Source: Natrinema salifodinae (lineage in GTDB: Archaea; Halobacteriota; Halobacteria; Halobacteriales; Natrialbaceae). Taken from it: a stretch of DNA of 64,000 bases. The notes below the pieces were generated by a model. That model was not told where the DNA came from. It saw only the letters and a program-made list of their open reading frames with translations, and made no database searches. The stretch's first letter is position 1; each line of letters starts with the position of its first letter. Positions 1-64,000 of the stretch are shown here, in pieces. A program made the position numbers and the translations under genes. Location of the stretch: positions 451,491-515,490 of the forward strand of contig NZ_FOIS01000003.1 in NCBI RefSeq assembly GCF_900110455.1, read 5' to 3'.

Positions 1-80
1 ACTTCTCTGCCGTACACCCGCCGTCTCGACCGGCACGGGACGGCCGTTCGCTTACACCGGTCCTTCCCGTATCGCCAACT

Positions 81-320
81 ATGACGGCTCCACTAACTGA
101 CGACGACGTCGGGAAGACGGTCGTCGACACCGAAGGGAAGGAACTAGGAATCGTCGCCAAAGTCGAAAACGGCCGGGCCTCCGTCGATCCCGACCCCAGC
201 TTAGCGGAGCAAGTGCTCGCCTCGGTCGGCTGGGAGGGCGAAGACGAGGAGGACTACGTAGTCACCGAAGACATGCTCCGACGCGTCGACAACGAGGTCG
301 TCCTCCGCGGCGAACTCTGA
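81..320 (+). CDS. PRC-barrel-like small acidic protein
   Basis: A 79-residue acidic protein. The first half (about residues 8-40) reads like a PRC-barrel beta strand set: a DDVGKTVVDTEGKELGIVA stretch is the usual start of PRC-barrel proteins, which are small adaptor domains found in RNA-processing and photosystem proteins. The C-terminal half (EDYVVTEDMLRRVDNEVVL) is typical of the short haloarchaeal members. No catalytic residue or membrane segment is seen. It is followed by about 110 bp without a gene and then the class V aminotransferase on the same strand, so co-transcription is possible but not shown. The fold assignment is by motif reading only; the cellular role is unknown. Confidence 0.7.
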   Translation: MTAPLTDDDVGKTVVDTEGKELGIVAKVENGRASVDPDPSLAEQVLASVGWEGEDEEDYVVTEDMLRRVDNEVVLRGEL

Positions 321-432
321 CGGGTCCTCGCCCCGTCCGCGGTCGGACTCGCCGATCTCGACCTCGGATACCGTCGCGCTCGACGCGAGCGGACCGTCAG
401 ATCGAACACGGCATCGAGCGAACGGTTCGGTG

Positions 433-1557
433 ATGGAACCCAGCGAGCTCCGCGAGACGATGCCCGCCCTCGAGTCCAGCGTCTACTGCAACTGGGGCGC
501 CGGCGGCCCGAGCCCGCGCCGCGTCGTGGACGCGGCCGAATCGGCGCTGGAGGACCACGAGTACCGGGCGCCCGCGGCCGAGGGGATGTACCCCGCGGCG
601 TTCGACGCCTACGACGAGGCGCGGACGGCCGTCGCCGACCTGCTCGGGGCCGCGCCGGTCGAGATCGCGCTGACCCAGAGCACGACCGACGGGATCAACC
701 GGATCGCGGGCGCGCTCGACTGGGATTCGGACGACGTCGTCGTCCGGACCGACCTCGAACACTCCGCCGGAGTGCTGCCCTGGGAACGGCTCCGGCGCGA
801 ACGCGGCGTCGAGATTCGGACCCTCGAGACCGAGAACGGCCGGCTCGATCTCGACGACGTGACGGCGGCGGCCGACGACGCGACGCTGTTCTGCGTGAGT
901 TCGCTCACCTGGACCCACGGGACGCGGCTCCCGGTCGAAGACGTCGTCGAAATCGCCCACGACGCGGACGCGCTCGCGCTGGTCGACGCCGTCCAGTCGC
1001 CCGGCCAGGCGCCCGTCGACGTCGGCGAGTGGGGCGCCGACTTCGTCGTCGCGGCAGGCCACAAGTGGCTCCTCGCTCCGTTCGGGGCAGGCTTTCTCTA
1101 CGTCCGCGACGGCGTCGAACGGGACCGGGACCTCGTCCCCGCCGCGATCGGTTACCGGAGCGTCGCGGACGAGACCGCGACCGACTACGAGTACGCGCCT
1201 GGCGCGCGGCGATTCGAGGTCGGCACCGCGAGTCCCGCGCCCTACGCGGGGCTGGCGGAAGCGATCGAGACGATCGAGGAGATCGGGATCGACGCGATTC
1301 AGCGGCGGATCGAGACCCTCACCGACCGGCTCAAGGAAGGTGTGCCCGACGACCGACTCCTGAGCCCGCGGTCGTACGAGTCCGGCCTGGTGACGATCGA
1401 CGTCGACGAGCCGGAGCGGGTCGTCGAGCGCCTGGCCGATCGAGGGATCGTCGTGCGAGCCCTCCCGGAACCGGCGGCGGTCCGCGCGTCGATCCACGCG
1501 TTCAACGATCGGGCGGACGTGGACGCGCTGCTCGCGGCGCTCGACGAGGAGTTCTGA
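433..1557 (+). CDS. Class V aminotransferase (NifS/cysteine-desulfurase-like fold)
   Basis: A PLP enzyme of 374 residues, the usual size for class V aminotransferases. The N-terminus (YCNWGAGGPSPRRVVDA) is the substrate-entry loop of the family, and the motif VAAGHKWLLAPFGAGFLYV carries the Schiff-base lysine near residue 211. HDADALALVDAVQSPG supplies the aspartate that contacts the pyridine nitrogen. Reactions in this family include cysteine desulfuration, kynurenine hydrolysis and isopenicillin-type epimerisation; I cannot pick one. I see no SufU/IscU partner nearby and no clear catalytic-cysteine loop, so a true desulfurase role is doubtful. A GTG lies one codon before the ATG I chose; both are in frame. 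Confidence 0.85.
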   Translation: MEPSELRETMPALESSVYCNWGAGGPSPRRVVDAAESALEDHEYRAPAAEGMYPAAFDAYDEARTAVADLLGAAPVEIALTQSTTDGINRIAGALDWDSDDVVVRTDLEHSAGVLPWERLRRERGVEIRTLETENGRLDLDDVTAAADDATLFCVSSLTWTHGTRLPVEDVVEIAHDADALALVDAVQSPGQAPVDVGEWGADFVVAAGHKWLLAPFGAGFLYVRDGVERDRDLVPAAIGYRSVADETATDYEYAPGARRFEVGTASPAPYAGLAEAIETIEEIGIDAIQRRIETLTDRLKEGVPDDRLLSPRSYESGLVTIDVDEPERVVERLADRGIVVRALPEPAAVRASIHAFNDRADVDALLAALDEEF

Positions 1558-1572
1558 GACGGCGAGCGGCGA

Positions 1573-2112
1573 CTATTCCGAGTCGGCGTCGGCAGCCGAC
1601 GCGGCGGTCTCGACCATCGTCTCCCGCTCGTCGAAGTAGGCGGGCGCGTCGGTCTCGGCCTCGAACTCGATAATTTGGGTCAGTGCGTCCTGGCCGTCCG
1701 CGGCCTCCGACGCCAGGTCCGCGGCGAGCTCGGTGTAGCCGGCGGCCAGCTCCTGGAAGGCCTGCATTCGGGTCTGTTTCGCTTCGACGAGCAGCTGTTT
1801 CTCCTCCAGTTGCTCCTGGAGTTCCTCGAGTTCCGCGACGTCGTCGGCCCTAGCGTCCGGCACGTCCGCGGTCGACGGAGCGTCGGTGCCCTCGACCTCG
1901 TCCGGGAGCGCTTCGAGGCGCGACCGGATCTCGGCCATCTCCGCGTCGATCTCGTCCAAAAGCTCGTCGGCCTCCTCGCTCATCGTCTCGACGCTCCCCG
2001 AGAGCAGGCCGGCCTGGGTCTGGCAGTACTCGACGCACTCGTCGATCGCGAGCGCATCCGCGTCTGCGTCCGTATTCGGATCCGAATCCGGGTCCGCAGC
2101 GTCGTCGTCCAT
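1573..2112 (-). CDS. Acidic coiled-coil haloarchaeal protein
   Basis: A 179-residue protein with a very acidic, Asp/Ser-rich first 20 residues and then heptad-rich helices: roughly residues 30-70 and 85-140 are continuous coiled coil (EELQEQLEEKQLLVEAKQTR). Two cysteines occur early (ECVEYC). There is no signal peptide or membrane segment. It resembles uncharacterised conserved haloarchaeal coiled-coil proteins; no function can be assigned. It is convergent with the aminotransferase gene, with only 15 bp between the stops, and divergent from the membrane protein gene at 2234. Confidence 0.65.
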   Translation of the reverse strand: MDDDAADPDSDPNTDADADALAIDECVEYCQTQAGLLSGSVETMSEEADELLDEIDAEMAEIRSRLEALPDEVEGTDAPSTADVPDARADDVAELEELQEQLEEKQLLVEAKQTRMQAFQELAAGYTELAADLASEAADGQDALTQIIEFEAETDAPAYFDERETMVETAASAADADSE

Positions 2113-2233
2113 AAGCGTCCTTGGGGCTGCCGGCCGAAGTCACTTTGGTCCACGGTCGGTGCCGGCGACGGCGCTGTCGGGACCGGTGTGGAAGCCGCCG
2201 CCATTCAAGGGACCGCTGGCGAAATATCCGACC

Positions 2234-2908
2234 ATGCATCGCGTCTCCGTACCGCTCCTCGCGTCGCTGGTGTTCTATCCCGGGACCGTCTCCGCACAGG
2301 ACGTCCCCCGGCCGGTCACGGGCGAGCCCACGACGCTCGGTGAGTTTGCGGTCGTCTTCGGCGTCTACGCGCTGTTCACGCTCGTCGTCGGTGCGATTCT
2401 CCTGGCGATCTCGACCTCGTCCGTCCGGGCGATCGAGGGGCGACTCGTCGCCGATCCGTTGAACACGGGCGCGATCGGTCTCGGCGTGCTCGTCGGCGGG
2501 TTCGTCGCCCTCGTGGTCGCGTCGGCCGTCACAGCCACCCTCGTAGGCGTCGGTGCGCCCGCGATCGTCGGCCGCGCGCCGATCGCGCTCACGGTCGCGC
2601 TCTCGGCAGGACTGACGGTCGCCAACACGATCGGGATCATCACGGCCGGCTCGGTCTTGCTCCGGCGCGTCGGACTTAGCGACGATGCCCACCCGAACCC
2701 GTGGCTCGCGCTCGTCGTCGGCACGATCATCGTGCAACTCCTGTACCTGGTGCCGCTGGTGAACCTCGTCGTCGCTCTCGTCGTAGTCGGCCTGGCGACC
2801 GGCGCGACCGTCGAGTATTGGTGGACCGATCGGGACGAGAACGGGGGCGAAGGCGAGGATGAAGGGCCGTCCGATCCGGAGCCGCGAGAGGATGCACTGG
2901 ACCGGTGA
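2234..2908 (+). CDS. Secreted-start multi-pass membrane protein, unknown function
   Basis: The ATG at 2234 gives a 224-residue protein that begins with a classical signal-like segment (MHRVSVPLLASLVFYPGTVSAQ), followed by hydrophobic segments at about residues 36-58, 78-105, 113-140 and 155-192, and an acidic hydrophilic tail of about 30 residues. A longer reading frame runs back to 1886, but that part is antisense to the coiled-coil gene and low in complexity, so I reject it. The layout (signal, about four to five membrane spans, acidic cytoplasmic tail) is common among haloarchaeal membrane proteins without known function. No catalytic motif is visible. Confidence 0.65.
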   Translation: MHRVSVPLLASLVFYPGTVSAQDVPRPVTGEPTTLGEFAVVFGVYALFTLVVGAILLAISTSSVRAIEGRLVADPLNTGAIGLGVLVGGFVALVVASAVTATLVGVGAPAIVGRAPIALTVALSAGLTVANTIGIITAGSVLLRRVGLSDDAHPNPWLALVVGTIIVQLLYLVPLVNLVVALVVVGLATGATVEYWWTDRDENGGEGEDEGPSDPEPREDALDR

Positions 2909-2931
2909 CGCCAGGCGCGCTCGCGCCAAAA

Positions 2932-2943
2932 TGTGCTAGCACA
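2932..2943. promoter_or_regulatory. 12-bp perfect palindrome upstream of uvrA
   Basis: The sequence TGTGCTAGCACA is a perfect inverted repeat, followed at once by a partly related ACACCACTGTGT. It lies about 30 bp before the TATA-like CGTTAAGT (2969-2976) in front of uvrA. This position suits an operator, or the end of the upstream gene. The contained CTAG is usually rare in such genomes, which makes the site stand out. No binding protein is known to me. Confidence 0.35.
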
Positions 2944-2968
2944 CACCACTGTGTTGCCCTTTCAGACT

Positions 2969-2976
2969 CGTTAAGT
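2969..2976 (+). promoter_or_regulatory. Candidate TATA element for the uvrA transcript
   Basis: CGTTAAGT lies about 29 nt before an ATG at 3002, the spacing expected for a haloarchaeal leaderless start. It lies about 80 nt before the likely uvrA start at 3055, so the message would begin with a short reading frame rather than with uvrA itself. Confidence 0.4.
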
Positions 2977-3001
2977 CCTTCCGGCCACTGAATCAGACAC
3001 A

Positions 3002-3058
3002 ATGAATCTGGTACTGTGTCGACAAGAGAGACAGTCTTCATTTGCGACCGAATTATGA
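3002..3058 (+). CDS. Possible 18-codon leader ORF overlapping the uvrA start
   Basis: An ATG at 3002 opens a short frame ([18 protein letters not shown]) whose TGA overlaps the uvrA ATG as ATGA. It sits about 29 nt after a TATA-like element, so it would be translated from a leaderless message. The uvrA start has no Shine-Dalgarno sequence before it, so termination-reinitiation here is a reasonable way to start UvrA. This is an inference from spacing and overlap only; it may be chance. Confidence 0.3.
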   Translation: MNLVLCRQERQSSFATEL

Positions 3059-6018
3059 GCAAGGACTACATCGAAGTCCGCGGTGCGGAGGAGCACAACC
3101 TCAAGGACCTCGACGTCGAGATCCCCCGCGAGGAGTTCACCGTCGTCACCGGTCTCTCGGGTTCGGGCAAGTCCTCGCTCGCGTTCGAGACGGTCTACGC
3201 GGAGGGCCAGCGCCGGTACATCGAGAGCCTCTCGGCGTACGCCCGGAACTTCCTCGGCCAGATGGACAAGCCCCAGGTCGAGACCGTCGAGGGCCTCTCG
3301 CCGGCGATCTCGATCGACCAGAAGAACGCGGCGAACAACCCTCGCTCGACCGTCGGGACGGTCACGGAACTGCACGACTATCTGCGGCTGCTCTACGCCC
3401 GCGTCGGCACGCCCCACTGTCCCCAGTGCGGCCGCGAGGTCGGCGAGCAGTCGGCCCAGAACATGGTCGAGCGCATCCTCGAGCTCCCCGAGGGGACGAA
3501 GGCCAAGCTCGCGGCCCCGGTCGTCCGCGACCAGAAGGGCGCGTTCGAGGACCTCTTCGAGGAACTCGTCTCGGAGGGGTACGCCCGCGTCGAGATCGAC
3601 GGCGAGGAACACGACCTCACGCTCGACGACCCCGACTTGGACGAGAACTTCGACCACACCGTCGACGTGATCGTCGACCGCGTGAAGGTCTCGACCGAGG
3701 ATCGACCACGCATCGTCGACAGTGTCGAGACGGCCCTCGACGAGGCCGACGGCGTCCTGAAGGTCATCCTCCCGGACCCGCCAGAAGAGGCCGCCGCGGA
3801 CCTCGGTGAAGAGGCCCGCCGGACCGGTGCACTGGGCGACGAGACCGACGAGGACGACCGCTTCGTCGTCGAGTTCTCGAAGGACCTCGCGTGTACCCAC
3901 TGCGGAATCGACGTCCCCGAGATCGAGACCCGCTCGTTCTCCTTCAACTCACCCCACGGCGCCTGTCCCGAGTGCGAGGGCTTAGGCGAGACCAAGGAGG
4001 TCGACGAGGACCTCGTCATTCAGGACGAGTCCAAGCCGCTCAAGCACGTCTTCGAGGCCTGGAGCTACAACCGCTCGTACTACCAGACCCGCCTCGACGC
4101 CGTCGCGACCCACTTCGACGTCTCGCTGTCGACGCCGTTCGAGGATCTCGACGAGGACGTCCAGCAGGCCTTCCTCTACGGAACTGACGGACAGGTGCTG
4201 TTCAAGCGACACACCAAAAACGGCACCCGCCGGAAGAAGAAGCGCTTCGAGGGCGTCATCCCTAACCTCGAGCGCCGGTACCTCGAGACCGACTCCGATT
4301 CGACCCGGGAACACATCGAGGACTACATGTCGGTCACGGAGTGTCCGGCCTGCGACGGCACCCGCCTGAAGCCCGCCTCGCGCGCGGTGCTGGTCGACGA
4401 CACCGCCATTACCGAGATCAACGCGATGAGCATCGGTGACGCTCGCGAGCACTTCGAGTCGATGGAAGCCGACCTCACCGAGCGCGAGAAGGTCATCGCC
4501 GAGGAGATTCTCAAAGAGATCCGAGCGCGACTCGGATTCATGGTCGAGGTCGGCCTCGAGTACCTCACGCTCGACCGCGAGGCTTCCACCCTCTCGGGCG
4601 GCGAGAGCCAGCGCATCCGGCTCGCGACTCAGATCGGCTCCGGCCTGGTCGGCGTCCTCTACGTGCTCGACGAGCCCTCGATCGGGCTCCACCAGCGGGA
4701 CAACGACCGGCTGCTCGACACATTGGAGGAGCTGCGCGACCTCGGCAACACCCTGCTGGTCGTCGAACACGACGAGGAGACGATGCGCCGCGCGGACAAC
4801 GTCATCGACATGGGGCCCGGCCCCGGCAAGCGCGGCGGCGAGGTCGTCGCCAACGGCTCCGTCGAGGAGGTCAAAGCCACCGACGGCTCCGTGACCGGCG
4901 ACTACCTCTCCGGTCGCCGGCAGATCCCGGTGCCGGACGAGCGACGCGATCCCGAGGGTGCCGTGACGATCCGCGGCGCGCGCCAGCACAACCTCAAGGA
5001 TCTCGACGCCGACATCCCGCTTGGCTGTTTCACCGCGATTACCGGGGTCTCCGGCTCCGGGAAGTCCACGCTGATGCACGAGGTGTTCTACAAGGGCCTC
5101 GCTCGTGAGATGAACGACAACACGAGCGTGATTCCGGGCGATCACGACGCCATCGAGGGACTGGACCAGATCGAGACGGTCCGCCTGATCGATCAGTCGC
5201 CGATCGGCCGCACGCCGCGGTCGAACCCCGCGACCTACACCAGCGTCTTCGACTACATTCGAGAACTGTTCGCCTCGACGAAGCTCGCGAAACAGCGCGG
5301 CTACGAGAAGGGTCGATTCTCCTTCAACGTCAAGGAGGGCCGCTGCGAGGAGTGTGGCGGACAGGGCACGGTGAAGATCGAGATGAACTTTCTGAGCGAC
5401 GTGTACGTCCCCTGCGAAGAGTGCGACGGCGCGCGCTACAACGACGCCACGCTCGACGTCACCTACAAGGGGAAAACGATCGCCGACGTCCTCGAGATGT
5501 CGGTCGAGGAGGCCTACGACTTCTTCGAGTCCTCGAGCCAGATCCGCCGCCGGCTCAAGCTGCTGAAGGACGTCGGCCTCGACTACATGAAACTCGGCCA
5601 GCCCTCGACCACGCTGTCGGGCGGCGAGGCCCAGCGGATCAAGCTCGCCGAGGAACTCGGCAAGAAGGACTCGGGCGAGACGCTCTACCTGCTCGACGAG
5701 CCGACGACCGGGCTGCACAGCGAGGACGAGCGCAAACTCATCGACGTGCTCCACCGGCTGACCGACAACGGCAACACCGTCGCCGTCATCGAGCACGAAC
5801 TCGACCTCGTCAAAAACGCCGACCACGTCATCGACCTCGGCCCCGAGGGCGGCGAGAACGGCGGCGAAATCGTCGCGACGGGAACGCCGGAGGACATCGC
5901 GCGGCTCGAAGACTCCCACACCGGCCGCTACCTGCGGGATCTGCTCCCGAAGGTGGATCTCGAAGGGCCCCGCGGCGAGCGCGTCGAGCCCGTGTCGGCG
6001 CCGATGGACGACGACTGA
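3055..6018 (+). CDS. uvrA: Excinuclease ABC subunit A
   Basis: UvrA is the damage-recognition ATPase of nucleotide excision repair and loads UvrB onto damaged DNA. The 987-residue protein has both ABC modules: first Walker [15 protein letters not shown] near residue 34 and signature LSGGESQRI near 512; second Walker [15 protein letters not shown] near 665 and signature [15 protein letters not shown] near 855. Paired cysteines typical of the zinc modules are seen at [19 protein letters not shown] and [14 protein letters not shown]. The start at 3055 gives the usual [20 protein letters not shown] beginning; an in-frame GTG at 3016 would add 13 residues with no family resemblance. uvrB and uvrC are not in the window. 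Confidence 0.98.
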
Positions 6019-6108
6019 CGGAGTGACGGCCGACCGCGTCGAGGCCTGCGCCGGCCGACCGCGACCGAGTCGGAACGACTAACTCCGATCCCCCGGAATC
6101 GGCGACCG

Positions 6109-6525
6109 ATGAGCGGACTGAAGGCCGTCGTTCGCCGCGGGTTCGCCGGCGGCGGAATCGCGACGCTGTTGCTCGCCGGACTCTTCCTCATCGGTGGCGA
6201 GCCGACGCAGCCGTCGACGCTGGCCATGACCGCCTGGCTCGCCGCCGTCGGCGTCGCCCTGTTTATCGCCGGCACCCGCGAGCGCGTCATCCTCGGAACC
6301 CGGACCGTCGGCTGGCCCCGCCTGGCCGCGGTCGGAATCGGAGTCCTCGCGGTCGGGTGGGGGATCGTCGGCTTCTCGCAGCTCCGTGAGTTCGAGACGG
6401 CCGGCGGCCCGTGGCTGCTCACCGCCGCGATCACGCTCTTCTCGCTGGCCTACTTCGCCTGGTTCGCCCGCGAGTGCTGGACCGGCGGCTACTATCTGGA
6501 CGAGGAGACGTTCGCGGTCGAGTGA
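6109..6525 (+). CDS. Small four-helix membrane protein, unknown function
   Basis: A 138-residue integral membrane protein with hydrophobic segments at about residues 14-28, 41-54, 68-84 and 98-118 and a short charged loop containing TRERVILGTRTV. It follows uvrA by 90 bp on the same strand. No signature motif or conserved catalytic residue is evident, and I do not recognise the family. Confidence 0.6.
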   Translation: MSGLKAVVRRGFAGGGIATLLLAGLFLIGGEPTQPSTLAMTAWLAAVGVALFIAGTRERVILGTRTVGWPRLAAVGIGVLAVGWGIVGFSQLREFETAGGPWLLTAAITLFSLAYFAWFARECWTGGYYLDEETFAVE

Positions 6526-6638
6526 CGGCTCGCAAGGGCGGCGGGGCCGAACGGGAGCTCGCGGAGCGGGTATCGATCCGTTTCACAGCGAGCGGCACCA
6601 CGCGCGCTCTTTTCACCGCTGACGTCGTCCCCGCCGAT

Positions 6639-7652
6639 ATGAGCGCACGCGACCGGGCGCTCTCCACCACCGCGGACGGCGAGGAGAGCCAACTGACCTA
6701 CGAAGCGATCACGGAGTCGCCGCTCAAACGATGGCTGTTGCTCGATGGACATCGCGTCGCGATCGCCGGCCTCCTGACGCTCGGGCTGTACGCCGCCGTC
6801 GTCGCGCTGTACGTCGCTGGCCTGTTCCCGATCGGGAACGCGGGCACCGTGACGACGCTCTACGGCTCGCTCGTCGGCGGAACGCTCCCGTTCATCACGA
6901 TCGTCCTGGCGATCAACCAGCTGGTGCTCTCTCAGGAACTGGGCTGGACGCCCGAGCTGCGGAGTCGGTTCGAGGGGATGATCGAGTTCCAGCGGGACGT
7001 CGAGGATCTGACCGAGTCCGGCGTTAGCCCGTCGTCGCCGGCGGCCTTCCTGGACGTGATCGTCGCGGCGACCGCCGACCGCGCCGAGCGACTCCCGGAC
7101 GCGCTCGCGTCCGACGCCGGGGACGAAAAGCGGCGGGAGATCGAGCGGTTCGTCGCGGCGCTGGAATCGGACGGCGAGACGGTCTCGGACGCGCTCGAAG
7201 ACGCCGAGTTCGGCACGTTCGAGGCGCTGTCGGCCGTGCTGGGCCACCACCAGGGCAACTACTACCACGCGGCGCGGACCTTCCGCGAGGAGTGGGACGA
7301 CGCCTTCGACGAGCTGACCCCGCTCGAGGAACTGATCGAGCTGTTGGGCTTTCTCGCCATCGCCAGGCAGACGTTCAAGACGCTGTACGTCCAGCACGAG
7401 CTCGCCGTCCTCTCGCGGATGCTGCTGTACGTCGGCTTCCCGACGCTGGTCGGCGGCGGGCTGCTCCTGGTCTCCTATCCGACGATCGCCGCGACCGTCT
7501 CGAGTTCGACCCTGCTGCTCGCGATCGCCGCCGGCGGCGTCGTGCTCGTGTTCCTGCCGTTCATGGTCCTGCTGAGCTACGCGCTCCGGATCGCGACGAT
7601 CGCCGCACGCACGGCCGACTTCGGGCCGTTCGTCCCGCGGGCCTCGAATTGA
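6639..7652 (+). CDS. Membrane protein with long central soluble domain, unknown function
   Basis: The ATG at 6639 gives 337 residues. Two hydrophobic helices lie at about 42-65 and 75-100 (the second ending in AINQLVLSQELGWTPELRSR), followed by about 150 mostly helical, acidic soluble residues, then two more helices at about 255-280 and 290-315. This two-plus-two arrangement with an internal cytoplasmic domain is seen in uncharacterised haloarchaeal membrane proteins. The longer frame back to 6411 overlaps the preceding gene and is rejected. It lies 113 bp downstream of the four-helix membrane protein on the same strand. Function unknown. Confidence 0.65.
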   Translation: MSARDRALSTTADGEESQLTYEAITESPLKRWLLLDGHRVAIAGLLTLGLYAAVVALYVAGLFPIGNAGTVTTLYGSLVGGTLPFITIVLAINQLVLSQELGWTPELRSRFEGMIEFQRDVEDLTESGVSPSSPAAFLDVIVAATADRAERLPDALASDAGDEKRREIERFVAALESDGETVSDALEDAEFGTFEALSAVLGHHQGNYYHAARTFREEWDDAFDELTPLEELIELLGFLAIARQTFKTLYVQHELAVLSRMLLYVGFPTLVGGGLLLVSYPTIAATVSSSTLLLAIAAGGVVLVFLPFMVLLSYALRIATIAARTADFGPFVPRASN

Positions 7653-7754
7653 CATCGCGGCGAGACGGCCGGGAGATCGGACCCGAGGACCGGCCGATCA
7701 CTCACGTCGCGGACCGGGAGTACAGCCAAGGGGACCGCCGGTGAACCGTTTCAT

Positions 7755-8195
7755 ATGCCAAACGATAGCACGTCCGCGGAGGAATCAGAGCGGGATCCGA
7801 CGGACTCGTTCGACCTCGAGCGCTCCGAGCGGGTCCGCGTCGGCGTCACGCGCGGCGAGCGGAGCCTCGAACTGGGGCCGCCGCGGGACTTCCCCGACCG
7901 GGCCGACGTCGCGGTCCGACCGAAATCGGACGAAGCGGACGAAGGTGACGGTGAGAACGGCGAGGACGACGCGGCGGACAAGGGCGGGGCTCGCCTGGTC
8001 CTCAGTATCGACGCGATGGCCGGCGACCACGGCAGGGGCTACGTCGACGCGGAACTGACGCCAAGGGAGGCCCGTGCGCTCCGCGATCGGCTCGACGAGA
8101 CGGTCCGCTGGATGATCGGCTCCGACGCCGAATGCGACTCCGATCGAGACGTCGGCAGCAGTGGCGGTGCCGGCCGCACCGATCGTCGAGACTAA
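7755..8195 (+). CDS. Acidic hypothetical protein
   Basis: A 146-residue soluble, strongly acidic protein. A low-complexity Asp/Glu/Gly stretch in the middle (about residues 55-75) separates an N-terminal part from a more ordered segment (RLVLSIDAMAGDHGRGYVDA and ELTPREARALRDRLDETVRW). The latter reads like a short beta hairpin followed by a helix, as in small haloarchaeal proteins carrying a Pro-Arg-Glu-Ala helix start. No known domain is recognised. It ends 66 bp from the convergent CBS gene. Confidence 0.5.
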   Translation: MPNDSTSAEESERDPTDSFDLERSERVRVGVTRGERSLELGPPRDFPDRADVAVRPKSDEADEGDGENGEDDAADKGGARLVLSIDAMAGDHGRGYVDAELTPREARALRDRLDETVRWMIGSDAECDSDRDVGSSGGAGRTDRRD

Positions 8196-8261
8196 CGAGT
8201 CGACTCGAAACGGACGGTGCGGACAGCGCGACGGGCGAACCGTCGACCGCTCCGCGGCGGC

Positions 8262-8669
8262 TTATGTCTCCGGGCTGGGCGACTCGACGCGCGAGATGTA
8301 GCCGGCCAGATCCGAGGTCGTGACCATGCCGATGACGCCCTCGTCCTCGTCGATCACGGGGAGGTGGTGGAAGCCGTGTTCGATCATCACGTCCGCCGCG
8401 TCGCGGATGCCGTCCTGTGCCGCGGTCGTGACGACGTTCGTGGTCATGTACGTCGAGACCGGCGTCTGATCTTTCGGCTTCCGTTCGGCGACGATCCGAA
8501 CGAAGTCCGTCGTCGTCAGAATCCCCTCGAGCTGGTTGTCCTCGTCGACGACGATCACCGAGCCGACCCCGTTGTCGAGCATCGTCTGCGCGGCGTCCTC
8601 GACGAGCGCGTCCGGCGCGACCGTGTGCAGCGACGTCGACATGACGCGAGCGACGAAAATATCCTCCAT
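8262..8669 (-). CDS. CBS-pair domain protein
   Basis: A 135-residue protein made of two CBS repeats (about residues 6-60 and 72-128), the module that binds adenosyl ligands such as AMP, ATP or SAM. Typical motifs are VEDAAQTMLDNGVGSVIVVD followed by EGILTTTDFVR, then DAADVMIEHGFHHLPVIDED and IGMVTTSDLAGYI. There is no fused enzyme or HTH, so it is a stand-alone ligand sensor whose target is unknown. I chose the ATG at 8669 because a TTATAAT element lies about 25 nt upstream of it; a TTG three codons earlier is unlikely. Confidence 0.9.
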   Translation of the reverse strand: MEDIFVARVMSTSLHTVAPDALVEDAAQTMLDNGVGSVIVVDEDNQLEGILTTTDFVRIVAERKPKDQTPVSTYMTTNVVTTAAQDGIRDAADVMIEHGFHHLPVIDEDEGVIGMVTTSDLAGYISRVESPSPET

Positions 8670-8690
8670 ACGGGACAATACACGTTAAAC

Positions 8691-8697
8691 ATTATAA
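8691..8697 (-). promoter_or_regulatory. TATA element of the CBS gene
   Basis: On the minus strand this reads TTATAAT, centred about 25 nt before the ATG at 8669, the spacing of a leaderless haloarchaeal promoter. It supports the choice of that start codon. Confidence 0.5.
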
Positions 8698-8787
8698 TGG
8701 TTGTCGACCACCCCCATCGGAACCGGCCGGGTGCGCCCAGTGCGAGCGGCGCGAGCCACTAAGTGCCTGGTTTCCGAGACTCGCGGT

Positions 8788-10455
8788 ATGGAGATCAGCC
8801 GCGCGGTCGTCGAGCGACTGACGGCCAACGGGATCGACACCGTCTTCGGCATCCCGGGCAAGCAGACGCTCCCGCTGAACGAGGCGATCGGCACGCGAGA
8901 CGACGTCCGGTACGTGATGGCCCGCCACGAGACCGCCGTCACCCACCAGGCGTGGGGCTACGCGGAGACCAGCGGGCGGCCCGCCGCGACGGTCGTCGTC
9001 CCCGGTCCCGGCGATATGAACGCGATGAACGGGCTGAAGAACGCGTCCAACGACTGCACCCCGCTGATCCACATCGCCGTCGAGACCGAGCCTGAACTCC
9101 GCGGCGGCGGGGGAATCCACGAGACGCCGCCCGACACGTACGACAACGTCGTCAAAACGAACCGGCTCGTCGAGCACCCCGAGAGCACGGCGGCCGTCCT
9201 CGAGGAGGCGATCGCGGTCGCCGAGACACCGCCGAAGGGGTCCGTCCGCGTCGGAATCCCGAAGAACTTCCTGTCGATGGACGTCCCGCTTGCGACGCCG
9301 GCGGAGTACGGTCGGGGGTCGGTTTCGGGGGTCGCCGACCGCGACGTCGCGGCCGGCGCCGAGCTCCTGGCCGCCGCCGACGACCCGGTGATCGTCGCCG
9401 GTGGCGGCGTCCGCAGCGCGGACGCGAGCGACGACCTCCGCCAGGTCGCCGACCGACTCGGCGCTCCCGTCGTCGCGACCTACAAGGGGAAGGGCGTCCT
9501 CCCCGACGGCCCGGGCGGCTACGTCGCCGGAACGCTGTCGGGGAGCGCGTCCCCGGAACTGCTCGCCCTCCTCGCCGACGCCGACGCGGCGCTGGCCGTC
9601 GGCACGGACTTCGACGCGGTCGCGACCCGCGCCTGGTCGGTCGAGATTCCGGACCGACTCGTCCACGTCACGCTCGATCCCGACGACCTCGGAAACGGGT
9701 ACGATCCGGCCGTCGGGATCGTGGCGGACGCCGGCGCCGCGCTCTCGGCGCTCGACGGAGCGCTCGCCGACCGCGGACTGACGGTCGGCGATGGTGGCGG
9801 AGACGGAGACACGGGTGCCATCGAGCGCGCGGGAGCGATCCGCCGGGCTACCAGCGATCGGCTCGCGGACCTGCGCACGTCGTCCCCGCCGATCACCTCG
9901 GTCAGCGCGCTCGAGGCGATCCGAGAGGCGGTGCCCGCGGACGCGATCGCGACGGCCGACGCCGGCGGCTCCCGCGTGTGGGCGCTCAACGCCTTCGACG
10001 CCGCCGGCCCGCGGTCGTACGTCAACCCGGGCTCGTGGGCGACGATGGGCTCGAGCCTGCCGTCGGCGATCGGTGCACAGCTCGCGAACCCGGACGACGA
10101 CGTCGTCGTCCTGGTCGGCGACGGCGGGCTCATGATGTGCGTCCACGAGCTCCACACGGCCGTCGCCGAGGACCTGCCGCTGACCGTCGTCGTCTTCGTC
10201 AACGAGGACTACGCGCTCATCAGCGACGAGGCCGACCGGAGCTACGACCTCGACGCGGGCGAGTACGACTGGACGAACGCGCCGATCGATTTCGCGGGCC
10301 TGGCCGACAGCCTCGGGCTGCGGACGAAGCGCGCGGAGACGCCGGCCGAGATCCGATCGACTCTCGCGGACGCGGTCGACGCGGACGAAGCGGTCCTCGT
10401 CGAGGTCCCCACGGACCCGACCGAGCCCCAGGCCGGCGAGTGGATGCGCGAGTAG
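8788..10455 (+). CDS. Thiamine-diphosphate enzyme, acetolactate synthase/decarboxylase type
   Basis: A 555-residue ThDP enzyme with the three usual domains: N-terminal pyrimidine-binding domain (about 1-170) with the conserved glutamate in ARHETAVTHQAWGYA, a central domain (about 185-320), and a C-terminal pyrophosphate-binding domain (about 370-550) with the metal-site motif VGDGGLMMCVHE followed by NEDYALI. Relatives include acetolactate synthase large subunits, benzoylformate decarboxylases and sulfopyruvate decarboxylases. No acetolactate synthase small subunit or ilvC is nearby, so a branched-chain amino acid role is not supported; the substrate is unknown. The ATG at 8788 matches the usual family start, and a CACTAAG TATA-like element lies about 27 nt before it. 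Confidence 0.88.
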   Translation: MEISRAVVERLTANGIDTVFGIPGKQTLPLNEAIGTRDDVRYVMARHETAVTHQAWGYAETSGRPAATVVVPGPGDMNAMNGLKNASNDCTPLIHIAVETEPELRGGGGIHETPPDTYDNVVKTNRLVEHPESTAAVLEEAIAVAETPPKGSVRVGIPKNFLSMDVPLATPAEYGRGSVSGVADRDVAAGAELLAAADDPVIVAGGGVRSADASDDLRQVADRLGAPVVATYKGKGVLPDGPGGYVAGTLSGSASPELLALLADADAALAVGTDFDAVATRAWSVEIPDRLVHVTLDPDDLGNGYDPAVGIVADAGAALSALDGALADRGLTVGDGGGDGDTGAIERAGAIRRATSDRLADLRTSSPPITSVSALEAIREAVPADAIATADAGGSRVWALNAFDAAGPRSYVNPGSWATMGSSLPSAIGAQLANPDDDVVVLVGDGGLMMCVHELHTAVAEDLPLTVVVFVNEDYALISDEADRSYDLDAGEYDWTNAPIDFAGLADSLGLRTKRAETPAEIRSTLADAVDADEAVLVEVPTDPTEPQAGEWMRE

Positions 10456-10485
10456 GGCGGCGAGTCACTCGGATCTCGGCCGCTC

Positions 10486-11658
10486 TCAGTACCCCAGCGA
10501 GAGCGCGTTGTTCACGAGGATCGCGCTCAGCCCGAGTGCCATGATCGCCGAGAGGGTCCCGAACGCGACCGTCCAGCCGAAGGCGTCTGCGGCCGTCCCG
10601 ACCGCAACGCTGCCGGTCGCGCCGAGGATCATATAGGCGGTCCGGACGAGCCCGAAGCCGAGCCCCCGCTCGGCCGTCGACAGGACGTCGACCACCCGCG
10701 ACTGCAGCGGCGCGCCCCAGGTCATCGCGACCCCGACGCAGGCGACGCCGGCGACCGCCGTCGCCAGGCCGTCGCCGGCGATCAGAACTGCGAACCCGAC
10801 CAGGCCGGCCGTCATCGTGACCGCGGCGGCGGCGTCCCGCGAGTAGCGATCGGACAGCGCGCCGACCACCGGCTGGACGCCGCCGTTGACCAGAAAGTAC
10901 AGCGAGAACAGCAGCCCCGCGGTCGTCCGCGAGAGGCCGTAGCCGAGCTCGAGGAACGCGGGGAGGAACGAGGCCGTCGCCTGCCAGGTGAACGCGCCCA
11001 TGGCGCACAGCGCGGTCGTGTACGCGACAGTCGGGCGCGTCAGCACGCCGGCCAGGCGGTCGGCGTCGACCTGATCGCGGATCGGCTGCTCGGGACGGCG
11101 GGGCTCCGTCGGTCGAATTTGGGTGAAAAAGACGGCGACGATGGGGATCGCGACCGCCGCGCCGACGGCGACGGCGGCTCGCCAGCCGTACCGATTCCCG
11201 GCCACGGCCGCGAGCACCGGCGCGGCGAACCCGGCCAGGGGCGCGCCGGAGACGTGGACGCCGATCGCCCGGCCCGTGCGGTCGAACAGCCGGGTGAGCA
11301 GCGTCGTCGCGACGCTGTAGTGGAGGCCGGCCGCCGCGCCGAGGGTGATCGCGAACAGCAGGAAGGTGACGTACGACGGCGACAGCGCCAGCAGCGCGCT
11401 CGCGACCGCCGTGCCGCCGATTGCGGTCACGATGATCCGGCGCTCGCCGAACCGGTCGCCGAGCAGCCCGCTGGGAAACTGCGAGAGCGCGTAGGCGGCC
11501 CACATTCCCGATAGCGCCAGACCGACGACGCCGGTACTGACGCCGAACGCGTCGACGACGTCGGGGACGACCGGACTGATGACCAGGCGGGCGGTGACGG
11601 TTGCGAAAAAGGCCAGCGTACACAGCGCGAGGACCGTATCCCTGTACGACCAGTTCAC
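10486..11658 (-). CDS. Major facilitator superfamily transporter
   Basis: A 12-helix MFS carrier of about 390 residues. The loop between helices 2 and 3 holds the family motif in the form GLLGDRFGERRIIV, and a related motif recurs in the second half (GALSDRYSRDAAA). The central loop (about residues 185-205) is hydrophilic. I place the start at the GTG at 11658 (VNWSYRDTVLALC), just ahead of the first helix; an ATG at 11736 would add 26 residues rich in Arg/Ser and unlike MFS N-termini. The substrate cannot be read from the sequence. It is convergent with the ThDP enzyme gene, 30 bp apart. Confidence 0.85.
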   Translation of the reverse strand: MNWSYRDTVLALCTLAFFATVTARLVISPVVPDVVDAFGVSTGVVGLALSGMWAAYALSQFPSGLLGDRFGERRIIVTAIGGTAVASALLALSPSYVTFLLFAITLGAAAGLHYSVATTLLTRLFDRTGRAIGVHVSGAPLAGFAAPVLAAVAGNRYGWRAAVAVGAAVAIPIVAVFFTQIRPTEPRRPEQPIRDQVDADRLAGVLTRPTVAYTTALCAMGAFTWQATASFLPAFLELGYGLSRTTAGLLFSLYFLVNGGVQPVVGALSDRYSRDAAAAVTMTAGLVGFAVLIAGDGLATAVAGVACVGVAMTWGAPLQSRVVDVLSTAERGLGFGLVRTAYMILGATGSVAVGTAADAFGWTVAFGTLSAIMALGLSAILVNNALSLGY

Positions 11659-11766
11659 TCGGGGAGCGTTGGTCGAGCGCCGGAAAGTCGGTTTCGATAG
11701 CGGAAGTAATCGGTAGCAGGAGAGACACGCGCGCAAACGGCACAGCGCCGTCGCCGCCGCCGTCGG

Positions 11767-14343
11767 TTACGAGTCCCAGTCGAACCGTTCGGGGTCGCGC
11801 GCCGCCAGGGCCGTCCGAACCGCGGCGACGTTCTCGTCGGCGTCGTGGACGCGAATCAGGTCGGCCCCGCGGTCGGCCGCCAGGGCGGTGGCCGCGACGG
11901 TCGGCTGGAGTCGCTCGCCGGCCTCGTGACCGACCTTAGCGAACATGGACTTGCGGGAGTGACCGAAGAGGACCGGGCAGCCCAGCGCGTGGAACTCGTC
12001 GATCCGGTCGAGGATCTCGAAGTTCTCGGCGGCGGATTTGCCGAAGCCGATGCCAGGGTCGACGATGATCTGCTCGCGGTCGAGGCCGGCCTTCTCGGCC
12101 AACAGCACGCGCTCGGAGAGCTGGTCGATCACGTCCGCGACGACGTCGTCGTAGTCGATATCGCGGTCGGGGACGACCGGCGCGTCGATGCTGTGCATCA
12201 CGACCAGGCCCGCGTCGTGCTCGGCGGCGACGAAGCGCATCTCGGGGTCCTCGAGCCCGGTCACGTCGTTGATGATGTCCGCGCCGGCCGCCAGCGCGGC
12301 GTCGGCGACGGCGGCCCGGCGGGTGTCGACCGAGATCAGGGCGTCGAGGTCGGCGATCCGCTCGACCAGGGGGACGACTCGGTCGAGTTCCTCCTCGACC
12401 GGGACGGGGTCGGCGCCCGGACGGGTGGACTCCCCGCCCACGTCGATCACGTCGACGTCCGCCTCGATCAGTTCCTCGGCGCGGGTCACGGCGTCCTCCA
12501 GCGCGTCGTACCGGCCGCCGTCGTGGAAGCTGTCGGGCGTGACGTTCAGGATGCCCATCACGGCCGTCCGGTCGGTCCAGGGGTACTCGGATTCGGTCGC
12601 GTCGCCCGTCGTTCCCGCGGCCGAGCCGGAGTAGCCGAGACTCGGCTTCGCCGGCGACGGCTCGCCGTCCGTCTCGTCCCCCGATTCGTCGCCGTTCCCG
12701 GCGTCGAGTTCGAGCGTCTCCCGCAGCGCTCGGGCCACGTCGGCCAGGCCGTGGGGCCGAGCGCGGGTCTCGAGGGTCTCGACGAGCGACTCGAACTGGG
12801 CGAGCGTGCCCATCAACACGGCGTCGACGACCTCGTCGTCCCGGTCCAGTCCGGAGAGGGCGCACTCGCCGCCCAGGCGCAGCAGTTCCTCCTTGAGGAC
12901 GGTCGCCTGGCGGTCCCGGAGCGCCGTCCGGACGACCCGGTGGACGGCGTCGCCGTCCAGGCGCTCGACGTCGCCGGGCGCGACGTTGGCGCCTTCGAGC
13001 GCGTCGCGGGCGTCGGCGAGGTCGCGGACGCGTTTGGGCACGTCGGTGCGGGTCCACCGCGAGCGGGCCTCCGCGACGGCGAACAGCGAGCCGGTGACGA
13101 GCACGCAGTCGTCGCCGTCGGCGTCCTCGAGCGCGGCCGCGAGGGCGTCCTGTACCGCGTCCTCGGTGCGGACCGCGCCGGCGCCGGCGTCGTCGAACGC
13201 CGCCGCGAGGACGTCGCGGTCCTCGGCGCGGTCGAGGTTCGGCTCGGCCGTCACGACGGCGTCGGGGGTCGGGAGCGCGGCGACCATCTCGCGGTGGTCC
13301 TTGTCGTGCATCGCGCCGAAGACGAGGTGCAGGTCGTCGTAGTCGTAGGTCGCGAGCGTCTCCGCGAGCCGTTCGCAGGCACCCGGGTTGTGCGCGCCGT
13401 CCAAGACGACCAGCGGCTCGGTGTCCATCACCTCGAACCGGCCTGGCCAGTGGGCGCTGCGCAGTCCCCGTTCGAGAGTCGCGTCCGAAATGTCGTCGAC
13501 CTGCCGGGCGAGAACGGCGGCGATGCCGGCGTTGATCGCCTGGTGTTCCCCCAAAAGCGGGATGCGGGTCTCGAGGTCCCAGTCGTCGGCGTCGATCGAG
13601 ACGGCGGCCTCGGTGTGGTTCGTCCGGCCCTCGTAGGTGACTCGAACGTCGGGGTTCGTTCCGTCGTCGGACTCGTCGGCTCCGTCGAGGTCCGTCCCGA
13701 CGGTCACGACGTCGCCGGCCACGTCGCGGACCGCCTCGAGCGGTTCGCCGGTGACGGCGGTCACGAGCGGCGCGTCGTCGGGGGCGACGTGGGCCTTGTC
13801 GCGGGCGATCTCCGACTCGGTGTCGCCGAGGATGCCCGTATGTTCTAACGTGACACTGGTGACGGTACTCGCGATCGGATCGACGACGCTCGTGGCGTCG
13901 TACTTACCGCCGATGCCGACCTCGAGGACGGCGACGTCGACGTCCTCGCGGCCGAACTGCCACAGCGCCAGGCCGGTCATCGTCTCGAAAAAGGTCGGCG
14001 ACTCGCCGTCGGCGGCGCGCTCCGTGATGTACTCGCGAACCCGTTCGACGTACTCGGAGACGGCCGATTGAGGAATCTTCCGGCCGTCGACGCGGACCCG
14101 TTCGCGGAGGTCCTCGAGGTGGGGCGAGGTGTAGAGGCCGACGGAGTAGCCGGCCTCCCGCAGGGTTCGCTCGAGCATTCGAGCCGTACTCCCTTTCCCG
14201 TTGGAGCCGGCGATCTGGACGAAGTCGACGTCCGCGTGTGGGTTCCCGAGGTGAGCCAGCAGCCGGGCCGTCGACGCCGTGCCCGGCTTCGGGCGGAACC
14301 GCCGCAGATCGAAGAGGAAGTCCGCCGCCTCGTGATACTCCAT
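11767..14343 (-). CDS. folCP: Bifunctional dihydrofolate synthase / dihydropteroate synthase (FolC-FolP fusion)
   Basis: One 858-residue chain joins two steps of folate synthesis. Residues 1 to about 430 are a Mur-ligase-type folylpolyglutamate/dihydrofolate synthase with the ATP loop IAGSNGKGSTARML and the motif VLDGAHNPGACERL. From about 596 onward is dihydropteroate synthase: MGILNVTPDSFHDGG, DVGGESTRPGADPVP, DPGIGFGKSAAENFEI and GHSRKSMFAKVG, which form the pterin and phosphate sites. Between them, about 440-590, is a segment with LKEELLRLGGECALS, like the N-terminal extension of some archaeal and clostridial FolP proteins. FolC-FolP fusions are known in haloarchaea. The TTG at 14349 sometimes taken as start is less likely than the ATG at 14343. 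Confidence 0.95.
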   Translation of the reverse strand: MEYHEAADFLFDLRRFRPKPGTASTARLLAHLGNPHADVDFVQIAGSNGKGSTARMLERTLREAGYSVGLYTSPHLEDLRERVRVDGRKIPQSAVSEYVERVREYITERAADGESPTFFETMTGLALWQFGREDVDVAVLEVGIGGKYDATSVVDPIASTVTSVTLEHTGILGDTESEIARDKAHVAPDDAPLVTAVTGEPLEAVRDVAGDVVTVGTDLDGADESDDGTNPDVRVTYEGRTNHTEAAVSIDADDWDLETRIPLLGEHQAINAGIAAVLARQVDDISDATLERGLRSAHWPGRFEVMDTEPLVVLDGAHNPGACERLAETLATYDYDDLHLVFGAMHDKDHREMVAALPTPDAVVTAEPNLDRAEDRDVLAAAFDDAGAGAVRTEDAVQDALAAALEDADGDDCVLVTGSLFAVAEARSRWTRTDVPKRVRDLADARDALEGANVAPGDVERLDGDAVHRVVRTALRDRQATVLKEELLRLGGECALSGLDRDDEVVDAVLMGTLAQFESLVETLETRARPHGLADVARALRETLELDAGNGDESGDETDGEPSPAKPSLGYSGSAAGTTGDATESEYPWTDRTAVMGILNVTPDSFHDGGRYDALEDAVTRAEELIEADVDVIDVGGESTRPGADPVPVEEELDRVVPLVERIADLDALISVDTRRAAVADAALAAGADIINDVTGLEDPEMRFVAAEHDAGLVVMHSIDAPVVPDRDIDYDDVVADVIDQLSERVLLAEKAGLDREQIIVDPGIGFGKSAAENFEILDRIDEFHALGCPVLFGHSRKSMFAKVGHEAGERLQPTVAATALAADRGADLIRVHDADENVAAVRTALAARDPERFDWDS

Positions 14344-14569
14344 GTCCAACCAGAGAGCCCCGTCGTTTTAGTGTATTCTGATCCCAGCCATCCGCTCCGC
14401 TCCACCGGCCGTTGGCTCCGATTCCTCGATCGTCAGCGGTCGTCCGGCCTAGCACGTTCGGAGGACAGACTGGGCCGAACGCGAACCGTTCCGGAAGGGC
14501 TCCGGCGCGGCGTCCTCGCTCTCCGAGTCGCTCGAGAAACGCTGGGCTGGTCCCCGTCCTAACAGTACC

Positions 14570-15532
14570 CTACTGGATACCCATCGCCTCGATCTGTTCC
14601 TGATACCGGTTGCGGATGGTGACCTCGGTGACCTGAGCGACGTCCGCGACTTCGCGTTGCGTTTTCTTTTCGTTACAGAGCAACGAGGCGGCGTAGATCG
14701 CGGCGGCGGCGTACCCCGTCGGGGACTTCCCGGACAGGAGCCCCTTCTCCGTGGTGACCTGAATGATCTCTCTGGTCTTCGCCTCGACCTCCTCGCTCAG
14801 ATCGAGGTCGGAACAGAACCGCGGGACGTACTCCTGCGGATCGACCGGCTTCATGTCCAGTCCGAGGCTCTGGGAGACGTACCGGTACGTTCGACCGATC
14901 TCTTTCCGTTCGACCCGCGACACTTCGGCGACCTCTTCGAGGCTCCGCGGGATCCCCTCCTGGCGACAGGCGGCGTAGAGGCAACTCGTGGCGACGCCCT
15001 CGATCGATCGTCCGCGGATCAGGTCCTCGGAGAGCGCGCGCCGATAGATCACCGACGCAACCTCGCGGACCGAGCGCGGAATGCCGAGCGCGCTCGCCAT
15101 CCGATCGATCTCGCTGAGCGCGGACTGGAGGTTCCGTTCGCCGGCGTCTTTCGTCCGGATGCGCTCTTGCCACTTCCTGAGTCGGCGCATCTGACTGCGT
15201 TTGTCGGCGGACAGCGACCGGCCGTAGGCGTCCTTGTTCTTCCAGTCGATTTGGGTCGTGAGCCCCTTGTCGTGCATCGCCTGGGTAGTCGGGGCACCGA
15301 CGCGGGACTTGTTCTGTCGTTCGGAGTGGTTGAACGCGCGCCACTCCGGCCCGTGGTCGATGTTCGTTCCCTCGACGACCAGGCCGCAGTCCTCGCACAC
15401 GAGTTCACCGCGGTCACCGCTCTTGACGAGCGTCTCCGTTCCGCATTCCGTGCACACCCGATCACCCTCCGATTCCTGCTCTTTCTGGGTCGATTCGGTT
15501 TCGCGCGTTCGCTGGCGGGTGAGCTTATCCAT
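14570..15532 (-). CDS. tfb: Transcription initiation factor TFB
   Basis: TFB, the archaeal TFIIB homologue, bridges TBP at the TATA box and RNA polymerase. The 320-residue protein starts with a charged tail, then the zinc ribbon (CTECG and CEDCG, about residues 33-60), the B-finger/linker region ([18 protein letters not shown]), and two cyclin-fold repeats (about 120-215 and 220-315). The last repeat ends in an HTH that reads the BRE ([20 protein letters not shown]). Haloarchaea have several TFB paralogues; this one is full length, and I cannot assign a paralogue number. Confidence 0.97.
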
Positions 15533-15556
15533 TACGTATTTCTAACGCCGCACAGG

Positions 15557-15562
15557 CTTAAG
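15557..15562 (-). promoter_or_regulatory. TATA-like element of the TFB gene
   Basis: CTTAAG on the minus strand is centred about 28 nt before the ATG at 15532, consistent with a leaderless TFB message. A second AT-rich patch (TATAATCAATATT) lies about 25 nt further upstream. Confidence 0.35.
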
Positions 15563-15689
15563 GGCCCTGATACCTCAGAATATTGATTATACGTAAGACG
15601 GTGAACCTAACGCACATATCGATTTCGTGCAGCGCCTGGTGGCTGAATCGATCGCCTCGATCACCTTCGATCGCAGACGGCGAATCCGC

Positions 15690-15926
15690 TCACGCGCTCT
15701 GCAGTCCCGGCGGTCGGAAGAACAACCCGTCGAGCAGCGCGGGGAGGGCGATGGCGACGCCGCCGAGCACGGCGGTCTCGAAGGAGAGATCGAAGAGGGT
15801 GGCGACACAAAGCGCGATCAGGAACGCCAGCGGAATCGCGCCGAGCAAGCAATCGTACCGATCGATCGTCGACACGAAGTCGGCGAGTCGGGAGCGCCAG
15901 CGATCAGCGATATCTCTCTGTACCAT
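15690..15926 (-). CDS. Small two-helix membrane protein
   Basis: A 78-residue protein: a charged N-terminus (MVQRDIADRWRSRLADF), one hydrophobic span (LLGAIPLAFLIALCVATLF), a short acidic turn and a second span (AVLGGVAIALPALLDGLFF). A strong Shine-Dalgarno sequence, GGAGGTGA, ends 6 nt before the ATG (its complement is at 15933-15940). This is rare in a window where most starts look leaderless, and it is the main support for the gene being real. Function unknown. Confidence 0.65.
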   Translation of the reverse strand: MVQRDIADRWRSRLADFVSTIDRYDCLLGAIPLAFLIALCVATLFDLSFETAVLGGVAIALPALLDGLFFRPPGLQSA

Positions 15927-16088
15927 CGTTTCTCACCTCCAGTACGCCATTACGACGGCCGCGCACTAAAAACTGAGGGAAACGAACGTCACAAATCGAT
16001 CCTCAGAACCCCTCCGGGTATTTCGTCGCGTTTCCGTGGGGCCGATCCCTGACTCACCGACACCTCGACGCGGCGACGTTCGACCGAC

Positions 16089-16880
16089 TCACTCGGCGGG
16101 TCGCTCCGCCGCCAGGCCGTCCTCGCGACTCTCCCCCGGTTCGCGGGTGATCTCGAGGAAGGCGTCCTCCAGACTGCGGGCGTCGCCGGTCTCGACGCGA
16201 GACGTCAGCGTCTCGGGATCGCCCTCGGCGACGAGTTCGCCGTCGTGGAGGACGCCGATCCGGTCGGCGAGATCGTCGACGACGGGGAGGATGTGCGTCG
16301 AGAGGAAGATCGTCATCTCCCGATCGGCGAGGTCGGCGATGGTGTTTCGCATCGTCCGCGCGGCGCGGGGATCGAGCCCGCTGGTCGGTTCGTCGAGGAA
16401 GGCGACGGCTGGCTCGTGGAGAACGGCCTGAATGACGCCGACCTTCTGGCGCATCCCCTTCGAGTAGTCCTCGATGCGCTTGTCGGCGTCGTCGAGCAGG
16501 TCGAACCGCTGGAGTAGCGAGTCGATGCGCTCGTCGGCCTCGGCCTCGGGGACGTCCCGCAGTCCGGCGGCGTACTCGAGCTGTTCGCGGCCGGTGAGTT
16601 CGTCGTAGACCGGCGGCTCCTCGGGGAGGTAACCGATGTGCGGGGTGACCGATTCCCGGTCGTCGATCGAGCGGCCGGCGACGCGGGCCGTTCCCGAAGT
16701 CGGCGTCGTGAGCGACGTCAGCATCCGCATCGTGGTCGTCTTGCCCGCCCCGTTGGGGCCGAGAAAGCCGTAGACCGTCCCTCGCTCGACGGCCATCGTC
16801 ACCTCCGAGACGGCGGTCGTCTCGCCGTAGCGTTTCGTCAGACCGTCAGTCTCGATAGCGGGGGCGTCGGCAGGGCACAT
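16089..16880 (-). CDS. ABC transporter ATP-binding protein
   Basis: A 263-residue ABC ATPase of the drug/Na export or ABC-2 type. Walker A is GPNGAGKTTTMRML near residue 42; the signature is YSKGMRQKVGV, the usual variant for this class; Walker B with the D-loop is AVAFLDEPTSGLDP; the switch histidine is in LSTHILP. The C-terminal 40 residues are acidic and polar. Its likely partner is the permease that starts 214 bp away on the other strand; the pair is divergent rather than co-directional, so pairing rests on adjacency alone. Confidence 0.92.
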   Translation of the reverse strand: MCPADAPAIETDGLTKRYGETTAVSEVTMAVERGTVYGFLGPNGAGKTTTMRMLTSLTTPTSGTARVAGRSIDDRESVTPHIGYLPEEPPVYDELTGREQLEYAAGLRDVPEAEADERIDSLLQRFDLLDDADKRIEDYSKGMRQKVGVIQAVLHEPAVAFLDEPTSGLDPRAARTMRNTIADLADREMTIFLSTHILPVVDDLADRIGVLHDGELVAEGDPETLTSRVETGDARSLEDAFLEITREPGESREDGLAAERPAE

Positions 16881-16900
16881 ACGATTCCTTCTCGTCGAAT

Positions 16901-16910
16901 ATAATTAAAG
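16901..16910 (-). promoter_or_regulatory. TATA element of the ABC ATPase gene
   Basis: The minus strand reads CTTTAATTAT, centred about 25 nt before the ATG at 16880: a strong TATA box at leaderless spacing. Confidence 0.6.
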
Positions 16911-17014
16911 GTGCGTCATCTCTTGCAGCAGGTTACCCCGGTTTGCAATCCCGCCCGTCACCGGGCGAATCGGGCCGATCGACCGAATTAGGGGGAGTGA
17001 CAGAAATGCAAAGG

Positions 17015-17020
17015 GTTTAC
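17015..17020 (+). promoter_or_regulatory. TATA-like element before the permease mini-ORF
   Basis: GTTTAC is preceded by a purine-rich AAAG that could serve as BRE. It is centred 27 nt before an ATG at 17045, not before the permease ATG at 17095, so transcription would begin at the mini-ORF. Confidence 0.4.
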
Positions 17021-17044
17021 TGCCAGCGCGATGCGGTTCCGACC

Positions 17045-17095
17045 ATGCGTTTCGCCCTCCCCCGTTCGTCACGACCCGCGCGAGGTGATCGCTGA
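17045..17095 (+). CDS. Possible 16-codon leader ORF coupled to the permease
   Basis: ATG at 17045 opens MRFALPRSSRPARGDR; its TGA shares a base with the permease ATG (TGATG). The permease Shine-Dalgarno (GAGGTGAT, 17082-17089) lies inside this frame, so ribosomes finishing the mini-ORF would be placed at the permease start. Four of the 16 residues are arginine. Spacing from the TATA-like element fits a leaderless start. Whether it is translated is unknown. Confidence 0.3.
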   Translation: MRFALPRSSRPARGDR

Positions 17096-18762
17096 TGGCG
17101 GTCGCGTCGGCGACCGTCGCGACGCTGGAACTTCGCCGGACGATTCGAGCGGTCGCCGGTAACCGAACGAGACTGCTCATGATGGTGGCCGTCGCCCTGT
17201 TCGCGCTCGGGCCGATCACGGCCGTCGGCGTGCTCCTCCTCCCGACGCTCGGCGAGGAGGTCGCCGCCGGAGCGATCAGTGCGGACGCCGCCGCGACGGT
17301 CACCGAGTACGTCACCGGCGGCGTCGCGGTCGTGTGGCTGTTCCTCGTCTTCATGGTCGTCACGCGGACGATCACGACCGTCGCGGACGTCGACGAACCG
17401 GCCTTCCTGCTGCTGTCGACGTCGACCCGGAACGCCGTCGTCGGCGTCGTCGCCGCCGAGGCCGCGCTCTTCGCGATCTTTCTGCTCCCGGTCACGGTCG
17501 TGCTCGCCGTCGCGTTCGCGTCCGGTGCGGGCACGGCGCTCCCGGTGCTCGTCGCCCCGCTGCTGGTCGTCCTCCTGCTCGTGACCGCCGTCCCCGTCGG
17601 CTTCCTCGTCGGCGTCTGGGCCCGCCATCTGCTCACCGTCTACGAACCGATCGCCCGGTACCGAACGCTGCTGTTCGCCGCGTTCTGGATCGCCTACTTC
17701 GGCGCGATCACGACCGGCGGGTTCGATACGGTCATGAGCGCGCTGTTCACCCAACTGCAGGCCAGTCCGCTCGGCTGGCCGGGTCACCTGCTCGCACTCG
17801 GCATCCCCGGCTTCAAGCCGTCGACGACCGGTATCGCGGGCGCGCTCGCCGGTTCGGCGCTCGTCGCGGGGGGCGCGCTGGCCGCGGCCGTTCCGTCCGC
17901 GCAGCGCCACTGGTTCGCCGACCCGGCCCGAACAGGGGACGACGAAATCGCCGACGAGACGTTCTCTGACCGGCTCGCCGGCCTCCTCTCCGGGACGGGA
18001 ACGGTCTCCCGGCCGGTCCGCACGGTGACGGTGACCGCGATCCGCCGGACGAAGCGCGCGCCGATCCGCCTGGCCTACGTCGGCTACCCGCTGCTCGGAG
18101 CGCTCGGCTTTATCCAGCAGGTCGTCGAGATGGGGACGATCCCGCCGTTTCTGTCCGCCCTGCTCTGTCTGTACGTTGCCTGGGCGGCCGGCGCGCTGTT
18201 CACGCTCAACCCGCTGGGCGACCTCGGGCCGGCGCTGCCCGCCGTCGTAACCTCGACGCTCACCGGTCGCCAGGCGATCCGCGGGCGCGTTCTCGCCGGC
18301 GCGCTCGTCGGCGTCCCGCTCGCGCTCGTCGTCTCGTCGCTCGTCGGCGTCGTCAGCCCGCTCTCGCTCGAGCGGACTCCCGTCCTGATCGCCGCCACCG
18401 CCGTCGGCGCGGTCGCGGCGCCGGCCCTGGCGACCGGCATCGGCTCGGCGTTCCCGCGCTTCGGCAGCGTCAACGTCACCAACAACCGCGAGGCGGTGAT
18501 GCCGAGCAAGACGGCCTTCGTCGTCTACACGCTCGCGATCGCGCTCCCCGCAATCGCCGCCACCGTCCTCTATCTCGACGCGCCGGACGCGATCGCCGGA
18601 ATCGTCGCGGCCGTCTCCGCGGGGACGCCAGGCCCCGAAGTGACGGTCCCCGTCCGCGGGATCACCGTCGCGGCCTGGACGGTTCTCGTGGCCGGCCTGA
18701 TCGCCCCGCTGGTCTCCTACCGGTACGCGGTCGAGCGGTTCGACTGGTACGCATTGGAGTGA
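17095..18762 (+). CDS. ABC-type permease, multi-pass membrane protein
   Basis: A 555-residue membrane protein with about twelve hydrophobic segments in two halves, separated by a hydrophilic region near residues 275-320 (WFADPARTGDDEIADETF). Each half begins with a short amphipathic stretch with a Leu-Arg-Arg type motif (TLELRRTIRAV, TVTAIRRTKRAP), as in large ABC-2-like export permeases. Its neighbour is the divergent ABC ATPase. The start is well supported: GAGGTGAT ends 5 nt before the ATG. Substrate unknown; export of a lipid, peptide or ion would all fit. Confidence 0.72.
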   Translation: MAVASATVATLELRRTIRAVAGNRTRLLMMVAVALFALGPITAVGVLLLPTLGEEVAAGAISADAAATVTEYVTGGVAVVWLFLVFMVVTRTITTVADVDEPAFLLLSTSTRNAVVGVVAAEAALFAIFLLPVTVVLAVAFASGAGTALPVLVAPLLVVLLLVTAVPVGFLVGVWARHLLTVYEPIARYRTLLFAAFWIAYFGAITTGGFDTVMSALFTQLQASPLGWPGHLLALGIPGFKPSTTGIAGALAGSALVAGGALAAAVPSAQRHWFADPARTGDDEIADETFSDRLAGLLSGTGTVSRPVRTVTVTAIRRTKRAPIRLAYVGYPLLGALGFIQQVVEMGTIPPFLSALLCLYVAWAAGALFTLNPLGDLGPALPAVVTSTLTGRQAIRGRVLAGALVGVPLALVVSSLVGVVSPLSLERTPVLIAATAVGAVAAPALATGIGSAFPRFGSVNVTNNREAVMPSKTAFVVYTLAIALPAIAATVLYLDAPDAIAGIVAAVSAGTPGPEVTVPVRGITVAAWTVLVAGLIAPLVSYRYAVERFDWYALE

Positions 18763-18793
18763 AGAGCGCGGGTCCGCGCTGACGGCGGCGGGG

Positions 18794-19921
18794 CTACCGC
18801 TCCCCCGGCGCGACCCACTCTCCGTCGACGTAGCGCTCGACCGATAGCGGCTCCACACCGGAGACGACCGCTGAAGGCGATGCGAGGTCGGTCGCCGTCG
18901 CGTTCGTCTCGTTCCCGTCGTCCGCGTCGGCGGCCCCGACTCGGCGTTCGAGGATCGTCCCGCCGTCGCCGACCGCGACGTCGTACGTCGACCCGCTCGC
19001 GACGCCGTGCAGTTTCGTTTCGACCGACGTTTCGTATCGGCGCCACTGGCCCGCGGACTGTCGTTCGTACAGCGTCCCGCCGTCGCCGGCCGCGAGGCCG
19101 TCGTCCCCGTCGCGGTCGATCGCGCGGACGGCCCGGCGATCGCCGTCGACGACGTGGGGCGTCCAGCGGAACCCGTCGTAGCGGTAGACGATCCCGGAGC
19201 CGGCGGCGACGTTCACGTCCCGATCCCCCTGACTCGCGATATCGAAAAACGCGCCGCCTGCGAAGTCGATGCCGATCTGCTCCCAGGTCTCTCCGCCGTC
19301 GGCCGTCGCCGCGACGAACTGGCTCGTGCTGCAAACGTGCCCCGCTTCCCGAGCGTGATAGTCGATGCCAGGAATCGTCGATCCGCCGCCGGGCTCGGTC
19401 ACCTCCGCGTACCGGATCGCGCCGTCGTCCTGTCGGACGCCGACGAGGAGTTCGCCGGAGCCGTTGACGAAGTAGAGGCGCTCGTTCTCGCCCGCGGCCC
19501 CGCGCACGGCGCAGTCCTCCCAGGTGCTCGTCTTCCCCTGCGGCGCGGAGTAGTTCGTCAACGTCTGGCTCTCGACGTCGTACTCGCCGATGACGCCGCT
19601 CCCGCCGACGAACCAGACCGCCCGCCCGTCGTCGGTGGCGTCGATCCCGGTCAGGCGGCGGCTCCGGGCCTGCGGGCCGTAGGCGACGACGGTCTGCCAG
19701 CCGTCGTCCCGCCTGGCGAGGACGTTGCCGTCGGCGCCGACCGCGAACGGCCCCGCGGCGGTATCGACGGCGTCGGCGAGCGCTTTCCCGGTCGGAGACT
19801 CGGCTTGCTCCCACTCGTCGTCGTCCGATTGGACGGCCGCCGCCGAACCGACGGCGAGGACGCTGCCGGCCGCGGATGCTGTCGCGAGTCGAAGGACGTC
19901 GCGTCGTGTGTGGTCGGACAT
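18794..19921 (-). CDS. Tat-exported Asp-box / WD40-like repeat protein
   Basis: The ATG at 19921 gives 375 residues beginning with a twin-arginine signal (TRRDVLRLATASAAGSVLAV; Arg 6-7), ending near residue 30. The mature part is a chain of short beta repeats, including an Asp-box-like TADGGETWEQI, GDGGTLYERQ and GDGGTILERR, which suggests a beta-propeller of the BNR/YCF48-like kind. The final 60 residues are Asp/Asn/Thr-rich. Such propellers usually serve binding or assembly outside the cell; no catalytic residues are evident. It is divergent from the Tat-exported subtilase, and the shared 248-bp spacer holds a repeated motif. Confidence 0.75.
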   Translation of the reverse strand: MSDHTRRDVLRLATASAAGSVLAVGSAAAVQSDDDEWEQAESPTGKALADAVDTAAGPFAVGADGNVLARRDDGWQTVVAYGPQARSRRLTGIDATDDGRAVWFVGGSGVIGEYDVESQTLTNYSAPQGKTSTWEDCAVRGAAGENERLYFVNGSGELLVGVRQDDGAIRYAEVTEPGGGSTIPGIDYHAREAGHVCSTSQFVAATADGGETWEQIGIDFAGGAFFDIASQGDRDVNVAAGSGIVYRYDGFRWTPHVVDGDRRAVRAIDRDGDDGLAAGDGGTLYERQSAGQWRRYETSVETKLHGVASGSTYDVAVGDGGTILERRVGAADADDGNETNATATDLASPSAVVSGVEPLSVERYVDGEWVAPGER

Positions 19922-19958
19922 CGCGACCCGGAGTACCGGCTGGACGAACAAAAGGAGG

Positions 19959-19985
19959 GACGGTATTATAGCCGACTATACCGTC
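19959..19985. promoter_or_regulatory. Inverted repeat with TATA in the divergent spacer
   Basis: Arms GACGGTAT (19959-19966) and ATACCGTC (19978-19985) are 8-bp perfect complements with an 11-bp spacer that contains the decamer TTATAGCCGA (19966-19975). The same decamer recurs at 20131-20140, just before the subtilase start. The inverted repeat overlaps the place where the promoter of the minus-strand gene should be, so it could be an operator. Confidence 0.35.
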
Positions 19986-20169
19986 TCTACCGCCGATATA
20001 CTCGATCTCACGTCGGTCGATTGCTTCGGGGGTCGGGGCCGTCGGCCTGGTCCGCGCTCGTCCACTCGTCACCGTTCCTGTACTCCGTCGGTTCTCTCTC
20101 CGAATCACGCTTCGAGAACGTGAGGAAAGGTTATAGCCGATGGAATGGTAGCGGGTCGTGATCCTCACA

Positions 20170-21546
20170 ATGAGTGGTGTTATCAATCGACGGACGTTAC
20201 TTCGGAGTATCGGTGCGGGAAGTGTTACGCTTACGTTCGCGGGGCTCGCGAGCGCGGACGGCGAGACGAGATATCTCGTCCGAACCGGAGACGAGGGCGC
20301 GGAACGACGGCTCCGCCGGCGCGAATTCGCCGTCGAACACCGGCTCGCCGACGGTGCGGTGCTCGTCGTGACCGGACCGGACGACGCGGTCGACGAACTC
20401 GAGGGAATCGCCGGCGTCTCGAGCGCTGCGCCGGACTTCGCGTTCGAACTCGAGGCGCCGGAACTGTCGGAGCCTGCCCGCGTCGACCCGGATAGCGGGA
20501 ACGGAAACGCGAACGAGAACAGCAACGGACCAGGCGATTCGAACGGGTCCGGTTCCGAAACCGAGGACGGAGCGGACGACGAGCCGGCGCTGTTCGACGG
20601 CCAGTGGGACAAACGCGTCACGGAAGCGCGGTCGGCCCACGAGCGGGCGACCGGCGAGGGACGCCGGCTCGCGATCGTCGACACCGGCGTCGATCACACC
20701 CATCAGGACCTGGGCAACGTAAACGAGGACGAGAGCGTGACGATATTCGACGGAGAGGTGACTCCTCACACCGGTGACGTCCACTACCACGGGACCCACG
20801 TCGCCGGCATCGCGGCGGCGACCGGCGCGGTCGGCGTCCTCGGTACGGCCCCGGACGCGGAGATCGTCTCGGTCCGGGTGTTCGCCGTCGAGGACGGCGA
20901 CCTCGTGGCCTACTTCGGTGACATCCTCCTCGCGATGGCGTACGCCGCGGCCGTCGACGCCGATGCGGCGAACGCGAGCATCGGCACGGCACCGATCCCG
21001 CCGCAGGGCAACGCCGAGCAGTACCGCCGCATCATGGAACCGGTCGTACAGAGCGTTACGGCGGCGGGGACGCTGCTCGTCGGCAGCGCCGGCAACGACG
21101 ACGCAAACCTCCAGCAGGGCGGCCGCTTCACCCTGCCGAACAGCCTAGCCGGCGTGACGAGCGTCAGCGCGACCGGGCCGAACGACGAGCGGACGTTTTA
21201 CTCGAACTACGGCACCAACGAAATCGACGTCGGCGCGCCAGGCGGCGGCTACGAGACGGCGGCGAAAACCGGAAGCGAGGACGAGAACGAAGTCGAGCGG
21301 CCGTACCCGACGAATCTCGTGCTTTCGACGGTCCCCGGCGACGGGTACGACTGGCTGGCCGGGACGTCGATGGCGGCCCCGCAGGTCACCGGAACCGCGG
21401 CGCTCGTCCGCGAACGCCGGCCGGACGCGCCGGCGAACCGAGTGGAGCGAGCTATCGCGGCCGGGGCCGACCTGGTCGACGGCGGCGGCGATCCCGATCT
21501 GGGCGCCGGTCGGCTCAACGCGAACGACGCGCTGGACGGGGTGTGA
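20170..21546 (+). CDS. Tat-exported subtilisin-like serine protease (halolysin type)
   Basis: An S8 family protease of 458 residues from the ATG at 20170. It has a Tat signal (NRRTLLRSIGAGS, Arg 7-8), an I9-like propeptide (about 35-95), an Asn/Gly/Ser-rich linker (about 105-135) and the catalytic domain (about 145-455). The triad is Asp171 in AIVDTGVDH, His210 in HYHGTHVAGI and Ser400 in GTSMAAPQVTG; Asn309 in GSAGND is the oxyanion-hole residue. Haloarchaeal halolysins leave by the Tat route after folding and mature outside the cell. There is no C-terminal extension of the type some halolysins carry. A GTG four codons upstream is possible but less likely. Confidence 0.94.
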   Translation: MSGVINRRTLLRSIGAGSVTLTFAGLASADGETRYLVRTGDEGAERRLRRREFAVEHRLADGAVLVVTGPDDAVDELEGIAGVSSAAPDFAFELEAPELSEPARVDPDSGNGNANENSNGPGDSNGSGSETEDGADDEPALFDGQWDKRVTEARSAHERATGEGRRLAIVDTGVDHTHQDLGNVNEDESVTIFDGEVTPHTGDVHYHGTHVAGIAAATGAVGVLGTAPDAEIVSVRVFAVEDGDLVAYFGDILLAMAYAAAVDADAANASIGTAPIPPQGNAEQYRRIMEPVVQSVTAAGTLLVGSAGNDDANLQQGGRFTLPNSLAGVTSVSATGPNDERTFYSNYGTNEIDVGAPGGGYETAAKTGSEDENEVERPYPTNLVLSTVPGDGYDWLAGTSMAAPQVTGTAALVRERRPDAPANRVERAIAAGADLVDGGGDPDLGAGRLNANDALDGV

Positions 21547-21625
21547 GAAAGTAAGGACGTGAAATAGCGATAGAATATCGGCCGGAGCGATCGGTGCGGC
21601 CGGCGCAACCGGAAGCGAGCGGGGC

Positions 21626-24600
21626 TTACTCCGCGTCGCCCCACTCGGCCTGCTCACGCGGCCGGTCGGTCACGGCTGCAACCTCGAGTTCGCCCTCGAA
21701 GCTCTCGAGGGCCTCGAGGTAGGCTTCGGCGCTTGCTTCGGTCGAGAGGTACGGGATCTCCTCCTCGACGGCCATCTCCAGGGAGTCGCGGTCGCGGCTG
21801 ACGACGAAGTCGATCTTCCCCTCGCGGATGGCCTGCGGGACGTCGTCGAAGGTCTCGACGTCGAAGTGGTCGCCGAAGCCGTCGATATCGAGGTCGACGA
21901 CGGCGGTGCCCTCGCCGACGGCGTTGCCGGCGGCCTGCTGGGCCTTCCAGTAGGCGGTGCCGAAGTCGCTGGCCGTCCCCATCACTTCGCCCGTGGACTT
22001 CATCTCGGGGCCGAGACGCGGGTCCGAACCCGGCAGGCGGTCGAACGGCAGGACGACCTCCTTGATCGAGGTGTGATCGGGGATCTGCTCCTCGGCCTCG
22101 AGACTGGTCAGGGTCTCGCCGGCCATGACCTGCGCGGCGAGCTTGGCGATCGGGACGCCGGTCGCCTTCGAGACGAACGGGACGGTCCGCGAGGAGCGCG
22201 GGTTGGCTTCCAGAACGTACACTTCACCGTCGCGGACGGCAAGCTGGACGTTCAGCAGCCCCTTCGTCTTCAGCGCCTCGGCGATGTCCTCGGTGACCTC
22301 GCGGACGCGCTCTACGGTGTCCTCGGCGAGCGAGCGCGGCGGGATCATGCAGGCGGAGTCGCCGGAGTGGATGCCCGCGCTCTCGACGTGTTCCATGATG
22401 CCGCCGATGAGCACGTCGCGGCCGTCGGCGACAGCGTCGACGTCGAGTTCGACCGCGTCCTCGAGGAAGTCGTCCACCAGGATCGGTTTATCCGGACTCA
22501 CGCGGACGGCCTCCTCAATGTAGGTCTCCAGTTCCTCGTCGTCGTAGACGACGTCCATCGCGCGACCGCCGAGCACGTAGGACGGGCGCACGAGGACGGG
22601 GTAGCCGATGTCGTGGGCCAGCTGCAGGGCCTCCTCCTTCGAGACGGCCGTACCCCCGTCGGGCTGGGAGATACCCAGTTCGTCCATGAGGGCGTTGAAG
22701 CGGTCGCGGTCCTCGGCCAAGTCCATCGCCTCGACGGAGGTGCCCATGATCTCGCAGTCGAGTCCGCGGCGCTCGAGTTCGTCCTCGAGCGGTTCGCCGA
22801 TGTTGACGGAGGTCTGGCCGCCGAACTGGACCATCACGCCGTCGGCCCCGGTGGCTTCCGCCACGTCCGCGACCTCCTCGGCCGTGATCGGCTCGAAGAA
22901 CAGCCCGTCGGAAGTGTCGTAGTCGGTCGAGACCGTCTCGGGGTTGTTGTTGACGACGTGAGCGTCGATCCCGAGTTCGCGCAGCGCGCGGACCGCGTGG
23001 ACCGAACAGTAGTCGAACTCGACGCCCTGGCCGATGCGGATCGGACCGCCGCCGACGACGATCACACTCTCGACGTCGGGGTCGACCTCGAGCTCGCCCG
23101 CGGCGGCCTGGCCCTCGTAGGGGCCGGTTTCGAACTCGTTCTGGCGCGCGGAGTAGTAGTACGGCGTCTCGGCCTCGAACTCGCCGGCGCAGGTGTCGAC
23201 CTGCTTGTAGGTGCGGCCGGGCACCTCCTGCTCGACGGTGTCGACGTCCGCGCCCGCGGTCGCGGCGATCGTCGCGTTGGTGTGGCCGGCGATGGCGGCC
23301 TCCGTGAAGTCGCCCTCCTGTGCAGCGCGGGTCGACTCGGCGATGCGCTGGTAGCGCTCGGTGTACCACTCGAAGATGCCTGTCAGCTCGACGACCTCGT
23401 CGACGGTATAGCCGCGCTCGAAGGCCTCGAACATCGCGTACGGACGGTCCGGCGACGGGCGCTCTAAGTACCGCTCCTCGAGTTCCTCGTCGCTGACCTC
23501 GTTCCAGACGACGTCGGGCTCGTACTCCGAGGAGCGAAGCGCCTTGAGCAGCGACTCCTCGAAGCTGCGGCCGATAGCCATCGCCTCGCCGGTCGACTTC
23601 ATCGCCGTCGTCAGCTCGAAGTCGACGTCGTCGAACTTGTCCTTGGGCCAGCGCGGGACCTTCGTAACCACATAGTCGATCGCGGGCTCGAACGCCGCGG
23701 TCGTCTCGCCGGTGATCTCGTTTTCGATCTCGTGGAGGCGCTTGCCGAGCGCGACCTTCGCGGTCACGCGGGCGATCGGATAGCCCGTCGCCTTCGAGGC
23801 GAGCGCGGAGGAGCGGGAGACCCGCGGATTGACCTCGACGACGCGGTACTCGCCGCCAGGCGTGCCGTCGTCGCGCCAGGCGAACTGAATGTTACAGCCG
23901 CCCTGGATGCCGAGTTCGCGGATGACATCAAGCGCCGCGGTGCGCATCTCCTGGTGGCCCTCGTCAGGGACGATCTGGGAGGGCGTGACGACCGTCGACT
24001 CCCCGGTGTGGATGCCCATGGGGTCGATGTTCTCCATGTTGCAGATGATGATACAGGAGTCGTCGGCGTCGCGCATGACCTCGTACTCGTACTCGACCCA
24101 GCCGGCGATGGACTCGGTGATGAGGACCTCGCTGTTCCGGGAGAGGCGCAGCCCCTTACGGACGCGCTCGAGGAGTTCGTCCATCTCCTCGACGACGCCC
24201 GATCCGCTCCCGCCCAGCGTGTAGGTGGTACGGGCGATGACCGGGAGGCCGCCGACCTCCTCGACGGCCGCCGCGACGCGCTCGCGCAGGTCGTCCTCGG
24301 TCAGTTCGGTGACCGACTCGTCCTCCTCGAGCGAGATCGTGGTCGATCCGGGGACCGGTTGGTCGATCTTCTCCATGCGCTGGCGGAAGAGGTCGCGGTC
24401 CTCCGTCGCGTAGATCGTGTCCAGCGGCGTCCCCATGATGTCGACGTCGTACTCATCGAGGACGCCCTCCTCGGCGAGTTCGGCGGTGACGTTCAGTCCC
24501 GTCTGGCCGCCCAGGCCGGCGATGACCCCGTCGGGGTTCTCCGCCCGGATGATCTCGGCGATGGCGTCGGTCGTGATCGGCTCGATGTAGACCTCGTCGG

Positions 24601-24802
24601 CCATCTCCGGATCGGTCATGATCGTCGCAGGGTTCGAGTTCACGAGGACGACTCGGGCGCCTTCCTCCTGCAGCGCCCGGCAGGCCTGGGCGCCGGAGTA
24701 GTCGAATTCGGCGGCCTGGCCGATCTGGATCGGGCCGCTCCCGATCAGCAGGATCGTGCGTCCGTCCCCCGTCTCGCCGTCTGCGGCGGTGTCCGTACTC
24801 AT
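21626..24802 (-). CDS. carB: Carbamoyl-phosphate synthase large subunit
   Basis: CarB makes carbamoyl phosphate from ammonia, bicarbonate and two ATP for arginine and pyrimidine synthesis. The 1058-residue protein has the two duplicated halves, each with a PreATP-grasp motif (LLIGSGPIQIGQAAEFDYSG near residue 15 and VIVVGGGPIRIGQGVEFDYC near 570) and an ATP-grasp domain (EVNPRVSRSSALASKATG, EANPRSSRTVPFVSKATG). The end is the MGS-like allosteric domain (about 940-1058). The N-terminus and length are normal. carA is not adjacent and is not in the window, so the subunits are encoded apart. Confidence 0.97.
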   Translation of the reverse strand: MSTDTAADGETGDGRTILLIGSGPIQIGQAAEFDYSGAQACRALQEEGARVVLVNSNPATIMTDPEMADEVYIEPITTDAIAEIIRAENPDGVIAGLGGQTGLNVTAELAEEGVLDEYDVDIMGTPLDTIYATEDRDLFRQRMEKIDQPVPGSTTISLEEDESVTELTEDDLRERVAAAVEEVGGLPVIARTTYTLGGSGSGVVEEMDELLERVRKGLRLSRNSEVLITESIAGWVEYEYEVMRDADDSCIIICNMENIDPMGIHTGESTVVTPSQIVPDEGHQEMRTAALDVIRELGIQGGCNIQFAWRDDGTPGGEYRVVEVNPRVSRSSALASKATGYPIARVTAKVALGKRLHEIENEITGETTAAFEPAIDYVVTKVPRWPKDKFDDVDFELTTAMKSTGEAMAIGRSFEESLLKALRSSEYEPDVVWNEVSDEELEERYLERPSPDRPYAMFEAFERGYTVDEVVELTGIFEWYTERYQRIAESTRAAQEGDFTEAAIAGHTNATIAATAGADVDTVEQEVPGRTYKQVDTCAGEFEAETPYYYSARQNEFETGPYEGQAAAGELEVDPDVESVIVVGGGPIRIGQGVEFDYCSVHAVRALRELGIDAHVVNNNPETVSTDYDTSDGLFFEPITAEEVADVAEATGADGVMVQFGGQTSVNIGEPLEDELERRGLDCEIMGTSVEAMDLAEDRDRFNALMDELGISQPDGGTAVSKEEALQLAHDIGYPVLVRPSYVLGGRAMDVVYDDEELETYIEEAVRVSPDKPILVDDFLEDAVELDVDAVADGRDVLIGGIMEHVESAGIHSGDSACMIPPRSLAEDTVERVREVTEDIAEALKTKGLLNVQLAVRDGEVYVLEANPRSSRTVPFVSKATGVPIAKLAAQVMAGETLTSLEAEEQIPDHTSIKEVVLPFDRLPGSDPRLGPEMKSTGEVMGTASDFGTAYWKAQQAAGNAVGEGTAVVDLDIDGFGDHFDVETFDDVPQAIREGKIDFVVSRDRDSLEMAVEEEIPYLSTEASAEAYLEALESFEGELEVAAVTDRPREQAEWGDAE

Positions 24803-25047
24803 TTGTCTTGTCGGATCGGAGTTCGCACATCGTAATAAGCCCCACGATACAATACGATTCTCGAAACGGTTTTTCGAATTTCGAACCCGATCGCGAATCC
24901 CGACGGTTCGGCGGCGATCTCGACGGTGTCGTTACCGATCGTGGACCGCGGGTGAGAATACCATTCGCTAGCGTCGCTCGGTCGCTCTCATGGGTGAAAC
25001 GGCCACATTCCTTATGGTACCACTCACCGACTGTTGAAAGAGATCCG

Positions 25048-27471
25048 ATGCCTGCGCCCGGTCCTTCTCGATTACGACGATCTCTTCGCATCGTCGTCCT
25101 CGATCCCGATCCCGACGATCGCCACCGGACCGCCGACGCGCTCGAATCGACGGCCGACGCGATCGCGGTCGATCCCGTCGCGACGCCGACTGCCCTCCGC
25201 GACGCGCTCGCGGAGACGGCTGCGCTTTCGGGCGAGCGCACGTGTGTCGTCACCGAACGCCGACTCGGGGAGACGGACGCGCTGTCGCTGATCGACTGCG
25301 TCCGGACGGCCGACGGCGATGCCGACGCCACCACCGGCGGCGCGACCACGGACGTCCCGTTCGTCCTCTACACCGCCGACGGCGACGAACTGCTCGCGAG
25401 CGACGCCGTCGCCGCCGGCTTCGACGGGTACGTGCCGAAGGGCCGGGACGATTCGATCGATCGCCTGGTCGACCAGGTCCGTCGGGCCGTTGCCGGGATG
25501 GAGACGGGATCAGACCCGGGGAACGGCCCGAAGCGGGATCCGGAGCTAGAGCCGGGGGCAGCGCTGACATCGCGACGCCACGACGGCTCGCCGGAAAACC
25601 GGTCTCCATCGGACCGTCCATCCCGACCCGAGTCCGATCGGTTCCGCGCGCTATTCGAGAACGCTCCCGACGCGGTCGCGATCATAGCCCGCGATGACGA
25701 GGACCGGATCGTTGACGTCAATCCGGCCTTCGAGAAGCGGTTCGGCTACGATCGCTCGGCGCTCTCGGGAACCGACCTCGAGGAGTGGCTCGTCCCCGAG
25801 GACGCCGCGGCGATCGATGTCTACGACGAAGTTGGTCTCGATGATACCGTCACGACGGTCGTCGAACGCCTGACGGCCGACGGGCCGACGGAGTTTCTCC
25901 TGCGCGCCTTCGCGATCGACGCCGGCGACGAGATCCGCGAGTACGCGATCTACACGGATATCACCGAGCAGCGACGCCACGAACGCGATCTCAAGCGGTA
26001 TCGCACGCTCGTCGAGACGGTCGGCGACTCGATGTGCGTGATCGATCCGACGGGCCGGATCGCGATGGCCAATACCGCGATGGCGGCGGCGCTCGGCGAA
26101 CCCCGCGAGGCACTCGTCGGCGCGCGAGTCACCGAGTACATCCCCGAGTCGGATTTCGAACGGGGGAAGACCGTCATCCACCGGGCACTGCGGGCCGACG
26201 ATCCGTCGGGCCGGACCATCGAGTTCACCGTCGAACCAGCCCACGGCGAGCCCTACACCGCCGAAGGGAACGTCGCACCGCTACTGGATGCCGACGGCTC
26301 GATCGACGGGAGCGTCTGCGTGCTCCGCGACATCAGCGATCGGAAGGCGCGCGAGCAACGCATCCGGCGGCTTCACGAGGGCACCAGGCGACTGATGGCC
26401 GCAGAGCGAACCGACGCGGTCGCCCGCGTCGCCAGCGAGGTCGCCCGCGACGCGCTCAATCTCGCGATCAACGCGGTGCACCTGTACGACGCGGACGCCG
26501 ACGCGCTTGTGCCCGTCGCGGCGACCGACCGCACCGAGGACCTGTTCGGCGAGGTCCCCGCGATCGAACGCGGCGGCGGCCTCGCCTGGGACGCCTACGA
26601 GGCCGGCGAACCCATCGCCCGCGGGGACGTGCGCCGCGATCCGAACGTGCAGAACCCGGATACGCTGATCCGCAGCGAGGCCCACCTCCCGATCGGCGAC
26701 GAGGGGATATTTATCGCCAGTTCGACCGAACTGAACGACTTCGACGAGGAGGCCCTCGCGCTCGCGAAGATCCTCGTTGCGAATCTCGAAGCCGCGCTCG
26801 AACGCGCCCGCCGCGAGGACGAACTCGCCGCCCGCACCGCCGAACTCGAGCGACAAAACGACCGTCTCGACGCCTTCGCCGGCACAGTTTCCCACGACCT
26901 CCGGAATCCGCTCACGCTCGCGGCGGGCCACCTCGAGAACCTCGAAACCCACGTCGACGCGGAGGGCGAGCGCTACCGCGAGGAGATCGGCTGGGCGCTC
27001 GACCGCATGGACACCCTCATCGAGAACGTCCTCGCGCTCGCGCGCAGCGGCCAGCGCCTGACGACCACCGAGGCGGTCGCCCTCGACGACGTGATCGACC
27101 GGGCCCGCCGGACCGTCGACCCAGATCTCGACGTCGTTCTGGACGGGTCGCTGCCGACGGTCGAGGGCGACCCGGATCGCCTGCTCGTCCTCTTCGAGAA
27201 CGTCTTCCGCAACGCCCGCGAGCACGTCGGCGACGACGTGACGATCACGATCGCGGCTACCGACGACGGGTTTGCGATCGCCGACGACGGCCCCGGCGTC
27301 GACCCGAACGAGCGGGAGGCCATTCTCGAATCGGGCTACAGTACCAACCCGGAGGGGACCGGCTTCGGCCTGGCGATCGTCTCGGAGGTCGTCGAGGCCC
27401 ACGGCTGGTCGATCGCTGTCGGCGAGAGCGAAGCTGGCGGACTGCGATTCGATATCTCGCTTGCGGCGTGA
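25048..27471 (+). CDS. PAS/GAF sensor histidine kinase with degenerate receiver
   Basis: An 807-residue signalling protein without membrane spans. Residues 14-145 are receiver-like (acidic pocket DPDPDD, Lys in YVPKG), but the phosphoacceptor position reads VVTERRLG, with Glu70 where Asp is expected. Then come two PAS domains (about 195-310 and 312-435), a GAF domain (about 445-585), a HisKA domain with His616 in VSHDLRNPLTLA, and an ATPase domain with N box ENVFRNAREHV, ADDGPGVD and GTGFGLAIVSEV. The signal and partner regulator are unknown. The ATG at 25048 is chosen because upstream sequence lacks domain character. Haloarchaea carry many kinases of this layout. Confidence 0.9.
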   Translation: MPAPGPSRLRRSLRIVVLDPDPDDRHRTADALESTADAIAVDPVATPTALRDALAETAALSGERTCVVTERRLGETDALSLIDCVRTADGDADATTGGATTDVPFVLYTADGDELLASDAVAAGFDGYVPKGRDDSIDRLVDQVRRAVAGMETGSDPGNGPKRDPELEPGAALTSRRHDGSPENRSPSDRPSRPESDRFRALFENAPDAVAIIARDDEDRIVDVNPAFEKRFGYDRSALSGTDLEEWLVPEDAAAIDVYDEVGLDDTVTTVVERLTADGPTEFLLRAFAIDAGDEIREYAIYTDITEQRRHERDLKRYRTLVETVGDSMCVIDPTGRIAMANTAMAAALGEPREALVGARVTEYIPESDFERGKTVIHRALRADDPSGRTIEFTVEPAHGEPYTAEGNVAPLLDADGSIDGSVCVLRDISDRKAREQRIRRLHEGTRRLMAAERTDAVARVASEVARDALNLAINAVHLYDADADALVPVAATDRTEDLFGEVPAIERGGGLAWDAYEAGEPIARGDVRRDPNVQNPDTLIRSEAHLPIGDEGIFIASSTELNDFDEEALALAKILVANLEAALERARREDELAARTAELERQNDRLDAFAGTVSHDLRNPLTLAAGHLENLETHVDAEGERYREEIGWALDRMDTLIENVLALARSGQRLTTTEAVALDDVIDRARRTVDPDLDVVLDGSLPTVEGDPDRLLVLFENVFRNAREHVGDDVTITIAATDDGFAIADDGPGVDPNEREAILESGYSTNPEGTGFGLAIVSEVVEAHGWSIAVGESEAGGLRFDISLAA

Positions 27472-27545
27472 GGGCCGAGGCACGATCGGATACCGCTGAC
27501 CTGTCACAGAAACAGCTATTTACTCCGGCGACAACGTAGCGGCCG

Positions 27546-28121
27546 ATGCCCGCCACCAGGCGCGCGCTGCTCAGGACCGCGGGGACCCTCCTTCCGGCGG
27601 TCGGACTCGCCGGCTGCACGTTCACGTCGGGCCCCGATACCCGCTCCGCGGAGTACCTCCAACTGAAAGCCGTCACGGTGTCGTGGCGCCGCGACGGTCG
27701 ATCGTACGAAGATCAACTTTTCAAACTCCTGTCCGACGGCGAGAGCGAGATACGGGGCGACGTCGCGAGCGAGTATGCGGAGTTGACCTCACCTCCGACC
27801 GAGATCACTGTCTCCGAGGATGTCCACGACGAACTAGAGCGAGCGTTCGAGACCGTTCGGTACGGCGTCGGCTTCTGTGGCGACGAGTTCGGGACGGGCG
27901 ACGGACACGGCTGCCTGAACACCGGTATCTCACGGGCCGATTTCAACCGCGTACAGTTCGGCGACCGCGCCGAGGTGACGGTCGTCGATAACGCCTTTCG
28001 GATCGAATCCGTCGAGGAGGGCGATCGAGCGGCCGTTCGCGAGTGGGGAACCGACGTCCGAGAATACGACTGGACCGAGCGTCACTCGGGACGCGGCCGA
28101 GACGTGAGTTTAGCGGACTAG
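27546..28121 (+). CDS. Tat-type lipoprotein, unknown function
   Basis: A 191-residue protein with a twin-arginine (TRRALLRTAG, Arg 5-6) and a lipobox ending at Cys24 (AVGLAGC), so it is probably exported by Tat and lipid-anchored outside. The mature domain is acidic and has two further cysteines (FCGDEF, GHGCLN) that may pair. TTTAC at 27519-27523 is 25 nt before the ATG, which suits a leaderless start. Its stop interleaves with the stop of the convergent gene (CTAG at 28118-28121). I do not recognise a family. Confidence 0.7.
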   Translation: MPATRRALLRTAGTLLPAVGLAGCTFTSGPDTRSAEYLQLKAVTVSWRRDGRSYEDQLFKLLSDGESEIRGDVASEYAELTSPPTEITVSEDVHDELERAFETVRYGVGFCGDEFGTGDGHGCLNTGISRADFNRVQFGDRAEVTVVDNAFRIESVEEGDRAAVREWGTDVREYDWTERHSGRGRDVSLAD

Positions 28122-28654
28122 ATCGCCTGGTCGTGTTCGCTCTCGAACTCGCGCTGTCGGCGGTACTGCTCGACGAACTCGCCGACGTCGAACTCGAGCA
28201 TCTGTGACTCGAACTCGGTCACGGCGGTGTCGTCCTCGGCGTGACTGATCGCGTGTTCCATGAGTTCGACGACCAGTTCGACGACGATCTCGTGGAGCCG
28301 CCGGGAGTCGAAGTCGGTGACCCACAGCATCGCGTAGCCGACGGCGCCGTCGCCGCTGGCGTCGTAGACGACGACCTGGTCGGGGAACTCCTCCAGAACG
28401 ACGCCCATGAGGTGGGGCGTGCCGAACTCGCCGAACTCGTCGTCGGTGTCGATCGTCTCCTGGAGGATGGCGACGAGCGACTCGGGGAAAAAGCGCGATG
28501 GCGGGTGGACGTCGGTCACGACGGCGTGGACGTCCCCGCAGGAACAGGCGTACTCGCGCATCCCCAGGTCGATCTCGTGGGGGTCGACGGTCTCCCCGCA
28601 GGGAAGCTCGAGCTCGTCGCCGCCGCCGGAACCCGGAACGCGGGGTGCTGCCAT
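28118..28654 (-). CDS. Conserved haloarchaeal protein with CxC motif (DUF5815-like)
   Basis: A 178-residue acidic protein from the ATG at 28654. It begins MAAPRVPGSGG and soon has CGETVDPHEIDLGMREYACS, placing three cysteines that could hold a metal. The middle (DQVVVYDASGDGAVGYAMLW) looks like alternating beta strands, and the C-terminus is helical. It resembles the haloarchaeal family I know as DUF5815; function is not established. An ATG nine codons further upstream exists, but a CTTATG TATA-like element (28679-28684) is centred about 27 nt before 28654 and would fall around that upstream start. Confidence 0.65.
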   Translation of the reverse strand: MAAPRVPGSGGGDELELPCGETVDPHEIDLGMREYACSCGDVHAVVTDVHPPSRFFPESLVAILQETIDTDDEFGEFGTPHLMGVVLEEFPDQVVVYDASGDGAVGYAMLWVTDFDSRRLHEIVVELVVELMEHAISHAEDDTAVTEFESQMLEFDVGEFVEQYRRQREFESEHDQAI

Positions 28655-28714
28655 TGCTCGGTCTTCGGACGGCGCGGGCATAAGGGCGACGACTCGGCGG
28701 AAACCGCGGGTCGC

Positions 28715-29125
28715 TTACGGCCAGTCGTCGCGAACCGCCTGCTCGTCCTCGTCTTCGTCGTCGGCAGTGGTCGCGAGGATCCAGTCGGCCGCGTCAGCGG
28801 CGTCTTCGACGGCGAGGTACTCCCAGCCGACCTCGTCGGCCAGCTGCTCGTCTTCCTCGTCGGCGCCGATGTAGACGTAGCGTCCGGTGTCGAACTGGTC
28901 TTTCACGCCTTCGAGACTCTCCGCTTTGCCCCGCGGGCCGGAGAAGAAGTCCTGTCGGATGCGGTTCTTCCGCGTGAAGTTCGTCACGACGTAGGTCGGC
29001 TTCTCGGAGACGACGCCGATGTACTCGGTCCAGCCTCTGGCGTCCTCGAACACGCGCTCGGGCGAGGCGAGTTCTTTCAGCGCCTCGAGTTCGAAGGCCA
29101 GAGTCATGTCGCTGTCGCCGTTCAT
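28715..29125 (-). CDS. Conserved haloarchaeal protein, unknown function (DUF7124-like)
   Basis: A 136-residue soluble acidic protein. It has a Rossmann-like pattern: helix ALKELASPERVFEDARGW, strand EYIGVVSEKPTYVVTNF, then RYVYIGADEEDEQLADEVGW and EYLAVEDAADAADW. No catalytic residues stand out. It looks like a conserved haloarchaeal family without known function. ATGs at 29125 and 29107 are both in frame; I kept the first. It shares strand with the neighbour at 28118-28654 but the two are 60 bp apart. Confidence 0.6.
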   Translation of the reverse strand: MNGDSDMTLAFELEALKELASPERVFEDARGWTEYIGVVSEKPTYVVTNFTRKNRIRQDFFSGPRGKAESLEGVKDQFDTGRYVYIGADEEDEQLADEVGWEYLAVEDAADAADWILATTADDEDEDEQAVRDDWP

Positions 29126-29203
29126 GCGTCATCGAAGGCGTGCACGCGGGAAAACGACTTCGATACTCCCGACGCGCCGGGAACAGAGAGACGGCACACT
29201 GAC

Positions 29204-29431
29204 TCAGACGCGTTCGACGCGGTAGTAATCCGTGAAAACGACGACCGTCCCGTCCTCGAGTTCGGGGTCGTCGAGACCGGCGATCGGCGCTCTGGAATCG
29301 ATCGCTTCGTAGAACCGCTGCAGAGTGTCGTCGCTCAGTTCGTCGATATGACGGACCGTATCGGCCGCGTGAACGTCGTCGTCGACCTCGCGGACGCGGA
29401 GCAGTCGGGAAGCAGTGTCACTCTTAGACAT
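29204..29431 (-). CDS. Small acidic hypothetical protein
   Basis: A 75-residue soluble protein (begins MSKSDTASRLLRVREVDDD, ends DYYRVERV). An AT-rich element (ATATTAAG on the minus strand, about 29465-29472) lies roughly 35-40 nt before the ATG and supports transcription. No domain recognised. The 279 bp upstream (29432-29710) show no other gene that I can support. Confidence 0.5.
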   Translation of the reverse strand: MSKSDTASRLLRVREVDDDVHAADTVRHIDELSDDTLQRFYEAIDSRAPIAGLDDPELEDGTVVVFTDYYRVERV

Positions 29432-29710
29432 GGTATGCTAGGGCACACGACCCACACCGACTTAATATTCGTGTACCGAGAATCGTTTACCGGCCCCTGT
29501 ACGAGACGATCGTCCAGTAAATATCGACGAAAGCCGACGGATCGGTTTCTCACCCGCCAGCTCTCACGTTCGTCGAATCAGATCGACGTCCCAGAAACCA
29601 GCAATACTGGCCGCACCGCAGTCCGATCCGCGGCCGCCTGCCGGACGAGCGCCCCGTCGAGTCCGTCCGATACGCGAACGGCGCGATAACAGGCGACGGG
29701 ACCGGCGCAG

Positions 29711-31417
29711 TTACCGAGTGAAGTAGCGGTCGTAGATCGCGTCCGCGGTGCGAAGCGCCAGCGCCTGGCCGGTATGGGTCGGGTTCTGTCCGCCCAGAGC
29801 GTTCGGAATCGCGCTGTGGTCGCCGACGAACAGCCGGTCGACGTCGTAGGCCTCGCCGCCCTCGTCGATGACCTTCCCCATCGACATCGTGCTGTGGATG
29901 TGGATGAGATACGGCGGCATGTTCGTCCGGTGGACGGAGTCGGCGCCGGCGGCGCGCAAGAGTTCGGCGCCCGTCCGGGCGAGCGTCTCGCGTTTCGCGT
30001 AGTCGGCCTCGCTAGGCTGCCACTCGACCTTCGCGAGCTTGCCGTTCTCGTCTTCGTCGTCGGCTAGGCGCACGCCGTTGCGCTGAAGCGGCTCATCGTC
30101 GATGCTCAGTAGGAGCGTGACCGTCCGCCGGTAGTCAGCCATCTTGTCTTTCAACTCCGCGCCGACGAGCTGACCGTGGGTGTCCCAGGGTTCGCCCTCG
30201 GTATCGTTGTCCGCGGCCAGGCCGGCCGCGCTCGTGCCGAGCAGCGTCCCGTGCAGCGCCGGCGTGTTGCCGACGACGCCGATGATTCCCTCGTCGAGTT
30301 CGACGCGGCCGCCCCACGGCTGTCCGACGTGGGGGTCGACCGTCCGCTCGCCGATCAGGTCCTCGAGCGCGTCGGGGTCGAAGACGCCGTGGACGGCGTC
30401 GAACCAGTGGTGGGTCAGCCCCTTGCCGACCCAGCCGTTGTCCGGTAGGCCCGAGTTGAGCCAGAGCCGCGGCGTCTGCAGCGAGCCGGCGGCCATGACG
30501 ACGACGTGGGCGTCCATGCTGCCGGTCTGGCCGGACCAGGTGTCCCGGAAGTCGACGCCCGTCGCGGCGCCGTTTTCGGTCCGGACGTTGGTCACGAAGG
30601 TGTTGGGTCGGATCGTCACGTTTCCGGTGTCTAAGGCCTCCGGGACCCAACTCACGTTACTGGACTTCCGGGCCTTCTCGCGGACGGGTGCGCCCTTCGG
30701 CGTCGACGCCCCCCGGTAGCTGTCGTTGGCCAGAGTGTCGCCCTCGACCTCGGGATAGGTGAACGGGCCGTCGTAGTCCTCGTCTTCGAGCGCCTCGTCG
30801 GGCTGCGAGATGAGACTCGGCGTCGGCCGGTAGCTCGGCAGGTCGTCGCCGGTGACGTTGAGCCCGTCGTTCAGTTCGAGGCCGAGCCGTTCGGCGCCCG
30901 CGTACAGCACCGCTTCCTTCGTGGCCGTCGCGCCGGGTCCGAAGTCGAACTTCGCCTCGATGAGCCGGTAGTACGGCACCAGGTCGCCGTAGTCGATCGG
31001 CCAGGCGTCGCTGTCGTTGACTGACGGCACCGTCGTCCGCGGATGGTTCGCGTAGTAGTGGAGCGTCGTCCCGCCGACGCCGCTAACCTGGTTGACCGTG
31101 AGTTCGCCGCCGGTCTCGTGGTCCCACGAGCCCTGCGTGCGGTCGGCGGGACCGAAGCGGAGTTTCCCGGCCGTCGAGTTGTTCATGTCCTCCTCGAGGC
31201 CGTTGAACTGCCGGTCGAGGAGGTCGCCGCTGAGATCGTCCGGGTCGGAACTCTCGGTCGCGCCGGGATCCTCGTGAGGCCGCGGCCACTTCTCGTTGCC
31301 GTGCCACGGACCCGCTTCGATGAGCTGTACGTCCAGTCCGTACGCGCCGAGCTGCCACGCGAGCGCGGGGCCGTCGCCGCCTGCACCGATTACGATAACG
31401 TCGGAGTTCGTCGTCAT
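29711..31417 (-). CDS. GMC-family FAD oxidoreductase (gluconate/sugar dehydrogenase large subunit type)
   Basis: A 568-residue flavoprotein dehydrogenase. The FAD-binding Rossmann motif is at the N-terminus (VIVIGAGGDGPALAWQLG), with the ribose-binding acid in VQLIEAG. GVGGTTLHYYA and the C-terminal GDHSAIPNALGGQNPTHTGQ match the GMC family; the latter holds the conserved substrate-site His. It has no signal peptide. It overlaps the upstream small-subunit gene by 4 bp (ATGA at 31414-31417), so the two are translationally linked. By analogy with bacterial gluconate 2-dehydrogenase it oxidises a sugar or sugar acid, but the usual cytochrome c subunit is absent. Confidence 0.9.
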   Translation of the reverse strand: MTTNSDVIVIGAGGDGPALAWQLGAYGLDVQLIEAGPWHGNEKWPRPHEDPGATESSDPDDLSGDLLDRQFNGLEEDMNNSTAGKLRFGPADRTQGSWDHETGGELTVNQVSGVGGTTLHYYANHPRTTVPSVNDSDAWPIDYGDLVPYYRLIEAKFDFGPGATATKEAVLYAGAERLGLELNDGLNVTGDDLPSYRPTPSLISQPDEALEDEDYDGPFTYPEVEGDTLANDSYRGASTPKGAPVREKARKSSNVSWVPEALDTGNVTIRPNTFVTNVRTENGAATGVDFRDTWSGQTGSMDAHVVVMAAGSLQTPRLWLNSGLPDNGWVGKGLTHHWFDAVHGVFDPDALEDLIGERTVDPHVGQPWGGRVELDEGIIGVVGNTPALHGTLLGTSAAGLAADNDTEGEPWDTHGQLVGAELKDKMADYRRTVTLLLSIDDEPLQRNGVRLADDEDENGKLAKVEWQPSEADYAKRETLARTGAELLRAAGADSVHRTNMPPYLIHIHSTMSMGKVIDEGGEAYDVDRLFVGDHSAIPNALGGQNPTHTGQALALRTADAIYDRYFTR

Positions 31418-32514
31418 TGGTTGTCCTCCCAGTCGTTTTCGTCGAACGATTCGATCGGATAGCCGCGGAATCCGGCGTAGCCGTCGGCCGGTCCGGGGTA
31501 GCCCGTCTGCCGATGGCCCTGGACCGTTCCCGCGGCGCGGTCAAGTTCGCGGTCGGCCATCGCTGCGGTTCCGTTTTCGTACCCCGACCACTCGGAGTAG
31601 TAGCCGTACGCGGTCAGGCTCAAGATCGATCCCGAGAGCTTCTTCGCCAGAATCGGCTCGGGCAGGATCTCGTCGGCGATCGTCGCCAGCGCGTCAGACG
31701 AGTCGACCGCGAACAGCAGACACTGAACCCGGTCGATCGGCGCGAGGAACGTGAAAAAGCCGCCACCGGTGAATTCCTCGCGCGGGCGGACGGCGTTCCG
31801 GTTCCCCTCGCCGAGCACGAAGACGAGCGCGTACAGGTCCAGCACCGTCGCGTGCAGCGTCGCCAGCGGCAACTCCGACTGCTTGACCGTCGTCTCCTCG
31901 ATCGTCCCGTCGCGCGAAGCCGTCTCGACGGTCAGGACCGCGTCTCCGTTCCCGGCGACGTGCAACTCGAGTCCCGCTAGCGACCCGAAAACGTCGGAGC
32001 GAGACAGTCCCAGATCCGACTCGGCCGAGAAGTCGAGTTCCCGTTCGAGCCCCGCGACCAGGCGTCCGAGGCCGTTCTCGTCGGCCGGCAAGTCGACGCG
32101 GACTGACTCTCGTGCAACTCGGCCGGCGTTCTTCCCGTTTCCGCGGTTCTTCCCGGGCGCACCGTCGCGCTGGTGGGACAGCCCCGTCCCGTGTTCGACG
32201 TTCCAGACGAGATACTCCTCGAGATCGACGTCGACCGCACCGGGTTCCTGAACGCCGTCGCGATCCGGCGTGCGCGGCACGATCGCGTCGACGATCGACC
32301 GATAGGTCTGTCGCGTGTGGCCGTCGACCTCGATCTCGACGTCGGCGCCCGTCGCCGCCAGGCCGGGCAGCGAGAGCCCGGCGATCCCGGCCGCGCCGGC
32401 CGCCCCCGCCATCAGCGAGCGCCGCGAGACCGCGAGGAACTCGCTCGAGCCGTCGGCCGACCGTTCGATCTCGTGATTCGATACCTCTCGTTCGAATAGT
32501 TCGTTTTCTGTCAT
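31414..32514 (-). CDS. Gluconate 2-dehydrogenase subunit 3 family protein, Tat signal
   Basis: A 366-residue partner subunit. A twin-arginine motif (SRRSLMAGAAGAAGIAG, Arg 31-32) is preceded by an unusually long, acidic N-region of 30 residues. The mature start has TYRSIVDAIVPRTPDRDG, the hallmark of gluconate 2-dehydrogenase subunit 3. The rest is longer than in bacterial subunits (about 170-250 residues). Since the flavoprotein encoded next has no signal, this subunit probably carries it through the Tat pore as a folded complex. The stop overlaps the flavoprotein start by 4 bp. Confidence 0.85.
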   Translation of the reverse strand: MTENELFEREVSNHEIERSADGSSEFLAVSRRSLMAGAAGAAGIAGLSLPGLAATGADVEIEVDGHTRQTYRSIVDAIVPRTPDRDGVQEPGAVDVDLEEYLVWNVEHGTGLSHQRDGAPGKNRGNGKNAGRVARESVRVDLPADENGLGRLVAGLERELDFSAESDLGLSRSDVFGSLAGLELHVAGNGDAVLTVETASRDGTIEETTVKQSELPLATLHATVLDLYALVFVLGEGNRNAVRPREEFTGGGFFTFLAPIDRVQCLLFAVDSSDALATIADEILPEPILAKKLSGSILSLTAYGYYSEWSGYENGTAAMADRELDRAAGTVQGHRQTGYPGPADGYAGFRGYPIESFDENDWEDNQ

Positions 32515-33031
32515 CTACTGCAGCCGCTTCCGTTCGCATTTCCCGCATGCTATACCCCCGTCCCAAATTTTGTCACTCTTCTCCGCTGGTCGTCCCCACC
32601 CCGTTCGGCGTTGCTACTTCACGTTTCGAACGGGGTAGTATAACGTTTATTGCCGTAATCGTCGGCTGTTCAAGTAATCGTTTCAGTATCGGGTTTTACG
32701 CGACGCCTCGTTCAGGTACCGCTTTACCTATTCGAACCTATTACAGTCGTCGTATCGTACTGGTCGTCTCAGTAAGGAGAATTGTCCGGGCATCATTGCT
32801 ACGTCCGATGGGACGAGTGTACGAGAGGGACCCGCCTGGCTGGTCGGGCACCGAGCGAAGATACCGAGTCGAGCGACGCTACTCCGGGCCGATTTCGGAG
32901 AGCGCGAGTCGCTACGTGAGTCGGATTCGCGAAGAGGGAGCTACGATCGGTCGCTGCAAGAATGACGCGTGAACGCCAACCGGGCTGGGAACGCCGTCTG
33001 CCGCATCCGCGGTCCGACGGTCTGCCGTCCG
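32515..33031. other. Intergenic region, 517 bp
   Basis: An AT-rich stretch (about 32560-32760) separates the dehydrogenase operon from the oxidoreductase gene. Minus-strand elements CAAAATTT (about 32567) and AACGTTATAC (about 32640) could be TATA boxes for the operon. A 54-codon frame at 32808-32972 (+, starts MGRVYERDPPGWSG) is Arg-rich and has no clear promoter or SD; I do not call it a gene. Confidence 0.4.
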
Positions 33032-34276
33032 TTACTGGGACTGTTCCTGTGTCGGTGCGAGGTTGTCGAGGTCGACCTGCTGCTCGAGGAGGACCTCCTT
33101 CTGGTCGGCGACTTCGCGCTGTTCGCGCATGAGCTGTTTGAACTTGCTCTGGGGCGAGAGGTCGCCGATGAGGACCCCGCCGACGATCTTGCCGTCCTTG
33201 AAGGCGATGCGGCGCCACTCGGTGTCGCTGTACTTCCGCTCGGCGTGGTCGTCGCCCAGCGTCGGGTGACCGAACGAGAGGAACGGGAAGTCGAAGTGCG
33301 TAATGGAGTACGAGGAGACCCACTCGAACTCCTCGGCTTCGTCGTCGGCGGCCATGTTGACCGCGGCGACGCGGCCCTGTTCCTTGGCCGAGCCCCACGA
33401 CCCGTTCTGGGCCTGTTCGCCGAGCAAGACGTCGTAGAAGCGGGTGATGTCGCCCGCGGCGTAGATGTCGTCGACGTTGGTCTGCATGTACTCGTCGACG
33501 ATGATGCCGTTGTCCTGTTCGATGCCGGCGCCGCGGAGGTATTCGGTGTTGAAGGTCAGCCCGATAGCTACGCCGGCGAAGTCACACTCGAAGCGCTCGC
33601 CGTTGGGGTCGACGGCGGCGGTGACGCGGCCGTCGTCGTCGACCTCGAAGCGGTCGACACCGCTGTCGAAGACCGGTTCGACGCCGACCTCGCGCATGCC
33701 CTCGTGCATGATCTCGGCGCCGTCAGCCGAGAGCGCGTAGCGCCACCAGCGGTCGCCGCGCATCAGGTAGTCGGCCTCGATGCCCTGCGCGCCGCAGACG
33801 GCCGCGAAGTCGATGCCGAGCAGCCCGGCGCCGACGATGACGCCCTCGTCGGCGTTTTCGGCGTGCTCGCGGATCCCGCGAGCGTCCTGGAACGTCCAGA
33901 AGTGGTGGATACCGTCCGCGTCGCTGTTCTCGACGGGGAGCTGGGTCGGCGTCCCGCCGGTGGCGACGAGCAGTTTGTCGTAGGGGATGTCTTCGCCCCC
34001 GTGAGTGTGGATGAGCTTCTCGTCGACGTCGACGCGCGTGATGTGGGTGTTGAGCGAGAGGTCGATATCACGTTCGTCGTACCAATCTTCGTCGTGAATG
34101 GAGATCGGGGCTTCGGGGAGCTTGCCCTTGGCGTGTTCCTTAATGAGAATCCGGTTATACAGCGGCTCCCCCTCATCGGTAATGACGGTAATCTTCGCCT
34201 CCGGGTCTTCCTCCCGGAGGGTCTCGGCGGCCGAACTGCCCGAGATCCCGTCACCGATGATGACGTACTGAGTCAT
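33032..34276 (-). CDS. FAD/NAD(P)-dependent oxidoreductase (nitrite/rubredoxin reductase-like)
   Basis: A 414-residue pyridine-nucleotide disulfide-type oxidoreductase without the redox-active cysteine pair. FAD motif VIIGDGISGSSAAETLRE at the N-terminus; PLYNRILIKEHAKGKLPE is typical of the nitrite reductase NADH-subunit and rubredoxin reductase branch. The NAD motif is VIVGAGLLGIDFAAVCGAQG, and the second FAD motif is IYAAGDITRFYD. It probably passes electrons from NAD(P)H to a small redox protein; the partner is not encoded nearby. GTTAAA at 34299-34304 is 25 nt before the start. Confidence 0.9.
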   Translation of the reverse strand: MTQYVIIGDGISGSSAAETLREEDPEAKITVITDEGEPLYNRILIKEHAKGKLPEAPISIHDEDWYDERDIDLSLNTHITRVDVDEKLIHTHGGEDIPYDKLLVATGGTPTQLPVENSDADGIHHFWTFQDARGIREHAENADEGVIVGAGLLGIDFAAVCGAQGIEADYLMRGDRWWRYALSADGAEIMHEGMREVGVEPVFDSGVDRFEVDDDGRVTAAVDPNGERFECDFAGVAIGLTFNTEYLRGAGIEQDNGIIVDEYMQTNVDDIYAAGDITRFYDVLLGEQAQNGSWGSAKEQGRVAAVNMAADDEAEEFEWVSSYSITHFDFPFLSFGHPTLGDDHAERKYSDTEWRRIAFKDGKIVGGVLIGDLSPQSKFKQLMREQREVADQKEVLLEQQVDLDNLAPTQEQSQ

Positions 34277-34298
34277 ATCCGGAACGTTCGTAATGCGG

Positions 34299-34304
34299 GT
34301 TAAA
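34299..34304 (-). promoter_or_regulatory. TATA element of the oxidoreductase gene
   Basis: Minus strand TTTAAC centred about 25 nt before the ATG at 34276, which is leaderless spacing. Confidence 0.55.
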
Positions 34305-34518
34305 GTGGGTTGCTATCTCGTCTATTTTGCCACGGTCGCTGGTAAGACACGACAATCGTCAACTCCACTCCGGATATGTTCAGGGAACCGTCTCCGAGAG
34401 CGTCGGTTTCGGTACGGTTCTCGAGAGAGCAAGGTTTGCTGCCATCTCCGACGAGCGGTCCGGACAGCGTGACCTATCGTTCACCGCGAACGACCCGACG
34501 TAGGCGTCCGAACCGTTC

Positions 34519-34524
34519 TTTACG
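34519..34524 (+). promoter_or_regulatory. TATA element of the DUF6149-like gene
   Basis: TTTACG centred about 25 nt before the ATG at 34546, preceded by the BRE-like CCGAACCG. Leaderless spacing. Confidence 0.5.
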
Positions 34525-34545
34525 GTCTGCTCCCAACACGGAGAC

Positions 34546-35133
34546 ATGAAGCTCCGGCAGAACGCGAAGCACTTCGCCTATCAGAAGGCACTCGAAACCC
34601 CCGGCGTCCGCTCGGTCGCCAAGTCGGGGCTCGTCAAACTCCACACCAAGATCTTCACCGGCAAGGCCGATCCCGACCGGGCCGACGAGCGGAAAGCCCA
34701 CCTCGACGCCCTCTTCGACGCCACGACCGACGCCTACCTGCGCGCGCTCAAGGAGGGCTACTCCGAGGCCGAGGCCCGCGAAATCACCCACATCCAGGCG
34801 AACTTCGACTTCTACAACCACGGCTGGACCGAGATGATGGAGATCCCGACCGACGAACTCGAGGCCCACTACGATCGCTATCGGGAGTTCTTCGATCGCT
34901 GGGACGTCACGATCGACGACCCGCTCGGCCAGTTCGCGCCCCCGGAGGGACTCCCCGAGGCCCCCTCGACGCCCGAGAAACTCGACGATCCCGATCATCC
35001 TCACGCCGAGGGCGGCTTCGCCGACGACGTCTACGTCGAGACCGACGAGGGCGAACTCGTCGTCGGCGGCCAGGACGAACCCGACGACGTCGATGCCTCG
35101 GAGGCAGTCGGCGTCGACGACGATGGCCACTGA
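34546..35133 (+). CDS. Conserved haloarchaeal protein (DUF6149-like)
   Basis: A 195-residue soluble protein. Residues 1-125 are helical and well ordered (KHFAYQKALETPGVRSVAKS; HIQANFDFYNHGWTEMMEIP); the last 60 residues are acidic and probably flexible. It resembles a family I recall as DUF6149, common in haloarchaea and without known function. No metal or catalytic motif is evident. It has its own promoter and is divergent from the oxidoreductase at 33032-34276. Confidence 0.7.
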   Translation: MKLRQNAKHFAYQKALETPGVRSVAKSGLVKLHTKIFTGKADPDRADERKAHLDALFDATTDAYLRALKEGYSEAEAREITHIQANFDFYNHGWTEMMEIPTDELEAHYDRYREFFDRWDVTIDDPLGQFAPPEGLPEAPSTPEKLDDPDHPHAEGGFADDVYVETDEGELVVGGQDEPDDVDASEAVGVDDDGH

Positions 35134-35386
35134 GCACGGGGCCAGGCAACGACTTCGTCGAGCGCGAGACCGGCCGCGGAATCGAATCGGCTCACGAGAC
35201 CGCGTGTCTGCGTGACTGACCTGCGGCCCCGCCGATCTCGTCCCGAGTTCCACCGCCTCGCTACGTTTCGAGACGGACGTCTCCGTCGCTCGCTCGGGAC
35301 GGTGTCCTGCTATCGAATCGACCGATCACCGCAATCGACAGTAACGGGCTCGTAACAATGGTTGTCTTCGACGTTTCTCGCCGCGA

Positions 35387-36652
35387 ATGCAGCGACGAAG
35401 CTACCTCGCCCTGGCGTCCTCGCTCTGCCTGGCCGGCTGTACCGGCGCAGCACCGATCGGTTCGTCGTCGGATTCCGACCCGAAATCGGACGCGGAGTCG
35501 AACTCGCCGTCGAAACCCGACCCGAACGAGCCGACGACGGACGCGTCGACGCGCGCGGGAATGGTCGACGACTTCGAAACCCTCGACACGTGGGAACCGT
35601 TCGGCGCGACGCTGTCGGCGGACCCGAATCGCTCGGCCGTCGGCACGCAGAGCGCGCGCCTCGAGATTCCGGCGGACCAGCGAACCGGCGGGATCGTGAC
35701 CGCGTTCTCGGAGCCCCAGGACCTGACCGACGTCGTCCCCGGCCTGGCCGTCGCGACGGATCGGCTCAACACGCCCTGGCTTCGCCTGGTCGACGACCAC
35801 GGGAACGAGATCAACTATCGCCGCGGAATCAAGGGCGGGCTCCCGCTCGTCCGGTACAACTTCGGGGTCGACGACGTCGACGCGGGGTTCGATCCCGCGG
35901 CCGTCCGCAAAGTACGGGTGTTAGCCTGGGCGGGCGACGAACCGTTGACGCTCTGGCTCGACGATTTCCACCTCGTGCCGCGGCCCGACACCGGGAAGGT
36001 GATGATCCAGTTCGACGACGCCCACGTCACCGATTATACGGAGGCGCTTCCGATCCTCGAAGAGTACGGCTATCCGGCGGTGACGTTCATCAATCCCGGG
36101 CGGCTCGAGGCCCAGCGGGACGGCGTCGAGGATCCCGGGGGGTTCCCTCGGATTACGATCGACCAGGCCCACGAACTCCACGACGCCGGCTGGGTCGTCG
36201 CCAACCACTGCTACTCTCATCCCCACCTCTCAGAACTCGACAGGGCGGCGCAGGAAGAGGAGATCAGTGCGGGTAAGGCCTGGCTCGAGGCAGAAGGCTT
36301 CGATGAGGGGGCTCGCTACTTCGCCTACCCCCACGGCGACTACGACGAGCGGACGCTCGAACTGGTCGCGGAGTACCACGACATCGGCTTCGCCGGCGGT
36401 CGTCCGGTTCAGGGATACGCCGTGAATCGGCGCCAGACGTCTCGGATCGGCGAACCGAGCGCCGAGCGGGCCCGGACGGCAATCGAGCGCACCGCCTCGA
36501 TGCGCGGGATCACCTCGCTGTTCTTCCATCGCCTCGAGGGCGACCTGCTCGCCGACTTCGAGGCGACGGTCGAGGCGATCCGCGAGTACGAGGCCGCCGG
36601 CGAGATCGACGTGATCCTCCCGGCGGACCTCGAGCCCGACCTCATGTTCTGA
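35387..36652 (+). CDS. Polysaccharide deacetylase-family lipoprotein
   Basis: A 421-residue exported protein. The start (MQRRSYLALASSLCLAGC) combines a twin arginine with a lipobox Cys18. A Ser/Asp/Pro-rich tether follows, then a jelly-roll-like binding domain (about 60-195). The NodB-type deacetylase domain (about 200-400) has motif 1 MIQFDDAHVTDY and motif 2 NHCYSHPHLSEL with the His-x3-His type metal ligands, and YFAYPHGDYDE as motif 3. It should remove acetyl groups from an N-acetylated glycan at the cell surface, perhaps part of an exopolysaccharide or S-layer glycan. No glycan cluster surrounds it. Confidence 0.88.
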   Translation: MQRRSYLALASSLCLAGCTGAAPIGSSSDSDPKSDAESNSPSKPDPNEPTTDASTRAGMVDDFETLDTWEPFGATLSADPNRSAVGTQSARLEIPADQRTGGIVTAFSEPQDLTDVVPGLAVATDRLNTPWLRLVDDHGNEINYRRGIKGGLPLVRYNFGVDDVDAGFDPAAVRKVRVLAWAGDEPLTLWLDDFHLVPRPDTGKVMIQFDDAHVTDYTEALPILEEYGYPAVTFINPGRLEAQRDGVEDPGGFPRITIDQAHELHDAGWVVANHCYSHPHLSELDRAAQEEEISAGKAWLEAEGFDEGARYFAYPHGDYDERTLELVAEYHDIGFAGGRPVQGYAVNRRQTSRIGEPSAERARTAIERTASMRGITSLFFHRLEGDLLADFEATVEAIREYEAAGEIDVILPADLEPDLMF

Positions 36653-36729
36653 GTCCGCCGACGAGACCAGCGGTACCGCTTCCCAAGCGGATAAGTACGC
36701 GGGGGGCACGGATTCGAACACCGACCGTT

Positions 36730-38007
36730 ATGGGCCTGAACGCGAACGACCGTTCGATCGCCGGGTTCACCATGGCGGGCCACGCGCTCGTCCACTGGTT
36801 CGAAACCTCGATTCCGATCTTCCTCGTCGTCTGGCTAAGCGAGTTCGACGTCGGCGTCGCCCTGTTCGGCATCGTCGTCGCGCTCGGCTACGCGCCTTTC
36901 GGCCTGGGCGCGCTCCCCGGCGGCATCCTCGCCGATCGCTACGGCACCAGGCCGATCGTCCTGGCGTGTCTCGGCGGAATGAGCCTCGCCTTCCTCGTCC
37001 TCGCCGTCGCGAACTCGATTTACGCCATCGCCGTCGGGCTGATCTGCTGGGGGATCGCCGCCAGCGTCTACCACCCCGCCGGTCTGGCGCTCATCAGTAC
37101 CGGCGTCGAGGAGCGGGGCACCGTCTTCGCCTGGCACGGGATCGCGGGCAACGCCGGCATCGCGCTGGGCCCGTTCGTCGCCGCGACGCTGCTGATCTTC
37201 CTCGACTGGTCGCTCGTCGCGGCGCTGCTGGCCGTTCCCGGGGTCATCGCCGTGCTCTACGGCCTGAGCGCGGAGTTCGATCCGACCGCCGCGGTCGAGG
37301 ACGGCGCGGACGCCGGCCCCGACGAGGCACTGTCGCCGTCCGAACTGGTCGGCGACTCGCGGACGCTGTTCGCGAGCGCCTTCGCCGTCGTCTTCGTCCT
37401 CGTCACGTTCGAGGGGCTCTACTACCGGGGGACGCTGACCTACCTCCCCGAGATCCTCCACGGGTTGCCGGCGATGGACAGCCTGGCGCTGCCCGCGAGC
37501 CTCGAGGGGATCGAGCCCGCCGATTACATCTACGTCGGCTTGCTGGTCGTCGGGATGGCGGGCCAGTATGCCGGCGGGAAGCTGACGGACCGCGTCCCGC
37601 CGGCCCGCGGTCTCATCGCCATCTTCGCCGTCCTCGCGGTCCTCGCGCTCGCATTCGTCCCGGCGACGGCGGCGGGCGTCGGCCTCGGACCGCTCGTCGC
37701 GCTCTGTGGCCTCCTTGGCTTCTTCCTCTTCGCCATCCAGCCGTTCTACCAGAACGCAGTCGCGATCTACACGCCGCCGGACGCCCGCGGGCTCTCCTAC
37801 GGCTACACCTACCTCGGCGAGTTCGGCCTCGGCTCGGCGAGCATCGCCGTCGGCGGCTACGTGCTGGGCGACCTCTCTCAGACGGCGTTTTTCGCCCTGA
37901 TCGCCGGGTTCGCGGTCGTCGGCGGGCTGCTCGCGGGCGTGTTGCTCACCGGCAGCGGCCGCTTTGCGGACGCGGAAGCGACCGCCGAGACGAACGCGGA
38001 CGATTGA
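36730..38007 (+). CDS. Major facilitator superfamily transporter
   Basis: A 425-residue MFS carrier with about 12 hydrophobic segments. The loop 2-3 motif is GGILADRYGTRPIVLA; the second half has GGKLTDRVPPARG. The central loop (about 185-215) is acidic (VEDGADAGPDEALSP), a normal haloarchaeal trait. It follows the deacetylase gene by 77 bp on the same strand. Helix 4 (ASVYHPAGLALIS) resembles carriers of the fosmidomycin-resistance type. Substrate unknown. Confidence 0.87.
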   Translation: MGLNANDRSIAGFTMAGHALVHWFETSIPIFLVVWLSEFDVGVALFGIVVALGYAPFGLGALPGGILADRYGTRPIVLACLGGMSLAFLVLAVANSIYAIAVGLICWGIAASVYHPAGLALISTGVEERGTVFAWHGIAGNAGIALGPFVAATLLIFLDWSLVAALLAVPGVIAVLYGLSAEFDPTAAVEDGADAGPDEALSPSELVGDSRTLFASAFAVVFVLVTFEGLYYRGTLTYLPEILHGLPAMDSLALPASLEGIEPADYIYVGLLVVGMAGQYAGGKLTDRVPPARGLIAIFAVLAVLALAFVPATAAGVGLGPLVALCGLLGFFLFAIQPFYQNAVAIYTPPDARGLSYGYTYLGEFGLGSASIAVGGYVLGDLSQTAFFALIAGFAVVGGLLAGVLLTGSGRFADAEATAETNADD

Positions 38008-38043
38008 CGGAAGAGCGGTCGCTTGCGGGCCGCCCGTCGCACG

Positions 38044-38207
38044 GCGCCGGCCGCCTGGCGGGCAGTCTCGATTCGGCGGCCCAGCGGTCCCCGCGCCGGC
38101 CGCCTGGCGGGCAGTCTCGATTCGGCGGCCCAGCGGTCCCCGCGCCGGCCGCCTGGCGGGCAGTCTCGATTCGGCGGCCCAGCGGTCCCCGCGCCGGCCG
38201 CCTGGCG
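38044..38207. repeat. 49-bp tandem repeat, 3.3 copies
   Basis: Copies are identical and spaced exactly 49 bp (the CCGCCTGGCG core occurs at 38051, 38100, 38149 and 38198). The period is not a multiple of three, so the array is not coding repeat units. Each unit contains the self-complementary CCGCCTGGCGG, which could fold as a hairpin. It sits in the 385-bp gap (38008-38392) between the MFS gene and the transducer gene; the rest of the gap holds only the transducer promoter (CTTTATG, about 38358-38364). Confidence 0.9.
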
Positions 38208-38392
38208 ATCCGGTTGGCGGATCGGATCGCTTCTGATTGTTTCTGATCGATTCGGAGCCGCTACGAAGGAGATCCGCGTACCTGAGCGATCTCGAATCGA
38301 AGCAACTGCTACTGCCGAGGCGGCCCCAATTATCAGTCCCGATAACCGCAACTCACACTTTATGTAGGGCCACGGCCACGCGAGTGATATCC

Positions 38393-41347
38393 ATGGGCAT
38401 TCGACGACTGGTGCCGGCGGTCATCAGAGGCAGGTACGCGGTCAAGTTCGGGATCGCGTTGCTGATCCTCGGACTGACCGTTGGCACGATCGGCCTCGTG
38501 GCGACCGCAACGGTCACCGACGAAGTCGAGCAACTGGTTCAGGACGACCACAACACGGCCGTCCAACAGGAAGCACAGAGCCTGCAGATGTGGCACGAAC
38601 AAAACCAGCGGACGGCGAACCTGATCGCGACCTCCGACGTCGTCGAGAGCGACGACACGGACGCGATCGAGGATAGCCTCGGCGACTGGCGGTTGGAACA
38701 CCGCACGGAGGTGTTCGAAATCTCGTACGTCGACACGAGCGATGACGCGGTTCTCGCCAGCACCGCCGCCAGGTTCCGCGACGAGTCGACCGATGTCTTC
38801 GTCGGCGTTCCCGACGACGCCTACGAGTCGCTCGATTCTAGCCCGACGTGGGTCTCCAAGCCGTACATCGCCGAGGATCACAACGGCGAGGAGACGCCCG
38901 TCGTGACCTACGTCGTCGCGCCGCCGGCCCACGACGATCGGGCGATCGTCTACACCGTCGATCTGGTCTCGTACATGCAGCGGGTCCACGTCAACGACCA
39001 CGTGACCATGATGGCCCTCGACGGGGACGACGACGTGATGGCCGACAGCGAGCACCTCGGCGACGCGTACGGCACGTTCGGCCTCGAGTACGGGAACGCG
39101 TCGCTTCCGGCGACCGCGCGCGAGTCGGGCGCTCATACGGGGATCACGGAGGAGTCGCCGTCCGGTGCGCTCGCCGCCGACGTATACGGGTTCGACACCG
39201 AAGAGTACGTAGTCAGCGCCGCCCCCGTCGAGGGGACCGACTGGGTCGTCGTCTACCACGAACCGACCGAGCAGGCCTACGGGTTTGTCTCCGCCGTCAG
39301 CGACTGGGGGCTCGCGGCCACGGGCTTCAGCGTCGTCATCATCGGACTGATCGGCGCCGTACTGGGTCGCAACACCGCCCGGTCGATCGACCGACTGACA
39401 GAGAAGGTCGAGCAGATAGAGGAGGGTAACCTCAACGTCGACCTCGAGACCGAGCGGATCGACAACATCGGCCGGCTCTACGACGGCTTCGACTCGATGC
39501 GCGACGCTCTCCGCGAACATATCAAGGAGACCGAAGCCGCACGCGAAGAGGCCGAGCGCGAACGCGAGCGTATTCAGGCGATCAACGACCAGCTCGAGAC
39601 GACGGCCGACGACTACAGCGACGTGATGGAGGCCGCCGCCGAGGGCAACCTGACCGCCCGCATGGAGGCCGACACCGAGAACGAGGCGATGGCCGACATC
39701 GCCGAGGACTTCAACGAGATGCTCGAGGAGATCGAGCGGACCGTCGCCGAACTCAACCGGTTCGCGACCGACGTCGCGACCGCCTCCGAGCAGGTCACCG
39801 CCTCCAGCGAGGAAGTCCGATCGGCCTCCCAGCAGGTCACGGAATCCATCCAGGAAATTTCCGACGGCGCCGATCGCCAGAACGAGTCGCTCCAGTCGGT
39901 CAATCAGGAGATGAGCGCGCTGTCGACGACGACCGAGGAGATCGCCGCTTCCTCGAACGAGGTCGCCGACATTGCCGAACGGACCGTCGACACCGGCCAG
40001 CAGGGCCAGGAAGCCGCCCAGGCGGCGATCACCGCCATGGACGAGATCGAAGACGAGGCCGGCGACGCGGTCGACGAAATACGCCGACTCGAGGAGGAGG
40101 TCCAGCAGATCGACGAACTGATCAACACGATCTCGGAGATCGCCCGCCAGACCAACATGCTGGCGCTGAACGCCAACATCGAGGCCTCCCGCTCCGCGGA
40201 CGGGAACAGCGACGACGAAGGGTTCTCCGTCGTCGCGAAGGAGGTCAAGGCCCTCTCCGAGGACGTCGCCGAGGCCGCCGACGAGGCCGAAGACCGGCTC
40301 GAGGCGATCCGAAACCGGACCGAAGCGTCCGCCGCCGAGGTCGCGGACACGAGCAGCGACATCGAAACCGCCAGCGACCAAGTCCAGAACGCCGTCGAAG
40401 CCCTCGAAGAGATCGCCACCCTCGCCCAGGAGACCAACGTCGGCGTCCAGGAGATCTCCGCGGCGACCGAAGAGCAGGCGGCCTCCACCCAGGAGGTCGT
40501 CGCGATGGTCGACGACGCGGCGACGATCTCCGAGGAGACGACCTCCGAGGCCGAGAACGTCGCCGCCGCGGCCGAAGAGCAGACGACCGCGCTGACCGAG
40601 GTCACGAAGTCCGCCTCGAACCTCTCCGAGCAGGCCGCACAGCTGTCCGAGGCGCTCGACCGGTTCGACACTGGTCTCGAGCGCGCGGACCTCGACCTCG
40701 AATCGACCTTCGACGTCGACGCGGACCTCGTCGCGACCGAGTCGGCGTACGAGGTCGACGACGCCGAATCCGACGACCAGGCGGCCGACCGGAGCATCAC
40801 GTTCGACGAAGCCGACGACGGCGGCGCGGAAGCCGGCGACGAAGGCGAGACGAACGAATCGGTCGTCGACGCGGTCGACGCCGACTCTACCGCTGCCGCC
40901 GAAGCGACGGCCGAAGTCGAATCGGCGGAGCCGGCAGCGCCCGTCGAATCCGACGAGTCCGAACCGGGCGAGACTGATACACCGGCCGCTGCCGATCGGC
41001 ACGACGACGCCGACGAACTCGATGCAGGAGAGATTCTCGGCATCGACGGCCAGGCGACCGACGAGGGCGAGACGGGCAGTCCCGATGCGGCCGAGTCCGC
41101 GGATCCGCTGGCCGAGGCGTTGGACGACGCGACCGCGCAGCCGCTCGATCGGACCGAAGGCAGTGACGGCGACGCCGACCAGGCGACGGCCGACGCCGGC
41201 GATACTGCAGACGGGGACGAATCGTCAGACGAGACCGAAGCCGAGCCTGAGCCTGCGGACGGAGCCGACGAGAGCGACGGCGACGAGAGCGACGGCGACG
41301 AGAGCGACGACGTGTTCACGTTCGGCCAGACCGCCGACGACGAGTGA
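38393..41347 (+). CDS. Methyl-accepting taxis transducer with acidic C-terminal tail
   Basis: A 984-residue Htr-type transducer. Membrane spans lie at about 17-38 and 303-325; between them is an extracellular sensor of about 260 residues, in size and pattern like a double Cache domain. A HAMP domain (about 326-378) and a second HAMP-like stretch (about 415-465) lead to the coiled-coil signalling domain (to about 755), whose tip is EIARQTNMLALNANIEASRS near residue 582, the CheA/CheW contact. The last 225 residues are Asp/Glu/Ala-rich and end in three repeats of DESDG. The ligand is unknown. The ATG at 38393 fits a CTTTATG element about 30 nt upstream. Confidence 0.93.
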   Translation: MGIRRLVPAVIRGRYAVKFGIALLILGLTVGTIGLVATATVTDEVEQLVQDDHNTAVQQEAQSLQMWHEQNQRTANLIATSDVVESDDTDAIEDSLGDWRLEHRTEVFEISYVDTSDDAVLASTAARFRDESTDVFVGVPDDAYESLDSSPTWVSKPYIAEDHNGEETPVVTYVVAPPAHDDRAIVYTVDLVSYMQRVHVNDHVTMMALDGDDDVMADSEHLGDAYGTFGLEYGNASLPATARESGAHTGITEESPSGALAADVYGFDTEEYVVSAAPVEGTDWVVVYHEPTEQAYGFVSAVSDWGLAATGFSVVIIGLIGAVLGRNTARSIDRLTEKVEQIEEGNLNVDLETERIDNIGRLYDGFDSMRDALREHIKETEAAREEAERERERIQAINDQLETTADDYSDVMEAAAEGNLTARMEADTENEAMADIAEDFNEMLEEIERTVAELNRFATDVATASEQVTASSEEVRSASQQVTESIQEISDGADRQNESLQSVNQEMSALSTTTEEIAASSNEVADIAERTVDTGQQGQEAAQAAITAMDEIEDEAGDAVDEIRRLEEEVQQIDELINTISEIARQTNMLALNANIEASRSADGNSDDEGFSVVAKEVKALSEDVAEAADEAEDRLEAIRNRTEASAAEVADTSSDIETASDQVQNAVEALEEIATLAQETNVGVQEISAATEEQAASTQEVVAMVDDAATISEETTSEAENVAAAAEEQTTALTEVTKSASNLSEQAAQLSEALDRFDTGLERADLDLESTFDVDADLVATESAYEVDDAESDDQAADRSITFDEADDGGAEAGDEGETNESVVDAVDADSTAAAEATAEVESAEPAAPVESDESEPGETDTPAAADRHDDADELDAGEILGIDGQATDEGETGSPDAAESADPLAEALDDATAQPLDRTEGSDGDADQATADAGDTADGDESSDETEAEPEPADGADESDGDESDGDESDDVFTFGQTADDE

Positions 41348-41406
41348 TCGGCTAGCCGGTCGCGACCGCCGGCGTTCGATCGAGTTGCTCTGCTTCCGTT
41401 CCCCTG

Positions 41407-41411
41407 TTTTT
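41407..41411 (+). terminator. Poly-T candidate terminator after the transducer
   Basis: A run of five T followed by pyrimidine-rich sequence about 60 nt after the transducer stop. Archaeal termination often needs only such T-rich sequence; weak evidence. Confidence 0.3.
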
Positions 41412-41531
41412 CTCCTGCTCCTCTCGTGATCGATCGCCGTCGCCGGATTGGAGACGCGCTGTCGGTATCGTCACCGACCGCGGTCGGCGTCGTTCGCTAC
41501 CTTTTTGCCTGCACTCTCGGAAAGCATGGGC

Positions 41532-42413
41532 ATGCTCACCGTGCGGGCACCTGCGACGAGCGCGAACCTCGGGAGTGGCTTCGACGTCTTCGGCGTCGCT
41601 CTCGGGACGCCCGCCGACGTGGTCCGTGTCGAACGGGCGCCGGAGACGACGATCATGGTCACCGGCGCCGGCAGCGAGTACATTCCGGAGGACCCCGAGA
41701 AGAACACCGTCGGTGCGGTCGCGGAGGCGCTCGACGCCCCGGCCCGCATTCGGATCGACAAGGGCGTCCGGCCCTCCTCCGGACTGGGCTCGTCGGCCGC
41801 GAGCGCGGCCGCTGCGGCGGTCGCCTTGAACGCCCTCTACGATCGCGGCCGCTCGCGAAAAGAGCTCGTCCCCGTCGCCGCCGAGGGCGAAGCGCTCGTC
41901 TCCGGCGAGGCCCACGCGGACAACGTCGCCCCCGCGCTGCTCGGGGGCTTTACCGTCGTCACCGACGACGGCGTCACGCAGGTCGACGCCTCCGTGCCCG
42001 TCGTCGCCTGCCTCCCCGACCTCTCCGTCTCCACGCGGGACGCGCGCGGCGTCGTCCCCGACTCGGCGCCCATGGACGAGATCGTCACCACCGTCGGCAA
42101 CGCCGCCACGCTCACCGTCGGAATGACTCGCGACGATCCCGACCTCGTCGGCCAGGGAATGGACGACGGCATCGTCACGCCCGAACGGACCGAACTCATC
42201 GAGGGCTACGACCGGGTCCGCCAGGCGGCCCTCGACGCGGGCGCGACCGGCGTGACGGTCAGCGGTGCCGGCCCAGGGGTGCTCGCGGTCTGTCACCGAC
42301 GCGACCAGCGGCCGATCGCGGGTGCGATGGTCGACGCCTTCGACGCGGTCGGAATCGAGAGCCGCGCTTACCAGACGACCGTCGGCGAGGGCGCGCGGCT
42401 CTATCGCGAGTAG
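41532..42413 (+). CDS. thrB: Homoserine kinase
   Basis: ThrB phosphorylates homoserine, the step before threonine synthase. The 293-residue GHMP kinase has the N-terminal APATSANLGSGFDVFG, the phosphate-binding loop GVRPSSGLGSSAASAAAA (about residues 78-95) and the C-terminal GVTVSGAGPGVLAV. The length matches archaeal ThrB. ATGs at 41526 and 41532 are both possible; the second gives the usual family start. A T-rich element (CTTTTTG, 41501-41507) precedes it. The stop is 6 bp before the small membrane gene, so the two probably form an operon. Confidence 0.95.
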   Translation: MLTVRAPATSANLGSGFDVFGVALGTPADVVRVERAPETTIMVTGAGSEYIPEDPEKNTVGAVAEALDAPARIRIDKGVRPSSGLGSSAASAAAAAVALNALYDRGRSRKELVPVAAEGEALVSGEAHADNVAPALLGGFTVVTDDGVTQVDASVPVVACLPDLSVSTRDARGVVPDSAPMDEIVTTVGNAATLTVGMTRDDPDLVGQGMDDGIVTPERTELIEGYDRVRQAALDAGATGVTVSGAGPGVLAVCHRRDQRPIAGAMVDAFDAVGIESRAYQTTVGEGARLYRE

Positions 42414-42419
42414 GTCCCG

Positions 42420-42749
42420 ATGGGTGCCCGAGTGGACGGTATCCTTGCGGGCGTGGCGCTGCTCGCGTTCGTTTTCGCGTTCTTCGTGACCGATGCGCCC
42501 CTCTCGACACCCCTCCTCGTCCTCGGCGGTACGGGAACGATCGCATTCGAACTCGCTGCGAGTCGTCACAGCCGGGCCGTTCGTCGCGTCTGGGAGCGTC
42601 CCGTCGTCCAACTGACGGCGCTCGCCGGCGCCGTCGCGATCGCCGGCGGCGGCGCGGTCGTCGCGCCCGTACTCGTCCTCTCGGCGGGAATCGGCGCGCT
42701 GGTGACGTATCTGCTCTTTCTCTCGGTCGTCGTCGCGATCCGGTCGTGA
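42420..42749 (+). CDS. Small membrane protein downstream of thrB
   Basis: A 109-residue protein with about four short hydrophobic segments (residues 6-22, 25-40, 60-78 and 85-105) and one basic loop (SRHSRAVRRVWERP). It begins 6 bp after the thrB stop, so co-transcription is likely. No link to threonine synthesis can be read from the sequence. Confidence 0.6.
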   Translation: MGARVDGILAGVALLAFVFAFFVTDAPLSTPLLVLGGTGTIAFELAASRHSRAVRRVWERPVVQLTALAGAVAIAGGGAVVAPVLVLSAGIGALVTYLLFLSVVVAIRS

Positions 42750-42888
42750 GTCGGTCGCCGATTGGTTCCGCGTGAGAACCGGCCGACTGACCGCGGACGG
42801 TAACGACCGTCTACCGAACGGTATGCCGTGTCTTCCGGGCGTGAAGCCGATTGGTAACTATCCGTGACAGTCAGGAATCGGTTCCCGT

Positions 42889-44436
42889 ATGCGGGGGGAG
42901 TCGAACGAATCGCGAGCCGAGGAAGCGAAGCGGGACGCGTCGACAACCGTCGGCCACGACCGAGCCGACGGATCGACGACGGGGAGGAATCGACGGCGGG
43001 GCCAGGCGAACGTTCTCGGAGTCGTCCTCCTCGTCGGGATGGTCGTCACCGGGAGCGTCGCGCTCCTGCTCGTCGGCGCCGCCGGACTCGACGCGTACGA
43101 AGCGAGCGCCGAGGTCGATCAGGCCGAACGGTCGCTGCTCGAGTTCACGCACGCGACCCACACCGCGACCGCGGACGGCGGTGAGCGGGTCCCCGTCTCG
43201 ACCGGGGCCTTCGAGCGGGGAACCGTCGAGACGAGCGCGGACGCCGGTCGACTGCGGATCGTCCACGAGACCGATTCGGGGACCGAAGAGTTGTACGACG
43301 AATCGCTCGGCACGGTCCGATACACCGCTGACGGCGATACGGAACTGGCGTACCAGGGCGGCGGACTCTGGCGGACCGACGGAGCCGGGACCGCGGCCGT
43401 CTCTCCGCCGCCCATCGAGTATCGGGACGGGACGCTGACGGTCCCCGTCGTCCGAGTAACCGAGGGACAGCATCACGGAACTGGCGCCTCCCTCGACGGC
43501 GCGGTTCGCCAGGCCGGCCCGCCGACGCACATCGATCTCCAGCGGGACGGACGATCCGGGGCGCCCGCGACCGGCACCGTTCGGCTCGAAATCGAGAGCG
43601 AGTACTGTGACGGCTGGGAGCGGGAGGTCGAGGCGTCGGTTCCGGGGCGCGTCACTGAGCGGTGTACGGACGGCCACCCGGGGCGCGTGCAGTTCGAGTT
43701 CGGCGTGCCGCCGCGGATTGGCGTCGTCGAGAGCGCCATCATCGCCCACGAGATCGAGTTCGGCAGCGAGGCGAACCGGACGCTGATCGAGGGCGACGTG
43801 CGAACCGGCGCCGTGGACGAGGATCGAGTCAACGGGACCGTGTTCGACGCGGGATACGACGCGCCGTCGGTCGACGCGGCCATCTCCGGAATGGTCGACC
43901 GGTGCACGGACGACGACTTCGGCGACCTGCCCGAGAAGGTCGACGAACCGGGGCGCTATTGCGTCGATTCGATCGACGGGGGGCACACCGTCGACACCAG
44001 CGCGGGCGATATCGAGGTCGTCGTCCGCGATTCGATCGGCGATCCGACCTACAAGGACGAGCTGCGCGTCGAGGGCTCGAACACCCTGACACTCTACGTC
44101 GACGGCGATCTTAAGGCGGGCGGGAATGCGGTGATCGGAAACGAATCCGATCCCGGCCGGACACGGCTACTCCTCTCGGCGAACTCGACCGTCGCGACCG
44201 GAACCGGTACCCCGGCGCTCGCGGGGCTGCTCTACGCTCCGGACTCGACGGTGACCCTTCAGGGGGACCCGACGGTCGACGGGAGCGTCGTCGGCGAGCG
44301 GATCGTCGTTCCGAACAACAACCCCGGCGTGATCGAGTACGACGACCGGATCGCCGCCGTCGACTTTGTTCCCGGATCCGACCGCCACCTCCGCGACCTC
44401 GATGCGACCGCGTACGACCTCGCGATCGAAGAATGA
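42889..44436 (+). CDS. Pilin-like exported protein (DUF7289-like)
   Basis: A 515-residue protein with a type IV pilin-like start: a 40-residue hydrophilic, basic leader ending NRRRGQ, then the hydrophobic helix ANVLGVVLLVGMVVTGSVAL. This is the haloarchaeal prepilin pattern cut by PibD. The mature part is very long for a pilin and rich in beta-type repeats; its C-terminal section (about 360-470) has the stepwise strand pattern NTLTLYVDGDLKAGGNAV and LAGLLYAPDSTVTLQGD, suggesting a beta-helix adhesin. The helix layout matches the family I recall as DUF7289. It would be held at the surface as a pilus part or membrane-anchored adhesin. Confidence 0.75.
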   Translation: MRGESNESRAEEAKRDASTTVGHDRADGSTTGRNRRRGQANVLGVVLLVGMVVTGSVALLLVGAAGLDAYEASAEVDQAERSLLEFTHATHTATADGGERVPVSTGAFERGTVETSADAGRLRIVHETDSGTEELYDESLGTVRYTADGDTELAYQGGGLWRTDGAGTAAVSPPPIEYRDGTLTVPVVRVTEGQHHGTGASLDGAVRQAGPPTHIDLQRDGRSGAPATGTVRLEIESEYCDGWEREVEASVPGRVTERCTDGHPGRVQFEFGVPPRIGVVESAIIAHEIEFGSEANRTLIEGDVRTGAVDEDRVNGTVFDAGYDAPSVDAAISGMVDRCTDDDFGDLPEKVDEPGRYCVDSIDGGHTVDTSAGDIEVVVRDSIGDPTYKDELRVEGSNTLTLYVDGDLKAGGNAVIGNESDPGRTRLLLSANSTVATGTGTPALAGLLYAPDSTVTLQGDPTVDGSVVGERIVVPNNNPGVIEYDDRIAAVDFVPGSDRHLRDLDATAYDLAIEE

Positions 44437-44513
44437 GCAGCTGTTGCGGTCGGCGCCGACATCGTGTCGACCGATTCCGATCGGACCCGACCGCACCGTT
44501 CGAGAGCCGACCG

Positions 44514-45299
44514 TTATCGATCGGCGGCGACGGTCCGCCAGCGCCTGGCGTATATCCGCGGCGGCGCGTCGACCGCCACCTGGCGGACGTTCGTGGGCAC
44601 GGTCGACACCCTCGCGGAGACGCCGGCCGGGAGCGGCCCGGTCGGCACCGACGAGACCGCGGTCGGGTTCTTCGAGACCGGCCGCCGACCGGCGTAGCCG
44701 GTGGCTCGCCCGGACGACGCGTACAGCGACTCGAATTTCGCGTGGCCCTCGATGACCCCTCTGCGAGCCGCTTCTGCGCCCTCTTTCGCCTGCTGCTGGA
44801 ACGCCACGTTCGTCGCCTCTCCTTTCACTTCGTCGACGACCTGCTTGATCTCGGTCGCCGCCTCGGAGTCGCCGGACGAGTTGAGAGCATCGGCGCCGAC
44901 GACGTCCTCGAGTTCCGCTTTGAGCTGTCGTGCCTCCCTCTGGAAATCGATGAGATCGACGGTGTTCCAGAGCTCTCGGAGGACGATCGCGTTCCGAATC
45001 GACTTGAAATCGAGAACCCGGTCTGGGTCGCGTTCGGCGATCGCGTCCGGGAGGCCGTCCGGATTGACGAGGTCCGGAAGCGCCGACGAATCGACGACGG
45101 CCGGCAGGTTCTCGAGGTCGACCGTCCCAAGGAGATCGTCGACCTCCGCGACGACGTCCCAGAGTTCGGCCGCCGTCGCCGCCACCCGTTCGTCGTCCGC
45201 GTCGACGGCGACGTCCCGGAGCAGTCGCTCGGTGCCCGTCGTGATCCGGTCGGCCAGGCGCGAGAAGTCGATTGCAGACGAAGATGAGGTGGAAGTCAT
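44514..45299 (-). CDS. Conserved haloarchaeal acidic helical protein
   Basis: A 261-residue soluble protein. The N-terminal half is helical and acidic with repeated DLP/DAI steps (LENLPAVVDSSALPDLVNPD), the middle has RELWNTVDLIDFQREARQLK, and the C-terminal third is basic and Ser/Pro/Arg-rich. No signal, membrane span or catalytic motif. Its stop faces the pilin-like gene (convergent, 77 bp apart). Two Met codons (45308 and 45299) are close; either could start the protein. Function unknown. Confidence 0.6.
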   Translation of the reverse strand: MTSTSSSSAIDFSRLADRITTGTERLLRDVAVDADDERVAATAAELWDVVAEVDDLLGTVDLENLPAVVDSSALPDLVNPDGLPDAIAERDPDRVLDFKSIRNAIVLRELWNTVDLIDFQREARQLKAELEDVVGADALNSSGDSEAATEIKQVVDEVKGEATNVAFQQQAKEGAEAARRGVIEGHAKFESLYASSGRATGYAGRRPVSKNPTAVSSVPTGPLPAGVSARVSTVPTNVRQVAVDAPPRIYARRWRTVAADR

Positions 45300-45454
45300 G
45301 CGGGTCATAGGCCGTCAGCGGAGAAAACGGAGCCGCTTGCCGTCGCGGAGGCGTGGTGGAAACGAAAATCGAGTCCGAGTTCGGGTCCGCCGTTCCGTCG
45401 GCGGTGAGAGCGATGCGCGTGTAGTGAGTGTGCGAGTGGGAGCGACCGTGCGCG

Positions 45455-46363
45455 TTAGACGCCCCGCCCCTGCATCTGCTCTTCCTCGGGCAGGTCGACG
45501 TTCGCGTCGCCTTTCATGCCCTTCCCGAGGTTCTTCGAGATTTCGGCGAGGTCCTCGGGTTCGTCCCAGTTGTTCGTCGCCTCGACGATCGCCTCGGCCA
45601 TCGCGGGCGGGTTCTCCGCGCCGAAGATGCCGCTGCCGACGAAGATGCCGTCACACTCGTGGTGCATCATGAGTGCAGCGTCGGCCGGTGTCGCGATGCC
45701 GCCTGCCGCGAAGTTGACGACCGGAAGCCGGCCCAGTTCGGCGGTCTCGTGGACGAGTTCCGCAGGGGCCTCGATCTCGCGGGCGAAGGCCTCACGCTCC
45801 TCGTGGCTCATGCCCTCGAGCTTCCGGATCGCACCCTTGATCGTGCGCTGGTGGTGGACCGCCTGGTTGACGTCGCCTGTTCCCGCTTCGCCCTTGGTTC
45901 GGATCATCGCCGCGCCCTCGTCGATCCGGCGCAGCGCCTCGCCGAGGTTGCGCGCGCCGCAGACGAACGGCGCCGTGAAGTCGCGCTTGTCAATGTGGTA
46001 GGCGTCGTCGGCGGGCGTGAGGACCTCGGACTCGTCGATCATGTCGACGCCGACGGCTTCGAGGATCTGGGCCTCCTTCGTATGGCCGATCCGGGCCTTC
46101 CCCATGACGGGGATCGAGACGGCGTCGACGATCTCTTCGACGTCGGCGGGGTCGGCCATCCGAGCGACGCCGCCGCGCTTGCGGATGTCGGCGGGAACGG
46201 CTTCCAGGGCCATGACGGCGACCGCGCCGGCCTCCTCGGCGATGCGGGCCTGCTCGGGGTCGACGACGTCCATGATGACACCGCCCTTCTGCATCCGTGC
46301 GAACCCGCGCTTAACGAGATCGGTCCCGCGTCGCAGTTCCTCGAGATCGGTTTCCTCGGTCAT
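45455..46363 (-). CDS. pdxS: Pyridoxal 5'-phosphate synthase, PdxS subunit
   Basis: PdxS forms the 12-mer core that builds PLP from ribose 5-phosphate, glyceraldehyde 3-phosphate and ammonia from PdxT. The 302-residue protein has the family motifs [37 protein letters not shown] (first active lysine) and [17 protein letters not shown] (second active lysine). The C-terminus is acidic. pdxT is not adjacent. The ATG at 46363 is preceded by CGTAAG (46388-46393) at 27 nt, supporting a leaderless start. Confidence 0.97.
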
Positions 46364-46387
46364 ACTACGCGGTTTGGAGTCACCGCA

Positions 46388-46393
46388 CTTACG
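46388..46393 (-). promoter_or_regulatory. TATA-like element of pdxS
   Basis: Minus-strand CGTAAG centred about 27 nt before the pdxS ATG, at leaderless spacing. Confidence 0.4.
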
Positions 46394-46496
46394 CGTGTCC
46401 TTTGGGGAACGGAACCGTTCGGCGGGCGAAGACGTTCGGTCTACCCGTCCGATTTCGACCGTCGTCCGCGTCATCCTCCGCCATCACCCTCCGCCG

Positions 46497-47285
46497 TCAC
46501 TCGTCATCGCCAATCGGTTCGCCGGCGAACAGCCGCGCCCGCACGCTCGAACCGTACAGCCGCCCGAGCGGCCGTCGCCACAGGCCGAGCTCGTCCGCCA
46601 GGCCCGACGGCACGTCGAGCCGGGTTCCGGTCGCCGAGCCGACGCCGATCGCGACGTCGCCCGCGATACGGGCCTTCGCCCGCAGGAGGTCGCCGTCCTT
46701 CGTCGTGTAACTCCACAGCGTCCAGTCTCGCGGCTTCGGCCCGAACCGCGGGTGAGCGATCTCGAGACGGACCGGCTCGCGAGCGCCGTCGCCGGCGACG
46801 GCGACGCGGACGCCACCCGGGCCGTCGGTCACCGTCACGTCCGCCACCTCCTTCGGAAAGCCCCAGAGCTCCCGACCGAGCGCGACGGACGGCTCGGTCG
46901 TCACCGGCAGCCAGTGGACGTAGCCGCCGACCTCGCCGCCCGCGAGTTGCGCGCCGGGCAGGTCCGTCCGACTCCCGCGGACGGCCGGCACGATGACAGC
47001 GAACTCGTCGTAGGGGTCGAGTCCCGTCTCCGCAGCCCCGTCTGCCCCGTCTCCCGCTTGCTCTACCTCGCGGCCCACTCGGTGATACCGAATCCCGACG
47101 AGCGCGACGCAGCCGACGCCAGGCGCGATCGCGAGCGGCGAGAGGCCGTCCGGGAGGATCGCCGCGAGTCGATCGCGGCGCGCGGGGAGGGTGACGCCAC
47201 CCATCGCGAACGAGAGGTCCAGCGGGAGTTCGACGACGTGGCCGGTCGAGAGCCGTCGCCGCGTCCGTTCGTCGACCGTGGTCAT
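46497..47285 (-). CDS. Acetoacetate decarboxylase-family protein
   Basis: A 262-residue protein with the acetoacetate decarboxylase fold. The motif ELWGFPKEVADV contains the Glu/Lys typical of the active site of the family, and the surrounding strands (GYVHWLPVTTEPSVALGREL) fit. Family members include true decarboxylases and enzymes that act on other beta-keto acids or only bind them; the substrate is not clear. I chose the ATG at 47285; upstream codons lack family character and would overlap the divergent gene's control region. Confidence 0.8.
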   Translation of the reverse strand: MTTVDERTRRRLSTGHVVELPLDLSFAMGGVTLPARRDRLAAILPDGLSPLAIAPGVGCVALVGIRYHRVGREVEQAGDGADGAAETGLDPYDEFAVIVPAVRGSRTDLPGAQLAGGEVGGYVHWLPVTTEPSVALGRELWGFPKEVADVTVTDGPGGVRVAVAGDGAREPVRLEIAHPRFGPKPRDWTLWSYTTKDGDLLRAKARIAGDVAIGVGSATGTRLDVPSGLADELGLWRRPLGRLYGSSVRARLFAGEPIGDDE

Positions 47286-47406
47286 GGGCGGCCCTACGGC
47301 CGGGACGGCCGTAGTGGTACTGGTGGGGTGCAGCGACCCGCATTTCGATCCGCTGGAGCTACCGGGACCGCTACTGTTTTGCGGGTGCCGTCCGTCGCGC
47401 CGGACG

Positions 47407-48138
47407 ATGACCGCGTCGACCCAGCTGGCGGAGTCCGCGCCGGCCGACCGCGACCGCGAGTCGCTGCCGACCTCCCTCGCACCCGTCCCGAAGACGCTCG
47501 AAGATCTCGGGCTGCGGTTCGCCTGGCTCGTCGTGGCGATCAACCTCGCGGGGACGGCCTTTGGCTTCTGGTACTACTCAGCGCAGTTCGCCGAGACCCC
47601 CGCCGCGATGTGGCCCTGGGTCCCCGACAGCCCGCTCGCGACGCTGTTTATCGCGCTGGCGATCGGCTGCTGGAAACTGGGCCGCGAGCAGCCGTGGCTC
47701 ACCGCCTTGGCCTTCTTCGGGAATATCGTGCTCGGCCTCTGGACGCCGTTCACGCTGCTCGTCTTCGCCGATTCCTACGCGTACCTCCATCCGCTGATGT
47801 ACCACTTCCTCTTCTGGAGTCACCTCGCGATGGTCGTTCAGGCGCTGGTCCTCTACCGGATCTCCGACTTCCCGGTGTGGGCCGTCGTCGTCGCCGCCGC
47901 CTGGTACTGGAGCAACCTGATCGTCGACTACTTCGTGCCGATCGCCGGCGAGCCCCACCACACCATTATTCCGGTCTCACGGGACACGCCCATGTTCCTC
48001 GGGGCCGACGCGCTGGGCGTGATCGCCGCGGGCGAAGTAACGTTCGTCTTCCTGGCGCTGTTGCTCGCGCTCGCGATCCGGGTCGAAAAGTGCAACGCAG
48101 CGTCGAATCGGTCAACGGCCCGACTCGATCGGAGCTAG
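47407..48138 (+). CDS. DUF1405 membrane protein
   Basis: A 243-residue membrane protein with about six hydrophobic segments. The motifs WLVVAINLAGTAFGFWYYSA, HPLMYHFLFWSHLAM and YWSNLIVDYF are typical of DUF1405, a family found in Bacillus and archaea without known function. It is divergent from the acetoacetate decarboxylase-like gene with 121 bp between starts. I chose the ATG at 47407 because upstream codons run antisense to the neighbour. Confidence 0.85.
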   Translation: MTASTQLAESAPADRDRESLPTSLAPVPKTLEDLGLRFAWLVVAINLAGTAFGFWYYSAQFAETPAAMWPWVPDSPLATLFIALAIGCWKLGREQPWLTALAFFGNIVLGLWTPFTLLVFADSYAYLHPLMYHFLFWSHLAMVVQALVLYRISDFPVWAVVVAAAWYWSNLIVDYFVPIAGEPHHTIIPVSRDTPMFLGADALGVIAAGEVTFVFLALLLALAIRVEKCNAASNRSTARLDRS

Positions 48139-48163
48139 TTCCGAACGAAAGAACGGGAAGAGC

Positions 48164-50827
48164 TTATCCGAGGATGACGACCGCCGACTCGGTCTCCAGC
48201 ATCTCGCCCTCGCCGGAGTAGGTCCGCTCGTACTCGACCTCGAACAGGTCGTCCTCGAGTTCCTCGTCGGCGACGCGGAGCACGTCGGCCTCGTCGTCGA
48301 TCTCGTAGTCGCCGCTCTCGATGCCGCTGTCGATCTCGCCGACCTTCGAGCCGAACTTCGGCCCGAGCGTCGAGTAGTCGAGGTCGATCGAGGCGACCTC
48401 GGTCGAGATCTCCGGGGGCTCCTCGAGCACGGTGAGCTCCTGGACGTGCATCACGTTCTGGATCGCGTCCTCGAAGCCCGCGATCGGACCGAAGACCGAG
48501 ACCGACTCGAGGTCGGCGTTCAGCGGTAGCTGGTTCTCGCTCTTGTAGCGGCGCAGCGCGGAGATGACCTCCATGGCCGTCTCACCGGCCTCGAGGTCGG
48601 CCTCGTGACCCTGCGGGGCCGGCCAGTCGCGGGTGTGGATGCTGGTGGCGTCGAGCTCCTCGTCGCCGTCGGCGTAAACGGCCTGCCAGATTTCCTCGGT
48701 CGCGTGGGGCAGGAACGGCGCCCACAGTTCGAGGAAGGTTCGATGGGCCGTCCGCAGCGCGTACTGCGTCGAGGGCTCGTCCTCGCGCTGTTTGGCGATC
48801 TCGAGGTAGTCGTCGCAGAAGGTGTTCCAGAAGAACGTCCGCAGGCGGTCGCGGGCCTTCGCGAACTCGTACGCCTCGAGGTGGGCCGTGAGGTCCTCGA
48901 TCGCGTCGTCGAGTTCGGCCAGCAGCCACCGGTCGATCGCGTCGAGATCGGCGGGCTCGTCGGGCTCGCGCGGCGCGAGCGTGTCGACGAGCTTCGAGGC
49001 GTTCCAGAGCTTGCGCAGGAGCTTCTCGCCCGCGGTCAGGTCTTTCTCCTGGTACGGGAAGTCGTCGCCGACGGCGGCGCTGGCGGCCCAGAACCGGACG
49101 GCATCGACGGGGTACTCCGCGAGCACCTCGTCGGGGGCGACGACGTTGCCCCGCGATTTGGACATCTTCTCGCGGTTCTCGTCTAACACGTGGCCGTTGA
49201 TCATCGTCGCGTCGAACGGCACCTCGCCGGTGTGCTCGTAGCACTTGACGATGGTGTGGAACAGCCAGAACGAGATGATGTCGTGGCCCTGGGGCCGGAG
49301 GTCGAAGGGATAGAGTTCGGGGTTGTCCATCGCGAACTCCTCGGCCTCCGCGTCCCAATCCCAGCCGGCGTTGATCAGGGGAGTCAGCGAGGAGGTCGCC
49401 CAGGTGTCGAAGACGTCCTCCTCGGCGACGAACTCGTCGTGGCCGCACTCGGGACAGCTATCGACGGGGGGCTCGTCCGAGAGCGGATCGACCGGTAGGT
49501 TCTCGCGATCGGCCATGATCTCGTGATCGCAGTCCGCACAGTACCAGACCGGGAACGGGATCCCCGAGTCGCGCTGGCGGGAGATGAGCCAGTCCCACTC
49601 CAGACCCTCGATCCAGTGCTTGTACCGGGTGAACATCTTCTCGGGGTACCAGTCCATCTCCCGGCCGGCCTCGAGGTACTCCTCTTTGTGGTCGAGGATC
49701 TCGACGTACCACTGCTTGGAGACGCGGAATTCGACAGGCGTGTCACACCGCTCGTGGACCTGCACCGCGTGGGAGATCTCCCAGCGGTCGCGCAGGTAGC
49801 CCTCGTCGTCCAAGTCCTCGACGATGGCCTCGCGGGCCTCCTCGGTGGACATGCCCTCGTAGTCGCCCGCCAGGTCGGTCATCGTCGCGGACTCGTCGAT
49901 CGCCACCCGCAGCGGCAGGTCGTGGGCCTGGTACCACTCGATGTCGTTCTGGTCGCCGAAGGTACAGCACATCACGACGCCGCTGCCCTTCTCCATGTCG
50001 ACGCGCTCGTCCGCGATGATCGGCACTTCCTGCTCGAAGATCGGGACGCGGGCGGTCTCGCCGACCAGGTCTTGATTCTCGTCGTCGTCGGGGTGGACGA
50101 AGACAGAGACGCAGGCCGGGATGAGTTCCGGGCGCGTCGTGGAGATGACGAACTCCTCGCGCGGGGCGTCCTCGCCGACGACCTCGAAGGCGATGTCGTT
50201 GAAGTGCGAGCCGCGCTCGTCGTCCTCCATCTCGACCTGCGAGATGGCGGTCTCGCACTCGGGACACCAGATCGCGGGCGCCTTCTTCCGGTACTCGCGG
50301 TCCTTCTCGTAGAGGTCGAGGAACGAGAGCTGCGAGATCCGCTGGACGCGGGGTTCGATCGTCTTGTAGGTGTTGTTCCAGTCGATCGAACAGCCGAGGC
50401 CCTGCATCTTCTCGGTGAACTCGTCCTCGTACTGCTGGCAAACCTCGCGGCAGAGCTCCTGGAACTCGCGGCGCTCGTAGTCCTGGTGGCGGATATCCAG
50501 TTCCTTCTCGGTCAGGCGTTCGCTGGCGATCCCGTTGTCGTCGTAGCCGAACGGGAAGAGCACGTCGCCGTCGGCCATCCGCTGGAACCGCGCGGCGAAG
50601 TCCTGCAGCGTGTGACCGTAGAGGTGGCCCATGTGCAGGCTGCCCGAGACCGTCGGCGGCGGCGTGTCGATCGAGTAGACGGTGTTGGGGTCTCGCTTCG
50701 CGTTGCCATCGTAGGCGTAGACGTCCTCGTCGACCCAGCGTCGCTGCCAGCGGGTCTCGACCGCTTCGGGGTCGTAGTCGCCGTCGAGGCTGGGCTCGTC
50801 GGTCTGTTCCGGGGCGTCCATGCTCAT
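48164..50827 (-). CDS. valS: Valyl-tRNA synthetase
   Basis: A class I synthetase of 887 residues charging tRNA-Val. The HIGH motif is in PPPTVSGSLHMGHLYGHTLQ near residue 57; KMSKS appears in REKMSKSRGNVV near 563; the editing domain lies between them. Zn-type cysteine clusters (CPECE, CADCD, CPECGHDEF) are present. The C-terminal anticodon-binding and acidic tail are normal for haloarchaea. GGTGAG lies about 4 nt before the ATG at 50827, one of the few Shine-Dalgarno-type starts in the window. Confidence 0.97.
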   Translation of the reverse strand: MSMDAPEQTDEPSLDGDYDPEAVETRWQRRWVDEDVYAYDGNAKRDPNTVYSIDTPPPTVSGSLHMGHLYGHTLQDFAARFQRMADGDVLFPFGYDDNGIASERLTEKELDIRHQDYERREFQELCREVCQQYEDEFTEKMQGLGCSIDWNNTYKTIEPRVQRISQLSFLDLYEKDREYRKKAPAIWCPECETAISQVEMEDDERGSHFNDIAFEVVGEDAPREEFVISTTRPELIPACVSVFVHPDDDENQDLVGETARVPIFEQEVPIIADERVDMEKGSGVVMCCTFGDQNDIEWYQAHDLPLRVAIDESATMTDLAGDYEGMSTEEAREAIVEDLDDEGYLRDRWEISHAVQVHERCDTPVEFRVSKQWYVEILDHKEEYLEAGREMDWYPEKMFTRYKHWIEGLEWDWLISRQRDSGIPFPVWYCADCDHEIMADRENLPVDPLSDEPPVDSCPECGHDEFVAEEDVFDTWATSSLTPLINAGWDWDAEAEEFAMDNPELYPFDLRPQGHDIISFWLFHTIVKCYEHTGEVPFDATMINGHVLDENREKMSKSRGNVVAPDEVLAEYPVDAVRFWAASAAVGDDFPYQEKDLTAGEKLLRKLWNASKLVDTLAPREPDEPADLDAIDRWLLAELDDAIEDLTAHLEAYEFAKARDRLRTFFWNTFCDDYLEIAKQREDEPSTQYALRTAHRTFLELWAPFLPHATEEIWQAVYADGDEELDATSIHTRDWPAPQGHEADLEAGETAMEVISALRRYKSENQLPLNADLESVSVFGPIAGFEDAIQNVMHVQELTVLEEPPEISTEVASIDLDYSTLGPKFGSKVGEIDSGIESGDYEIDDEADVLRVADEELEDDLFEVEYERTYSGEGEMLETESAVVILG

Positions 50828-51136
50828 GCTCTCACCGCCCGATGTGGGCGTCGTCGATACGTCCGGATGCGGGTCCGAAAGTGCGGTCGGCTATCGTCCA
50901 TAGTCGTCGTTGTGCTGTGAATGCCGGTCGGCGACAATACATCCGTCGAAACGGGGTAGGAGATGCGGGGCTACGGGGCCCCTACCAAAACGGCGCCGCG
51001 CGGGCGGTCGGACCGATCGGCCGAGGCCGCGACGGACGGGCTCATACCACCTCTTGCCCCGGGATCCGTGTTAGGTGTTTCGTCGTTTGCTTGGTCCTTC
51101 GTCGCGACGCACCGTCTGCGTCGCCCGGTCGAGCGC
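50828..51136. other. Intergenic region, 309 bp
   Basis: No gene supported. A short GC-rich inverted repeat, GGGGCTACGGGGCCCC (about 50969-50984), could form a small hairpin. Its function is unclear since it is upstream of valS and downstream of the fusion gene. Confidence 0.4.
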
Positions 51137-52660
51137 TCAGAGCAGCCCGACCAACGGCACGACGCCGAACCAGGCGATGTAGCTCAACGACGCAACCATC
51201 AGCCCGTCGATCCGGGCCGGCATCGCGGCCGGGTCGACGCGCGTTCGAACGAGCCAGGCGATCGCGATCGCGTGGGGGACGCTACCGGAGACGAGCGGAT
51301 CGTAGGCTGCCGGGACCGCGCCGGTGACCTGCAGGGCTAACCCGGCGAGGGCCGCGAGCAGCGCTGCGGCGGTCGCGACCGCCGCGGCTCCGTCGACACC
51401 GAACCGGACGGCGATCGTCTCCTTGTCGGCGGCGCGGTCGGCCGCGACGTCCGGCAGGCCGGCGAGGGTGATCGCCGGGACGATCGACAGCAGGAACGGC
51501 AGTCCCAGCAGCCACGGCGTCGGATCGCGCCACGACCCGCCGAGGAAGACGAACCCACATAGCAGGACGCCGACGCTGTGGGTCGCAGCCACGTCGAGTT
51601 CGCCGAGCGTACGGTAGGCCAACCGCAGGGGCGGCGCCGTGTACCCGAGCGCCAGGCTCGCCAGGCCGCCCAGCAGCGCGGCCGTCGCGAGGAGCGAGCC
51701 GGCGACGAGCGCGAGGACGGCGAGCGCGGCGCCTGCGGCGAGGACGAGGGCGACATAAATGCCGCGACGGAGCGACGCCCGATCGAGGGCGCCGTCGACC
51801 AGCACCCGCGAGCCGCCGGTGAACGGCCCCGCGAAGGTGTTCCGGCGGTCAGTCTCGTAATCGTAGTACTCGTTGCTCAACACGGTCGCCGCCTCGAGGA
51901 AGAAGAGAAAGCAAAAGCCGGCCCAGAAGACCGCCGTAGAGAAGACGTCGCTCGACCCGGTCGCGGCCAGCGCGCCGACGGCGTAGGCGATCCACGCCAT
52001 CGGGTAGAACTGAAGGCGGAGGGCCGTGAGCCACGTCGCGATTCGGCGCTTCGCTCGCGTCGCGGGCGACTCGGGCCCGTCGGCCAGGCTGCGTCCGAGT
52101 TCCCGCGCGTCGTCCAGCCACGCCTGGCGGTCCGCCGAGTCCGAGTCCTCGATCGGACCGACGTTCGTGGCGCGCGTGGTCCGGACGCCCGCGTACCCGA
52201 GGGTAGCGCGCTTGACGGCGTTGGTGCCGGGTCGGCGAAGGATCCAGCGATAGACCCACCCGGGCGTGTCCATCGTCACGATCAGTTCGGCGGTTTTGTC
52301 GTCCAGCAGCTTCCGGCGGCCCGCGCCCTCGCCCTCGTCGTAAAACGAGAACGCGAAGCCGGGGGTGAAGACGCGGTCGAAAAATCCCTTGAGCAACGCC
52401 GGCATCGTCCCCCACCAGTTCGGATAGACGAACGCGAGGTGGTCCGCCCACTCGATCCGCCGCTGGGCCTCGACCAGATCCTCCTCGAGCGGCTGCTCCT
52501 CCGGGCGCTCGGTGCGGACGTGCGGATCGAACTCCATGTCCGCCAGGTCGAGTCGGCGGACGTCGACGCCCGCCTGGCGGGCGCCCTCGACGTACGCGTC
52601 GGCTAGGGCGCCACAGAAGCTATCGGTCCGCGGATGCCCCAGAACGAGCAGGACGTTCAT
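51137..52660 (-). CDS. Fusion: flavodoxin-fold NAD(P)H:quinone oxidoreductase + UbiA prenyltransferase
   Basis: One 507-residue chain. Residues 1 to about 195 are a complete flavodoxin-fold NAD(P)H oxidoreductase of the MdaB/KefF type: VLGHPRTDSFCGALADAYVE binds FMN, and FVYPNWWGTMPALLKGFFDR with GFAFSFYDEG is the family hallmark. From about 210 begins an eight-helix UbiA prenyltransferase with both Asp-rich motifs, SNEYYDYETDRRN and LPDVAADRAADKET, which bind Mg and the prenyl diphosphate. The frame is continuous through the junction (SPATRAKRRIATWLTA). The natural reading is prenyl transfer to a quinone-like head group coupled to its reduction. I do not recall this fusion being described; no menaquinone gene is adjacent. 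Confidence 0.88.
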   Translation of the reverse strand: MNVLLVLGHPRTDSFCGALADAYVEGARQAGVDVRRLDLADMEFDPHVRTERPEEQPLEEDLVEAQRRIEWADHLAFVYPNWWGTMPALLKGFFDRVFTPGFAFSFYDEGEGAGRRKLLDDKTAELIVTMDTPGWVYRWILRRPGTNAVKRATLGYAGVRTTRATNVGPIEDSDSADRQAWLDDARELGRSLADGPESPATRAKRRIATWLTALRLQFYPMAWIAYAVGALAATGSSDVFSTAVFWAGFCFLFFLEAATVLSNEYYDYETDRRNTFAGPFTGGSRVLVDGALDRASLRRGIYVALVLAAGAALAVLALVAGSLLATAALLGGLASLALGYTAPPLRLAYRTLGELDVAATHSVGVLLCGFVFLGGSWRDPTPWLLGLPFLLSIVPAITLAGLPDVAADRAADKETIAVRFGVDGAAAVATAAALLAALAGLALQVTGAVPAAYDPLVSGSVPHAIAIAWLVRTRVDPAAMPARIDGLMVASLSYIAWFGVVPLVGLL

Positions 52661-52766
52661 TGACCGGCTTCGAATTACAGCCGGACCGTTGTAAGGCTAC
52701 GTCCGGCACTCGTCGCGCCGTCGGGCGATCACGAGCCGAGTACCGGAATCGATCGGTGGTGGATGA

Positions 52767-53681
52767 TCACTCGTCGGGCCCGTTATCGGAGTGGGCCCGC
52801 ACCCACAGTTCGCCGATCCGAGAGAGCCTGGTCCGATAGGACTTCCCGTGTTCCTCGCGCTCGATGTAGCCCTTGCCACCGGGGCCCAGGCGGTCGACGT
52901 TGTAGATCACCTTCGAGCGGAAGCTGTCGGTGTACTCCTCGTTGAGTTCGCGGGCTAGCGATTCGGCCAGTTCCGAGACGGAGTCGAACTCGCCGTCCTC
53001 GCCGAGCTTGTAGAGGATGAGTTCCTCGAAGGGCTTGACGTTCGAGAAGGAGGCGACCGGGAGTTCGACGATGTGCTTGCCGTCGATTTCCTTGGCACCG
53101 ATGGTCGTTCCGCGCTCGTCGAACTCGGCCAAGAGGTCGCGGGCGCTCGCCAGGCGGTCTGCGAGCCGGTCGTCCTCGATCCCCGCGGCGTCGTCGCCGT
53201 CCCCGCGGAGGTCCTCGAGCAGCGCGATCTGTTCGCGGAGTTCCTCGGCGAGTTCGGTCTCCAAGTACTTCTCGGGGGCGGTGTAGTAGGTGTGGATCCC
53301 CTCGCGGTCCTCCTGGCGCTCGACCATCAGCGAGTGGGCGGCGTTGGCGAAGGCGAAGCTCACGGTTCGGGGCATCGCGGCGACGTTGACCCAGACCTCG
53401 TTGCCCGCGTCGAGTTCCGCGGTGATGAGTTCGTAGGCCTGCTCGAAGGCCTCGTCGTAGTCGTAGACGTCTTCGAGGACGAACCGTTCGGTCTCGGCGC
53501 CCAGCAGGTTCGTGAAGTCGGTCTCGAGTTTCTCCGAGAGATGCCGCGAGTACTCGACGTTGGCCTCGCTGCCGACGGCCCCCTCCAGTAAGATCACGCT
53601 GTCGACGTCGATCTGATCGCGCACGAGCGGCGCGATCAGCCGGTCGTAGTCGAAGCCGACCGGGACGATGTGGGTTTGCAT
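52767..53681 (-). CDS. CARF-like / winged-helix regulator (HFX_2341, DUF6293 type)
   Basis: A 304-residue protein. Residues 1-140 have a Rossmann-like pattern of the CARF kind: IVPVGFDYDRLIAPLV at the start and NVAAMPRTVSFAFANAAHS near residue 98, in the place of the ligand loop. A helical linker with acidic residues (about 140-185) leads to a winged-helix DNA-binding part (about 215-295, KPFEELILYKLGEDGEFDS). CARF domains usually bind cyclic oligoadenylates or related nucleotides. No CRISPR genes are in the window. A strong TATA (TTTATAAA) lies 25 nt before the ATG. Confidence 0.75.
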   Translation of the reverse strand: MQTHIVPVGFDYDRLIAPLVRDQIDVDSVILLEGAVGSEANVEYSRHLSEKLETDFTNLLGAETERFVLEDVYDYDEAFEQAYELITAELDAGNEVWVNVAAMPRTVSFAFANAAHSLMVERQEDREGIHTYYTAPEKYLETELAEELREQIALLEDLRGDGDDAAGIEDDRLADRLASARDLLAEFDERGTTIGAKEIDGKHIVELPVASFSNVKPFEELILYKLGEDGEFDSVSELAESLARELNEEYTDSFRSKVIYNVDRLGPGGKGYIEREEHGKSYRTRLSRIGELWVRAHSDNGPDE

Positions 53682-53702
53682 ACGGGGTACGTAGCGGTGG
53701 AG

Positions 53703-53710
53703 TTTATAAA
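53703..53710 (-). promoter_or_regulatory. TATA element of the CARF-like regulator gene
   Basis: TTTATAAA, self-complementary, centred about 25 nt before the ATG at 53681: the clearest leaderless TATA box in the window. Confidence 0.65.
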
Positions 53711-53781
53711 AAGCACCACTCTCCGGTCGGTTGATACCCGCGGCGGCGCGCGTCGATATCTCTCGTCCCGGCTCGATCGGT

Positions 53782-54786
53782 TCAGGACGTGTAGCCTAAC
53801 GCCTGGAGGTGTTCCTCGACCACGTCTTCGTGAACGGCGTCCGTTTCGGCGGGCCGTTCCGAGACGGTCTCGCGCCGCTCTCCCGATTCGACGACCAACC
53901 AGGGAACGATTCGCAGTTCCGGTACCCAGACGTACCCCGGGTGTTCGTACCGGTTGCCCGTCAGCCTGGTATAGAGGTTCGTCGCCTCGCCGAGCAGTTC
54001 TCCGTGGTCGGCGGTGACGACGGTCTTTCCGTCTACCCGTTCGAGGAACCGCCGGACGTAGTCGAGGACCAGTTCCAGATTCTCGACGTACACCTCCCGA
54101 ATTTCGTCCGAAGAGACGTAGCCGCGTTCGGCGGCATCCAGCAGGTACACCATGCCGCTCGAACGGCTGGTCACGTCAGTGTCGGACGCCCACGCGGAGA
54201 ATTCGATGCCGTGGTTTGCTCGGAGCCGCTCGCGCAGCGCCTCGGCTTTCGGGCCGAAATACGGGCCGTGGGGCTGCATGAAATGGACGAGCAATCGCTT
54301 GTCCTGATTCCGTTCGTGAGCGTCGATGGCCTCGTCGCAAACGACCTCGGGATGGTAGTTCCGGTAGAGTTCGCTATCGAGGACGTCTCGTTGGGACTCG
54401 GGGTACGTAGAGACGAATTCGTGGAAGGTGTCGTCCGCGAGGTGATGCGAAAACCCGTTGGCTGAAACGTAGACCGTATCGTGGAACGTCCCGTTGGCGA
54501 ACGTCTTCTGCATAAACTCGTTGCTCGTCGACGCGACGGACACGGCGGCGTTCAAGTCCCCCTCTATGGAATTGTATTCGGAGAAGTAATCGAATCGACA
54601 GGCGTCCAAGATGAGCAAATTGTCCCAGTCCGCTTCCATGATGTTGGTTGGGCGCCCGTACTTCCGATAGAAGACGTGCTTCGTTACGTCGCCGTACCGT
54701 TCTTTGATCTCGTATTTGAATTTTTCCGGGTTCCTACATGCTTCGATGAAAGTAGAGATATTGTACTTTTCGGGGCCCAGATCCAT
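53782..54786 (-). CDS. Sulfatase/alkaline phosphatase-superfamily hydrolase
   Basis: The ATG at 54786 gives 334 residues. NLLILDACRFDYFSEY near residue 60 and TVVTADHGELLGEATN near 265 are the metal-binding motifs of the sulfatase branch of the alkaline phosphatase superfamily; LLVHFMQPHGPYFGP supplies further ligands. It is shorter than most sulfatases (450 or more). There is no signal peptide. The first third is AT-richer than its neighbours and rich in Lys/Asn/Phe, an unusual make-up here. Related genes often lie in surface-polysaccharide clusters; the substrate is unknown. A TTG further upstream (54813) is less likely. Confidence 0.8.
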   Translation of the reverse strand: MDLGPEKYNISTFIEACRNPEKFKYEIKERYGDVTKHVFYRKYGRPTNIMEADWDNLLILDACRFDYFSEYNSIEGDLNAAVSVASTSNEFMQKTFANGTFHDTVYVSANGFSHHLADDTFHEFVSTYPESQRDVLDSELYRNYHPEVVCDEAIDAHERNQDKRLLVHFMQPHGPYFGPKAEALRERLRANHGIEFSAWASDTDVTSRSSGMVYLLDAAERGYVSSDEIREVYVENLELVLDYVRRFLERVDGKTVVTADHGELLGEATNLYTRLTGNRYEHPGYVWVPELRIVPWLVVESGERRETVSERPAETDAVHEDVVEEHLQALGYTS

Positions 54787-54974
54787 CGTTTCGGGGTTCT
54801 TTAGACCGATCAATTAGCTTTTCGATTAGTGGCATATGGGATGAATTATAGCTTCGGTAACGGATCGGCGCGTTCGGACGAGTCCACCTGAACCGACTCC
54901 GGGGAGGCGCCGAACTGAAACCGCCGTCCCGTGAGGCCGTAACAAAACTGCTCGAACACCGCTCGCGGAGGCGC

Positions 54975-55202
54975 TCACTCGGTCAGAGGCAGGAGAATGC
55001 CGAACACGAACGGAGAGAAGAAGCCAATGAGGAATCCAACAATCGTCAGCGCGAAGAACAGCGTGTTCTCCCACTGGGGCAGCGAGCCGAACAGCGCGTG
55101 ACCGACGAGCTCGCTGCCCGCGCCGATGACGAACAGCGCGAGACCGAGGAAGAACCCGGTCTTCGTTAGTCGCGGGTAATCGGAGCTACTGTAATGTGCC
55201 AT
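54975..55202 (-). CDS. Small conserved haloarchaeal membrane protein
   Basis: A 75-residue protein with two hydrophobic helices (GFFLGLALFVIGAGSELVGH and ALTIVGFLIGFFSPFVFGIL) joined by a short Pro/Trp loop (LPQWENT). The sequence DYPRLTKTGF before the first helix is typical of a widespread haloarchaeal small membrane family of unknown role. GTTAAC (55226-55231) is about 26 nt before the ATG. Confidence 0.75.
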   Translation of the reverse strand: MAHYSSSDYPRLTKTGFFLGLALFVIGAGSELVGHALFGSLPQWENTLFFALTIVGFLIGFFSPFVFGILLPLTE

Positions 55203-55225
55203 ATCGGGAGATAAACGCCCCATCC

Positions 55226-55231
55226 GTTAAC
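55226..55231 (-). promoter_or_regulatory. TATA-like element of the small membrane gene
   Basis: GTTAAC (self-complementary) centred about 26 nt before the ATG at 55202. Confidence 0.45.
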
Positions 55232-55339
55232 TATTTCGACACTCTGACAGCGGTCGATCGCCGGCCGTCCCCGATCGCCGTCCGAGGGCGTTCGCCGCGG
55301 CCGGCCAGGCGGTCTCGATCGCGATCGAGGGAGGAGTCG

Positions 55340-56032
55340 TCACGTCGAGCCGGCGTCGTCGGCCGCGGACCCGAGCTCCAGTCGCCGGAACACGTCGACG
55401 ACGATCTCGCGGTCGCGGTCCGGATCGACGTCCAACGCGGCCCCGAGCAGATCCGCGTCGGGGGCCTCGAGCGGGAGGAGGCCGCCCGCCATCACGTACG
55501 CGTCGTCGTCGGGCCAGACGGCGGCGTGGGCTTCGGCGTCGATCGCGGGACGCTCGGCGGCAGCCGCTTCGTCGGCCGCAGTTTCCGATCCGGTCGCGTC
55601 GGACTCGCCGGCCTGGCCGGCCGATCCCGCCGAGCCCGTCGGGTACGCGACCTCGAGCACGGTGAGGTGGCCGACGGTCCCGTCGGGGCGGTCGATGTAC
55701 TCGCTGGCCCGCTCGCCGCGGACCGTGATCCCGTCGTCCTCGAGGGTGTCGACGAACTGCTCGCGGACCTTCGGTGCGGCCTTGTCGAGCGCGTTGTCCG
55801 GGGAGAGGCCGACGAGAGAGAGCGAGGGGCTGATCGAGAGATCGACGGTGAACAGCGACCGCGCCGGGATCTCGCCGTCCGCGCGGAGCTGATCGAGCGC
55901 GTCGGCGGTCGGTCGGTGTTCGAAGACGGTCGTCTCGGCGGTGACGGTCGCGAGGGAGAGGCTCCGTTCGTCGGTTCGCGATCCCAGGCGGCGCCAATCG
56001 TCAGCGACCGAAGGCGGTAGGTCGAGTACCAT
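55340..56032 (-). CDS. Haloarchaeal hypothetical protein
   Basis: A 230-residue acidic soluble protein. The first 135 residues look ordered (beta-rich, FTVDLSISPSLSLVGLSPDN), then an Ala/Gly/Ser-rich low-complexity stretch (about 130-165) and a C-terminal segment (AVWPDDDAYVMAGGLLPLE) that resembles a second copy of a short beta-beta unit. There is no signal peptide. It lies 59 bp from the stop of the symporter gene on the same strand. I do not recognise the family. Confidence 0.6.
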   Translation of the reverse strand: MVLDLPPSVADDWRRLGSRTDERSLSLATVTAETTVFEHRPTADALDQLRADGEIPARSLFTVDLSISPSLSLVGLSPDNALDKAAPKVREQFVDTLEDDGITVRGERASEYIDRPDGTVGHLTVLEVAYPTGSAGSAGQAGESDATGSETAADEAAAAERPAIDAEAHAAVWPDDDAYVMAGGLLPLEAPDADLLGAALDVDPDRDREIVVDVFRRLELGSAADDAGST

Positions 56033-56091
56033 TGTCGCAGCGTATGCGAGCGGGGCCGTTCAGCGTGGCGGTTGCGATTCCGGAGCGGGGG

Positions 56092-57579
56092 TCAGTCCGC
56101 GCCGAGGCCGTCGAAGTAGATCGCGCGCCGCTCGGCGCTCGCCGGCGACGTCACCAGGGAGACGGCGACGGTGACGGCCAGGCCGAGTCCCATGCCGACC
56201 AGGCCGGCCGACCAGCCCGCGTAGGAGCCGGGGACCGCGGTGAGGAAGAGACTCAGCACGTAGAAGGCCTGGCTCGCGAGGATCCCGGCGGTGATGCCGG
56301 CCCGCGTGGTGGGTCGCCAGTAGAGCGCGAGCAGCACGGGCAGCGCGAGCTGCGCGAAACCGCTGAAGGCCGCGTCGCCGAGTTCGAACAGCGTCGCGGG
56401 CCGTCGCAGACTGGCGAGAAAGGCGGCGGTCGCGAAGGCCACGACGACGCCGCGGGCGATCAGGTCCTCGCGACGCTCGGAAAGGGTGCGTCCGAAGGAT
56501 GTGAGGAGCGGCCGGCACAGGTCCCGCGTGAAGTACGACGAGCCGGACAGCAGCATCGAGTCCGAGGAGGACATCATCGCGGCCATCGCGCCGGCGATGA
56601 CCAGCGCGGCGAACCACACCGGCGTGTACTCCGCGAGGATCGCGGGGAGGATGTTGCCGCTTGCAGGCATCTCGACGCCGAGGCCGCGGGCCCAGGCGCC
56701 GAGCATGAACGAGGGGACGAACAGCAGGACGCAGAGGATCGGCCAGAGGGCGAACGAGCGCTTGAGCACGGTCCGCGAGCCCGCGGCGAAGAAGCGCTGG
56801 TTGACCTGCGGGAACATCGCGACGCCGAAGCCGATCACGATCGCCGTCGAGAGCATCCACTGGACCGTGTAGTAGTCGCCGCCCAGCGAGAGGAACCCGG
56901 CGGTCTCCTCGCTTTCGGCGAGCGCCGCCGTCGCCGCGCCGGGGCCGCCTACGGACGCGAGCACCCACAGCAGCGCGACCCAGGTGGTGACGAGCATGAA
57001 CGCGCCCTGGAGCGTGTCGGTCCAGGCGATCCCGCGCATCCCGGCGACGACGACGTAGAGGATCATAAACGCCGTGATCAGCCCGGCGCCGGCGGCGTAG
57101 GAGACCGTCCCCTCGGTGAGCGCTTCGAGGGCGGTGCCGGCTCCGACCTGCTGGAGCGTGACGTAGGGAAACAGCCACAGCAGGCTGATTCCGGCGACGA
57201 GCCCTCGGAGCCACCGCGATCCGAAGCGGTCGCCGAGCATCTCGCCGAGCGTGACGTAGCCGTACCGCCGCCCGAGCAGCCACTGCTTGTAGCCGATCAC
57301 GTACCAGAGCACGGCGAAGATGAGCCCGTCCATCAGTCCCATGACCAGCACCCACTCGGGGCCCTGCGCGTAGGCGACGTTCGGCCCGGCGAAGAAGGTA
57401 AACGCCGACAATAGCGTCGCGAAGGTCGTAAACAGCAGGACAACCGTCCCGAGCGTCCGACTCGCCAGGTAGAAGTCCTCGGCCGTCCGGTCGGTCAGCC
57501 GATAGGCGACCAGGCCGACCGCGAGCGCGACCAGGAGGTAGCCGACGACGATGGTCAGTTGCAGCGAGACGGCCCTCAT
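56092..57579 (-). CDS. Sodium:solute symporter (SSS family)
   Basis: A 495-residue carrier with about 13 hydrophobic segments. The N-terminal YRLTDRTAEDFYLASRTLG and FATLLSAFTFFAGPNVAYAQ, and the central GAMAAMMSSSDSMLLSGSSY with DLCRPLL, are hallmarks of SSS symporters that couple Na+ entry to uptake of organic acids, sugars or amino acids. Substrate unknown; a carboxylate is a fair guess from the DUF3311 pairing. The start overlaps the DUF3311 gene by 4 bp (57576-57579). Confidence 0.93.
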   Translation of the reverse strand: MRAVSLQLTIVVGYLLVALAVGLVAYRLTDRTAEDFYLASRTLGTVVLLFTTFATLLSAFTFFAGPNVAYAQGPEWVLVMGLMDGLIFAVLWYVIGYKQWLLGRRYGYVTLGEMLGDRFGSRWLRGLVAGISLLWLFPYVTLQQVGAGTALEALTEGTVSYAAGAGLITAFMILYVVVAGMRGIAWTDTLQGAFMLVTTWVALLWVLASVGGPGAATAALAESEETAGFLSLGGDYYTVQWMLSTAIVIGFGVAMFPQVNQRFFAAGSRTVLKRSFALWPILCVLLFVPSFMLGAWARGLGVEMPASGNILPAILAEYTPVWFAALVIAGAMAAMMSSSDSMLLSGSSYFTRDLCRPLLTSFGRTLSERREDLIARGVVVAFATAAFLASLRRPATLFELGDAAFSGFAQLALPVLLALYWRPTTRAGITAGILASQAFYVLSLFLTAVPGSYAGWSAGLVGMGLGLAVTVAVSLVTSPASAERRAIYFDGLGAD

Positions 57580-57863
57580 CGGAACTCACCCCCGGGTCCG
57601 GTGTCGGACCCGCGAGCGGGGTCGGGCCGCTCCGGCGACGAGTCGCTCGGGTCCCCGTTCCTCGTCTCGATGCCGAGCCCCCACGCCCGCTGCGCGAAGC
57701 ACCAGAAGACGACCGACGCGAGACACAGCCAGGCGACGTGCCACCAGAGCCACACCGGCAGGCCGGCGACGACAGTCGCCGAGCCCCAGAGGAACCACGG
57801 AATCGCGAGTCCCGTAAGGACGACTGCGACCGCGATCCACACCACCAGTTCGTTCCGTCGCAT
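57576..57863 (-). CDS. DUF3311 small membrane protein
   Basis: A 95-residue protein with two hydrophobic helices (VVWIAVAVVLTGLAIPWFL and HVAWLCLASVVFWCFA) joined by a short loop, then a 30-residue acidic tail. DUF3311 proteins are commonly encoded just before SSS symporters and are probably accessory subunits. The 4-bp overlap (ATGA) with the symporter indicates translational coupling. GTAACC (57888-57893) on the opposite reading gives GGTTAC about 27 nt before the ATG. Confidence 0.88.
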   Translation of the reverse strand: MRRNELVVWIAVAVVLTGLAIPWFLWGSATVVAGLPVWLWWHVAWLCLASVVFWCFAQRAWGLGIETRNGDPSDSSPERPDPARGSDTGPGGEFR

Positions 57864-58039
57864 ATGGGACGGTTTGCCCCGACATGGGTAACCCTTACTA
57901 TTCGAACACCGATATCGAAGAGATTTGTTCATCAGTCCGACGACTCGGTGCCGTCCCGCGGTTGTCGCTAACTAAAATCGATCTTTCACCGAGGAAAAAG
58001 GGTATACGTGTTTGGCAGGGAATAGGAATCGAACTCGAT

Positions 58040-58918
58040 ATGGCCCGTCTGTTTCCGTTCCGCTCCGAGACGGCCGCCGAGGAAGGGAAACCCCGTGTCG
58101 TCGACCTCGAGGGGGAGGACGCCGACGCCGTGTTCGCGGCTCTCTCCTCGACGACGGCCCGGGAGATCTACGCGCGCCTCGACGAGGATCCCGCGACTCC
58201 CAGCGATATCGCTGATGCGATCGATTCGTCGATCCAGAACGTACGCTACCACCTCGAGAAGCTCGAGAACGCCGGCCTCGTCGAGGTCGTAGACACTTGG
58301 TACTCCTCGCGGGGCAACGAGATGAGCGTCTACGCGACGACCGACGGGCCGCTGATCGTGACCAGCGACGAGTCGAAAGCGACGAAACTGAAGGAGGCGC
58401 TCTCGCGGCTGATCGGCGGCGTCGGCGCGCTGGCGGGCGGGAGCGTTCTGGTTCAGTACGCGCTCACGGAGTGGCTCGCGCCGTCCGGGTCGGGGACGGG
58501 AGCGGACGCGGGAACGACGTCAGGCGGTGACAGCGCGGCGAGCGAGGACGGCACGTCGCCGACCGATTCGGCGGATGCGGCCGACGACGAATCAGTCGAT
58601 GACGCGGAGCCGACGTCCCCGGACGACGGGGCGAGCGACGGATCCGACGCCGACGGCGGCGATTTCCAGATCACGGAGAACGACGATACCGAGCCCACGG
58701 GAGCCGAAAGCAACGGTACCGACGCAGACGGGGCCGACCAGGTCGATCCGGTGCTCGACGCCGACAACGAGACCGTTCAAAACGCCAGCGACGGCGCGCT
58801 GGACGCGGCCGACGCGGTGTTCGACACCGTACCGCCCGGGCTGCTCTTCTTCCTCGGCGGCCTGGTCGTTCTGCTCGCGGTGACGGCCTACTGGTACTGG
58901 TATCGGCCGACGTACTGA
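58040..58918 (+). CDS. Membrane-anchored winged-helix regulator
   Basis: A 292-residue protein from the ATG at 58040. Residues 28-95 are an ArsR-type winged helix (FAALSSTTAREIYARLDED, IDSSIQNVRYHLEKLENAGL). A hydrophobic helix follows (about 126-145, GGVGALAGGSVLVQYAL), then about 115 acidic Asp/Gly/Ser/Thr-rich residues, then a second membrane helix (about 267-287, LLFFLGGLVVLLAVTAYWYW). The DNA-binding head would be cytoplasmic and the acidic loop outside the cell. GGTATAC (58001-58007) is about 35 nt before the ATG. Confidence 0.82.
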   Translation: MARLFPFRSETAAEEGKPRVVDLEGEDADAVFAALSSTTAREIYARLDEDPATPSDIADAIDSSIQNVRYHLEKLENAGLVEVVDTWYSSRGNEMSVYATTDGPLIVTSDESKATKLKEALSRLIGGVGALAGGSVLVQYALTEWLAPSGSGTGADAGTTSGGDSAASEDGTSPTDSADAADDESVDDAEPTSPDDGASDGSDADGGDFQITENDDTEPTGAESNGTDADGADQVDPVLDADNETVQNASDGALDAADAVFDTVPPGLLFFLGGLVVLLAVTAYWYWYRPTY

Positions 58919-59057
58919 GGACGCCAGGGGTCGTCGGCGGACCGGCTCGCCGACGGTGCCGAGGATCGACGCCCGGAGCGAACGCCAACGGGTGGCTCGC
59001 GACTCGTTCGGGATTCTTTCGCAGGTCAACAGCTATTTGCCCCCCACGAACGAACTC

Positions 59058-59066
59058 GTATATAAA
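59058..59066 (+). promoter_or_regulatory. TATA box upstream of dnaG
   Basis: GTATATAAA preceded by the BRE-like CGAACTC: the best TATA match on the plus strand. The expected start site near 59090 leaves about 30 nt of 5' leader without a Shine-Dalgarno sequence before the ATG at 59120. Confidence 0.6.
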
Positions 59067-59119
59067 CCGGTCTCTGTACGCAACTCCGCGTCACCGCCCC
59101 TCCCGGGGACAGATCTCCC

Positions 59120-60640
59120 ATGGAAGACACTTCGAAATACCTCATTCACGCGGACGTCACGGCTGACGGGGTCGTCGAGCGGAGCGACGTCGTCGGCGCG
59201 ATCTTCGGGCAGACCGAAGGCCTGCTCGGCGACGACCTCGATCTCCGCGACCTCCGGCAGTCCGGTAAAGTCGGCCGCATCGACGTCGAAATTGCGAGCA
59301 CGCAAGGCACCTCCCACGGTCAGGTAACGATCGCGACCAGCCTCGACAAGGTCGAAACGGCCACTCTCGCCGCGTCCCTCGAGACGATCACGCGCGTCGG
59401 TCCCTGTCGGGCCGGCCTCGAAGTCACCGAGATCGAGGACGTGCGGGCAGCAAAGCGCAAGGAAGTCGTCGACCGCGCGAAGGAACTGCTCCAGACGGGC
59501 TTCGACGACTCGATCATGTCCTCCGACGAGATCCTCGCGGAGGTGCGCCAGCACGTCCGCGTCGAGGACATCACCGAGTACGAAGGCCTGCCCGCCGGCC
59601 CCCGCGTCACGGACAGCGACGCCATCATCGTCGTCGAGGGTCGGGCCGACGTGCTCACCCTGCTGAAGTACGGCATCAAGAACGCCATCGCGGTCGAGGG
59701 GACGAACGTCCCCGACGCTGTCGCCGAACTCACCCGCCACCGCACCGTCACGGCCTTCCTCGACGGCGACCGCGGCGGCGATCTCATTCTCGAGGAGCTC
59801 GCCCAGGTCGGCGACATCGACTACGTCGCCTTTGCGCCCGCCGACAGTTCCGTCGAGGACCTCGACCACCACGAGCTGTTCGCCGCCCTCCGGAACAAGG
59901 TCCCCTACGAGACCGTCGCCGAACTGAACGAGCCGCGGGAGGCGGTCGCCGCGACTGACGGCAGCACGACGCCAGCACCGCGGCCGTCCGAGGTAGGGAC
60001 CGGGACCGCAACGGGGTCTGGGTCCGAGTCCGGGTCCACATCGTCGCCGACCGACGACGAGACCGACGGCGATACGGCCGCCGACGCCGACCTCGAAGCG
60101 AACACGGGGTCCGAGCTCGAGTCGGTGAGCGAATCGACCGGCAGCGTCGAAGCCGGCACTGACGCCGGGACCAGGCCCAACGCCGAACCCCCCGAAGCGC
60201 CGGCGAAGGCGAAAACCGAACGCACCGGCGCGAGCCGCGACCGGACCGACGCGGATGCGACCGGCGGGGGCCCCGCGATCGAGGCCGAGGTGGAAACGGA
60301 AACGGACCCAGCGTCCGAAACCGACAGCGGTCCCGAAACGGTCTACGACCACGCGGCCGAGATCATCCGAGCGGAGACCGACCGCGTCCGCTTTCTCGAC
60401 GACGCGGGTGCGCCCATCGACGAGACCGACGCGAGCAACGCCTACAGCACGCTCGAGTCGCTCGAGACGACGCCGACGACGGTCGTTCTAGACGAGATCC
60501 TCGGCCAGCGGCTGCTCGACCTGGCGGCCGATCGCGGCGTCGACGTGATCGTCGCCCGCTCGCTCGGACAGTTCACCAAGCGCCCAACCGACGTCCGGAT
60601 CCACGCGATCGAGGACGTCGCCGACCGACCGCCGAATTGA
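59120..60640 (+). CDS. dnaG: Archaeal DnaG primase-like protein
   Basis: A 506-residue DnaG homologue. The N-terminal part (SKYLIHADVTADGVVERSDV) is the archaeal-specific domain. The TOPRIM domain (about 167-245) has the acidic motifs IVVEGRADVLTLL and TAFLDGDRGGD that bind Mg. A long acidic Ser/Thr-rich linker (about 270-400) separates it from a C-terminal domain (about 410-500, VYDHAAEIIRAETDRVRFLD). In archaea DnaG is known mainly as a subunit of the RNA exosome, with primase activity reported in some species. The linker is longer than in most archaeal DnaG proteins. Confidence 0.95.
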   Translation: MEDTSKYLIHADVTADGVVERSDVVGAIFGQTEGLLGDDLDLRDLRQSGKVGRIDVEIASTQGTSHGQVTIATSLDKVETATLAASLETITRVGPCRAGLEVTEIEDVRAAKRKEVVDRAKELLQTGFDDSIMSSDEILAEVRQHVRVEDITEYEGLPAGPRVTDSDAIIVVEGRADVLTLLKYGIKNAIAVEGTNVPDAVAELTRHRTVTAFLDGDRGGDLILEELAQVGDIDYVAFAPADSSVEDLDHHELFAALRNKVPYETVAELNEPREAVAATDGSTTPAPRPSEVGTGTATGSGSESGSTSSPTDDETDGDTAADADLEANTGSELESVSESTGSVEAGTDAGTRPNAEPPEAPAKAKTERTGASRDRTDADATGGGPAIEAEVETETDPASETDSGPETVYDHAAEIIRAETDRVRFLDDAGAPIDETDASNAYSTLESLETTPTTVVLDEILGQRLLDLAADRGVDVIVARSLGQFTKRPTDVRIHAIEDVADRPPN

Positions 60641-60717
60641 ACCTGACCGGGAGCCGATCGACCGCTTCTCACGGGACCGTGCCGAGTAGTTGATAATCGG
60701 CCAGTGCCGAACGACCG

Positions 60718-60915
60718 ATGATGAGTCCCCCGCCAACGGTCGCGCTCGCACTGCTCGGCGCCTGGGTGCTCCTGACCTTCTGGGCGACGAGCACCGCTGC
60801 AACTGCCCGGGCGCAGGCCGACGACCCGTTCGAGATCGCGATTCCAGACGACCAATCAGAGCACGCGCTCGACGAACCGGCTTCCGAGAACTCGTTCTCC
60901 GCCGCGGACGACTGA
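60718..60915 (+). CDS. Small single-span protein downstream of dnaG
   Basis: A 65-residue frame with a hydrophobic segment (TVALALLGAWVLLTFWATST, about 7-26) and an acidic tail. It begins 77 bp after dnaG on the same strand. It could be a small membrane protein; there is no clear SD, and the support is composition only. Confidence 0.45.
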   Translation: MMSPPPTVALALLGAWVLLTFWATSTAATARAQADDPFEIAIPDDQSEHALDEPASENSFSAADD

Positions 60916-61016
60916 TCTCTCCCTCGCACCCCGATCACCCCGCGCCGATCTCCGATTTTCGATACTCCCCTCACCCGACTCCCCTCGTCGCGCAGGTGTG
61001 ACGGATCGGCGACCGG

Positions 61017-62339
61017 TCAGCCGGGAACGGCAACGGACACCACCAGCAGCGCACAGGCGAGCGCGCCGGACAGCGTCGCGAGGAAGTTCACGCCCTGATT
61101 GCCAAGGAGCGATCCCTCGAGGGTCGCCCCGAGCAGGCTGTCGACGGTCATGCCGACGATGCCGGCGGCGACGATGATCGCCGCGCCGACGGCGCCGACT
61201 TCGGGAAAGAGCGCGAAGGCCAGGCTGGCGACGACGGCCGCGCCGGTGACGCCGGCGAGTTCACCCTGCCAGGTAACGCCGCCGTCGGTGCCGGGATCGA
61301 CCGGCTCGAGCGTCGTGATCAGTCGCGGCGTCTCGAAGACGCTCCCGATTTCGCTGGAGAGGGTGTCGCTCATCGCGGTCGCGATGGAGCCGGCGAAGGC
61401 GAAGAGGAACAGTTCGGGCTCCCGAGGGAGGAACCCGGCGTCGCTGGCCGCGTAGCCGAGCACCGCGACGAGCGCGACGGCGGCATTGCCGAGGACGTTG
61501 CCGCTGCCGCGCGCGCCGTTGTTGTCCTCGGCGACGCCGAGTTCCGCCTTGCGGTCGTAGCGGAACTTCGTCGAGAGACCGCCGATAGCGAAAAACGAGA
61601 TGAGGACGGCGAACCAGCCGTAACCGCCGAGGACGATCGTCAGCAGGCCTGACAGGATGCCGGTGAGCATCCCCGCGATGGAGGCCGTCTCGAGGGCGTA
61701 CGAAACGTACCCCAGCGCGACGGTGATCGCGAGCGCGACGACGATCTCGCCCGCGCTGATCGTCGGCTCGAGTTCCGCGAGCAGCCACAGCAGGAGGCCG
61801 ACCGAAAGCACGACGATCGGATCGTCGGAGCGCAACAGGACGTCGCGGAGCAACGCCGCGAGGAACGCACCGCTGGTAGCCAGGAAGACGACGATCGGCG
61901 GCTCGGACACGACGGCGCCGACGAACGAATGCGCGATCGCCTGGCCGGCGACGGCGGCGACGGTCGCCGTAAGACAAAAGGCGGCCACGCGGCCGATGTC
62001 GTGGTCCGTTCGGAGCCGGACGAGTTGTTCGCCGAGGTTGCCGTAGCCGACGAGCAACACCGTCCCGACGAAGACGGTGACCGGCATCGCGGCCGCGGTC
62101 GCCATGAGTCCGAGCGCAACCCCCGCGAGGACGAACGTGATGAGGCCGTAGAGCCGAGCGTCCTCGTAGTCGCCCGGATAGGCGAGCAGTTCGAAGAGCG
62201 GGCCGTCGGTGATGCCGTAGGCTCCGAGTAGGACGACGCCGGCGATCGCGGCTCCCGCCCGCGGACCGAAGAGCGGAACGACGAGCGAGAGCGTACAGAG
62301 AACCGCGAACACGCCGGCTCGTCGAACGGGTGCTGTCAC
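61017..62339 (-). CDS. DUF92 (VTE6-like) membrane protein with N-terminal extension
   Basis: A 440-residue membrane protein with about 12 hydrophobic segments. The C-terminal 230 residues are DUF92: GGLSTKFRYDRKAELGVAED, NNGARGSGNVLGNAAVA and AGSIATAMSDTLSSEIGSVF. The plant DUF92 protein VTE6 is a phytyl-phosphate kinase, so a polyprenyl-phosphate role is plausible. The first 200 residues are an additional set of helices with loops LLRSDDPIV and LRTDHDIGR, resembling the CTP-dependent dolichol kinase/cytidylyltransferase fold. The start codon is GTG. It is divergent from a degenerate cis-prenyltransferase gene 156 bp away. Confidence 0.85.
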   Translation of the reverse strand: MTAPVRRAGVFAVLCTLSLVVPLFGPRAGAAIAGVVLLGAYGITDGPLFELLAYPGDYEDARLYGLITFVLAGVALGLMATAAAMPVTVFVGTVLLVGYGNLGEQLVRLRTDHDIGRVAAFCLTATVAAVAGQAIAHSFVGAVVSEPPIVVFLATSGAFLAALLRDVLLRSDDPIVVLSVGLLLWLLAELEPTISAGEIVVALAITVALGYVSYALETASIAGMLTGILSGLLTIVLGGYGWFAVLISFFAIGGLSTKFRYDRKAELGVAEDNNGARGSGNVLGNAAVALVAVLGYAASDAGFLPREPELFLFAFAGSIATAMSDTLSSEIGSVFETPRLITTLEPVDPGTDGGVTWQGELAGVTGAAVVASLAFALFPEVGAVGAAIIVAAGIVGMTVDSLLGATLEGSLLGNQGVNFLATLSGALACALLVVSVAVPG

Positions 62340-62495
62340 GATATCGGTCCCTTTCTGTGGCGTTCACTTGAAGCTTCGTGAACCCGGCTCGGTCGGTTTT
62401 CACTGGCCTCAACGGGCTGGTGCGGGCGGTCCGAATTCTCGGGTGATTGATCGGTCCGCGCCCCGTTCGAACCCGTAACCCGTATAGCACCGGCG

Positions 62496-63116
62496 ATGAA
62501 TGTCATTGCCGTGGGCTTGTACGAACGGTATCTCACGCTCCGGATCCGCCGCCACGACGGCGACCCGCCCGACCACGTCGCGCTCGTGATCACAGAGCGG
62601 GACCTGTTAGAGCGGGGCGCTTACGAGACGCTCACCGACTTCTTCGAGTGGGCCGACGAGTACGCCTCGCAGGTGACCGTCTACGTGAGCGTCCTCGACG
62701 CGGCGGCGGTCCCCGCCCTGCGGCGCGAGCTCGAGACGATCGACGCACCGCGCCCGATCGCCGTTCGTGGTCCGGAAGACAAGGCGCGCGCCGACGCCCC
62801 GATCCGGATCGGGATCGGCCTCGGCGGGAAACACGAGTTCACCAGCGCGGTCCGAACCCTCGCCGGGCGCGTCGACGCGGGCGAACTCGACCCCGACGAG
62901 ATCGACGACGAACACGTCGAGGACCACCTGGTCTTTCCCTCGGAGCCGGATCTGGTGATCAAGACCGGTGCGGAACGGCTCTCGGATTTCATGATCTGGC
63001 AGTCGGTCTATTCGGAGCTGTACTTCACGGACGTGAACTGGCGGGACTTCCGCAAGCGGGACTTCCTGCGGGCGGTTCGGGAGTACTGTAATCGGTCGCG
63101 GCGGTTCGGCCAATAA
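62496..63116 (+). CDS. Degenerate cis-prenyltransferase (UppS-family), probable non-catalytic subunit
   Basis: A 206-residue UppS-family protein. The C-terminal half matches UPP synthase: DLVIKTGAERLSDFMIWQ, SVYSELYFTDVNWRDF and a terminal NRSRRFGQ (RxG-type end). The N-terminal half does not: the DGNGRW loop with the catalytic Asp is replaced after PDHVALVI by TERDLLERG, and the FSSENW loop by VSVLDAA. The Arg of the RTGGE motif is Lys. So the isoprenyl-diphosphate acceptor side is kept and the allylic side is lost, as in eukaryotic NgBR/Nus1. It is shorter than E. coli UppS (253). It probably pairs with an active paralogue elsewhere in the genome. Confidence 0.85.
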   Translation: MNVIAVGLYERYLTLRIRRHDGDPPDHVALVITERDLLERGAYETLTDFFEWADEYASQVTVYVSVLDAAAVPALRRELETIDAPRPIAVRGPEDKARADAPIRIGIGLGGKHEFTSAVRTLAGRVDAGELDPDEIDDEHVEDHLVFPSEPDLVIKTGAERLSDFMIWQSVYSELYFTDVNWRDFRKRDFLRAVREYCNRSRRFGQ

Positions 63117-63170
63117 GGGGAGCAGCGGCGGTCGATCGGTATCGGACCGTATGCTATTGTTTTCGCCGTT

Positions 63171-63554
63171 CTAACTGTTTGCACCCGCTGATTCGGGCTC
63201 GGATTCGGGTGTGCCCGCCAGGTCCGCGATCGGATCGGCGGCGGCGACGACCGGCCCGTCGAGCCGAACCGCGTCGGCGTCGCGGTCGTACTCGACGAGT
63301 TCGTACGCGTCGAGTTTCGGCAAGACGGTGTGGACGAGCGATGCGCGGACGGCGTCGACGTCGAGTTCGTCCCGGCGGGCGACGGCGTCGGTCAGCGTCG
63401 CGACCGAGAGCCGCGAGTCACACGTCGACAGGACGTGAAGGGTGAGCCGCGTTCGCGGATTCGCGAGGAGCGCGTACGCGTCGTCGAGCGAAACGTCCGT
63501 GAGCCGAACGAATCGCTCGACGTCGACGGCGGGAGCACGGGTGGGTGACGACAT
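63171..63554 (-). CDS. Winged-helix haloarchaeal regulator (DUF7344-like)
   Basis: A 127-residue protein with an HTH of the haloarchaeal DUF7344 type: SLDDAYALLANPRTRLTLHV at the start of the fold, then TLTDAVARRDELDVDAVRAS and LVHTVLPKLDAYELVEYDRD for the wing. The tail is acidic. I chose the ATG at 63554 because an AT-rich TATA (minus strand TCTATAAT, 63574-63581) lies about 24 nt upstream; an ATG at 63572 would fall within the promoter. Likely a transcription regulator; target unknown. Confidence 0.72.
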   Translation of the reverse strand: MSSPTRAPAVDVERFVRLTDVSLDDAYALLANPRTRLTLHVLSTCDSRLSVATLTDAVARRDELDVDAVRASLVHTVLPKLDAYELVEYDRDADAVRLDGPVVAAADPIADLAGTPESEPESAGANS

Positions 63555-63573
63555 CGTACGTAATGTTGTCAAT

Positions 63574-63581
63574 ATTATAGA
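63574..63581 (-). promoter_or_regulatory. TATA box of the DUF7344-like regulator
   Basis: Minus strand TCTATAAT inside an AT-rich island (63561-63595), about 24 nt before the ATG at 63554. Confidence 0.55.
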
Positions 63582-63684
63582 TAAAGATTTTGTGGTGGGT
63601 GGGGTCCGTTCGGCGACCGAAGCGGCGTGTGGGAGCGAGGAGACCGGTCACCGTCCGGTCGCGGAGACTCCTGACCTCACCCTT

Positions 63685-63726
63685 CGGCCGTTCACCATCG
63701 GCCGTTCACCATCGGCCGTTCACCTT
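63685..63726. repeat. 14-bp tandem repeat, 3 copies
   Basis: CGGCCGTTCACCAT occurs at 63685 and 63699, and with a changed end at 63713. It lies upstream of the regulator at 63171-63554, outside any supported gene, in the 261-bp gap 63555-63815. Low complexity; a replication-slippage product is the simplest view. Confidence 0.75.
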
Positions 63727-63815
63727 TAGCCGTCGGCACGTCGGAGCATTCGGTACTCGAACCGCCCTTCGGTCGTGGGGGCGCTGGTATGCCGTCGGCG
63801 CCCACGGTCGCGGTC

Positions 63816-64000
63816 TTAGTCGGCGGCCTGGCTGCCCGAGTCCCCGGTTTCCAGTTCGCTGGCGTCGATTTCGTCGACCTCGGGTCGTTCGGCGGAGGGG
63901 AGCGAGTCGCGGAACCGGTCGACGATCGAGCGGGCCTCGGCGAGTTCGGGCTCGCTGACGGCGCCCAGCAGGGCCAGCGCGCGCCTGGCGCGGGTCCGCC
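63816..64000 (-). CDS. C-terminal end of an acidic protein (cut by window edge)
   Basis: The minus strand has an open frame from the window end to a TAA at 63816-63818, about 61 residues. It reads RTRARRALALLGAVSEPELA, then ARSIVDRFRDSLPSAE and an acidic tail ending in DSGSQAAD. This is a helical, charged C-terminus with haloarchaeal composition; the start and family lie outside the window. Confidence 0.6.
   Translation of the reverse strand, partial: RTRARRALALLGAVSEPELAEARSIVDRFRDSLPSAERPEVDEIDASELETGDSGSQAAD

Follow-up and report, generated by a model that had tools for sequence, protein, structure and literature searches.

UbiA enzymes that take quinones as substrates require the acceptor to be reduced, and what reduces it is usually left open. 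A gene of the halophilic archaeon Natrinema salifodinae raises the question of whether reductase and prenyltransferase can travel on a single polypeptide. It is located at 51137..52660 (minus strand) of a 64,000-nucleotide window, the whole stretch of DNA analyzed here. From the letters of this window, a sequence-only reading had described an MdaB/KefF-like domain followed without a stop by a UbiA domain with both Asp-rich motifs. We have examined whether the chain is genuine, what its two halves resemble, where else it is found and what it might do.

A single uninterrupted chain

The reading frame runs from an ATG at 52660 to a stop at 51137 and codes for 507 amino acids. It contains the two domains that had been described, and both are above their Pfam cut-offs. 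The two halves are joined by a linker (residues 186-209, 52034..52105, minus strand) that is read through and is the least conserved stretch of the chain. No in-frame ATG, GTG or TTG was found by a start codon scan between residues 131 and 220, linker included, and therefore the UbiA half cannot be made separately. Likewise, in six other copies there was no start codon in the 70 codons preceding the conserved R-x-QFxPM that opens the membrane domain. The domain junction, near 52060, is where a stop or frameshift might have been feared, and it is unbroken in 45 distinct sequences, the query included. On either side of it identity is maintained and the dN/dS was about 0.1-0.4, so that amino-acid changes are constrained in both parts.

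That two genes were wrongly joined in annotation or sequencing is hardly conceivable. The one observation in its favor is a frameshift in the copy of genome G016, and this is located at about residue 249, within the UbiA part and away from the junction. Against it stand the intact sequences from independent genomes, the missing internal start and a homologue annotated as a single protein on a complete plasmid (Roseinatronobacter). The product is a true single-chain fusion, and both of its halves look competent for catalysis. The G016 copy (G016:C3:2955795-2957314; L197 796-2315), split by its frameshift, could be a sequencing error or a case of early decay.

No description of a Flavodoxin_2-UbiA fusion was found in the open-access literature searched, and within that range the earlier statement that none was known held. 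In our judgement the two families are known and their arrangement in one protein is new.

The N-terminal flavin domain

Residues 1-185 (52106..52660, minus strand) match the Flavodoxin_2 profile (PF02525) with 135 bits against a cut-off of 27, over positions 1-194 of its 198, i.e., along the whole domain of this NQO1/MdaB/KefF-type family. The sequence matches in the PDB were 4r81, 3lcm, NQO1 and NQO2. In the predicted structure, which consists of two separate folds (mean pLDDT 79, pTM 0.67), residues 1-199 resemble the archaeal NAD(P)H:quinone oxidoreductase 4r81 (Z 19.3) and also NQO1 and NQO2. Identity to 4r81, NQO1 and NQO2 was 24-31% across the domain. The motif that had been quoted earlier, PNWWGTMPALLKGFFDR, is indeed found at residues 80-96 (52373..52423, minus strand), with P80, W82, W83, P87, A88, L90, K91, D95 and R96 invariant in the 45 sequences. 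The complete flavin-site signature, P-x-WWG-x-x-PA-x-LKG-x-x-DR together with GFAF, is nearly invariant in the same set. Fold and signature are thus those of NQO1/NQO2, MdaB and KefF. To our knowledge all known members of these groups are soluble proteins, either free-standing or non-covalent subunits, whereas the flavin domain described here is covalently attached to an integral membrane enzyme.

Flavodoxin_2 proteins can also reduce azo dyes or nitro compounds, or have a regulatory role as in KefF, an accessory protein of the potassium efflux system KefC. It is worth considering, then, that the flavin domain might take no part in the catalytic cycle and instead control the UbiA domain, as a regulator or a redox sensor, in the way KefF controls KefC. 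The KefF structures are indeed close (3l9w and 3eyw, Z about 18). However, both sequence and predicted structure are closer to the quinone reductases, and a flavin-site signature so nearly invariant does not favor a mere switch, making this explanation very unlikely. By these comparisons the domain is of the quinone-reductase type, and NAD(P)H:quinone reductase activity is predicted for it.

The C-terminal UbiA domain

The second half (residues 203-507, 51140..52054, minus strand) matches the Pfam UbiA profile over residues 223-474 with 72 bits against a cut-off of 34.2. Both Asp-rich motifs announced by the first description are present and their key residues do not vary among the 45 sequences. 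The first, NEYYDYETD (residues 263-271, 51848..51874, minus strand), has N263, D267 and D271 invariant, and the second, DVAAD (residues 404-408, 51437..51451, minus strand; PDVAAD at 403-408), has D404, A407 and D408 invariant. The domain therefore belongs to the UbiA superfamily by profile and motifs alike, and its predicted structure has the UbiA transmembrane fold, matching 8djk, 4od5, 6m31 and 4tq4 at Z 22-24. The highest-scoring solved relative, both by profile and by structure, was UBIAD1, the vitamin K2 synthase (8djk, Z 23.6 over residues 203-507), a structural lead shared with other UbiA enzymes, since UBIAD1, the Aeropyrum and Archaeoglobus UbiA homologues and the archaeal lipid synthase were roughly tied. 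UBIAD1 has only 18% identity to the domain and carries no fused reductase. As judged from the profile and the model, the resemblance is one of fold only, and membership of the UBIAD1 family is not assigned.

The domain is about equally distant from MenA, chlorophyll synthase and the archaeal lipid synthase, so that the substrate is not readable from the sequence and a non-quinone acceptor is conceivable. MenA, the 1,4-dihydroxy-2-naphthoate prenyltransferase, shares the superfamily, and the fusion scores weakly against it (about 46 bits, with equivalog cut-offs of 277 and 346), while the fused UbiA domains form a clade separate from MenA. A MenA orthologue was ruled out by these scores, by the tree and by a genuine MenA elsewhere in the genome. 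No match to the fusion was found in PHROGs.

Distribution of the fusion

The domain pair is not restricted to one lineage. We have found 45 distinct intact copies, the query counted, of which 38 are haloarchaeal (nearly all from Natrialbaceae) and seven proteobacterial, and the possibility that the homologues would always be two separate genes can be dismissed. The distribution is patchy. Full-length copies appear in 33 of the 391 genomes sampled for the class, 32 of them in the family of the window and one in another family, and within the genus of the window the fusion is present in 6 of 29 genomes, one with a frameshift in the UbiA part. A scan of genome contigs gave Natrinema, Natronococcus, Natronorubrum and Halovivax, among others, as carriers. 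On the bacterial side, a gammaproteobacterial MAG has a full-length fusion with 49% identity, and Roseinatronobacter sp. S2, an alphaproteobacterium from a serpentinizing spring of pH 12, has a plasmid-borne annotated fusion protein with 44% identity. Both domains are intact and conserved across distances down to about 45% identity.

Searches with a UbiA-domain profile added four fused copies in the class of the gammaproteobacterial MAG and one more in its phylum. The fused matches stood clearly apart, with E values of 1e-90 or better, every other match being 1e-39 or weaker. The only unfused members of this UbiA subfamily that were seen are those of Methanofastidiosia (L061-L063, with a further relative, L073, in genome G411) and one copy, L064, from a MAG titled Deltaproteobacteria. 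L064 is the only bacterial member found that is not fused, and it is short and internally deleted (7977-8513, a 178-aa sister UbiA without the middle of the domain and with the second Asp motif missing). No fused copy was detected by the UbiA-domain profile in 247 genomes of the phylum of that MAG. With every other bacterial member found being fused, the coupling looks selected.

Origin and insertion site

In the UbiA-domain tree the fused copies form one clade (support 99/97), with the unfused Methanofastidiosia proteins as the sister group just outside. The haloarchaeal copies form a clade of their own (100/99) within the proteobacterial ones. The pattern suggests a single fusion event that took place in bacteria, with haloarchaea receiving the gene later by transfer. 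A single bacterial clade was not rejected (AU p 0.27), so this direction of transfer is likely but unproven. The flavodoxin-domain tree, from which two very distant rows were left out, neither supported nor rejected a single clade of fused domains (AU p 0.33), so it is the UbiA tree that supports a single origin.

In the genus of the window the fusion lies between two syntenic borders. Upstream is a gene for an HFX_2341-like protein (52767..53681, minus strand; Pfam HFX_2341_N), present in 29 of 29 members of the genus, and downstream is the valyl-tRNA synthetase gene (48164..50827, minus strand; Pfam class I tRNA synthetase). In several relatives without the fusion the same two genes adjoin each other, separated by about 300-700 bp. 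As both borders are kept adjacent in these relatives, the fusion gene comes or goes as a whole. A more distant copy (65%) in genome G003, a member of the genus, lies away from the shared site (C1:3544045 against C1:2170239) and belongs to a separate clade, which suggests repeated transfer within the family.

Neighboring genes

We have looked at the surroundings of the fusion for a conserved operon that could serve as a clue to the substrate, and this was ruled out, as the neighbors other than a cupin vary between clades. The cupin gene is small and has a single domain. Of 12 contigs compared with the window, 8 have it upstream of the fusion in the same orientation, at a distance of about 50-250 bp (L051 7558-7920, L053 7587-7949 and six others); it was not seen beside the copy in the window. 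No conserved neighbors of the bacterial copies were seen.

Two neighborhoods deserve mention. On the Roseinatronobacter plasmid (L065 11355-18564) the fusion adjoins a sigma-70 family factor with a match to the PhyR-type sigma2 region, and genes for a PRC-barrel protein, a P450, a catalase, a superoxide dismutase and a ferritin-like protein are found nearby, an arrangement similar to a stress island. In Methanofastidiosia (L061 1249-4092, L062 1167-4046) the unfused sister UbiA gene is divergent beside LuxE-like and LuxC-like genes, i.e., an acyl-protein synthetase and an acyl-CoA reductase, an unusual pair in a methanogen that may be a pointer to the ancestral substrate.

Host quinone pathways

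The genome of the window has nine matches to the UbiA family, including a true MenA beside a menC-like gene (395 bits against a cut-off of 264), and it also has MenD. In the same genome there is an apparent second UbiA fusion, in which a heme O synthase-like UbiA domain stands behind a CtaA-like domain (L132 362-1789). By sequence reading the two enzymes joined in this one act in the same pathway, and both its UbiA family and its partner differ from those of the Flavodoxin_2-UbiA fusion.

We have also tested six proteobacterial carriers, some of them draft genomes. MenD was above the cut-off in none of the six, and ubiquinone UbiA was above it in five. A host with its own MenA and MenD, and carriers without MenD that mostly have ubiquinone UbiA, leave no ordinary menaquinone or ubiquinone step for the fusion to fill. 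It occurs beside either respiratory quinone pathway and, by these profile matches, duplicates neither. In the two Methanofastidiosia genomes tested neither MenD nor ubiquinone UbiA was above cut-off, which, together with the LuxE/LuxC-like context, suggests a non-respiratory ancestral substrate.

Proposed reduction and prenylation on one chain

In a study of human UBIAD1 no product was formed when the reductant DTT was left out, and the conclusion drawn there was that menadione must be reduced before it is prenylated (PMC4398444). Since a fused reductase would meet such a need, an order in which reduction precedes prenylation is favored. We propose, with the chances about evenly balanced, that a small quinone is reduced to the hydroquinone by the flavin domain and then prenylated by the UbiA domain. 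The protein would be a membrane-bound bifunctional enzyme, comparable to NQO1 plus UBIAD1 on one chain. Its N-terminal domain, in the cytosol, would reduce a small aromatic quinone without a prenyl chain at the expense of NAD(P)H. The Asp motifs of the UbiA domain are expected on the same side of the membrane as the flavin domain, and the UbiA domain would then attach to the resulting hydroquinone an isoprenoid chain donated by a prenyl diphosphate. A link between quinone redox chemistry and prenylation is the most obvious way to read the fusion. Of the two couplings put forward in the first reading, keeping the head group reduced for prenylation gains from the UBIAD1 data, whereas channelling an already prenylated quinone is less supported, given the respiratory pathways of the hosts.

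NQO1-type enzymes can reduce prenylated as well as small quinones, and this would allow the reverse order. A prenylated quinone, e.g., a menaquinone-like lipid, would first be made by the UbiA half and then kept as hydroquinone by the flavin half, to serve as an antioxidant in the membrane or to enter a later step. The sigma factor, catalase, superoxide dismutase and ferritin-like genes around the Roseinatronobacter copy fit an antioxidant role, but this context was found in one carrier only, the others having unrelated neighbors. Besides, UbiA chemistry on quinones already requires a reduced acceptor, so the reductase is needed first (PMC4398444), and we consider the reverse order unlikely.

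The acceptor might instead be another aromatic or lipid head group, with the flavin domain performing a different reduction in the same pathway. The LuxE/LuxC-like genes beside the unfused Methanofastidiosia sisters, where all quinone pathway markers were below cut-off, and the P450 near the Roseinatronobacter copy would be in line with this. Yet it leaves unexplained why it should be an NQO-type domain that was joined to UbiA and then kept across domains of life, and we find it quite unlikely.

Returning to reduction followed by prenylation, the role would be one of quinone salvage, remodelling or disposal rather than a housekeeping menaquinone or ubiquinone step. A rather doubtful extension is a self-contained salvage enzyme, born of one fusion event in bacteria and later acquired by haloarchaea, that would convert quinones that are free or foreign into prenyl hydroquinones bound to the membrane, apart from the respiratory quinone pathway of the host. 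The presence of the fusion in many relatives and in some bacteria suggests that a quinone-like molecule is reduced and prenylated in one place, and points to a candidate prenylated compound in haloarchaea and some Proteobacteria. A conserved reductase on the same chain, common to Bacteria and Archaea, would be a direct case of coupled quinone reduction and prenylation.
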